Origin: Desulfurellales bacterium | GTDB taxonomy: Bacteria > Campylobacterota_A > Desulfurellia > Desulfurellales > Hippeaceae | Direction: 5' to 3' | Assembly: GCA_027064065.1 (NCBI GenBank) | Contig: JAMOQJ010000097.1 | Location: 1-35,004 of the forward strand | DNA: 35,004 nucleotides | Program-made: the position numbers and the translations under genes | The notes under the pieces: model-generated | The model's input: only the letters and a program-made list of their open reading frames with translations | The model's database searches: none | Told to the model about the DNA's origin: nothing | Shown: piece by piece, positions 1-35,004 of the stretch | Numbering within the stretch: the first letter of the stretch is position 1 | Layout of the letters: the number at the start of each line of letters is the position of its first letter

Positions 1-1182
1 GGATATAATGTGTATATGGTAGGCGGTATAGTTAGGGATATAATACTTGGATATAAGAATCTGGATATAGACCTTGTTGTAGAAGGTGATGGCATTCGGT
101 TTTCGAAAGAGTTTGGAAAAATATATGAAGCAAGGGTAGCTTCACACGATAGGTTTAAAACTGCCACTATTATATTTGACGATGGCTTAAAGATTGATGT
201 AGCAACGGCAAGAGAAGAGTATTACGATTTACCCGGCTCTCTTCCCAATGTCGAACAGAGTTCAATTAAACTGGATTTATACAGAAGGGATTTTACAATC
301 AACACACTTGCCGTTAAGCTACACGATAATTTTGGTGACCTATTAGACTTTTTTGGAGGATTGAAAGATTTAAAAGAGAAAAAAATTCGCGTCCTGCATA
401 TGTTAAGTTTCATCGAAGACCCAACAAGAATGTTTAGAGCTATAAGATTTTCTGCGCGCTTGGGTTTTGAGATAGGCAAACAAACCGATAGACTGATTAA
501 AATAGCCGTTGATTTGGAAATACTCAAACATGTGGAACGTATACGTATCTTTAATGAAATAAAACAAATTTTATCGTCAAACTGCGTTAAATGCAGTTTT
601 GAAATGATGAAAAAATACAAATTGATTCTTGCATTGGATAAAAAACTAATTATAGACAATAGAATACTGTCTTTTTTAGAAAAGCAGGAAAAAATAGTGG
701 ATAGATGTATAATGAGCTGCAAAGATAAAACAATAAATGTGGCATTGGTATTTATAATATTACTTGAGTATCTATTTAGAAAATCATTAAGCTTCACCGA
801 TACAATAGGTGCTGACGAAAAAACCAAGCGTATAACCAAAGAAAATGCATATAAATTCCCATTAGTAATCAAAACCCTACATAATAGCGAAAGCAATAAT
901 TTTGATATATACTCATCTCTAAAGGGTTTATCAATAGAAGGAGTGCTCGCTCTTTACAACATAACAGACGAGCATGAAAGAATAGAATACTATTTAAATC
1001 ATCAATTAAACATAAAACCCATAATAAGAGGAAAAGACCTGCTGTCTTTAGGTTTTAAACCATCAAAAATATTTACCATAATTATAGAAGATGTATTCAA
1101 ACAGCAAATACTGGAAAAAATTAAAGATAAAAACGAAGCTTTGGATTATGTTATGAAAAAATATTCACAGTATATAAATTAA
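1..1182 (+). CDS. CCA-adding enzyme / poly(A) polymerase-family nucleotidyltransferase, 5' partial
   Basis: Class II tRNA nucleotidyltransferase family: adds CCA, or A alone in split systems, to tRNA 3' ends. The frame is open from base 1 (G-Y-N-V-Y-M-V-G-G), so the GTG at 10 is probably internal and the true start lies left of the window. In 393 visible residues I see the VGGIVRD motif (7-13), the catalytic D-x-D (D22, D24), a third carboxylate in KIDVATAR (D66), the YRRDFTIN block (94-101) and DPTRMFRAIRF (from 140). The opening of the visible part resembles long family members that carry N-terminal DHH and CBS domains before this core; that extension is inferred, not seen. It converges with lspA, with stop codons 3 bases apart. 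Whether it adds CC, A or CCA cannot be told by eye. Confidence 0.88.
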   Translation, partial: GYNVYMVGGIVRDIILGYKNLDIDLVVEGDGIRFSKEFGKIYEARVASHDRFKTATIIFDDGLKIDVATAREEYYDLPGSLPNVEQSSIKLDLYRRDFTINTLAVKLHDNFGDLLDFFGGLKDLKEKKIRVLHMLSFIEDPTRMFRAIRFSARLGFEIGKQTDRLIKIAVDLEILKHVERIRIFNEIKQILSSNCVKCSFEMMKKYKLILALDKKLIIDNRILSFLEKQEKIVDRCIMSCKDKTINVALVFIILLEYLFRKSLSFTDTIGADEKTKRITKENAYKFPLVIKTLHNSESNNFDIYSSLKGLSIEGVLALYNITDEHERIEYYLNHQLNIKPIIRGKDLLSLGFKPSKIFTIIIEDVFKQQILEKIKDKNEALDYVMKKYSQYIN

Positions 1183-1185
1183 AAA

Positions 1186-1683
1186 TCAACCGCTATCTAC
1201 CTGTTTTATTTTGATTCTTGAAAAAATTAAAACAAATACACCTACGGTTATAAACGAATCAGCAAGATTAAATGCCGGATAGTGGTAGTTTTTTATATAA
1301 AAATCTAAAAAATCCACAACATAGCCCTTTACGATTCTTTCATAAAGATTACCCACAGCTCCACCACCCAACAAAGAAAGACCTATAATATACGCTAAAT
1401 TCCTATTTTTACCAAAGAGTATAAGATAAATTATTATCAGAAAAACAATTAATGATATCCCGCACAAGAATATAATTCTATAAATTTCAGGTAAATTTGA
1501 TAGAAATCCAAAGGCTACACCCCTGTTTCGTATATATACGATATCAAAAAAACCCTTAATAATTGATACTGACTCACCAAATTTAAAATTGTTGACTATA
1601 TATAATTTACTTGCATAATCAAAAATAAAAAAAAGGAGTATCAAAGATACTCCTATAAAAGAACTCTTATCTTTCTTAAGCAT
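1186..1683 (-). CDS. lspA: Lipoprotein signal peptidase (signal peptidase II)
   Basis: Inner-membrane aspartyl protease that cleaves the signal peptide of lipid-modified prolipoproteins. The 165 residues match the family's usual size, with four hydrophobic segments (about 9-29, 68-90, 95-112, 138-155). The catalytic pair is D124 (in VVDFLDF) and D142 (in NLADS), beside the conserved GNLYER motif. D22 in FDYASK closes segment 1. It is the last gene of the ribosomal operon, 5 bases after rplQ. The ATG at 1683 has no clear Shine-Dalgarno. A TTG at 1644 (L14) is preceded by AGGAG, but starting there would remove most of segment 1, so ATG is preferred. Codons 10-21 contain a complete intrinsic terminator (1621-1654), which is unusual and suggests attenuated expression. 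Confidence 0.93.
   Translation of the reverse strand: MLKKDKSSFIGVSLILLFFIFDYASKLYIVNNFKFGESVSIIKGFFDIVYIRNRGVAFGFLSNLPEIYRIIFLCGISLIVFLIIIYLILFGKNRNLAYIIGLSLLGGGAVGNLYERIVKGYVVDFLDFYIKNYHYPAFNLADSFITVGVFVLIFSRIKIKQVDSG
1621..1654 (-). terminator. Intrinsic terminator inside lspA codons 10-21
   Basis: A perfect 9-bp inverted repeat, AGGAGTATC / GATACTCCT (1646-1654 with 1634-1642), has a 3-base loop. On the minus strand it is followed at once by seven T, one A and five T. It begins 35 bases after the rplQ stop, where an operon terminator would be expected, yet it lies within the lspA reading frame. There is no T-run on the plus-strand side, so it should act only on minus-strand transcripts. 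Confidence 0.8.
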
Positions 1684-1688
1684 GATTT

Positions 1689-2045
1689 CTATTCTACAAA
1701 CTCCACAATAGACGTAGGCGCTGCATCGCCTTTTCTAAATCCAAGTTTGATAGCCCTAACATATCCGCCGTTTCTCTCTTTAAATCTTGGTGCTAAATCG
1801 TCAAATAGTTTTCTTACCGCAACTTTATTGTTATTAAGTTTTGATAAAACCCTTCTTCTTGACGAAAGGTTATCGTTTTTAGCAGCAGTTATGAGCTTGC
1901 TTATAAATCTTATTAGTTCTTTAGATTTTGCATCGGTTGTTGTAATTCTCTCATGCTCTATCAAAGATATAGCAAGATTTCTTAAAAGATGTTTTCTTCT
2001 TTCTGAATCCACACCTAATGTTCTATATCCTCTTCTACTCCTCAT
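1689..2045 (-). CDS. rplQ: 50S ribosomal protein L17
   Basis: Large-subunit protein L17. The 118 residues carry the family's N-terminal block (M-R-S-R-R-G-Y-R-T-L-G, then R-R-K-H-L-L-R-N-L) and the conserved C-terminal segment G-G-Y-V-R-A-I-K-L-G-F-R-K-G-D-A. The start overlaps the end of rpoA by 11 bases, implying coupled translation; a GAGGGAG Shine-Dalgarno lies inside the rpoA 3' end. Following rpoA is the usual place for rplQ in the alpha operon. A strong terminator begins 35 bases after its stop. Confidence 0.97.
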   Translation of the reverse strand: MRSRRGYRTLGVDSERRKHLLRNLAISLIEHERITTTDAKSKELIRFISKLITAAKNDNLSSRRRVLSKLNNNKVAVRKLFDDLAPRFKERNGGYVRAIKLGFRKGDAAPTSIVEFVE

Positions 2046-3060
2046 TTCCAGCTCCCTCTTTTTCTTCGATAGCTTTTTTTATTGCATCAATCTGCTCTTT
2101 TGTTAATTCCATACCCAAATCCAAATCAAGCTGCTTTAAAGCATCTTTAATTTCTTTTAATGATTGCTTACCGAAATTCTTTGTGCTTAACAGCTCAGCA
2201 TCGGTTTTTTGAACTAAATCGTAGATATACTTAATATCATGTGTAGCAAGACAATTTGACGCCCTTACGTTTAATTCCAACTCGTCAACTGTTTTGAGTA
2301 GATTTTCATTTAATTCTTCCGTGCTGTTCAAACTTGTTGACTCCAATTCAGCACTCGCTTCTTTAAAGTTACCGGCAAATAAAGATATATAATTATTAAG
2401 AATATAGCTTGATACCTGAAGAGCCGATATGGGTTCTATTGTGCCATCTGTCTCTATTTCAAGTAATAATTTTTCAAAATCGTAATAATCCTTCATAGAG
2501 CTTTTTTCAATTTTGTATGCAACCCTTTTAATCGGTGAAAAAATAGCATCTACAGGTATATATCCAACTTCCTTATTTGTCTCTTCTGCATCAGCCTGTT
2601 TATACCCTATACCTTTTTTAAGATATATGGTAGCATTTATTGATGCATTTTCCATTAACTCAGCTATATACACATCTTTATTAACTATCTCTATGTTGCC
2701 GGGAACTTCTATATCGGCAGCAGTCAACTTGCCAGGTGTTGTCTTTTTTATACTAACTTCGGCAGTTTCAAAATTATCATTTAGGGCTTTAAATCTAACT
2801 TGTCTTAAATTCAAGATGATATTCATAACATCTTCTTTAATCCCATCTATGGAACTAAATTCATGGTCAACGCCGTCTATCTCTATGCCAACTATCGCAA
2901 TGCCAGGCACCGATGATAGCAATATTCTTCTTAACGCATTGCCTATTGTAACAGCATAACCTTCATTTAAAGGCTCCAAAGAGAATCTACCGTACGTATC
3001 GGTTTGCTCTTCCATTTTTACTTCATTAGGCAGCTTAAGATACTTAAAAACGCCCTTCAT
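2035..3060 (-). CDS. rpoA: DNA-directed RNA polymerase subunit alpha
   Basis: Assembly scaffold of RNA polymerase and contact point for UP elements and activators. At 341 residues it is slightly longer than E. coli alpha (329). The N-terminal domain (about 1-235) holds NALRR (41-45). The C-terminal domain (about 250-320) keeps the DNA-contact block V-R-A-S-N-C (265-270, R266 equivalent to E. coli R265) and F-G-K-Q-S-L-K-E-I (297-305), so UP-element recognition should be retained. A charged tail of about 20 residues follows. The gene lies in the normal alpha-operon position between rpsD and rplQ, starts with ATG, and its 3' end overlaps rplQ. Confidence 0.98.
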   Translation of the reverse strand: MKGVFKYLKLPNEVKMEEQTDTYGRFSLEPLNEGYAVTIGNALRRILLSSVPGIAIVGIEIDGVDHEFSSIDGIKEDVMNIILNLRQVRFKALNDNFETAEVSIKKTTPGKLTAADIEVPGNIEIVNKDVYIAELMENASINATIYLKKGIGYKQADAEETNKEVGYIPVDAIFSPIKRVAYKIEKSSMKDYYDFEKLLLEIETDGTIEPISALQVSSYILNNYISLFAGNFKEASAELESTSLNSTEELNENLLKTVDELELNVRASNCLATHDIKYIYDLVQKTDAELLSTKNFGKQSLKEIKDALKQLDLDLGMELTKEQIDAIKKAIEEKEGAGNEE

Positions 3061-3078
3061 ACTTAGTTCCCTTTCAAA

Positions 3079-3705
3079 TTATTTAGAATATAACTCAACA
3101 ATAGCATTCTCATTAAACGGAGGTTGAATATCCTCTTTTGTCGGAACATCTACAAATATTGCTGAAGATTTATCTATATCAACGGATATCCAACTTACTA
3201 CGCCTCTTTTTGCATTTTCCTCAAATCTACTTTTTATTTGGTCATTAGATTTTATTTTCTCAGACAAGCTTATAGAATCGCCCTTCTTTAAAAGATAGGA
3301 CGGTATATTTACCTTCTTGTTATTAACTAATATGTGACCATGTGAAACAAGCCTTCTTGCTTCTTTTCTTGAAGATGCCATACCCGCCCTAAAGACAACA
3401 TTATCTAACCTTCTTTCAAGTAGTTTAACAAGATTCTCGCCCGTTTCACCCTTTTGTCTTTTGGCTTCAGCAAAATACTTTCTAAACTGCTTCTCCAAAA
3501 CACCGTAAATAGTTTTTGCTTTCTGTTTTTCCATCAAATGTTCTGCATAGTTTGTTATCTTTCTTCTTGAAGATTTATCCTTTCCAGGTCTGTACGGTCT
3601 TTTCTCGAAAGGACATTTATCTGTAAAACATTTTTCACCTTTCAAAAATAGCTTTACACCCAAAGCTCTACATCTTTTACAGGTAGGACCATTGTATACT
3701 GCCAT
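3079..3705 (-). CDS. rpsD: 30S ribosomal protein S4 (zinc-binding form)
   Basis: Primary 16S rRNA-binding protein that nucleates assembly of the small-subunit body. At 208 residues it has normal bacterial length. The N-terminal region carries four cysteines (C9, C12, C26, C31) in the C-x2-C-x13-C-x4-C spacing of zinc-binding S4. The S4 RNA-binding domain (about 98-160) includes L-L-E-R-R-L-D-N-V-V-F-R and S-R-K-E-A-R-R-L-V-S-H-G-H. It sits between rpsK and rpoA as in the classical alpha operon, where S4 is a translational repressor in E. coli. I could not identify its mRNA target here. Confidence 0.97.
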   Translation of the reverse strand: MAVYNGPTCKRCRALGVKLFLKGEKCFTDKCPFEKRPYRPGKDKSSRRKITNYAEHLMEKQKAKTIYGVLEKQFRKYFAEAKRQKGETGENLVKLLERRLDNVVFRAGMASSRKEARRLVSHGHILVNNKKVNIPSYLLKKGDSISLSEKIKSNDQIKSRFEENAKRGVVSWISVDIDKSSAIFVDVPTKEDIQPPFNENAIVELYSK

Positions 3706-3720
3706 AAATCTCTACTCCTA

Positions 3721-4110
3721 TTATACTCTTCTTCTTTTTGGTGGCCTGCATCCGTTATGCGGAATAGGCGTTACATCTTTAATGGATTTAACCCTTAAGC
3801 CTGCCGACTGAATTGCCCTAATGGCTGTTTCCCTTCCGGCTCCTGGACCTTTAACTCTAACGTCAACTTCTTTCATTCCAAAATTAACCGCTTTCTTTGC
3901 TGCATTCTCAGCGGCAATCTGAGCTGCAAAGGGCGTACCCTTTCTTGTTCCTTTAAAACCGCTTTCTCCCGATGTTGACCAACACAGAACATTACCGTCA
4001 TTATCGGTAAACGTTACAATTGTATTATTAAAAGTAGACTGAATGTGAGCAATACCACTCACGACATTTCTTTTTATCTTTTTCTTTCTTTTTCTAACAG
4101 CTTTAGCCAT
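3721..4110 (-). CDS. rpsK: 30S ribosomal protein S11
   Basis: Small-subunit platform protein contacting 16S rRNA near the E site. The 129 residues begin with a lysine/arginine-rich tail and contain the family blocks [12 protein letters not shown] (about 22-33), G-R-E-T-A-I-R-A and the C-terminal [18 protein letters not shown]. It starts with ATG, 25 bases after rpsM and 15 bases before rpsD, in the rpsM-rpsK-rpsD-rpoA-rplQ order of the alpha operon. Confidence 0.98.
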
Positions 4111-4135
4111 TTATATTTTTCTCCTTCATACTCTT

Positions 4136-4495
4136 TTATTTGCCTCCAACTGTTTTCTTTCTACCCTTTCTCGTTCTTGCATTGGTTCTTGTTCTTTGAC
4201 CTCTTACTGGAAGACCTCTTCTATGTCTTAGGCCTCTATAGTTACCCAAATCCATAAGAGCTTTAATGTTCATTGCTACTTCTTTTCTAAGCTCACCTTC
4301 AACCTTATAGTCGGATATAATATTCCTAAGCCTTTGTATCTCTTCAGGCGTTAACTCGTTGCTTCTTTTATCGGGATCTACCTGAGCCTTTTCAACAATC
4401 TCTTTTGCACTTTTATCACCTATTCCATAGATATAGGTAAGCGCTATTACAACCTTTTTATTTCTCGGTAATTCAACACCAGCAATACGTGCCAC
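4136..4495 (-). CDS. rpsM: 30S ribosomal protein S13
   Basis: Small-subunit head protein that contacts the large subunit and the P-site tRNA. The 119 residues match the family: [10 protein letters not shown] at the start, the helix-two-turn-helix core with Y-I-Y-G-I-G, and a basic tail with the [17 protein letters not shown] motif that reaches the tRNA site. The start codon is GTG, preceded by GGAGG with 5-base spacing. It is the first gene of the alpha-operon block, directly after rpmJ. Confidence 0.97.
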
Positions 4496-4508
4496 TTAAA
4501 CCTCCTGC

Positions 4509-4622
4509 TTAACCCTGTCTTTGTTTATGTTTTGGATTTTCGCAAACTACTCTAACTACGCCTTTTCTTCTTATAATTTTACATTTCGGACAAATCTTTT
4601 TTACAGACGGTCTAACCTTCAT
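4509..4622 (-). CDS. rpmJ: 50S ribosomal protein L36 (zinc-binding form)
   Basis: A 37-residue protein read directly from the sequence: it starts [14 protein letters not shown] and ends with TAA at 4509. C11, C14, C27 and H32 form the zinc ribbon of C+ type L36, which packs against 23S rRNA near the L7/L12 stalk base. It sits between infA and rpsM, its usual place at the spc/alpha boundary. It has the canonical 37-residue length. Confidence 0.97.
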
Positions 4623-4633
4623 TGATACCTCCG

Positions 4634-4852
4634 TTATTTATACCTGTAAACTATTCTACCTTTTTCTATACTATAAGGTGACATCTCAAGCTTAACCTTA
4701 TCGCCGGGTAGAATTTTAATAAAATGCATTCTCATTTTGCCGGCAACATGAGCCAATACAACATGACCGTTATCAAGTTTTACCCTAAACATAGCATTAG
4801 GCAGAGACTCAATCACCTCTCCATCCACCGAAATATTCTTCTCTTTCGCCAT
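4634..4852 (-). CDS. infA: Translation initiation factor IF-1
   Basis: A single S1-like OB-fold protein that occupies the A site of the 30S subunit during initiation. The 72 residues are canonical: [13 protein letters not shown] near the start, [13 protein letters not shown] mid-chain, and the terminal G-R-I-V-Y-R-Y-K. It lies 3 bases after the map stop and 11 bases before rpmJ. The adk-map-infA-rpmJ run links the spc and alpha blocks. Confidence 0.98.
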
Positions 4853-4855
4853 AAA

Positions 4856-5614
4856 CTAACTTACCTCACTTAAAATAATAGGTTCATTTTCGGTTATGGC
4901 TATAGTGTGCTCAAAATGAGCAGACGGCTTTCCATCCATAGTTATCACTGTCCATCCGTCCTTAAGAGTCTTTGTTCTCCATGTACCAGCGTTAATCATA
5001 GGCTCAATCGCTATAGTCATGCCAACCTTAAGCATAGGACCTCTTGAAACCTTCGATGGGACATAGTTGGGTACCTGCGGTTCTTCATGCAACTTTCTAC
5101 CAATCCCATGCCCTACATAATCCCTTACAACACCATAACCAAAACTCTCGGCATAGCTTTGAACGGCTTCTGAAATATCGTATAGATAATTCCCCGGCTT
5201 TGCCATTGCTATACCCTTGTAGAGAGCTTCTTTCGTTACCTTCATCAACTTTTTCTTCTCATCATTTATATGTCCAACAGCCACAGTAATTGCAGAATCA
5301 CCATACCATCCATCGTATATCAAACCAAAATCCAGACTAATAATATCTCCTTCTTTCAATACCCTTTTTTTGGATGGTATACCGTGCACAACCTCTTCAT
5401 TGATAGAGGTACACAAAGCCTTAGGAAACCCGCCGTAACCCTTAAAAGCACACTTGGCGTTTCTCTTTTTGGCTTCCTTTTCGGCAACCTCATTCAAATA
5501 CTCGGTTGTTATACCAGCTTTCACCTTATTTTTCAAGATGTTGAGTACCTCGCCAACCATACGGTTGACATGATGCATTTTCTCTATCTCTTCCTTTGTT
5601 TTTATTACAATCAT
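4856..5614 (-). CDS. map: Methionine aminopeptidase, type I
   Basis: Cytosolic dinuclear metal enzyme that removes the initiator methionine from nascent proteins. The 252 residues fit type Ia. Metal ligands by alignment to E. coli: D95 (LDFG), D106 (YGD), H169 (VGHG), E204 (AIEP) and E235 (FEHT); the catalytic histidine equivalent is H77 (VVHGIP). The ATG overlaps the adk stop by four bases (ATGA), so the two are probably translationally coupled. Its place between adk and infA is widespread in bacterial spc clusters. Confidence 0.97.
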   Translation of the reverse strand: MIVIKTKEEIEKMHHVNRMVGEVLNILKNKVKAGITTEYLNEVAEKEAKKRNAKCAFKGYGGFPKALCTSINEEVVHGIPSKKRVLKEGDIISLDFGLIYDGWYGDSAITVAVGHINDEKKKLMKVTKEALYKGIAMAKPGNYLYDISEAVQSYAESFGYGVVRDYVGHGIGRKLHEEPQVPNYVPSKVSRGPMLKVGMTIAIEPMINAGTWRTKTLKDGWTVITMDGKPSAHFEHTIAITENEPIILSEVS

Positions 5615-6252
5615 TTCAAAACTTCTTTTATATTGGCGAAAATATCATTTATATCGCCCATTCCGTCTATTTTTACTAATTTATTAGTCTTTTCATAATA
5701 CTCAATCAAAGGCGCTGTAGAATCCTGATAAACCTTTAACCTATTTCTTACGACAGACTCTGTATCATCATCTCTCTGAATCAATTGAGTGGAGCACTTA
5801 TCACAAATATTATCATTCTTAGGTGGATTGTACTTTACGTGATAAACTGCACCACAGTTTGGACAAACCCTTCTACCAGTTAATCTTTCTATAATTTCTT
5901 CTTCTGGAACATCTATTAACAAAACGCTATCAAGATTCAAACCGTTCTTTGAAAGCATCTCATCTAAAGCCTCGGCTTGAGCTGTTGTCCTTGGAAATCC
6001 GTCAAGTATAAAACCATTTTTACAATCGTCTTCTTTAATCCTTTTTTCCATCATTCCAACAATAATATCATCGGGCACTAAAGCGCCGCTATCCATATAG
6101 CTTTTAGCTTTTTTTCCAAGTTCTGTTTCTTCTTTTACCTCTTTTCTTAATATATCACCCGTAGAAATCTGAGGTATCGAAAACTCTTTACTTATTAATT
6201 GACCCTGAGTGCCTTTTCCTACGCCGGGTGCACCAAGCAGTATTAAAATCAT
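5611..6252 (-). CDS. adk: Adenylate kinase (zinc-lid type)
   Basis: Catalyses ATP + AMP to 2 ADP and keeps adenylate energy charge balanced. The 213-residue long form has P-loop GAPGVGKGT (7-15), AMP-binding helices, DGFPR (84-88) and a LID domain with four cysteines, C130-x2-C133 and C150-x2-C153. This matches the structural zinc site of many Gram-positive and thermophile enzymes, rather than the cysteine-free E. coli lid. It lies 10 bases after secY and overlaps map by 4 bases. Confidence 0.97.
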   Translation of the reverse strand: MILILLGAPGVGKGTQGQLISKEFSIPQISTGDILRKEVKEETELGKKAKSYMDSGALVPDDIIVGMMEKRIKEDDCKNGFILDGFPRTTAQAEALDEMLSKNGLNLDSVLLIDVPEEEIIERLTGRRVCPNCGAVYHVKYNPPKNDNICDKCSTQLIQRDDDTESVVRNRLKVYQDSTAPLIEYYEKTNKLVKIDGMGDINDIFANIKEVLK

Positions 6253-6262
6253 ATATCCCCCT

Positions 6263-7561
6263 CTACCTTGTCCTTCTATTCTTCAAGAAACCTTCATAGT
6301 TCCGCATATAAAGATGGGCTTGAATTTGCATAATGGTATCAAGAGCAACCTGAACAACAATTAGCAAAGCCGTACCACCAAAATAAAACGGCACATTAAA
6401 TCTTCTAATTAAAATCCAAGGCAATACACATACAAACGAAAGATAAATAGCTCCGCCAAACGTTAACCTACTTAAAACCCAATCTAAATAATCTGCAGTA
6501 TATTTTCCCGGTCTAATACCAGGAACAAATCCGTTATTCTTTTTTAAATTATCCGCTATGTCTTTTGGGTTAAAAACTATGGCTGTATAAAAATAAGCAA
6601 AGAAGAAAATCAACGCTATATAAACAATACTGTAAATCAAGCTACCTGGCATAATGTAGCCCGAAATCTGTTTCAATATATCTATATTTACAAGCTTACT
6701 TATTGTTGCAGGAAACAATAGTATAGACGATGCAAAAATTGGAGGAATAACACCCGACACGTTTATCTTTAATGGGATATAACTTGTCTGTCCGCCATAG
6801 AGTCTTTTTCCTACCGTCCTTCTGGGATATTGTACAGGTATTCTTCTTTGCGATAACTCAACGAAAACGACAAAAGCAACAACCATTACTGCAACTACAA
6901 AAATTATTAACAAAGACAAAACACTCATCTCGCCAGCGCTAATAAGTCTAAATAGATTACCCAATGCTGCAGGCAGTCTTGCCACAATTCCAGCAAAGAT
7001 AATAAGCGATATTCCATTACCTATGCCCTTTTCTGTTATCTGCTCACCTATAAACATTAAAAATACGCTACCGGCTGTCAACGTCATAGATGTAAATAAA
7101 ATAAATGGCAATCCGTGCCATATAACAACGCTTGCACCACCAGGCCCTTGCATTGACTGTAAACCTACTGCTATACCAATTCCTTGCAAAGCTGATATAG
7201 CAACCGTACCATATCTTGTATATTCTGTAATTTTCCTTCTTCCTGACTCACCTTCTTTTTTTAATCTAGCAAGCTCAGGACTAACCGCTGTAAATAGTTC
7301 CATAATAATTGCAGCAGATATGTAGGGCATAATACCTAAAGAAATAATACTAAAGTTCTTTATTGCTCCACCTGAAAACAGGTTAAATAATCCCAAAGCA
7401 GTGCCCTTTGCCTGCTCAAATATAGCAGCCAACACATGAGGGTTAACACCCGGTGTTGGCACATGAGCTGCTATCCTAAAGACAACAAACATCATGAATG
7501 TAAACAGTAATCTTTTATTCAACTCGGGAACGTTAAATATGTTACTGTAGTCTTCTTTCAC
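6263..7561 (-). CDS. secY: Preprotein translocase channel subunit SecY
   Basis: Central pore of the Sec translocon in the inner membrane, partner of SecE (also in this window) and SecA. The 432 residues show about ten hydrophobic segments. Diagnostic stretches are the plug/TM2 region with F-N-L-F-S-G-G-A, G-I-M-P-Y-I-S-A near 77-84, the C4-C5 loop with R-R-I-P-V-Q-Y-P-R-R, and the conserved P-K-D-I-A-D-N-L-K before the last helices. The start is GTG and overlaps the rplO stop as GTGA. Confidence 0.97.
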   Translation of the reverse strand: MKEDYSNIFNVPELNKRLLFTFMMFVVFRIAAHVPTPGVNPHVLAAIFEQAKGTALGLFNLFSGGAIKNFSIISLGIMPYISAAIIMELFTAVSPELARLKKEGESGRRKITEYTRYGTVAISALQGIGIAVGLQSMQGPGGASVVIWHGLPFILFTSMTLTAGSVFLMFIGEQITEKGIGNGISLIIFAGIVARLPAALGNLFRLISAGEMSVLSLLIIFVVAVMVVAFVVFVELSQRRIPVQYPRRTVGKRLYGGQTSYIPLKINVSGVIPPIFASSILLFPATISKLVNIDILKQISGYIMPGSLIYSIVYIALIFFFAYFYTAIVFNPKDIADNLKKNNGFVPGIRPGKYTADYLDWVLSRLTFGGAIYLSFVCVLPWILIRRFNVPFYFGGTALLIVVQVALDTIMQIQAHLYMRNYEGFLKNRRTR

Positions 7562-7992
7562 TGTAGCACCTCTATGCTACCACCTGCTTTTTCTATTTTT
7601 TCTTTTGCGGATTTAGAAAGAGCATGAACCTTTACAGTAATATTCTTATTTAACTCTCCGTCTCCCAAAACCTTAACTGGCTTGCCTCTTTTTACTACAC
7701 CCTTTTCAATTAGATATACAACATCAACAACATCTCCATCATTGCATATCTCGTTTAGTCTTCCAACGTTTACAACTTCATATTCTACTCTAAATATGTT
7801 TGTGAATCCTCTCTTTGGCAATCTTCTAATAATAGGTGTTTGTCCACCTTCAAAATACTGAGCCTTAGCTCCACCTGAACGAGATTTTTCGCCTTTATTT
7901 CCTCTTCCTGCTGTCGTTCCCCAGCCGCTTGCATCACCTCTACCTATCCTTTTTCTTTTTCTAACTATCTTTGGCAATTCATACAATTCCAT
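7558..7992 (-). CDS. rplO: 50S ribosomal protein L15
   Basis: Large-subunit assembly protein L15, 144 residues. I place the start at the ATG at 7992 (M-E-L-Y-E-L-P-K), six bases after an AAGGGGTG Shine-Dalgarno. An in-frame GTG at 8001 is itself part of that Shine-Dalgarno and would add three residues not typical of the family. The N-terminal region is the expected arginine/glycine-rich tail (K-R-I-G-R-G-D-A-S-G-W-G-T-T-A-G-R-G), with F-E-G-G-Q-T-P-I-I-R-R-L-P-K-R-G-F after it. The stop overlaps secY (GTGA), giving the standard rpmD-rplO-secY order. Confidence 0.95.
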   Translation of the reverse strand: MELYELPKIVRKRKRIGRGDASGWGTTAGRGNKGEKSRSGGAKAQYFEGGQTPIIRRLPKRGFTNIFRVEYEVVNVGRLNEICNDGDVVDVVYLIEKGVVKRGKPVKVLGDGELNKNITVKVHALSKSAKEKIEKAGGSIEVLQ

Positions 7993-8007
7993 TTTAAGCA
8001 CCCCTTA

Positions 8008-8187
8008 TTATAGTTCTTCAACCTTTACCATAAAAGACAACTTTTTAATCATCCCTCTTATATAGGGTGTATCCTTCCTTATGATATACTTGTTTGGTCT
8101 TTTAAGACCCAAAGCTACGGCAGTCTTTTTAATCTTTGGTTTCTGCCCTATCAAACTTCTCGTCATGGTTATCTTTAAATCACCCAT
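8008..8187 (-). CDS. rpmD: 50S ribosomal protein L30
   Basis: A small 59-residue gene read directly from the sequence: ATG at 8187, TAA at 8008. It begins [14 protein letters not shown] and contains [12 protein letters not shown], the usual bacterial L30 layout of a beta strand, then R-S-x-I-G, then L-G-L-x-R. It has the family's length, and its place between rpsE and rplO is the conserved one. Confidence 0.95.
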
Positions 8188-8197
8188 TCTATTCTCC

Positions 8198-8674
8198 TTA
8201 CATCAATCCTCTTGCTTTTAGAATCTCTTCCCTGCTTCTCAAAGATTTCAAAGCCTTGATTAGAGCATGCGAAAGATTGTGTATATTGTTGGAACCTATC
8301 GATTTTGTAACTATGTTACTTATACCACACACCTCAAGAATAGACCTTGCGGTGTTGCCTGCTATAATACCTGTACCTGGCTTTGCAGGTTTCAACAAAA
8401 CCCTACCTGAACCTTCTTTAACCTCTATAGGATGAGGAATAGTTCCATCTTCTGTAATAGGAACTGTAATAAGATTCTTCTTGGCTTTTTGGATAGCCTT
8501 TTTTATTGCTTCGGGCACTTCGTGCGACTTACCCAATCCTATACCAACTCTTCCGTTTTTATCACCTACGGCAACTAAAGCCGAAAATCTAAATCTCCTA
8601 CCACCCTTTACAACCTTAGTAACCCTACTTATATTTATAACCTGTTCTTCAAACTCTTTCTCAACACCTATCAT
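8198..8674 (-). CDS. rpsE: 30S ribosomal protein S5
   Basis: Small-subunit protein near the mRNA entry channel, involved in decoding fidelity. The 158 residues comprise a double-stranded RNA-binding-like N-terminal domain with [14 protein letters not shown] (about 21-34) and G-R-V-G-I-G-L-G-K, then a C-terminal domain with G-T-G-I-I-A-G and S-I-G-S-N-N. It lies 8 bases after rplR and 10 bases before rpmD. Confidence 0.97.
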
Positions 8675-8682
8675 ACCAACTC

Positions 8683-9048
8683 CTAAAACTTAAGTCCTGC
8701 TTCCCTTGCACTATCTGCAAGAGCTTTTACTTTGCCGTGATAGATATAACCGTTTCTATCAAACACTACGGTTTTTATACCCTTTTCCAACGCTTTTTTA
8801 GCTATTGCTTGCCCAACAACCTTAGCGCTACTAACATTTGAACCATTAACCTGATCTCTCAAATCTAAATCAAGCGTTGATGCAGATACGAGAGTCTTTC
8901 CAGTTTCGTCGTCTATCAATTGAGCATATATATGTTTTAAACTCTTATAAACGCAGAGTCTCGGCCTTTCTTGCGTTCCTCTTATTTTATACTTTATTCT
9001 TAATTTTCTTTTTAATCTATCGGATTTTCTATCTCTTACCTGTGACAT
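8683..9048 (-). CDS. rplR: 50S ribosomal protein L18
   Basis: 5S rRNA-binding protein of the central protuberance, working with L5 (rplE, also here). The 121 residues match bacterial L18: basic N-terminal tail, [16 protein letters not shown] (about 29-44), T-L-V-S-A-S-T, and the closing [20 protein letters not shown]. It lies between rplF and rpsE with 8-base spacers. Confidence 0.98.
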
Positions 9049-9056
9049 AATTCCCC

Positions 9057-9602
9057 CTATTTGGTAGCTGCTTTACCCATTTTTCTTCTAACATATTCAT
9101 CTTTATATCTTATACCCTTGCCCTTATAAGGCTCCGGTGGCTTAAAGGCTCTAATCTGACTTGCAACAAGCCCTACCAACTGCTTATCTATTCCAGACAC
9201 CACAATCTCAACACCTTTTTTATCAACCTCAACCGTTACACCTTCGGGAACATTGTATGTAATATCGTGAGAAAAACCTACAGTAAGCGTAAGTTTCTTC
9301 CCAGACAAAGCGGCTTTATATCCTACACCTTCAATCTGTAAAACCTTTGAAAATCCTTTGCTAACACCCTCTACAGCATTAAATATTAAACTTCTATAAA
9401 GACCGTGCATAGCCTTTGCTGCTTTACCTTCTCTTTTTGTTTTAACATATATATTATTGTCATCTTTTTCTACAGTAACATAATTACTATCGAAGTACTG
9501 CTCCAAAGCTCCTTTTGGGCCTTTTACCTTTACCCTATCTTCAAGTATCTGTACATCTACCCCTTGAGCAATAGGAATAGGAGTCCTACCTATTCTGGAC
9601 AT
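9057..9602 (-). CDS. rplF: 50S ribosomal protein L6
   Basis: Large-subunit protein at the factor-binding site, near the sarcin-ricin loop. The 181 residues form two repeated alpha/beta domains. Signature pieces are [28 protein letters not shown] (about 88-97) and the C-terminal motif [11 protein letters not shown], where L6 binds rRNA. Start ATG, 14 bases after the rpsH stop, in spc-operon order. Confidence 0.98.
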
Positions 9603-9616
9603 TACTACCTCCTAAA

Positions 9617-10018
9617 TTAAAATACCTCACAGATGTATTCTCCGCCAATATTTAATTCCCTAGCCTTCTGAGTAGTCATAACACCCTTAGATGTGGATAT
9701 TATGCCTATACCTAAATCATTCATTACGGGTTTTAGCTCATCTGCACGCACATAAACCCTTCTTGAAGGCTTACTAATTAATTTTAATGTTCTAATAACA
9801 GGTTGTTTTTTACTCTCATCCATATATTTTAAAACAACCCTTATCATATTCTTATTACCAGACTCTTCAAGCTTTTTTACATCTTTTACATAGCCTTCAT
9901 TCTTTAGTATCTCACACACACTATAAACCAACGAATTACTCTCAAGGTCTACATAGTCGTGCTTAGACATTAAAGCATTTTTAATCTTAGATATTCCGTC
10001 AACTAACCTTTTTCCCAT
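9617..10018 (-). CDS. rpsH: 30S ribosomal protein S8
   Basis: Primary 16S rRNA-binding protein of the platform and, in E. coli, translational repressor of the spc operon. The 133 residues are of standard length, with K-I-K-N-A-L near the start, a central L-K-L-I-S-K-P-S-R-R-V-Y segment, and the C-terminal I-S-T-S-K-G-V-M-T and A-R-E-L-N-I-G-G-E block that contacts rRNA. In E. coli the repressor target overlaps the start of rplE. I saw no convincing copy of that structure here. Confidence 0.97.
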   Translation of the reverse strand: MGKRLVDGISKIKNALMSKHDYVDLESNSLVYSVCEILKNEGYVKDVKKLEESGNKNMIRVVLKYMDESKKQPVIRTLKLISKPSRRVYVRADELKPVMNDLGIGIISTSKGVMTTQKARELNIGGEYICEVF

Positions 10019-10025
10019 AACACAC

Positions 10026-10211
10026 CTACCAACTTGCCTTTATTACGCCTGGTATCTCACCCTTAGACGCCAGTGTCCTGAAACATATTCTACAAATGCC
10101 GAATTTCCTTATATACCCCTTAGGCCTGCCGCAAATCTGACATCTGTTATGGGCTCTAACCTTAAACTTAGGTGTTCTTTTTGCTTTTTCTATCATCGAC
10201 TTCCTTGCCAT
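10026..10211 (-). CDS. rpsN: 30S ribosomal protein S14, type Z (zinc-binding)
   Basis: Short, zinc-binding form of S14 in the 30S head. The 61 residues carry C24-x2-C27 and C40-x2-C43, with [12 protein letters not shown] before and F-G-I-C-R-I-C-F-R after. This C+ form is usual in Gram-positives, thermophiles and Campylobacterota; E. coli uses the 101-residue cysteine-free form. It lies between rplE and rpsH, its standard place. Confidence 0.98.
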
Positions 10212-10224
10212 ACTCTCTCCTTAT

Positions 10225-10788
10225 TTAAGCTTGACTACTTTTTCTAAAAGGCATACCAAATGCGGAAAGCAAAGCCTTTGCTTCTTCATCGGTATCTGCC
10301 GAAGTTACAATAGTAACACTCAAACCGTGAACCTTGGATATTTTATCATAGTTAATCTCAGGAAATATAAGCTGCTCAGTGATACCAAGCGTATAATTTC
10401 CTCTTCCGTCAAATCCCCTTATTGGAACGCCTCTAAAATCCCTAATTCTCGGTATGGAGAATGATATAAACCTATCCAAAAATTCATAAGCTCTGTCGCC
10501 TCTTAAGGTAACTTTGCAACCTATAGGCATACCTTGTCTCAACTTGAAGTTAGCTATGGATTTCTTTGCTCTTGTTATTACACCTTTTTGACCTGTAATA
10601 ATCGCAAACTCTTCCAATACCGATTCAAGAAGTTTTATATCGTGCATACCCTCAGCAAGACCCGCATTGACAACAATTTTTTCAAGTTTAGGAACCTGCA
10701 TAACGTTTTTATAAGAAAATTCCTTCATCATAAAAGGAATTATTTCACTCTTATAGAGGGTCTTGAGTCTCGGAATGTAGTCTGACAT
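10225..10788 (-). CDS. rplE: 50S ribosomal protein L5
   Basis: 5S rRNA-binding protein that forms a bridge with S13 and contacts P-site tRNA. The 187 residues show [12 protein letters not shown] (about 30-41), the segment with [21 protein letters not shown], and the C-terminal part with D-G-R-G-N-Y-T-L-G and Q-L-I-F-P-E-I. Its place between rplX and rpsN follows the conserved spc order. Confidence 0.98.
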
Positions 10789-10802
10789 CTAACTGATCCT
10801 CC

Positions 10803-11138
10803 TTAAATTGTCTCTGTGCATTTTTTACAATACCTTACCTTTTCCCCGCTCTCCAAAAATTTATAGCCTATTCTGGTTGCTTCATTGCAATGCGGGCAAA
10901 CAAGCTGAACATTAGATATATGAATAGAAGCCTCTTTTTCTATTATTCCACCTTTTGACATTTGTGTAGGTTTTTGGTGTCTTTTTATTATATTCACACC
11001 TTCAACTATAACCCTATTCTTTTTTGGAATAAAAGATATGATTGTGCCTTCTTTGCCTTTATCTTTTCCAGCTATAACTTTAACTTTATCACCTTTTTTT
11101 AGCTTGGTAGCCATCTCGGAATAAATTCTTGCCATCAT
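10803..11138 (-). CDS. rplX: 50S ribosomal protein L24 with C-terminal zinc ribbon
   Basis: Assembly-initiating large-subunit protein with a KOW motif ([20 protein letters not shown], about 12-31). Length is 111 residues from the first ATG. The start is ambiguous: an ATGATG pair sits at 11138/11135, and the GAGG Shine-Dalgarno spaces better to the second ATG. The first forms an ATGA overlap with the rplN stop. Another ATG (M9) is nearer the KOW core. The C-terminal half has C81-x2-C84 and C104-x2-C107, a zinc ribbon present in many bacterial L24 proteins but absent from E. coli's. Confidence 0.95.
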
Positions 11139-11503
11139 AGCACCTCTGGAGCCAATGAAATTATTTTTGTAAATTCTTTTGCCCTTAATTCCCTAACAAC
11201 CGGACCAAAAATTCTAGTACCTACAGGCTCTTTGTTGTTATTTATTATAACTGCTGCATTCTCGTCAAACTTTACATATGTACCATCCGGTCTTCTAAAC
11301 TCCTTTTTAGTTCTAACAACAACAGCTTTTACAACATCGCCTTTTTTAACCTTACCGTTTGGATCTGATTCCTTAACAGAAGCAACTATAATATCGCCTA
11401 CACGGGCATACCTTCTTCTTGAACCGCCCAATACCTTTATGCACATCAAGCGTTTAGCGCCTGAGTTATCTGCTGATTTCAATATACTATAGGGTTGTAT
11501 CAT
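11135..11503 (-). CDS. rplN: 50S ribosomal protein L14
   Basis: Beta-barrel large-subunit protein at the subunit interface, forming intersubunit bridges with 16S rRNA. The 122 residues are canonical: [17 protein letters not shown] at the start, [11 protein letters not shown], and [13 protein letters not shown] mid to late. The start overlaps the rpsQ stop and its stop overlaps rplX, both as ATGA, so three consecutive genes are translationally linked. Confidence 0.98.
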
Positions 11504-11763
11504 TGCTCATCTCCCAAACCTATGTATTTCTTGGTGATTTCAAGTAATCTAAAGTGTTTATCTTTAGAAATTGGCCTACATGAAACAAATTTAACTGTAT
11601 CACCAATTCTTGCTTCGTTTTTTTCGTCGTGAACCTTAAATTTCTTTCTTTTTTTCATATACTTATGAAACTTAGGATGCTTTATAAGTGTTTCTACTTC
11701 CACAACTACAGTCTTATCCATCTTGTCGCTGACAACAATGCCTTCTTTTATTAGTTCGCTCAT
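11500..11763 (-). CDS. rpsQ: 30S ribosomal protein S17
   Basis: OB-fold primary 16S-binding protein of the 30S body. The 87 residues show the family core: [17 protein letters not shown] (about 8-24), [19 protein letters not shown] and a C-terminal part with [14 protein letters not shown]. Both ends overlap neighbours by four bases (rpmC and rplN). Confidence 0.98.
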
Positions 11764-11966
11764 ACCTTTTCTCCGGCCCTAATTTTTTCGTTTTTGACTG
11801 TTAGAATCCTTGCTAAATCCTTTCTTAAACTTCTAATTCTCTTAGGATTCTCAAGCTGCTCTAAGCCTCTTCTCATATTTAACTTAAACAGCTCTTCCCT
11901 TATCTGGGCTTCTTGTTTACTCAACTCTTCCATACTCTTTTCTCTCAATTCATTTGCCTTCATCAT
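11760..11966 (-). CDS. rpmC: 50S ribosomal protein L29
   Basis: Small helical protein near the nascent-chain exit tunnel, part of the docking site for targeting factors. I choose the ATG at 11966 (68 residues): it forms an ATGA overlap with the rplP stop and stands 7 bases after GGAGTG. An ATG at 11972 is too close to that Shine-Dalgarno; the next ATG at 11963 would give the family-typical M-K-A-N-E-L-R start. The body shows two helices with L-F-K-L-N-M-R-R and [14 protein letters not shown], the L29 signature. Confidence 0.95.
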
Positions 11967-12385
11967 ACCCATTCACTCCGCTTGGCGAATTTCATTTCTA
12001 TGTTAAATTTTTGAGCAGCCAACTCAAAAGCTTTTTTTGCAAGCTCTTCATTTACACCGCTTACCTCATAAAGAATTCTACCGGGCTTGACTACAGCAAC
12101 CCACTTTTCTATAGAACCCTTACCTTTACCCATTCTTGTCTCAGCAGGCTTTTTTGTCAAAGGGAAATCTGGAAAAATCCTTATCCAAATCTTACCCTGA
12201 TGTTTCAAAACCCTATTAATTGCAACCCTTGCTGCTTCTATCTGCTTATTTGTAACTTCGCCTCTGCCTACGGCTTTCATGCCATAATCACCGAAAGCAA
12301 GTTTGCTTCCTCTATAGGCAGTGCCTCTCAAACCGTTTCTATTTCTCTGATACTTTCTGTATTTTGTCCTTTTAGGCATTAACAT
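11963..12385 (-). CDS. rplP: 50S ribosomal protein L16
   Basis: Late-assembling protein that helps shape the A site and peptidyl transferase centre. The 140 residues start [11 protein letters not shown], the family's standard N-terminus. They continue with F-G-D-Y-G-M-K-A (about 31-38), R-K/R-rich [23 protein letters not shown] and K-P-G-R-I-L-Y-E. Gene order rpsC-rplP-rpmC is conserved; the stop is shared with the start of rpmC. Confidence 0.98.
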
Positions 12386-12409
12386 ATCTCAAACACCACC
12401 TTTCCTTTT

Positions 12410-13036
12410 TCAAGAAGATACCATTCCCTTAAATACCCAAACCTTAATGCCAATTACACCGGCTTGAGTTAAACTCTCGGCAAATCCATAGTCAATATCG
12501 GCTCTTAATGTACTAAGTGGTATACGTCCTTCTTTCACCCACTCAGTACGCGCCATTTCAGCGCCGCCCAATTTTCCAGAAAGTTGAATCTTGATACCTT
12601 CTGCTCCTTTTTTCAATGCAGTATAAACAGCCCTTTTCATAACCCTTCTGTAAGGCATTCTCTTCTCAAGCTGCAAAGCTATGTTTTCAGCTATGAGTTG
12701 AGAATCAATCTCAGGCTTGGATACATCTCTAACATTTACGGTAACTTCTGAATCGCTAAGAGAACTAATAAATTTCTTTAACTTTTCAACTTCACTACCT
12801 TTTCTACCTATAATTATGCCAGGCATAGCTGCATATATATTAACGCTCATCTTATTTCTTTTTCTCTCTATCTCAATCTTAGAGATGCCAGCATAGTATA
12901 TCTTTGACTTTACAGCCTTCTTAATCCTCTGATCTTCAAGCAATTTATCCTTAAAATCCTTCTCGGCATACCACTGAGATGTCCATCTCTTTGTTATTCC
13001 AAGCCTAAGACCTATAGGGTTAACCTTTTGACCCAA
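12410..13036 (-). CDS. rpsC: 30S ribosomal protein S3 (TTG start)
   Basis: Head protein at the mRNA entry tunnel, with helicase-associated basic residues. The 208 residues start M-G-Q-K-V-N-P-I-G-L-R-L-G, the exact family N-terminus, so the start is fixed at 13036 even though the codon is TTG. AGGAGG stands about 6 bases upstream, and a nearby GTG is out of frame. The KH domain contains G-I-I-I-G-R-K-G-S-E-V-E-K-L (about 74-87). The C-terminal domain holds G-A-E-G-I-K-I-Q-L-S-G-K-L-G-G-A-E-M-A-R. Confidence 0.97.
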   Translation of the reverse strand: MGQKVNPIGLRLGITKRWTSQWYAEKDFKDKLLEDQRIKKAVKSKIYYAGISKIEIERKRNKMSVNIYAAMPGIIIGRKGSEVEKLKKFISSLSDSEVTVNVRDVSKPEIDSQLIAENIALQLEKRMPYRRVMKRAVYTALKKGAEGIKIQLSGKLGGAEMARTEWVKEGRIPLSTLRADIDYGFAESLTQAGVIGIKVWVFKGMVSS

Positions 13037-13049
13037 AACTCACCTCCTC

Positions 13050-13376
13050 TTAATCGCCTATAGTAACAGTTATATTACTGGTTCTTTTTATTATCCTGCC
13101 CGCTCTACCCATTGCTCTTGGCTGATATCTTTTCATTTTCAATCCATCGTCAGCTGTAATATTTTTTACATTAAAAGAATCAACATCATAACCCTTCTCT
13201 AAAGCGTTAGCAACGGCTGATTCCAAAAGCTTCTTCAAAATATAAGAAGCTTTCCTATTTGAATTCTTTAAAAGAACCAAAGCTTCATTAACGTTCTTGC
13301 CCTTTGCTACTCCTATCACTTCTCTAACTTTAATAGGAGATATCTTAGCACTTTTCAATTTTGCTACTACTTCCAT
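13050..13376 (-). CDS. rplV: 50S ribosomal protein L22
   Basis: Lines the constriction of the nascent-peptide tunnel; its long beta hairpin is where macrolide-resistance changes occur in other bacteria. The 108 residues show S-P-I-K-V-R-E-V near the start (about 12-19), A-S-Y-I-L-K-K-L-L-E-S-A-V-A-N-A, and the tunnel hairpin ending R-Y-Q-P-R-A-M-G-R-A-G-R-I. Spacers to rpsS and rpsC are 11 and 13 bases. Confidence 0.98.
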   Translation of the reverse strand: MEVVAKLKSAKISPIKVREVIGVAKGKNVNEALVLLKNSNRKASYILKKLLESAVANALEKGYDVDSFNVKNITADDGLKMKRYQPRAMGRAGRIIKRTSNITVTIGD

Positions 13377-13387
13377 AAGCCACCAAC

Positions 13388-13669
13388 CTACTTACCTATT
13401 TTCTTTTGCACAACGCCTTTATGGCCTTTAAATGTTCTGGTAGGAACGAATTCGCCCAACTTGTATCCAACCATATTCTCCGTAACATACACTGGAACAA
13501 ATTTCCTTCCGTTATGAACGGCAAACGTAACACCTACAAATTCAGGTATTATAGTGCTTCTTCTTGACCATGTCTTAATCATTGTCTTCTTTTTGCTTTC
13601 CCTCTGTTTTTCAACTTTCTTAAGCAGCTTTTCGTCTACAAAGGGGCCTTTTTTCAAGCTTCTCGGCAT
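13388..13669 (-). CDS. rpsS: 30S ribosomal protein S19
   Basis: Head protein that forms a complex with S13 near the A-site finger. The 93 residues start [12 protein letters not shown], then [24 protein letters not shown] and [15 protein letters not shown], all typical of S19. It lies 14 bases after the rplB stop, in the standard rplB-rpsS-rplV order. Confidence 0.98.
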
Positions 13670-13683
13670 CTACTATAGCCTCC

Positions 13684-14511
13684 TTATTTTTTCTTTCTTC
13701 TTGAGACGATAAATTTATCAGTTTTCTTGTTGTTTCTCGTCTTGTATCCTTTAGTAGGTATACCCCACGGAGTAACCGGCGTTCCGCCTGTACCTGTTTT
13801 TCCTTCACCACCACCATGAGGGTGATCTACAGGGTTCATTGCCACACCTCTAACCTTAGGCCTAAAGCCTTTATGCCTCATTCTACCTGCCTTACCCCAG
13901 TTTATATTGGAGTGGTCGGTATTGCCAACCTGCCCTATTGTTGCATAGCATTCAACATTAATCAGCCTCATCTCTCCACTTGGCATTCTGATATGCGCAT
14001 ACTTGCCTTCCTTTGCCATAACCTGCGCCATAGCACCAGCACTTCTTACAAGCTGACCGCCCGCTTTAGGTTTTAATTCTATGTTATGAACAACACTACC
14101 TACTGGTATTTTCCTTATAGGAAGAGCGTTTCCAACCTTAGGCTCAACCTGCTCTCCTGCTTCTACGACATCACCAACCTTTAAACCTACTGGCGCTAAA
14201 ATATATCTCTTTTCTCCATCTTTATAAGCCAAAAGGGCTATATGAGCGCTTCTGTTTGGGTCATACTCAATAGCTTTAACAACTGCAGGTATATCTCTTT
14301 TATCCCTTTTAAAATCTATGATTCTGTAAAATCTCTTTACTCGTCCGCCTCTACCTCTTACGGTTACATTTCCTTGATTGTTTCTACCGGCATGATTTTT
14401 AAGAATTTTAATTAAGGATTTTTCTGGTTTTTTATTGGTAAGCTCAGAAAAATCTAAAACGCTTGCAAATCTTCTGCCGTTAGTTATCGGTTTGTAAGTC
14501 TTTATTCCCAT
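13684..14511 (-). CDS. rplB: 50S ribosomal protein L2
   Basis: Essential large-subunit protein adjoining the peptidyl transferase centre and needed for subunit joining. The 275 residues have normal length. Family marks are the N-terminal [25 protein letters not shown] (about 42-56) and the near-invariant H-P-H-G-G-G-E-G around 230-237, whose first histidine corresponds to H229 of E. coli. It ends in a lysine/arginine tail. It lies between rplW and rpsS in S10 order. Confidence 0.98.
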
Positions 14512-14524
14512 AAATCAACCTCTT

Positions 14525-14800
14525 TTATAATTCCTTTAAAGATTCGCCTTCTTTTAGTGTAACAATAGCCTTCTTCAAAGAAGGTCTTTTGCCTTTATAT
14601 CCTCTGAAAATTTTGGTTTTACCCTTAGTGTTAATTATATTTACAGATTCAACTTCCACTCCAAATATAGACTCTACAGCTTTTTTGACTTCTGGCTTAT
14701 TTGCCCTTTTATCAACAACAAAGACATATTTTCCATCTTCTTGCCCCATGAAGGCTTTTTCTGAAATAACCCTTCTTTTTAAAATACTCCACTTATCCAT
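14525..14800 (-). CDS. rplW: 50S ribosomal protein L23
   Basis: Exit-tunnel protein that provides the docking site for trigger factor and signal recognition particle. I place the start at the ATG at 14800 (91 residues, M-D-K-W-S-I-L-K-R-R-V-I-S-E-K-A). It is preceded by GGGAGA at 7 bases and overlaps the rplD stop by 8 bases. A longer frame from 14845 would add 15 residues (starting M-H-R-R-V) that lie within rplD and do not look like L23. Core motifs are A-N-K-P-E-V-K-K-A-V-E and V-N-I-I-N-T-K-G-K. Confidence 0.95.
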   Translation of the reverse strand: MDKWSILKRRVISEKAFMGQEDGKYVFVVDKRANKPEVKKAVESIFGVEVESVNIINTKGKTKIFRGYKGKRPSLKKAIVTLKEGESLKEL

Positions 14801-15419
14801 TGACGATTCTCCCGTTAATTTTTTCAATAACACTCTTCGGTGCAAGAATCTTTTTAGCTTTTAGTATATCATAGGTATTAAGCGTGGCTATATTTTTAAC
14901 TTCTACACCTTTTATGTTTCTAAAAGAAAGATATGCATTATCCATACCCTTCTCAAGAACCACCAAAGCCCTATCAACATTTAAATTTTTTAACAGCTCA
15001 TAAGCTTCTTTAGTCTTCGGAGCATCAAAATTCAACTCTTCCAAAACTATTATATTATCCTCTTTGGCTCTTTGAGCTAATGCTTCCTTAAAAGCCAATT
15101 TTTTCTCTTTTTTATTAAGTTTTAAATCATAATCCTTAGGCTTAGGTCCAAAAATTACACCACCACCAACAAATAAAGGTGAGCGGATAGAACCGGCTCT
15201 TGCTCTACCTGTACCTTTCTGTCTCCAAGGTTTTTTGCCACCGCCTGATACTTCACCTCTGCTTTTTGTGCTAACAGTACCCTGTCTTTTGTTCATAAGA
15301 ATGGTTCTTACAGCTCTATTGAACAGCACACCACTATTTGCAGCCGCATTATCTTGTACGGCTAACTCAATATCTCCAACAACCTGAGATTCTTTATTAA
15401 AAACTTTAAGTTTCATCAT
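14793..15419 (-). CDS. rplD: 50S ribosomal protein L4
   Basis: Tunnel-lining protein and, in E. coli, autogenous repressor of the S10 operon. The 208 residues begin M-M-K-L-K-V-F-N-K-E. They contain the extended tunnel loop K-P-W-R-Q-K-G-T-G-R-A-R-A-G-S-I-R-S-P (about 68-86), then the globular domain with L-A-F-K-E-A-L and V-L-E-K-G. The first ATG overlaps the rplC stop (ATGA), with AAGGGG 6 bases upstream. The hairpin between rpsJ and rplC (16069-16119) is a candidate target if L4 also regulates here; that is inference. Confidence 0.97.
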   Translation of the reverse strand: MMKLKVFNKESQVVGDIELAVQDNAAANSGVLFNRAVRTILMNKRQGTVSTKSRGEVSGGGKKPWRQKGTGRARAGSIRSPLFVGGGVIFGPKPKDYDLKLNKKEKKLAFKEALAQRAKEDNIIVLEELNFDAPKTKEAYELLKNLNVDRALVVLEKGMDNAYLSFRNIKGVEVKNIATLNTYDILKAKKILAPKSVIEKINGRIVNG

Positions 15420-16039
15420 TTAGTTCCCCTTTTTATAATGTTGACATATTCGCCTTTTGAACCAGGAACAGCTCCTTTAATCGCAATAATGTTTTTTTCT
15501 GAATCTACCTTAACTACCATTAGATTCTTAACGGTAACCTTAACATTGCCGTATTGACCTGGCATCTTTCTGCCCTTTACAACCCTTCCGGGAAACTCAC
15601 AGTTACCAATAGAACCCACTCTTCTATTAAACATTGAACCATGTCCGTCAGGACCGCCGGCAAAATTATGTCTTTTCATTACGCCGGAAAATCCTTTACC
15701 CTTCGTCTTGCCAATAACGTCAACAACATCGCCTTCTTCAAACATATCAACCTTAATTTCATCTTTGATGTTGTAGTCAGCAGTGTTCTCAATCCTAAAT
15801 TCCTTCAAAACCCTTTTAGGTGATACGTCTACCTTCTTGAGCTTCTCCAATAAAGGCTTGGTTAGCCTTTTCTCCTTAGTGTCAATAAAACCTACCTGTA
15901 TAGCATTATAGCCGTCCTTCTCCTTTGTCTTGATTTGCGTTATAACTCCCGGCTCTGCTTCAAGAATAGTAACAGGTATGGCTTTACCGTCCACATAAAT
16001 CTGAGACATACCCAACTTCTTAGCAATCAAACCTAACAT
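15416..16039 (-). CDS. rplC: 50S ribosomal protein L3
   Basis: Early-assembly large-subunit protein reaching the peptidyl transferase centre. I place the start at the ATG at 16039 (207 residues, M-L-G-L-I-A-K-K-L-G-M-S-Q-I-Y), which has GGGAG about 8 bases upstream. The frame is also open from an ATG at 16054, which lacks a Shine-Dalgarno and would add M-G-V-Y-A. Family blocks include G-K-G-F-S-G-V-M-K-R-H-N-F (about 116-128) and G-P-D-G-H-G-S-M. It is separated from rpsJ by a 92-base gap containing a strong hairpin. Confidence 0.96.
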   Translation of the reverse strand: MLGLIAKKLGMSQIYVDGKAIPVTILEAEPGVITQIKTKEKDGYNAIQVGFIDTKEKRLTKPLLEKLKKVDVSPKRVLKEFRIENTADYNIKDEIKVDMFEEGDVVDVIGKTKGKGFSGVMKRHNFAGGPDGHGSMFNRRVGSIGNCEFPGRVVKGRKMPGQYGNVKVTVKNLMVVKVDSEKNIIAIKGAVPGSKGEYVNIIKRGTK

Positions 16040-16068
16040 TGCATATACTCCCATACGTCTAATTTATT

Positions 16069-16119
16069 AAAAGAAGCAGAGGAACTCTTTCTTTATGCAA
16101 AAAAAGAGTTCTTGCTTCT
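16069..16119 (-). terminator. Terminator-like hairpin between rpsJ and rplC
   Basis: On the minus strand AGAAGCA (16113-16119) pairs with TGCTTCT (16072-16078), and GAACTCTTT (16103-16111) pairs with AAAGAGTTC (16082-16090). That gives 7 + 9 bp with a small internal loop and a 12-base apical loop. The stem is followed by TTT and an A/T-rich run, a moderate U-tract. It could be a terminator, an attenuator, an RNA-processing site or an r-protein target. It starts just downstream of the rpsJ stop and ends 30 bases before the rplC start. Confidence 0.6.
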
Positions 16120-16131
16120 ATTTTAAATGCT

Positions 16132-16437
16132 CTAAAGCTTTACTTCTATATCCACACCCGCAGGTAAATCAATCTTCATTAAAGCATCAACAGTCTGCTG
16201 AGATGCATCAACAATATCCATCAACCTTTTATGGGTCCTTATTTCAAATTGCTCTCTCGATTTTTTATTGATATGCGGAGACCTTAAAACCGTATATCTC
16301 GAAATATGAGTAGGTAAAGGTATAGGACCTTTAACCTTCGCACCTGTTTTTGTTATAGTTTCTATAATATCCTTAACAGAGCTATCCAAAAGGTTTGCTT
16401 CGAAGGACTTAAGTTTCAGTCTGATTTTCTGACCCAT
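16132..16437 (-). CDS. rpsJ: 30S ribosomal protein S10 (NusE)
   Basis: Head protein of the 30S subunit and, as NusE, partner of NusG in antitermination and transcription-translation coupling. The 101 residues show I-R-L-K-L-K-S-F (about 5-12), [13 protein letters not shown], the loop [19 protein letters not shown] and a closing G-V-D-I-E-V-K-L. It lies 15 bases after tuf copy 1, so its transcript is joined to the str cluster. A hairpin separates it from rplC. Confidence 0.98.
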
Positions 16438-16443
16438 CTTTTC

Positions 16444-17663
16444 AAACCCCTCTTACTCTATTATCTCTGTGATAACACCAGCACCAACAGTTCTTCCGCC
16501 TTCTCTGATAGCAAAGCGTGTCTCTTTCTCTAATGCTACAGGTGCTATGAGTTCAACTGTCATTTCAACATTATCTCCCGGCATAACCATCTCTACGCCT
16601 TCTGGGAGCTTTACCGTTCCTGTTACGTCTGTAGTTCTAACGTAGAATTGAGGTCTGTAGCCATCAAAGAAAGGTGTGTGTCTTCCGCCTTCGTCCTTTG
16701 TTAGAACGTAAACCTGAGCTTTGAATTTTGTGTGAGGAGTAATAGAGCCTGGTTTTGCTAAAACCATTCCTCTTTCTACTTCTTCCTTCTTTATCCCTCT
16801 TAAAAGAACTCCTACGTTGTCTCCAGCCATTGCATCATCAAGTATCTTTCTGAACATCTCTAAGGATGTAGCAACTGTTTTTCTCGTTTCTCTGAAGCCT
16901 ACTATTTCTACTTCGTCGCCTGCTTTGATTACGCCTCTTTCAACTCTACCTGTTACAACTGTTCCTCTTCCTGAGATTGTGAAGATATCTTCGATTGGCA
17001 TTAGGAATGGTTTGTCTGCATCACGGTCAGGTGTAGGTATGTATTCATCAACAGCATCCATAAGCTCTTCTATTGCTTTTGTCCATTCGTTTTCCTGTCC
17101 ATCAGGAGTCTCAAGTGCTTTTAGAGCACTTCCTCTTATTACTGGGATATCATCACCTGGGAATTCATATTTGGATAGAAGTTCTCTAACTTCCATCTCT
17201 ACAAGGTCAACCAACTCTTCGTCGTCAACCATATCTACCTTATTTAGGAATACTACTATGTATGGAACGCCAACCTGTCTTGCAAGAAGGATGTGTTCTC
17301 TTGTTTGTGGCATTGGACCGTCTGCTGCTGATACAACAAGTATAGCACCGTCCATCTGAGCTGCACCTGTAATCATGTTTTTGATGTAGTCGGCATGCCC
17401 AGGGCAGTCAACGTGTGCATAGTGGCGTTTATCTGTTTCATACTCAACGTGAGCGGTATTTATTGTAACGCCTCTTTCTTTTTCTTCAGGTGCGTTATCT
17501 ATATCGTTGTAATCCTTAAACTCTGCAGAGCCCTTAGATGCCAATACCTTTGTTATAGCTGCTGTTAGGGTTGTTTTACCATGGTCAACGTGACCTATTG
17601 TACCGATATTAACGTGTGGTTTGGTTCTGACATATTTTTCCTTTCCCATAAAAGGCCTCCTTA
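16444..17663. repeat. tuf direct repeat, copy 1 (1220 bases)
   Basis: Reading against 32628-33847 (offset 16184), I saw no base difference across the repeat. Identity starts 9 bases beyond the tuf stop (the next gene's Shine-Dalgarno region), runs through the gene, and ends 14 bases upstream of the ATG, taking in the tuf Shine-Dalgarno and the fusA stop codon. Bases 16443/32627 and 17664/33848 differ. Confidence 0.93.
16453..17649 (-). CDS. tuf: Elongation factor Tu, copy 1 (str cluster)
   Basis: GTPase that delivers aminoacyl-tRNA to the ribosomal A site. The 398 residues carry all G motifs: GHVDHGKT (19-26), D-C-P-G-H (81-85), NKVD (136-139), then beta-barrel domains 2 and 3. The C-terminus has the family's [19 protein letters not shown] start with an AGGAGGCC-type Shine-Dalgarno, 11 bases after the fusA stop. 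It is identical to the second copy at 32637-33833, indicating gene conversion. This copy has the str-operon context (rpsL-rpsG-fusA-tuf). Confidence 0.99.
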
Positions 17664-19736
17664 AATCTCTTTCTTAATAATTTTTTCAGCTATGGATTTT
17701 GGAACTTCATCATAGTGAGAAAATTGCATTGTGTATGTTCCTCTACCTTGAGTAACTGACCTCAAGGATGTGGCATATCCAAACATTTCACCTAACGGTA
17801 TATCTGCCTTGATTATTTTTAACTGTCCCTTTTCTTCCATACTTTTTATCTTTCCACGTCTTGAGTTGATATCACCCATAACATCACCCAAGTATTGCTC
17901 GGGAGCGCTAACTTCAACATCCATTATAGGCTCAAGCAAATACGGTTTAGCTTTCTTTGCGCCTTCTTTAAATGCCATAGAACCTGCTATCTTAAATGCC
18001 ATATCAGATGAATCAACTTCGTGATAAGAACCATCAAAAAGCGTTACCCTAACATCAACAACAGGATAACCGGCCAATATTCCGCTTTCCATTGCTTCTT
18101 TAACACCAGCTTCAACCGATGGTATAAATTCCTTAGGTATTACGCCGCCGACAATCTTATCAACAAACTCAAAACCTTTATTATTTTCAAGCGGCTCAAT
18201 CTCCAACCATACATGACCATACTGACCATGTCCACCCGTTTGTCTAACAAACTTAGCCTCTTGCTTAACAGGAACTTTAACGCTTTCTTTGTATGCAACT
18301 TGAGGCTGCCCAACATTAACGCCAACCTTAAACTCTCTTTTTAATCTGTCGACAATTATATCAAGGTGAAGCTCACCCATTCCCGATATTATTGTTTGAT
18401 TTGTTTCTTCATCGTATCTAATCTTGAATGTCGGATCTTCTTCGGCAAGTTTTTGTAAAGCAACCGACAATTTATCTCTATCTGCTTTTGTTTTTGGCTC
18501 TATTGCTATAGAAATAACAGGCTCAGGAAATTCCATAGATTCAAGTAAAATCGGTGCATCTTCAGCACAAAGCGTATCACCTGTACCAGTATATTTCAAA
18601 CCAATTGCAGCAGCAATATCGCCAGCATGAACAATATCAACATCTTCTCTTTTATTTGCATGCATTCTTAAGAGTCTTCCTATACGCTCAGTTTTACCCT
18701 TTGTTGAATTGTAAGCATATGAACCCGACTTAAGCGTTCCGGAATACACTCTAAAGTATGTTAATTTACCCACGTAAGGGTCGCTCGTTATTTTAAATGC
18801 CAATAGACTTAAAGGCTCTTTATCATCAGCTTTTCTTTCTATTTCTTCACCTGTTTTAGGGTCAATACCCTTAACAGGCGGTATATCTACAGGAGATGGT
18901 AAATATTCTACAACAGCATCAAGCAATGGTTGTACACCCTTATTTTTAAATGCCGTTCCGCATAAAACAGGTGTAACACTATTACTAATTGTTGCTTTTC
19001 TGATTGCTTTTTTTATTTCTTCAACACCTATCTCTTCACCGTCTAAATATTTCTCCATTAAAGTATCGTCAAAATCCGCTATAGTTTCTATAAGCTTATT
19101 CCTATATTCTTCGGCTTTATCCATTAGCTCTTCTGGTATTTCCTTTTCTGAAAATGTAGCGCCAAGAACGTCTGAGTCCCAAATAATCGCTTTCATTTTA
19201 ATAAGGTCTATAACACCAGCAAATGAGGCTTCAGCACCTATCGGTAACTCTATAACTAAGGGCGTAGCACCTAACTTTTCTTCAATTTCTGACACAACGC
19301 TATAAAAATCAGCGCCAACCCTATCCATTTTATTGATAAAGGCTATTCTTGGTACGCCATATTTATCACCCTGTCTCCACACAGTTTCACTTTGAGGCTC
19401 AACACCACCAACAGCACAAAAAACACCGACAGCACCATCAAGCACTCTTAATGACCTTTCTACTTCAACGGTAAAATCCACATGCCCGGGTGTATCTATA
19501 ATGTTTATCATATGATTATTCCAAAAACAGGTTGTAGATGCCGATGTAATTGTAATACCTCTTTCCTTTTCCTGCTCCATCCAATCCATTGTAGCGGTCC
19601 CTTCATGGACCTCGCCTATCTTATGGGAAACACCGGTATAGTATAGTATTCTCTCTGTAGTTGTAGTTTTTCCTGCGTCGATATGCGCTATGATTCCTAT
19701 ATTTCTAACTTTCTCAAGTGGATATTTGCGCGCCAC
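17661..19736 (-). CDS. fusA: Elongation factor G
   Basis: Ribosomal translocase GTPase; also acts in ribosome recycling. The 691 residues are of standard length, with the G1 segment A-H-I-D-A-G-K-T (17-24), the G2 region [17 protein letters not shown] and N-K-M-D-R, followed by domains II-V. The domain IV segment includes [10 protein letters not shown]. The start is GTG (M-A-R-K-Y-P-L-E) with GGAG upstream. It follows rpsG by 11 bases. Antibiotic-resistance changes cannot be judged by eye. Confidence 0.98.
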
Positions 19737-19747
19737 GTTTCACTCCT

Positions 19748-20215
<468 letters not shown>

Positions 20216-20225
20216 CTATCTCTCC

Positions 20226-20603
20226 TTACTCTTTTTTAGGCTTTTTTGTTCCGTACTTGGATCTTCCTCTTCTTCTGTCTTCTACGCCGCTTGCATCCAG
20301 AGCACCTCTTATTATGTGATATCTAACACCTGGCAAGTCCTTAACCCTTCCGCCCCTAACAAGAACAATCGAGTGTTCCTGAAGGTTATGTCCTTCACCT
20401 GGTATATATGCCGTTACTTCATATCCGCTTGTAAGCTTGACCCTTGCAACCTTTCTCAAAGCAGAGTTAGGTTTTTTAGGTGTGGTTGTATATACCCTTG
20501 TACAAACCCCTCTCCTTTGAGGGCAACTCTGTAATGCTAATGTTTTCTTTTTTTCTACAACTTTTTTTCTACCTTTTCTCACCAGTTGGTTAATCGTAGG
20601 CAC
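20226..20603 (-). CDS. rpsL: 30S ribosomal protein S12
   Basis: Decoding-centre protein; classical streptomycin-resistance locus. The 125 residues begin [12 protein letters not shown] from a GTG start, preceded by GGAGG. The decoding loop [12 protein letters not shown] and the [14 protein letters not shown] loop have lysines at the usual sensitive positions (K42/K43 and K87 equivalents), so no streptomycin-resistance change is visible. It opens the str block 50 bases after rpoC. Confidence 0.98.
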
Positions 20604-20635
20604 TTTTTAAACCTCCTTCAATTTTGAACTTGGGT

Positions 20636-20664
20636 AAACTAACAATAAAAGCTTCATTTGTCAA
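20636..20664 (-). promoter_or_regulatory. Candidate str promoter overlapping the end of rpoC
   Basis: On the minus strand TTGACA (20659-20664), formed by the last rpoC codons and stop, is followed after 17 bases by TAGTTT (20636-20641). The -35 is perfect; the -10 matches consensus weakly. It could supply extra transcription of rpsL-rpsG-fusA-tuf. No terminator-like hairpin was seen between rpoC and rpsL, so readthrough is also expected. Confidence 0.35.
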
Positions 20665-23600
20665 GAGAATTTGGAGTTATTGCAATGTCATCAAATTTTT
20701 TCTGACCTGTACCGACAGGTATTATTCTACCTACTATAACATTCTCCTTTAAGCCTCTTAACAAATCTATCTGACCGCTTATGGAAGCCTCGGTTAATAC
20801 TCTTGTAGTTTCTTGGAATGAGGCTGCCGATATAAAGCTGTCTGTATTTAATGATGCTTTTGTTATTCCTAATAATATTATTCTACCGATGGCTGGTTTT
20901 TTTCCTCTTTTTACAAGGTATTCGTTCTTTTTCGTAAATATGAATCTGTTGACAACTTCGCCATCTATAAAATCACTATCACCAGCGTCTTCAATAACAA
21001 CCTTTGATAGCATCTGTCTTACTATTATCTCTATATGCTTGTCGTTTATGCTAACGCCTTGCAATTTGTATACCTGTTGTATTTCGCTAACAAGAGTTTT
21101 TTGCAACTCTCTTTCTCCTAATATAGCAAGAATATCATGTGGATTGATAGAACCGTCGGTCAAGGGTTCTCCCATTTCTACCCTATCGCCTGGATATACT
21201 AATATTCTTTTGTTTCTCGGTATTAGATATTCTTTTTTTATCTCTCCGCTTCCAGCCGTTGATGTTATTATAATCTTCCTTTTGCCTTTTGACTCCTTGC
21301 CGTATGAAACTATTCCACTTATCTCACTAACTATTGCAAGATTCTTCGGTTTCTTTGCTTCAAACAGCTCGCTAACCCTAGGAAGACCGCCTGTAATATC
21401 ACTAATCTTCTCAAGTTCTTTAGGAATCTTACCTATAATATCTCCAGCTTTAACCTCAGCTTTATCTTCTTTTTGCAAAACAACACCCGGCGGTAGATAA
21501 TATAAAACATTTTCTTCTATATCATCAAACTGCTTTATTCTACCATTCTCATCCACAATCTCTATAATCGGCTTTAGAGATATATTTTTGCTCTCCATAA
21601 CAACAAGACTCTTCATTGATGTAATCTTATCTATCTCTTCCTTAACTGTTACATTAGGAACTATATCCTTATATTTAACATAGCCATCAACACCAGCAAG
21701 CAAGAAATCATTATAAGCATCCCATTCAGCCAGCGTGGTTGTGCTTATATATGCAGTAGGATCGCTCTCAAATACTCTCCTTTTGAGTTCATCATCATAT
21801 CCAGCAAGTATATCACCGGCATTTACTTTAGTATTTTCTTTAATATAAAGTTTTGAGCCCTTCGGAACATAATATCTTGCTTTTACTTCTCCATCTCTTT
21901 CTATTATAATGTGAGTTCCATGCCTATCAATAACGCCGTCCTTTGGGTATTTAACTTCTACAAATTTATCACCATCTAAGGCTATAAATTTAACGGAACC
22001 GCTTTCTTCTGACTTTACAAATCTTTTTATGGTTTGCCTGTCTTCCACGTAAATTTTTGAAGCATACGGTATCTTCTTAGGCACATCAAATACTTCCAAA
22101 ACTCTCTCTACCAATAAGCCGTATTGAGGCACTTTTTCTCCATCAGATACAGAAATAATATACTTACCTATGGCGTTTGCACCACCTGTCATAATATCAT
22201 TATCGCTTACTACATTAACCTTTTTAATTACATATATCTCATCTTCGGACAATTTTATATAATAGTTAAGCTTATCTTCTTCTACGGATACAACAGCTTC
22301 CTTTTTTGCAACTATTTGAGGCTCTGTTATAAGCAACGCCGCATCTCTTCTTGAGATTACAACCTTCTCTCCGTCTGAATTTAAAGCTGTTGAAAGATTG
22401 AAATATTTAACAATACCTGCTCTTTTAGTTTCTGCAGAAACCTTATCACTGGATTTTGAAGCCGTACCACCAACGTGGAATGTTCTCAATGTCAACTGAG
22501 TTCCAGGCTCTCCAATTGATTGGGCGGCGACTATTCCTATAGCCTCTCCGACTTCAACTCTGCCACCTCTTCCCAAATTCCTTCCGTAACACTTAGAACA
22601 CACACCATGCTCGGCTTTGCATGTTAAAACAGAATATATTTTTACTTTTTTGATACCGGCTTCCGTTATTAACTCAACCTTTTCTTCATCTATTTCTTCA
22701 CCGTCTTTTACAATCACTTCTTTAGTAAACGGATTAATTATATCTTCTGCAGCAGTTCTACCTAAAATCCTATCTTCTAAAGACTCTATCTCTTCGCCGT
22801 TTACCATAATAGCCGTAACATCAATACCTTCTGTTGTTCCACAATCTTCCATAGTAACGGTTACATCTTGAGCAACATCTATCAGTTTTCTTGTCAAATA
22901 ACCGGCGTTAGCCGTCTTTAGGGCAGTATCGGCAAGACCTTTTCTTGCTCCGTGAGTAGATGTAAAATATTCAAGAACTGTCAAACCTTCCTTAAAATTT
23001 GATTTAATAGGCGTTTCTATAATATCTCCAGACGGTTTTGCCATTAAACCTCTCATTCCTGCAAGCTGTCTCATCTGTTGGTCTGAACCTCTCGCTCCGG
23101 AATGTGCCATAATAAAAATAGAGTTAAAGCTTTCGTCATACTCTCCGCCAAGCTGTTTCATCATTGCAGTTGCAATACGCTCCGTTGTTGCACTCCATAT
23201 ATCAACAGACCTGTTGTGCCTTTCGGAATCAGTCAACAATCCTTGCCTATACTGGTCATGAATCTTTCTAATTTCTTCTTCAGCCTTTGCTATAATTTCC
23301 TTTTTCTCTTTAGGCACAATCATATCTTCTATCGATATAGAAGCGCCCGACCTATTTGCCATAGTAAAGCCTAATTCCTTTACGTCATCTAAAAACCTAA
23401 CAACGGTTGGTAAATCGTAATTTCTATAAAGATAAGAGATAAACTTGTTTAATTCTTTCTTTACAAACAGCTTATTTATCCTGCTAAAAGGAACACCTTC
23501 AGGAATGATTTCATAAAACAACACCCTGCCGACTGTAGTATCAATGAGTTCATTTTTATATCTTAATCTTATTTTTGCATTAAGGGCGCATACTTTATTT

Positions 23601-25207
23601 TCATATGCAATTCTAACTTCATCCATATTTGCAAAAATCATTCCCTCGCCTTTTTGACCATCTCTCTTTTTTGTCATATAGTATATACCCAAAACCATAT
23701 CCTGACTCGGCATAGCTATTGGGTTTCCGTGAGCAGGAGATATAATATTTTCAGTAGCAAGCATTATGGTTTCAGCTTCAAGACGGGCTTCTATACTCAA
23801 AGGCAAGTGAACAGCCATCTGGTCTCCGTCAAAATCCGCATTGAAAGCAGGACAGACCAATGGATGAAGCCTAATTGCTTTTTCATCTGTCAAAACAGGA
23901 TGAAAAGCCTGTATCGACAATCTATGCAATGTTGGCGCTCTGTTTAGCAAAATAGGATGCTCTTGCACTACTTCTTCAAGTATATTCCAAACTTCAGGTT
24001 CTTTTCTTTCAACCATTTTCTTTGCTGATTTCGGCGTGCTAGCATACCCTTCATCTATTAAACGATTAAATATAAAAGGTTTAAACAATTCCAAAGCCAT
24101 AATCTTAGGCAAACCGCATTGGTCCATTCTAAGCTCAGGACCTGCAACAATAACGGAACGTCCAGAATAATCCACCCTTTTTCCAAGCAAATTCCTTCTA
24201 AATCTTCCTTCTTTTCCTTTTATGGATTCGCTTAGAGATTTCAAAGGTCTATTGTTTGATGCTCTAACAACCTGCTTTCTTCTTCCATTATCTATCAAAG
24301 CATCGACTGCTTCTTGCAACATTCTTTTTTCATTTCTTATTATGATAGAAGGCGCTCCAAGCTCTATAAGTCTTTTTAATCTGTTATTTCTGTTAATAAC
24401 CCTTCTATACAAATCGTTTAAATCGCTTGATGCAAATCTTCCGCCTTCTAAAGAAACAAGCGGTCTTAAATCGGGTGGCAATACCGGCAAAACTTCCAAT
24501 ATCATCCACTCTGGCTTGTTTCCGCTTCTTTTAAATTGCTCAGCAAGCCTCATTCTCTTGGTTATCTTTTTTCTTCTTGCTTCGGATTTGGTTGACAGCA
24601 ATTCCTCTTTCAATTCATATATCAATCCGTCCAAATCCATCTTCTTTAAAAGCTTTTGTATAGCTGAAGCACCCATCTCAGCCATAAATCTTATGCCATA
24701 CTCTTCATAATATTTCTTATATGCAATTTCATTTAAAACCGTTTTAGGGGGAAGCTCTTCAACCTCACTCTCCACCACTATATAAGATTCGTAGTATATA
24801 ACCCTTTCCAAATCTTTTAATTTAATGTCAAGCAAAGAAGCCATAATACTCGGAACAGAGCGTAAATACCATATATGGCTTACAGGAGTTGCAAGCTCTA
24901 TGTGCCCCATTCTTTCTCTTCTAACTTTTGATTCTGTTACTTCAACGCCGCATTTTTCGCATACTATACCCTTATACTTAATTCGTTTATACTTGCCGCA
25001 TAAGCATTCATAGTCCTTAATAGGACCAAATATTTTTGCACAAAAAAGCCCATCCCTTTCAGGTTTAAATGTTCTATAATTTATCGTTTCGGCTTTTTTA
25101 ACTTCTCCATAACTCCACTGCCTTATCCTGTCGGGTGAAGCCAATTTTATTCTTATAGCATCAAAGTCTTTGGATGATTTAGGTTTACTCTTCAATACGG
25201 TAAACAT
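20654..25207 (-). CDS. rpoC: DNA-directed RNA polymerase subunit beta'
   Basis: Catalytic subunit carrying the active-site magnesium. At 1517 residues it is longer than E. coli beta' (1407). The N-terminal zinc ribbon has C68, C70, C83 and C86. The catalytic N-A-D-F-D-G-D-Q-M motif lies near residue 455. The second zinc cluster lies around 810-910 (C-G-T-T-E-G, then C-K-A-E-H-G-V-C-S-K-C). The trigger-loop region contains P-G-T-Q-L-T-L-R-T-F-H. The extra length lies mainly in the roughly 350 residues after the trigger loop, where beta' insertions are common. It is not fused to rpoB: the gap is 11 bases. Confidence 0.98.
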   Translation of the reverse strand: MFTVLKSKPKSSKDFDAIRIKLASPDRIRQWSYGEVKKAETINYRTFKPERDGLFCAKIFGPIKDYECLCGKYKRIKYKGIVCEKCGVEVTESKVRRERMGHIELATPVSHIWYLRSVPSIMASLLDIKLKDLERVIYYESYIVVESEVEELPPKTVLNEIAYKKYYEEYGIRFMAEMGASAIQKLLKKMDLDGLIYELKEELLSTKSEARRKKITKRMRLAEQFKRSGNKPEWMILEVLPVLPPDLRPLVSLEGGRFASSDLNDLYRRVINRNNRLKRLIELGAPSIIIRNEKRMLQEAVDALIDNGRRKQVVRASNNRPLKSLSESIKGKEGRFRRNLLGKRVDYSGRSVIVAGPELRMDQCGLPKIMALELFKPFIFNRLIDEGYASTPKSAKKMVERKEPEVWNILEEVVQEHPILLNRAPTLHRLSIQAFHPVLTDEKAIRLHPLVCPAFNADFDGDQMAVHLPLSIEARLEAETIMLATENIISPAHGNPIAMPSQDMVLGIYYMTKKRDGQKGEGMIFANMDEVRIAYENKVCALNAKIRLRYKNELIDTTVGRVLFYEIIPEGVPFSRINKLFVKKELNKFISYLYRNYDLPTVVRFLDDVKELGFTMANRSGASISIEDMIVPKEKKEIIAKAEEEIRKIHDQYRQGLLTDSERHNRSVDIWSATTERIATAMMKQLGGEYDESFNSIFIMAHSGARGSDQQMRQLAGMRGLMAKPSGDIIETPIKSNFKEGLTVLEYFTSTHGARKGLADTALKTANAGYLTRKLIDVAQDVTVTMEDCGTTEGIDVTAIMVNGEEIESLEDRILGRTAAEDIINPFTKEVIVKDGEEIDEEKVELITEAGIKKVKIYSVLTCKAEHGVCSKCYGRNLGRGGRVEVGEAIGIVAAQSIGEPGTQLTLRTFHVGGTASKSSDKVSAETKRAGIVKYFNLSTALNSDGEKVVISRRDAALLITEPQIVAKKEAVVSVEEDKLNYYIKLSEDEIYVIKKVNVVSDNDIMTGGANAIGKYIISVSDGEKVPQYGLLVERVLEVFDVPKKIPYASKIYVEDRQTIKRFVKSEESGSVKFIALDGDKFVEVKYPKDGVIDRHGTHIIIERDGEVKARYYVPKGSKLYIKENTKVNAGDILAGYDDELKRRVFESDPTAYISTTTLAEWDAYNDFLLAGVDGYVKYKDIVPNVTVKEEIDKITSMKSLVVMESKNISLKPIIEIVDENGRIKQFDDIEENVLYYLPPGVVLQKEDKAEVKAGDIIGKIPKELEKISDITGGLPRVSELFEAKKPKNLAIVSEISGIVSYGKESKGKRKIIITSTAGSGEIKKEYLIPRNKRILVYPGDRVEMGEPLTDGSINPHDILAILGERELQKTLVSEIQQVYKLQGVSINDKHIEIIVRQMLSKVVIEDAGDSDFIDGEVVNRFIFTKKNEYLVKRGKKPAIGRIILLGITKASLNTDSFISAASFQETTRVLTEASISGQIDLLRGLKENVIVGRIIPVGTGQKKFDDIAITPNSLDK

Positions 25208-25218
25208 TCAAATTCCCC

Positions 25219-28200
25219 CTATTTCCTTCTTATATCCTTCAGCAGTTCAACATCCAAGCATAATGCCTGCATCTCTTTTACCAATACGTTAAACGATTCG
25301 GGAACTCCTCCTAAGGGGATAGGTCTTCCTTTTGTTATAGACTGATACGCTTTATTTCTTCCGCTGACATCATCGGATTTTATAGTTAGCATCTCTTGCA
25401 ATGCATAACTTGCTCCATACCCTTCTAATGCCCAAACTTCCATCTCTCCAAAACGCTGACCACCAAATTGAGCTTTACCGCCAAGTGGTTGTTGGGTAAC
25501 AAGCGAATATGGACCAATGCTTCTGGCATGAACCTTATCGTCTACTAAATGGTGTAATTTCAAGACATACATCACACCTACAGCAACACGCTCCAAAAAT
25601 TTCTCTCCCGTTATACCGTCACGCAAATCGCTCTTTAATATTTTTATATCGGATAGCTGTTGCAGATACTTTATATCGTCTTCTTTAGCTCCTTCAAAAA
25701 CTGGGTTTGCAAAATGCACACCATTTACCCACTCTTTAGAGTATTTATCAAGCTCTTCATCGCTTAAAGAATCTATTAATTTTTCGGCTTCTTTGGAATT
25801 AAACACACGCCTTAACAAATCTCGCAACGCATCTTTTTTATTTGCTCTTATAAGCTCATCAATCTTTTTACCCAAACCCTTAGATAGCCATCCAAGATGT
25901 GTTTCCATAATCTGACCTATATTCATTCTTGATGGAACACCTAATGGATTTAAAACAATATCAACCGGTGTTCCATCTTCCAAAAACGGTAAATCTTGAG
26001 CTGGTAATATTTTTGATACAACACCCTTATTTCCGTGTCTACCGCTCATCTTATCGCCAACCGACAATTTTCTTTTTGTCGCTATATAAACGTTTACAGC
26101 AGACATAACGCCGGGTGGCAGCTCGCTTTCTTTTTCCAAATTTTTTATTTTATCGTTATGATAATCCTTGATGGATTTTTCCATAACCTTGTAGTGCGTA
26201 TTGAGTTCATCAAGGTCAAAATCTTTAGGTAACAGCCTTATTAATTCCTTATCATCCAATTTCAAAAGCTCTTCTGTTTTTACTGACTGCCCTGCCTTAT
26301 ATGTTTTTGAACCTATCTTAACATCTTTTTGTAATTTCTTTTTTGCTATGGTTTCCGCCATTTGCTGCTTTTTAAGTTTTTTCAGTAATTCAAGCTTATC
26401 GTTAAGCTCTCTTTTCATCTTCTGAGTTTCATATTCTATTATTTCTTTTTCTCTTGGATTCTTAGGCGTACCTCTTCTTCTCAATATTTGAACATCGAGC
26501 ACTATGCCACTGGCATCAGGCGGCACTCTCAAAGAAGAGTCCGACACATTGGTGGCTTTTTCTCCAAATATAGCTCTTAGGAGTTTTTCTTCGGGAGAAT
26601 AGTGTGTTTCAGCTTTTGGCGTAACCTTACCAACCAAAATATCACCGGGCTTTACATATGCACCAATTCTCACTATTCCGTTTTTATCAAGATTCTTCAA
26701 TGTTTCACTGGACGCATTTGGAACATCCGATGTAACTTCTTCTGGTCCAAATTTTGTATCTCTAACATATACGCTAAATTCTTTAATATGGATAGAGGTA
26801 TACATATCCTCTTCAACAACTTTTCTGGATATCGTTATTCCATCTTCATAATTGTATCCTCTCCATGGAATAAATGCCACAATAAGGTTTTTACCCAAAG
26901 CAAGCTCACCCTTATCCATAGAAGGACCATCTGCTATTACCTGACCTTCTTCAACCCAATCACCAACATCAACTATTGGCACTTGAGAAAAGCATGTATC
27001 TTGATTAGACCTTAAAAATTTCTTTAATTCATACTCATCTATCTCATATCCATTATCCGTTTTCACGGAAATGTATATATTCTTATCAACCCTTATAACT
27101 CTACCGGCTCTTTTTGCCATTATGGCATACCTTGAGTATTTTGCGGCTTCATATTCCATACCGGTTCCAACGAGCGGAGCTTCGGGTTTCATTAAAGGCA
27201 CAGCCTGACGTTGCATATTAGAACCCATTAGAGCTCTATTAGCATCGTCATGCTCCAAAAAAGGAATCAAACCGGCAGCAACCGACGTAACCTGATTTGG
27301 TGCAACATCCATCAAATCCACTTCGTCTTTTTTAACAACGATAAACTCTCCACTTTTTCTTGCAGAAACATAGTCGTTAATGAAAGCACCGTTTTTATCT
27401 ATTGGAGCAGATGCCTGAGCTATGACATGACCCTTTTCTTTTGATGCTGTAAGGTAAACAATTTCATTACTAACAACACCATTTTTCACTATCCTATACG
27501 GCGTTTCTATAAATCCAAACTCATTTATCCTTGCATAAACAGCTAAGGATGAAATAAGACCGATATTAGGACCCTCAGGCGTTTCTATCGGACAAATTCT
27601 ACCGTAATGTGTTGGATGAACGTCTCTTACTTCAAACCCTGCTCTTTCCCTTGTTAGACCACCACTACCTAATGCCGACAGTCTTCTTTTATGAGATATT
27701 TCCGATAAAATATTTGTTTGGTCTAAAAATTGAGATAATTGTCCGGTAGCAAAAAAATCTTTAATTGCCACAGAGACAGGTTTGGTGTTTATTATATCGT
27801 AAGGCGTTAAATTCTCAAGGTCTCTCATAATCATTCTATCTTTTATGAGTCTTTGCATCCTTAAAAGACCGCTTCTTACTTCTTTATATAGCTGTTCGCC
27901 AACAAGATTAACTTTTCTATTTGATAAACTGTCTATGTCATCAGGACTCACCTGACCATTCTCAAGCAAAACAATTTGATTTATAATACCTATAAAATCA
28001 TCCTTTGTTAGTGTTCTTACTTCGTGAGGAACGTCTATACCAAAAGTCTCATTTAACCTTATTCTTCCTTCCAAGGATATATCAAACCTTTCGGGAGAAA
28101 AGAACAAACTGTCAAAAAACTTCTCGGCATCTTCAATAGACGTATGCTCACCCGGCCTAATAAGGGTGTGTATATACACCTTTGAAAGCTCTTCCAGCGT

Positions 28201-29310
28201 AAACTCTTCTGTAGAATATAGCTTCTTTTTACGCAAAACATCTTTTCCGGCTTTAAGAGTATTTAAAATCAAGTAATCGTTAAACTTTGAATATATTACA
28301 TCAAACTCTATATCATACTGTTTCAATGCAGCAAGCAGTTCGTTATCCAGTTTACTGCCTATATCTAATAGTAAAGATGCATCCTCATCACTATTATCAC
28401 CATCATCAATCTGTACGGTTGACGATGAATACTTATCTTGCAGTTCTGTTTCCTTGATAGCCACATATTCAACATTATTTTCTTCCAAAGCTTTTAAAAT
28501 CCTGGTGGTTATCTTTTTGCCAGCTGAAACCTTGACATCTCCAATCTCCAAGTCTTCATCGACTCTAAAACCGCTAATGCTTTTGTTTACTTTTACGTAA
28601 AACTTTCCATCTTCAAGCTTTATGTGTAGTTTATCGTAAAAAATATCCAGTATTTCTTCTTCTAAAAAACCTAAAGCCTGCAACAATATGGTAGCTGGAA
28701 ATTTTTTCTTTCTGTCTATTCTCGTATATAGAATGTCTTTTGTGTCAGTCTCAAATTCAACCCAACTACCGCGCTCAGGAATAATTTGGCCATAAAACTG
28801 ACCCTTCCCTGCAAACTCAGACACCTTTTTAAATATAACACCTGGAGAGCGATGAAGTTGGCCCACTATGACCCTTTCTACACCATTTATAATAAAACTA
28901 CCAGAGTCAGTTATTAAAGGAATCTCTCCAACATATATATCCTGTTCTTTAACATCGCTTACTTGTAATTTTTCACCCGTTGCTTCATCTAAATCCCAAG
29001 ATGTCAATCTAACCCTAATCGTTAAATTACCTGTATAGGATAAACCCTTTATTTTGCATTCATCAGGTGTAAATTTAGGCTCTCTTACTTCCCAATCAAT
29101 AAGCTCGAGTCTTAAGCGTCCGTGTATATCATCTATAGGAAAAATGGATTTGAGTACACTATCCAGATTTTTTTCTCTTTTTGAGTGTTTATTTAAAAAT
29201 TCTCTAAAGGAATCTACATTCAATCTTAGCAAATCAGGAATATCCAAAATCTTATCTACCTTGCTAAAATCAACACGCAATCTATAATCTAACTTTAGAG
29301 GCTTAGCCAT
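25219..29310 (-). CDS. rpoB: DNA-directed RNA polymerase subunit beta
   Basis: Forms the catalytic cleft with beta'. The 1363 residues are near the E. coli length (1342). The rifampicin region (about 525-565) reads S-Q-F-L-D-Q-T-N-I-L, S-H-K-R-R-L-S-A-L-G-S-G-G-L-T-R-E-R. The equivalents of D516, H526 and S531 are the sensitive residues. The equivalents of N518, P520 and P535 are T, I and S. C-terminal blocks include G-R-H-G-N-K-G-V-V and G-G-K-A-Q-F-G-G-Q-R-F-G-E-M-E. ATG start with GAGGTG upstream; it is separated from rplL by a terminator-like hairpin that polymerase must partly read through. Confidence 0.98.
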   Translation of the reverse strand: MAKPLKLDYRLRVDFSKVDKILDIPDLLRLNVDSFREFLNKHSKREKNLDSVLKSIFPIDDIHGRLRLELIDWEVREPKFTPDECKIKGLSYTGNLTIRVRLTSWDLDEATGEKLQVSDVKEQDIYVGEIPLITDSGSFIINGVERVIVGQLHRSPGVIFKKVSEFAGKGQFYGQIIPERGSWVEFETDTKDILYTRIDRKKKFPATILLQALGFLEEEILDIFYDKLHIKLEDGKFYVKVNKSISGFRVDEDLEIGDVKVSAGKKITTRILKALEENNVEYVAIKETELQDKYSSSTVQIDDGDNSDEDASLLLDIGSKLDNELLAALKQYDIEFDVIYSKFNDYLILNTLKAGKDVLRKKKLYSTEEFTLEELSKVYIHTLIRPGEHTSIEDAEKFFDSLFFSPERFDISLEGRIRLNETFGIDVPHEVRTLTKDDFIGIINQIVLLENGQVSPDDIDSLSNRKVNLVGEQLYKEVRSGLLRMQRLIKDRMIMRDLENLTPYDIINTKPVSVAIKDFFATGQLSQFLDQTNILSEISHKRRLSALGSGGLTRERAGFEVRDVHPTHYGRICPIETPEGPNIGLISSLAVYARINEFGFIETPYRIVKNGVVSNEIVYLTASKEKGHVIAQASAPIDKNGAFINDYVSARKSGEFIVVKKDEVDLMDVAPNQVTSVAAGLIPFLEHDDANRALMGSNMQRQAVPLMKPEAPLVGTGMEYEAAKYSRYAIMAKRAGRVIRVDKNIYISVKTDNGYEIDEYELKKFLRSNQDTCFSQVPIVDVGDWVEEGQVIADGPSMDKGELALGKNLIVAFIPWRGYNYEDGITISRKVVEEDMYTSIHIKEFSVYVRDTKFGPEEVTSDVPNASSETLKNLDKNGIVRIGAYVKPGDILVGKVTPKAETHYSPEEKLLRAIFGEKATNVSDSSLRVPPDASGIVLDVQILRRRGTPKNPREKEIIEYETQKMKRELNDKLELLKKLKKQQMAETIAKKKLQKDVKIGSKTYKAGQSVKTEELLKLDDKELIRLLPKDFDLDELNTHYKVMEKSIKDYHNDKIKNLEKESELPPGVMSAVNVYIATKRKLSVGDKMSGRHGNKGVVSKILPAQDLPFLEDGTPVDIVLNPLGVPSRMNIGQIMETHLGWLSKGLGKKIDELIRANKKDALRDLLRRVFNSKEAEKLIDSLSDEELDKYSKEWVNGVHFANPVFEGAKEDDIKYLQQLSDIKILKSDLRDGITGEKFLERVAVGVMYVLKLHHLVDDKVHARSIGPYSLVTQQPLGGKAQFGGQRFGEMEVWALEGYGASYALQEMLTIKSDDVSGRNKAYQSITKGRPIPLGGVPESFNVLVKEMQALCLDVELLKDIRRK

Positions 29311-29345
29311 TATTCACCTCGTTTTTTCTTTATTATGTTTTTTAG

Positions 29346-29384
29346 AAAAAAAAGGGAAAGAGACACTAATAGCCTCTTTCCCTT
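29346..29384 (-). terminator. Intrinsic terminator/attenuator between rplL and rpoB
   Basis: A perfect 11-bp stem, AAGGGAAAGAG / CTCTTTCCCTT (29374-29384 with 29352-29362), with an 11-base loop, is followed on the minus strand by six more T. It begins 20 bases after the rplL stop. In E. coli a partial terminator in the same gap lowers rpoBC relative to rplJL. The same role is likely here, because I saw no separate promoter between it and rpoB. Confidence 0.88.
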
Positions 29385-29404
29385 ATACCTACTATAAATT
29401 GCAA

Positions 29405-29794
29405 TTATTTAATCTCAACTTCAGCGCCTGCTTCTTCAAGTTTAGCCTTAAGCTGCTCTGCCTCCTCTTTGCTTACCTTCTCTTTTACAGCTTTCGGAGC
29501 TCCATCAACCAAAGCTTTAGCTTCTTTCAAGCCTAATCCTGTAATCTCTCTAACAACCTTAATTACCTGAATCTTCTTATCACCTGCTTTATTCAAAACA
29601 ACATCAAATTCAGTCTGCTCAGCAGCTGCTGCGCCTGCGTCTGCGCCTGCTGCCGGTGCTGCTGCAACAGCTGCTACAGGAGCAGCGGCGCTTACACCAA
29701 ATTTATCTTCCAATTCTTTAACAAACTCAGACAATTCAACAACTGTCATATTTTCAATAAAAGCAATAACATCCTCTTTTGTAATATCTGCCAT
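29405..29794 (-). CDS. rplL: 50S ribosomal protein L7/L12
   Basis: Multi-copy stalk protein that recruits translation GTPases. The 129 residues comprise an N-terminal dimerisation domain (about 1-33), an alanine-rich hinge (about 35-60) and the C-terminal factor-binding domain with [20 protein letters not shown] (about 74-93), all typical. It follows rplJ by 17 bases. A strong hairpin after it should set the level of rpoBC transcription below that of the stalk proteins. Confidence 0.98.
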
Positions 29795-29811
29795 CTTACA
29801 AAACCCCCTTA

Positions 29812-30333
29812 TTATTCATTTCCTTTTTTTTCTTCAATAGCCTTAAGTACATACATAAGCTGCCTAATGTTTCCTGCCAATACATTGACAAATCCCGTAA
29901 CAGGAGCCTTCATAGTGCCAAGCAACTGAGCAAGCAAAACCTCTTTTGGTGGTAGCTTGCTTAGGGCTTCAATCTGTTGTGCATCAACAATGCTGCCATC
30001 CAAAGAACCGACCTTCACTTTAAGCTTATTATACTCTTTAGCTTTAGCAACCAAAACCTTTGCTAATGCCGCAGGGTCATCAAAGCTCAAAGCATAGGCA
30101 TTCGTACCCTTCAGGTGCTCCTTGAGAGACTCCCATTGACTACCATCAATCGCTTTTGCAACTACACTGTTTTTAATAACATTGAATGTTGCGCCGATTT
30201 CCTTAACGCTGTTTCTAATATCTTCCATCTCTTTAACCGTCAAGCCTGTATAGTCTGTAACTATAATTGCGACGGCATCTTGTAGCTGCTCAGCAAGTTT
30301 TTCTGATAGTTCTAACTTTCTCTCTCTTCTCAA
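29812..30333 (-). CDS. rplJ: 50S ribosomal protein L10 (TTG start)
   Basis: Stalk base protein that binds 23S rRNA and carries L7/L12 dimers. It represses its own operon by binding its leader RNA. The 173 residues start [12 protein letters not shown]. The start codon is TTG, 6 bases after AAGGAGG. The only nearby ATG is out of frame and hits a stop after two codons. Motifs include V-T-D-Y-T-G-L-T-V (about 25-33), [11 protein letters not shown] and a C-terminal helix for L7/L12. A structured leader precedes it. Confidence 0.97.
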
Positions 30334-30420
30334 TACATCCCTCCTTTCTTAGGCGGGCCAAAAACTATTCAAGCCTCGTGCAGGCATAATTTAAAACCAA
30401 AAGGCTACCCGCAGTCTTTG
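30334..30420 (-). promoter_or_regulatory. L10-type ribosomal leader RNA
   Basis: The rplA-rplJ gap folds, on the minus strand, into an outer helix GCGGG (30408-30412) with CCCGC (30353-30357). It encloses two hairpins: AGCC-UUUU-GGUU, and GCCU-GCACG-AGGC (30373-30385). This three-way layout with the GCCUGC...GAGG segment resembles the leader bound by L10(L12)4 in many bacteria. The Shine-Dalgarno of rplJ lies just after the outer helix, so binding could block translation. The family match is from memory. Confidence 0.65.
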
Positions 30421-30439
30421 ACCTCTAAATTTTTATATA

Positions 30440-31138
30440 TTAACGCTGTATTGATTGCGCATCAATCTTAACACTTGGTGAATGGCTTGTTGCTATATAA
30501 AACGATTTTATATATCTTCCCTTGCTTGCAGCAGGCTTAGCTTTAATAATAGCATCGTATAGAGCAAGTATATTTTCTTTTAGTTTCTCATCTTCAAAAG
30601 ATTTCTTGCCGACACCCGCATGAATGTTTGCTGTTTTATCAACCCTAAATTCAATCTCACCAGCTTTTGCTCTTTTTACCGCATCTGCCACATCGAATGT
30701 TACTGTTCCGACTTTTGGGTTTGGCATTAGACCTCTTGGTCCTAAAACCTTACCCAACTTACCAACTATACCCATCATATCGGGTGTTGCAATCACCTTA
30801 TCAAAATCAAGCCATCCTTCTTTTGTAATCTTCTCTGCTAAGTCTTCTCCGCCTACATAATCAGCGCCCGCATTCTCTGCTTCTGAGAGCTTTTCACCCT
30901 TTGCAAAAACCAATACCTTTACAGATTTTCCAGTTCCGTTTGGTAATGAAACAGAACCTCTAACAACCTGATCGGAATGCTTCGGGTCCACTCCAAGTCT
31001 CATGTGAACTTCTACGGTTTCGTCATACTTGGCAAAGGCAATCTCTTTCAAAATAGAAATAGCTTTGTCCAAGTCATACTCTTTCAAATAATCATACTTC
31101 TTCAGCGCTTCTAAATATTTCTTTCCTCTTTTTGCCAT
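30440..31138 (-). CDS. rplA: 50S ribosomal protein L1
   Basis: Mobile L1-stalk protein that helps release E-site tRNA; in E. coli it represses the rplK-rplA mRNA. The 232 residues show [13 protein letters not shown] (about 38-50), the hinge with [23 protein letters not shown] and the terminal S-H-S-P-S-V-K-I-D. It lies 54 bases after rplK; that gap holds a small bulged hairpin (31160-31181). No terminator follows, and the transcript runs on into the L10 leader. Confidence 0.98.
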
Positions 31139-31159
31139 CGCTAAATCTCCTTTTAGCTC

Positions 31160-31181
31160 CCACTAACCTTTAACGGTGTGG
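31160..31181 (-). promoter_or_regulatory. Small bulged hairpin between rplK and rplA
   Basis: On the minus strand CCAC-ACC pairs with GGT-(TA)-GTGG, leaving a two-base bulge and a six-base loop. L1 is known to bind short irregular mRNA helices near rplK/rplA, so this is a candidate target. I cannot match it to the L1 consensus, and it may be chance. Confidence 0.25.
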
Positions 31182-31192
31182 TAAATATATTT

Positions 31193-31618
31193 TTAAAACT
31201 CTTCTACCTCAACGCCCATATTCACAGCCGTTCCAGCTATGATTTTCATAGCCTGATGTACATCGTTTGTATTCAAGTCAGGCATTTTAATCTTTGCTAT
31301 ATCTTCCAATTTCTCTTTCGATAGCTTTCCTACCTTCTGTCTTGCTGCATCGCTTGAGCCCTTTTCAATACCCAAAGCCTTCTTAATCAAAGAGCTTGCA
31401 GGCGGTGTTTTTGTTATAAAATCAAAAGATCTGTCTTTGTAAACGGTTATAATTACAGGTATTATGTCGTTTTTATCCTTTGTTGCATCATTAAACTTCT
31501 TAACGAAATCCATTATATTAACCCCATGCTGACCCAATGCAGGACCAACAGGCGGTGCAGGAGATGCTTTCCCTGCTTCTATTTGAAGTTTAATCTGCGC
31601 CATAAACTCTTTAGCCAT
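31193..31618 (-). CDS. rplK: 50S ribosomal protein L11
   Basis: Binds the GTPase-associated centre of 23S rRNA and is needed for RelA activation in E. coli. The 141 residues start [18 protein letters not shown]. The proline-rich linker [16 protein letters not shown] (about 20-35) is the thiostrepton-site segment. The C-terminal RNA-binding domain includes A-L-G-I-E-K-G-S and [10 protein letters not shown]. It lies 13 bases after nusG. Confidence 0.98.
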
Positions 31619-31631
31619 TTAAAAACTCCTT

Positions 31632-32174
31632 CTATTCTTCAACTTTTTCTACTTGGTTATAGTTTAACTCAACAGGAGTAGACCTACCGAATATGCTTAT
31701 CAATATCCTTAACCTTCCTTTGTCTACATCCACTTCCTCTATCGTACCGGTAAAATTGGCAAAAGGACCATCCAAAACCCTAACACTTTCTCCAGCTTCA
31801 AACGATACAGATAGCCTTGGAGATTCTTTAGATGTTTCGATTTTTTTGAATATATCGTCTACTTCTTTATCATCCAATGGAACGGGCTGATTCTTGTAGC
31901 CCACAAAGCCAGACACAAAAGACATTCTTTTAACTATGTTGTATAATTTATCACTCATCTTGGCTTTTATAAAAACATAACTTGGATACAAACACTTTCT
32001 AACCATTTCTTTCTTGTTGTTTTTCTTTATCTCTATAACTTCTTCGAATGGAACAAAAATATCTTCTATATCATCTTCAAGCCCTTCATTCTCTATTTTG
32101 TTTTTTAACATAGATTTAACCTTTTCTTCATATCCAACCTGCGTATGAAGGGCATACCACTTAAATTCGCTCAT
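31632..32174 (-). CDS. nusG: Transcription termination/antitermination factor NusG
   Basis: Processivity factor that binds the RNA polymerase clamp and links it to S10 or Rho. The 180 residues have the NGN domain (about 1-120), starting M-S-E-F-K-W-Y-A-L-H-T with K-C-L-Y-P-S-Y-V-F-I-K and F-V-G. A KOW domain at about 125-178 contains D-G-P-F-A-N-F-T-G-T-I and I-F-G-R-S-T-P-V-E-L. There are no extra domains. It lies between secE and rplK, the conserved secE-nusG-rplK order. Confidence 0.98.
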   Translation of the reverse strand: MSEFKWYALHTQVGYEEKVKSMLKNKIENEGLEDDIEDIFVPFEEVIEIKKNNKKEMVRKCLYPSYVFIKAKMSDKLYNIVKRMSFVSGFVGYKNQPVPLDDKEVDDIFKKIETSKESPRLSVSFEAGESVRVLDGPFANFTGTIEEVDVDKGRLRILISIFGRSTPVELNYNQVEKVEE

Positions 32175-32200
32175 TATATCTCTCTTTTTGAAGTATAAAT

Positions 32201-32383
32201 TTATTTAAACAAAGATTGAAGGCCTATCGAAAGAAAGTAATCAAGCACACTCAAAATGACAGCTACTATAATACTAAAAGCTAAAACCGATATAGTCGCT
32301 GAAGTAACTTCTTTCTTACCGGCCCAAACAACCTTTTTAAATTCTATCTTGACTTCTTCTAAAAAACTTAAAAACTTTTTCAT
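32201..32383 (-). CDS. secE: Preprotein translocase subunit SecE
   Basis: Small essential clamp of SecY. The 60 residues form the minimal single-span type: an amphipathic helix F-L-S-F-L-E-E-V-K-I-E-F-K-K-V-V-W (about 4-20) with the conserved W, then one transmembrane helix (about 31-55). The ATG is 10 bases after the encoded CCA end of tRNA-Trp. The spacer is TTAAATTATT, with no Shine-Dalgarno. No better start exists, because the conserved segment begins almost at once. After tRNA 3' processing the mRNA would be nearly leaderless. Confidence 0.95.
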   Translation of the reverse strand: MKKFLSFLEEVKIEFKKVVWAGKKEVTSATISVLAFSIIVAVILSVLDYFLSIGLQSLFK

Positions 32384-32393
32384 AATAATTTAA

Positions 32394-32470
32394 TGGCAGG
32401 CCAGGGAGGACTCGAACCCCCAACATGCGGTTTTGGAGACCGCCGCTCTACCAATTGGAGCTACTGGCCT
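32394..32470 (-). tRNA. tRNA-Trp (anticodon CCA)
   Basis: The 77 bases fold into a cloverleaf: acceptor AGGCCAG/CTGGCCT, discriminator G, encoded CCA, anticodon loop CTCCAAA flanked by GCGGT/ACCGC, and the TTCGAGT T-loop. It sits inside the tuf-rpmG-secE-nusG transcript, 3 bases after the rpmG stop and 10 bases before secE. RNase P and 3' maturation therefore should cut the mRNA on both sides. Confidence 0.97.
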
Positions 32471-32473
32471 ATC

Positions 32474-32623
32474 CTATTTCACCTCTTTATGTAAAGTATG
32501 TTTCTTACAATAAGGACAATATTTTCTTAATTCAAGTTTTTCCTTGTTCTGTTTTTTATCCCTTGTGCTGGTATAGTTCTTTCTTTTACATTCGCTGCAA
32601 GCCAACGTTACCATTTCACGCAT
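32474..32623 (-). CDS. rpmG: 50S ribosomal protein L33 (zinc-binding form)
   Basis: A 49-residue gene read directly: ATG at 32623, TAG at 32474. It starts M-R-E-M-V-T-L-A-C-S-E-C-K and ends H-K-E-V-K. C9, C12, C36 and C39 form the C+ zinc ribbon of L33. The first ATG has AGAGGGG 7 bases upstream. It lies between tuf copy 2 and tRNA-Trp, the tuf-rpmG-trnW-secE-nusG order seen in many bacteria other than E. coli. Confidence 0.96.
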   Translation of the reverse strand: MREMVTLACSECKRKNYTSTRDKKQNKEKLELRKYCPYCKKHTLHKEVK

Positions 32624-32627
32624 TACT

Positions 32628-33847
32628 AAACCCCTCTTACTCTATTATCTCTGTGATAACACCAGCACCAACAGTTCTTCCGCCTTCTCTGATAGCAAAG
32701 CGTGTCTCTTTCTCTAATGCTACAGGTGCTATGAGTTCAACTGTCATTTCAACATTATCTCCCGGCATAACCATCTCTACGCCTTCTGGGAGCTTTACCG
32801 TTCCTGTTACGTCTGTAGTTCTAACGTAGAATTGAGGTCTGTAGCCATCAAAGAAAGGTGTGTGTCTTCCGCCTTCGTCCTTTGTTAGAACGTAAACCTG
32901 AGCTTTGAATTTTGTGTGAGGAGTAATAGAGCCTGGTTTTGCTAAAACCATTCCTCTTTCTACTTCTTCCTTCTTTATCCCTCTTAAAAGAACTCCTACG
33001 TTGTCTCCAGCCATTGCATCATCAAGTATCTTTCTGAACATCTCTAAGGATGTAGCAACTGTTTTTCTCGTTTCTCTGAAGCCTACTATTTCTACTTCGT
33101 CGCCTGCTTTGATTACGCCTCTTTCAACTCTACCTGTTACAACTGTTCCTCTTCCTGAGATTGTGAAGATATCTTCGATTGGCATTAGGAATGGTTTGTC
33201 TGCATCACGGTCAGGTGTAGGTATGTATTCATCAACAGCATCCATAAGCTCTTCTATTGCTTTTGTCCATTCGTTTTCCTGTCCATCAGGAGTCTCAAGT
33301 GCTTTTAGAGCACTTCCTCTTATTACTGGGATATCATCACCTGGGAATTCATATTTGGATAGAAGTTCTCTAACTTCCATCTCTACAAGGTCAACCAACT
33401 CTTCGTCGTCAACCATATCTACCTTATTTAGGAATACTACTATGTATGGAACGCCAACCTGTCTTGCAAGAAGGATGTGTTCTCTTGTTTGTGGCATTGG
33501 ACCGTCTGCTGCTGATACAACAAGTATAGCACCGTCCATCTGAGCTGCACCTGTAATCATGTTTTTGATGTAGTCGGCATGCCCAGGGCAGTCAACGTGT
33601 GCATAGTGGCGTTTATCTGTTTCATACTCAACGTGAGCGGTATTTATTGTAACGCCTCTTTCTTTTTCTTCAGGTGCGTTATCTATATCGTTGTAATCCT
33701 TAAACTCTGCAGAGCCCTTAGATGCCAATACCTTTGTTATAGCTGCTGTTAGGGTTGTTTTACCATGGTCAACGTGACCTATTGTACCGATATTAACGTG
33801 TGGTTTGGTTCTGACATATTTTTCCTTTCCCATAAAAGGCCTCCTTA
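32628..33847. repeat. tuf direct repeat, copy 2 (1220 bases)
   Basis: Partner of 16444-17663, same orientation, offset 16184 bases. No difference was seen on reading. The repeat covers the tuf coding sequence with 9 bases after its stop and 14 before its start; flanks diverge at once. The interval between the repeats carries rpmG through fusA, including rpoB and rpoC. Confidence 0.93.
32637..33833 (-). CDS. tuf: Elongation factor Tu, copy 2 (tRNA-linked)
   Basis: Second EF-Tu gene, encoding the same 398 residues as 16453-17649 with no nucleotide difference seen. GTPase motifs and domains are as in the other copy. Context differs: it is the first protein gene after four tRNA genes and precedes rpmG, corresponding to the E. 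coli tufB locus. Only 22 bases separate it from tRNA-Thr(GGU). It is expected to be driven by the strong tRNA promoter at 34224-34251, so EF-Tu output comes from two units. Confidence 0.99.
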
Positions 33848-33855
33848 TTGTTTTA

Positions 33856-33931
<76 letters not shown>

Positions 33932-33948
33932 AACCCTAAAAATAAAAA

Positions 33949-34025
33949 TGGAGCGGGAAACGGGACTCGAACCCGCGACCCTCAGCTTGGAAGGCTGACG
34001 CTCTAGCCAACTGAGCTATTCCCGC
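33949..34025 (-). tRNA. tRNA-Gly (anticodon UCC)
   Basis: A 77-base cloverleaf with encoded CCA: acceptor GCGGGAA/TTCCCGC, anticodon stem TCAGC/GCTGA around loop CTTCCAA, T-loop TTCGAGT. Third of the array, in the place of E. coli glyT. Confidence 0.97.
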
Positions 34026-34041
34026 TCTCGCAAAGATTTAA

Positions 34042-34127
34042 TGGTGGAGAGGGGAGGACTCGAACCTCCGAAGGCGAAAGCCGGCAGATTTACAGTCTGC
34101 TCCCTTTGACCGCTCGGGAACCTCTCC
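34042..34127 (-). tRNA. tRNA-Tyr (anticodon GUA)
   Basis: An 86-base class II tRNA with encoded CCA: acceptor GGAGAGG/CCTCTCC, anticodon stem GCAGA/TCTGC around loop CTGTAAA, and a long variable arm (GGCTTTCGCC) as expected for bacterial tRNA-Tyr. Second of the array, in the place of E. coli tyrU. Confidence 0.97.
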
Positions 34128-34132
34128 ATAAA

Positions 34133-34208
34133 TGGAGCTGGCGAAGGGACTTGAACCCCCAACCTGCTGATTACAAGTCAGCTGCTCTACCGATTGAGCT
34201 ACGCCAGC
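34133..34208 (-). tRNA. tRNA-Thr (anticodon UGU)
   Basis: A 76-base cloverleaf with encoded CCA: acceptor GCTGGCG/CGCCAGC, anticodon stem GCTGA/TCAGC around loop CTTGTAA, T-loop TTCAAGT. First gene of the array, only 15 bases from the promoter -10, so the 5' leader is very short. It corresponds to E. coli thrU. Confidence 0.97.
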
Positions 34209-34223
34209 GTCAAGCGAAAACGG

Positions 34224-34251
34224 ATTATATATGAAAAATATAATATGTCAA
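34224..34251 (-). promoter_or_regulatory. Strong sigma-70 type promoter of the tRNA-tuf operon
   Basis: On the minus strand a perfect TTGACA (34246-34251), a 16-base spacer and a perfect TATAAT (34224-34229) are followed by CCG, then the first tRNA 15 bases later. Transcription should start about 7 bases upstream of the tRNA. The G+C at the start of the discriminator is typical of stringently controlled stable-RNA promoters; that control is inference. The DNA upstream (34252-34330) is A/T-rich and could act as an UP element. Confidence 0.9.
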
Positions 34252-34327
34252 TAAAAAAATACACATCAAATCAAAAGAAATGTGCAACAAAAATTTATAA
34301 AAAATCAATAGCGGAATTTAATAAAGA

Positions 34328-34379
34328 AAACAATAGAGCTTTTCAATAAATAATTCAATCTGAAGCTTTTTTATTGTTT
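34328..34379. repeat. Imperfect inverted repeat between divergent promoters
   Basis: AAACAATA (34328-34335) and TATTGTTT (34372-34379) are complementary. Inside them, AGCTT-tt-CA pairs with TGAAGCT, leaving a loop of about 15 bases. It lies between the tRNA promoter and the plus-strand gene at 34479. It could be an operator or a weak terminator. In such A/T-rich DNA chance is possible. Confidence 0.25.
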
Positions 34380-34443
34380 ATACAAAATTGAAGGCAACAT
34401 TAAAAAATATGCTAATGAGCTACTGCAGTCTACAAATTTTTTC

Positions 34444-34470
34444 TTGACAAAAATATGATTTTAATAGAAT
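34444..34470 (+). promoter_or_regulatory. Candidate promoter of the right-edge gene
   Basis: TTGACA (34444-34449) is perfect. TAGAAT (34465-34470) matches TATAAT at five of six bases, with a short 15-base spacer. Transcription would begin near 34477, only about two bases from the ATG at 34479. Confidence 0.45.
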
Positions 34471-34478
34471 ATCGTAGT

Positions 34479-35004
34479 ATGTGGAAACGTGCTTTTTATA
34501 TAATTTTTCTTTTAGTTTTTATTGCCACTTCTGCCTATAGTAAACCTAAAATCTTTATTCTATCATCTTATGATAAAATGGATGTGTGTGGCGGACAGCA
34601 ATACAAAGGCGTGGTTGATGTTTTGCGCCTAAATCTATTGAATAACTTTACCCTAAAAAGCTTCTGGATTGACAGCAGACACTTGGACAAAAAACAGCTT
34701 AACTTAAGAATTAAAAAGGCGGTCTCTTCAATAAAGGCTTTCTCTTGCGATGTATTGATAACCATTGACGATGTGGCATTTAAGGTAGCACTGGATTATT
34801 TTCTTGGAAAAGCAAAGCCCATTATCGTATTTAGTGGAGTAAATAAACCACTCAATCTATACAATCAAAAGTATCACTTCTTAAAAGATAACATACCTAC
34901 AAAGAATGTAACAGGCGTCTATGAATACATATTTGCAAAAGAAGGTATCCAATTTCTCGACAGCTGGATTGAAGATGAAAATTACAAGATTGCTGCGATT
35001 TACT
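34479..35004 (+). CDS. Exported ABC-type substrate-binding-like protein, 3' partial
   Basis: An open frame read directly from the sequence, running off the right edge after 175 complete codons. It begins M-W-K-R-A-F-Y-I-I-F-L-L-V-F-I-A-T-S-A-Y, a typical signal peptide, with cleavage probable after the S at about residue 21. The mature part has I-L-S-S-Y-D, C-G-G-Q-Q-Y-K-G-V (about 37-45), I-D-D-V-A-F, P-I-I-V-F-S-G-V-N and N-V-T-G-V-Y-E. These resemble the PF04392-like periplasmic binding family, which occurs as free binding proteins and as sensor domains of membrane kinases. The missing C-terminus decides which. No Shine-Dalgarno precedes the ATG. Ligand unknown. Confidence 0.75.
   Translation, partial: MWKRAFYIIFLLVFIATSAYSKPKIFILSSYDKMDVCGGQQYKGVVDVLRLNLLNNFTLKSFWIDSRHLDKKQLNLRIKKAVSSIKAFSCDVLITIDDVAFKVALDYFLGKAKPIIVFSGVNKPLNLYNQKYHFLKDNIPTKNVTGVYEYIFAKEGIQFLDSWIEDENYKIAAIY

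Follow-up and report, generated by a model that had tools for sequence, protein, structure and literature searches.

A conserved candidate intrinsic terminator for the ribosomal-protein operon of Desulfurellales lies inside the lspA coding sequence

We analyzed a 35,004-nucleotide stretch of DNA (hereafter referred to as the window) from a Desulfurellales genome of 1.53 Mb. A long run of genes on its minus strand, extending from rpoB to rplQ, is followed by lspA. The features at this locus are as follows.

10–1182, plus strand: tRNA nucleotidyltransferase-like gene, convergent with lspA and ending 3 bases from it
1186–1683, minus strand: lspA, encoding signal peptidase II, the last gene of the operon, with its ATG at 1683–1681
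1621–1634, minus strand: U tract, made up of T8 (1634–1627), then A, then T5
1634–1654, minus strand: putative terminator hairpin, with 5′ arm AGGAGTATC (1654–1646), loop TTT (1645–1643) and 3′ arm GATACTCCT (1642–1634)
1689–2045, minus strand: rplQ, encoding ribosomal protein L17, upstream of the putative terminator
1689–29310, minus strand: the run of rpoB, rpoC, rpsL, rpsG, fusA, tuf, the S10-spc-alpha genes and rplQ

The lspA product scored 118 bits against the signal peptidase II model TIGR00077, whose cut-off is 74 bits, and the rplQ product scored 132.7 bits against TIGR00059. Within the run, rpoB, rpoC, fusA, tuf, secY and rpoA were identified by NCBIfam models, and the smaller genes by their position and size. 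Because the convergent gene ends 3 bases from lspA, the window has no space for a terminator 3′ of lspA. Of the 880 positions of the A-adding model, the convergent gene matched only residues 483–873, and it may extend past the contig edge.

The hairpin has a perfect stem of 9 bp and a loop of 3 nt, and U8 lies directly 3′ of it, the combination typical of an intrinsic terminator; the first T of T8 (1634) also closes the stem. The rplQ stop codon ends at 1689, and the stem starts 34 nt further downstream. The predicted folding energy was −11.5 kcal/mol (z = −5.7), and none of 200 shuffled sequences folded equally well. The element corresponds to lspA codons 11–19, which encode GVSLILLFF. An earlier note on this DNA had described a terminator-type hairpin that lies within lspA codons where the ribosomal operon ends, and both the fold and the conservation in 19 genomes described below confirm it. 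The coordinates, the 9-bp stem and the 3-base loop given there were correct; the codon range, given as 10–21, was not. Random synonymous coding of GVSLILLFF according to local codon usage would yield this stem together with T8 with a probability of ~9 × 10^−4 (calculated for one genome). Rfam covariance models gave no match with E values up to 1 against positions 1000–2300 of the window. The possibility of a bidirectional terminator that also serves the convergent gene was ruled out, as the reverse strand in the window has no U tract.

We then surveyed 25 related genomes of the phylum bin, which is narrower than the NCBI phylum. The element was present at the rplQ-lspA junction, once per genome, in all 19 Desulfurellales genomes, which comprise Hippea-like and Desulfurella-like members of six genera, and in each of them the coding of the GVSLILLFF segment keeps the stem and T8. 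In the Hippea-like family, lspA follows rplQ and one copy of the element is found in 16 of 16 genomes; a second match in G015 stems from an overlap between two contig ends, which both contain this one site. The three genomes of the other family of the order (Desulfurella-like) have GGAGTGTC-ATT-GACACTCC or a close form, followed by T8, at the same place. No further copies were found elsewhere in the genomes. In two further families, represented by six genomes, rplQ and lspA are still adjacent and no such hairpin is present. Thus, the element either originated in Desulfurellales or was retained in this order alone. One genome of a related family, G019, has two rplQ-like genes (L067 on C91 and L070 on C48), one of which lies in a 226-aa open frame.

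In its sequence context, the stem was predicted to form with P ≥ 0.9 at 37 °C in 16 of the 19 genomes. In G010 a competing fold prevails at this temperature, which counts against the terminator reading. The hairpin energies were −11 to −13 kcal/mol at 37 °C and about −7 kcal/mol in the 55 °C growth range of this heat-loving order. Neither a mutually exclusive antiterminator nor an upstream pause hairpin was conserved among the 19 genomes, and the flanks of the element are not conserved.

To separate constraint on the RNA from that on the protein, we used a codon alignment of the 16 Hippea-like genomes. The nine codons of the element showed 0.073 synonymous differences per comparable pair, confined to the two codons that touch the loop, and the other 139 nine-codon windows of lspA showed 0.33 to 0.71 (median, 0.53). 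Among the 49 amino-acid-invariant codon columns, seven had no synonymous difference, and six of these fall in the element's stem and tail; by our own count, which ignores relatedness, such a placement would occur by chance with p ~5 × 10^−7. In all 19 genomes, which are related to one another, standard pairs occupied 171 of 171 pair cells, with one compensatory change from A-U to G-C as well as wobble changes, and T8 was exact. None of the 14 synonymous single changes that break the stem or T8 was seen in these genomes, and three of the four synonymous loop changes were. Ile15 was replaced by Val, Met or Thr with the pairing kept every time, in the case of Thr with a synonymous GTA to GTG change in the partner, and the synonymous ATT and ATC codons, which would break the pairing, never appeared. 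At this position, therefore, pairing overruled the amino acid. The earlier note had counted a loss of the pairing in relatives that keep the amino acids as evidence against its reading; we found the opposite, the pairing being kept at the cost of amino acid changes. These substitution patterns indicate that selection is acting on the RNA pairing in addition to the protein, and that the hairpin and the U tract are both its targets, as would be expected of an intrinsic terminator.

We examined how lspA is likely to be started. As the earlier note had stated, the ATG lacks a Shine-Dalgarno sequence: its interaction energy is −2.2 kcal/mol as compared with a median of −7.3 kcal/mol for the 36 other ORFs in the window. 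The corresponding energies in the relatives range from 0 to −5.9 kcal/mol, and the initiation signals are weak in most genomes. In all 19 genomes, an open frame with ATG or GTG lies 21–33 nt 5′ of the GGA, in steps of three, so that the stem begins 20–32 nt after the lspA start, and the distance from rplQ to the stem ranges freely between 21 and 36 nt (in G015 the end of rplQ was read where two contigs overlap). The lspA start is located at −8 to +10 nt relative to the rplQ stop; the two genes abut or overlap. In the families without the hairpin, too, the lspA starts shown come immediately after rplQ and have no evident Shine-Dalgarno sequence before them, and the poor Shine-Dalgarno sequence of lspA may simply reflect translational coupling. 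The AGGAG motif and the in-frame TTG inside the hairpin, which had been put forward as an alternative start, do exist. As a start, the TTG was rejected: it is CTG in G003, G007, G008 and G011, its use would cut transmembrane helix 1, and the upstream frame and start are kept.

The strength of the putative terminator was assessed by a d'Aubenton-Carafa-type score. In a set of 48 terminators from 1.2 Mb of Hippea maritima, the d = 38 of the window element would rank above the 90th percentile, although d depends on where the stem end is set and a longer stem gives d = 20.5. The element of H. maritima itself had d = 23, with 31% of the 48 terminators scoring higher. Its hairpin is weaker than 82% of the intergenic terminators and its U tract is among the longest; the view that this is a weak terminator was thus not upheld, as the combined score falls in the upper third despite the below-average hairpin. 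The lspA element was the only clear terminator near the start of a real gene in the 1.2 Mb. Other 5′-proximal in-gene matches (1226331, 1381741, 1536843 and 636982) proved to be intergenic terminators caught by over-long ORF calls.

No other strong terminator on the same strand was found in the ~28 kb from rpoB to lspA of the window, and none other than the element was found from rplQ to 250 nt past lspA in the genomes scanned, many of which have a convergent gene directly after lspA. The element is thus the sole candidate intrinsic terminator of the operon. A consensus scan of the minus strand between 1690 and 2100 detected no sigma-70-like site. Lying between the ribosomal-protein genes and lspA, for which no promoter was found, the element has a position of the rplL-rpoB type. 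A promoter inside rplQ or rpoA may feed lspA; its transcripts would cross the same hairpin. Any lspA transcript must cross the element. On the minus strand of the window, just one other site is comparable: a strong hairpin (−20.5 kcal/mol) at 29351–29385 that has a T-rich tail and lies between rplL and rpoB, where the classical attenuator of that junction is located.

We consider it probable that an intrinsic terminator ends the rpoBC-S10-spc-alpha transcript inside lspA, and that lspA is expressed by leak-through. Most transcripts of the ribosomal-protein operon would end some 30–60 nt downstream of rplQ, and a minority of RNA polymerases would read through to produce the only mRNA able to encode LspA. 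The strength of the terminator would then set a fixed, low ratio of LspA to the ribosomal proteins and RNA polymerase. Termination in the cell, its partial nature and a fixed leak independent of translation are all three what we infer from the sequences. If termination is common, the terminated ribosomal-protein mRNAs would include an lspA mini-ORF that lacks a stop codon. With weak initiation, fewer ribosomes would stall on it, and this could explain the near-absence of an lspA Shine-Dalgarno sequence.

Read-through might instead be regulated, by the level of NusA or NusG, by temperature or by translation of lspA; we regard this as unlikely. Were it so, lipoprotein processing would be coupled to how actively the cell transcribes its largest ribosomal and RNA polymerase unit, and the LspA sequence would have been bent to keep a switch. 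The earlier note proposed a particular form of control, in which the stem is covered by translating ribosomes and transcription of lspA requires that translation keep up. Such ribosomes would come into lspA from rplQ. The positions of the lspA starts relative to the rplQ stops fit translational coupling, and a ribosome only a few codons into lspA would cover the 5′ arm. However, the stem lies 20–32 nt from the start codon. E. coli terminators located in the first 100 bp of an ORF are efficient, and one placed 30 bp after the AUG loses only ~10% of its efficiency to translation (PMC4824070). Moreover, Campylobacterota, the NCBI phylum of Desulfurellaceae, have been classed as runaway transcribers (PMC13323073). 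A short distance from stop codon to terminator has been used in published work to indicate runaway transcription (see PMC7858274 for a discussion), and the 28 intergenic terminators of H. maritima start at a median of 8 nt past the stop codon. Geometry and the runaway signature thus speak indirectly against a ribosome getting to the stem before RNA polymerase has left the U tract. The weak initiation signals in most genomes also argue against control by ribosomes, which we accordingly hold to be quite unlikely. Thus, the fixed leak is favored over ribosome gating on the basis of the E. coli 30-bp result, the runaway class, the short stop-to-stem distances and the lack of a conserved competing structure.

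It is improbable that the hairpin acts post-transcriptionally, in the processing or 3′-end protection of rplQ mRNA, without any termination. Terminators commonly protect 3′ ends, and a conserved stem would serve protection too, but this explanation leaves the invariant U8 unaccounted for, the synonymous CTA, CTC, CTG and TTC codons all being absent. Very improbable is a true lspA start downstream of the hairpin, which would make it an ordinary terminator in the rplQ 3′ UTR. In some genomes an ATG does immediately follow U8, and the AGGAG-TTG motif is partly present; many others, such as G016, lack an in-frame start at that position, four genomes have CTG instead of the TTG, and a later start would lose helix 1. 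In addition, the upstream frame is open in 19 of 19 genomes with ATG or GTG at multiples of three, while the distance from rplQ to the stem is free. That the hairpin is a by-product of protein constraint alone, GVSLILLFF being needed in transmembrane helix 1, can hardly be maintained: the amino acids of this segment are nearly invariant within the order, but the synonymous-site result refutes this explanation, the synonymous sites being frozen outside the loop, Ile15 changing to Val, Met or Thr and never to the synonymous pairing-breakers, and families outside the order having other residues at this segment. A hairpin followed by U8 can promote transcriptional slippage, but frameshifted products of slippage at U8 are scarcely credible and were rejected, since the T7 or T9 frames end within 0–30 codons and yield no conserved product.

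In the rplJL-rpoBC operon of E. coli, an intergenic attenuator between rplL and rpoB acts as a partial terminator with fixed read-through. The lspA element resembles it as a putative partial terminator after ribosomal-protein genes that would lower the expression of a downstream essential gene, but differs in that the terminator consists of codons of the downstream gene, whereas the rplL-rpoB attenuator is intergenic and free of coding constraint. The tR2 construct W48, likewise with a terminator ~30 nt after the start of the downstream ORF, is hardly suppressed by translation (PMC4824070); unlike this synthetic construct, the lspA element is natural, resides in an essential gene and is conserved across the order. 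A terminator near the start of a translated region is also found in leader-peptide attenuators, for example pyrBI (discussed in PMC4824070). These attenuators depend on ribosome position, a dispensable leader ORF and a pause site or alternative structure, whereas here the ORF is lspA and no alternative structure is conserved. Premature transcript ends inside coding sequences are common in E. coli (PMC7815308); the ORF-internal ends followed up in that study were mostly not assigned to intrinsic termination, although aceK int may be one, and unlike these cases lspA has its protein sequence shaped by a single, perfect U8-tailed hairpin. We found no precedent for lspA or Hippea in the open-access papers searched. 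An ORF-embedded, presumably partial terminator conserved order-wide before an essential gene would represent a novel form of a known element type.

The locus appears to be a clean natural case in which a terminator and a protein segment share bases across a whole bacterial order, with the RNA winning the conflicts. Every LspA transcript must pass the putative terminator in its own gene, so the locus offers a direct test of how expression is set by leak-through in organisms whose RNA polymerase runs ahead of the ribosomes. Elements of this kind would go unnoticed by annotation and terminator-prediction software in which coding regions are masked.

The gene run also includes two tuf genes ~16 kb apart (16453–17649 and 32637–33833, both on the minus strand), which encode 398 amino acids each and have equal NCBIfam scores. 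The second of them adjoins a cluster of tRNA genes for Trp, Thr, Gly, Tyr and Thr.

Follow-up and report, generated by a model that had tools for sequence, protein, structure and literature searches.

In every genome of the class Desulfurellia in which a SecE protein was matched, the chosen secE start lies 5–13 nt downstream of a tRNA-Trp gene (22/22 loci), and the intervening sequence has no pairing with the anti-Shine–Dalgarno (anti-SD) sequence (0.0 in 22/22). We put at about even the chances that 3' processing of the tRNA frees a near-leaderless secE message that is translated independently of a Shine–Dalgarno (SD) sequence, with a number of sister genes following the same route. The main rivals to this reading are neutral compaction of the genome and initiation on the uncut precursor.

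Organisation of the secE locus

The stretch of DNA analysed (35,004 nt, hereafter the window) corresponds to contig 97 in a 129-contig, 1.53-Mb genome that is 97% complete and is designated G000. The named relatives closest to its NusG come from eight MAGs of the Desulfurellales or Desulfurellaceae (92–77% identity), one of which is labelled Hippea; on the strength of these and of the kinship of the genomes compared, the class is taken to be Desulfurellia. On the minus strand of the window, tRNA-Thr(TGT)-Tyr-Gly-Thr(GGT), tuf, rpmG, tRNA-Trp, secE, nusG and the genes from rplK to rpoB follow one another (Table 1), and secE is likely to be part of a single polycistronic run extending from the tRNAs through nusG and beyond. 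This order, in which tRNA-Trp immediately precedes secE, is that of the ancestral tufB–secE cluster as given in the available text of PMC8046335, whilst the P. aeruginosa arrangement described in the available part of PMC8765398 is tufB-tRNA-Trp-secE-nusG, without rpmG. Only one tRNA-Trp gene is present among the tRNAs read from G000. Upstream of it the 3' end of rpmG reads ...GTGAAATAG, with the stop codon TAG at 32476–32474.

Table 1. Features at and around the tRNA-Trp/secE junction in the window
Feature	Position	Strand	Remarks
tRNA-Thr(TGT)-Tyr-Gly-Thr(GGT) cluster	33856..34208	-	Precedes tuf; same arrangement in the known tufB operon
tuf	32637..33833	-	22 nt 3' of tRNA-Thr; SD AAGGAGG retained despite tRNA linkage
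rpmG (L33)	32474..32623	-	Stop TAG 3 nt 5' of tRNA-Trp; purine-rich SD (agagggg) by eye
Gap GAT (3 nt), rpmG stop to tRNA-Trp 5' end	32471..32473	-	
tRNA-Trp, anticodon cca	32394..32470	-	3' CCA encoded (ending GCCA); ARAGORN
A/T-only spacer (10 nt), TTAAATTATT	32384..32393	-	Without SD
secE (60 aa)	32201..32383	-	ATG at 32383; Pfam SecE 61.6 bits, cut-off 22.7
nusG	31632..32174	-	Purine-rich aaagagaga, by eye the weakest SD among eight

By eye, a purine-rich SD precedes all eight of the other genes checked (tuf, rpmG, nusG, rplK, rplA, rplJ, rplL and rpoB) and is lacking at secE, where the spacer has no anti-SD pairing (dG 0.0). An apparent TTG start behind a strong SD was seen at rplJ (window 30333). 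The initial annotation had placed the tRNA 3 nt past the rpmG stop, with its CCA 10 nt ahead of the secE ATG, and had described the spacer as A/T-only and devoid of an SD; the distances are correct to the base and the absence of an SD holds both here and across the 22 class loci. That annotation, made on the window alone, did not mention the ancient gene order or the sister junctions in the same genome.

No other in-frame start for secE was found upstream or downstream in G000: a TAA 3 codons upstream ends the frame, no ATG, GTG or TTG lies in frame within the next 34 codons and homology to SecE is already present from residue 6 of the ORF (Pfam). These observations, together with the position of the rpmG stop 90 nt upstream and the folded tRNA lying between, make it most improbable that secE is coupled to rpmG or another upstream frame, or that its true start lies elsewhere, even though some features of other genomes would suit such a reading: in G009 and G016 no stop codon interrupts the secE frame across the tRNA, G001 has an in-frame TTG 3 nt past the CCA, and a frame that opens with a TTG within the tRNA of G148 continues into secE. 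We also consider it very improbable that secE has a transcript of its own from a separate promoter within tRNA-Trp or rpmG. A promoter scan of positions 31400–33800, limited to the sigma-70 consensus and so recognising no other type of site, returned four sigma-70-like sites, fewer than in shuffled sequences (mean 5.4), all of them on the plus strand and none on the minus strand. Moreover, the tRNA sequence is constrained, and a transcript starting within the 10-nt spacer would still have no SD.

Conservation of the junction within the class

We searched 25 genomes of the class (G000–G024), some of them fragmentary, and matched SecE in 22, the three without a match being 78–88% complete; in all, 195 loci were scanned for SecE, with none at L044 and a weak match at L050. 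The secE start was chosen by rule, and taking the most upstream start instead gives distances of 3 nt in G001 (the TTG mentioned above) and, for two genomes of f3, of 6 nt. The CCA-to-ATG distance is 10 nt in the window and below 10 nt in 15 of the 22 class loci. When pooled, the class spacers lack C altogether and contain 127 T, 64 A and 13 G, and ten of the 22 are A/T only. In the ten loci whose spacers were compared letter by letter, the letters vary while the short, SD-less state persists. Because the junction is kept in 22/22 class genomes although the spacer letters change, we conclude that it is not due to chance. At five of the 22 class loci (L005, L006, L010, L011 and L013) the secE start consists of a tandem ATG ATG.

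The loci from outside the class, 91 in number, were taken from the best-scoring search rows (one search matched 369 of 389 genomes) and are not a random sample, with no Campylobacter or Helicobacter genome among them. ARAGORN called a tRNA-Trp within 200 nt of secE in 65 of the 91, with a median gap of 50 nt, and called none within that distance in the remaining 26, three of which have a tRNA-like motif upstream. An SD at dG <= -3.4 is present in 49 of the 65 (dG is above -1 in seven), and in 20 of the 25 loci whose gap does not exceed 30 nt. Gaps below 14 nt were seen in two of the 65 (G148 and G272, members of one family), both of 6 nt and without an SD (L276 and L277), the junction in G148 sitting behind an rpmG-like ORF and tRNA-Trp. 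Unlike the old published gene order, therefore, the tight SD-less tRNA-Trp/secE junction is not general: most sampled outgroup gaps are longer and have an SD, whereas those of the class are 5–13 nt and have none. As the lineages are related, this contrast carries no p-value.

Other genes abutting tRNAs

A new observation is that secE is not alone, as several G000 genes share a close SD-less junction with a tRNA. We listed tRNA-to-ORF junctions in four genomes: G000, G009 (a single contig; same family as G000), G016 (same order as G000) and G034, the one unrelated control. The lists cover genes starting up to 29 nt from a tRNA and omit ORFs without family support, namely a 64-aa ORF 13 nt from tRNA-Asn and an 89-aa TTG-started ORF 17 nt from tRNA-Val(cac) in G000, and a 72-aa ORF 13 nt from tRNA-Arg(tct) in G009. 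In G000, the SD-less genes are dciA (3 nt from tRNA-Arg(CCG)), a MoCF/cinA-like gene (6 nt from tRNA-Asp), sua5 (9 nt from tRNA-His), sir2 (9 nt from tRNA-Ser(GCT)), secE (10 nt) and nif3 (12 nt from tRNA-Met). The loci for MoCF/cinA-like, sua5, nif3, dciA and sir2 are L108, L122, L124, L134 and L188, respectively. The corresponding set in G009 comprises dciA, which overlaps tRNA-Arg(CCG) (-1), secE (10 nt), MoCF behind tRNA-Asp and nif3 behind tRNA-Met (16 nt each); sua5 lies 23 nt from tRNA-His in this genome and has a weak SD (-3.9). G016 has SD-less junctions at MoCF (tRNA-Asp, 6 nt), a ygjP-like gene (tRNA-Ser(GCT), 6 nt), nif3 (tRNA-Met, 9 nt) and secE (10 nt), and a weak one (dG -2.1) where an rmuC-like gene lies 10 nt from tRNA-Leu(TAG).

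At other junctions in these three genomes the SD is retained: this is so for tRNA-Thr and tuf, tRNA-Glu and hup, tRNA-Val(GAC), and tRNA-Leu(CAG) and metK, as well as for tRNA-Ala and tRNA-Ser(CGA) where a gene follows. In the control genome, three junctions of 14–15 nt have SD pairing (-3.6 to -4.9, spacer only), a 19-nt junction reaches -6.5 and a 21-nt junction is without SD pairing. The prs gene behind tRNA-Gln was initially a candidate SD-less gene at 8 nt; since an SD (dG -4.6) precedes another of its starts, at 29 nt, it was counted as SD-bearing.

Pfam was run on the proteins of the G000 genes, on DciA from G009 and on the YgjP- and RmuC-like proteins from G016; likeness is the basis for naming the nif3 and MoCF products of G009 and G016, as well as hup and metK. 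The Pfam matches begin at ORF residues 1 to 26 and at profile position 1–3. In sua5 and sir2 the match sets in late (residues 18 and 26, respectively), and for these two genes homology alone is thus insufficient to fix the start. For the 15 SD-less starts tested in these three genomes (G000, G009 and G016), no in-frame start with an SD at dG <= -3.4 lies within the following 34 codons, the best alternative being -2.4 for the ygjP-like gene of G016.

Frequency of SD-less starts

How unusual is the absence of an SD? Scoring an SD at dG <= -3.4 and taking 277 G000 genes (about a fifth of the genome) as background, we found that tRNA punctuation is not genome-wide in G000: an SD is present at the best start of 223 of the 277 sampled genes and at the chosen start of eight of the 14 tRNA-linked genes. 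An SD-less start is by itself not rare in G000 (54/277 background genes, with 20/76 in G009 and 17/71 in G016); an A/T-only sequence from -10 to -1 is rare (3/277). Counted on the spacer only, SD-less genes make up 6/14 of the tRNA-linked set in G000 (p 0.046), 4/12 in G009 (p 0.42) and 5/9 in G016 (p 0.06); with tRNA bases allowed, both dciA starts reach dG -3.8 on the acceptor-stem side and the counts fall to 5/14 in G000 and 3/12 in G009. For dG above -1, the tRNA-linked and background counts are 6/14 and 21/277 in G000 (p 0.0007), 4/12 and 11/76 in G009 (p 0.12), and 4/9 and 9/71 in G016 (p 0.03). The excess of SD-less starts at tRNAs is therefore modest in each genome, and all three are relatives of one another. 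What stands out is how close the junctions are and how this closeness persists at secE, MoCF and nif3.

These frequencies bear on the possibility of neutral compaction, in which deletion pressure would have brought genes up against tRNAs and removed their SDs, with SD-independent translation sufficing and no link to processing. SD-less background genes are numerous, and the abutting genes other than secE look like low-demand genes (nif3, sua5, sir2 and dciA), whilst tuf, hup and metK retain strong SDs behind their tRNAs; spacer length is, in addition, also kept at SD-bearing junctions (22/23/22 nt for tuf, 19/21/19 nt for hup). All of this fits neutral compaction, which nevertheless seems to us somewhat unlikely: secE is an essential gene, and it is SD-less at all 22 class loci although 9–13 nt could hold a short SD.

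A possible processing route for secE

According to the processing model, RNase P would cut at the 5' end of tRNA-Trp, whilst RNase E/G or RNase Y would act as the endonuclease that cuts at or just past the CCA, in the A/U-rich spacer. The resulting secE mRNA would have a 5' monophosphate and a leader of 0–10 nt and would be entered by the ribosome independently of an SD. The same route would serve nif3, the MoCF/cinA-like gene, sua5, sir2 and dciA, and tRNA maturation would in this way create the 5' ends of a few messages in an otherwise SD-using bacterium, as it does in mitochondria. With one tRNA-Trp gene, its transcripts must presumably be processed often. The supply of SecE would, as the initial annotation proposed, depend on tRNA maturation.

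What is the evidence for such a route? The CCA is encoded on every tRNA read (43 in G000, 45 in G009, 43 in G016 and 42 in G034, where the Infernal totals are 45, 47, 43 and 43, respectively). Among the eight class genomes tested for nucleases, RNase Y is present in all eight and RNase E/G in five (G000, G001, G005, G009 and G020); the search for RNase E/G was negative in the other three, G016, G021 and G023, which counts against the model. RNase Z exceeds the family cut-off in only two of the eight, G021 and G023, and no protein in G000 does so. CCA-cutting RNase Z occurs in Thermotoga, and an enzyme of this type was considered for G000 and rejected, the best candidate being only remotely RNase Z-like (69 bits against a cut-off of 293). 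This 252-aa protein (L270, contig 55) has 35 PDB matches, among which 1ww1 and 2e7y, which we take to be the T. maritima RNase Z entries, are absent. In E. coli, cuts have been mapped a few nucleotides downstream of tRNA 3' ends and fit a model of RNase E cleavage followed by trimming, according to the available text of PMC4681348. Of the seven genomes searched for the 16S tail with the anti-SD, two (G005 and G009) yielded it and five did not; in G000 the tail was not found with a longer pattern either.

Alternatively, the uncut tRNA–mRNA precursor could be translated in an SD-independent manner, with tRNA and SecE competing for the same molecule. The AUG would then be preceded by 14 unpaired nucleotides (discriminator, CCA and spacer; 4 + 10), with the tRNA fold lying at the ribosome's edge, and 14 nt roughly matches the 30S mRNA exit. 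However, the 3–6 nt spacers at sister junctions would put the folded tRNA 7–10 nt from the start codon, leaving little room, and the sole tRNA-Trp gene must presumably be processed efficiently. In addition, the secE start region (-10 to +15) is predicted to be less open in the precursor (0.30) than in the cut message (0.50), a weak measure made on one sequence, for which the background median is 0.48 (80 of the 277 G000 genes). We therefore consider translation of the precursor unlikely. A near-leaderless message and an uncut precursor, the two outcomes that the initial annotation offered, are still the right pair to choose between; the short sister spacers and the better predicted openness favour cutting, whilst an overlap in G009 is contrary to a simple cut after the CCA at that locus.

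Overlaps between CCA and start codon

In G009, the A of the dciA ATG is the last base of the tRNA-Arg(CCG) CCA, the sequence reading ...GGGTACGCC-ATG-ATA-CGA... (L326, about 98–110). The tRNA itself offers no further in-frame start, and downstream none occurs ahead of codon 36. By eye, the G009 protein resembles that of G000 from its first residues, and both match Pfam DciA. As a cut after the CCA would destroy this start, the overlap speaks against such a simple cut at this locus and fits translation of the precursor. A second potential overlap is found in G021 (L021), where secE has two in-frame ATGs, the first overlapping the CCA of tRNA-Trp in the same way and the second lying 5 nt past it.

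Where ATG and CCA overlap, no single transcript can supply a CCA end that is fully encoded together with a start codon that is intact. Cutting inside the CCA, on the other hand, would leave a C-AUG start, with the CCA subsequently repaired. Cleavage within the CCA of encoded tRNAs is described for P. acnes and S. coelicolor in the available portions of PMC3848588 and PMC4681348, which make no mention of a downstream message; the same cut at a CCA–ATG overlap would give CAUG. More broadly, and only tentatively, Desulfurellia may possess a partial, mitochondria-like tRNA punctuation covering secE, nif3, MoCF/cinA-like and dciA, and in some genomes sua5, sir2 and the ygjP-like gene. The overlaps, at dciA in G009 and possibly at secE in G021, would then force either repair of the tRNA or a choice between tRNA and mRNA that sets the protein level.

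Relation to known systems and significance

Bacterial mRNAs that are leaderless or have short leaders, of less than 10 nt, are described in the available text of PMC4681348. The secE message would resemble these in having its AUG near the predicted 5' end and no SD (22/22 loci), and would differ in that its 5' end would arise by tRNA processing rather than at a transcription start. In mitochondrial tRNA punctuation, it is the excision of tRNAs that makes the mRNA ends. The likeness lies in tRNAs that abut or overlap ORFs (3 nt after rpmG, 10 nt before secE and -1 to 16 nt elsewhere), and the difference in that this is a bacterial genome with intact SD use, in which only a handful of genes are concerned. 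In the open-access literature searched we found no prior report of a tight SD-less tRNA-Trp/secE junction and, judging by titles and abstracts, no Hippea or Desulfurella transcriptome; a C. jejuni Ribo-seq paper names SecE and, in its available text, is silent on the secE leader.

The group has cultured members. If the processing model is correct, an essential translocon subunit and several other proteins would be tied to tRNA processing, and SD-independent initiation on processed 5' ends would be open to study at natural, conserved loci. Where a start codon shares its first base with the CCA of a tRNA, the order of tRNA and mRNA maturation would be directly testable.
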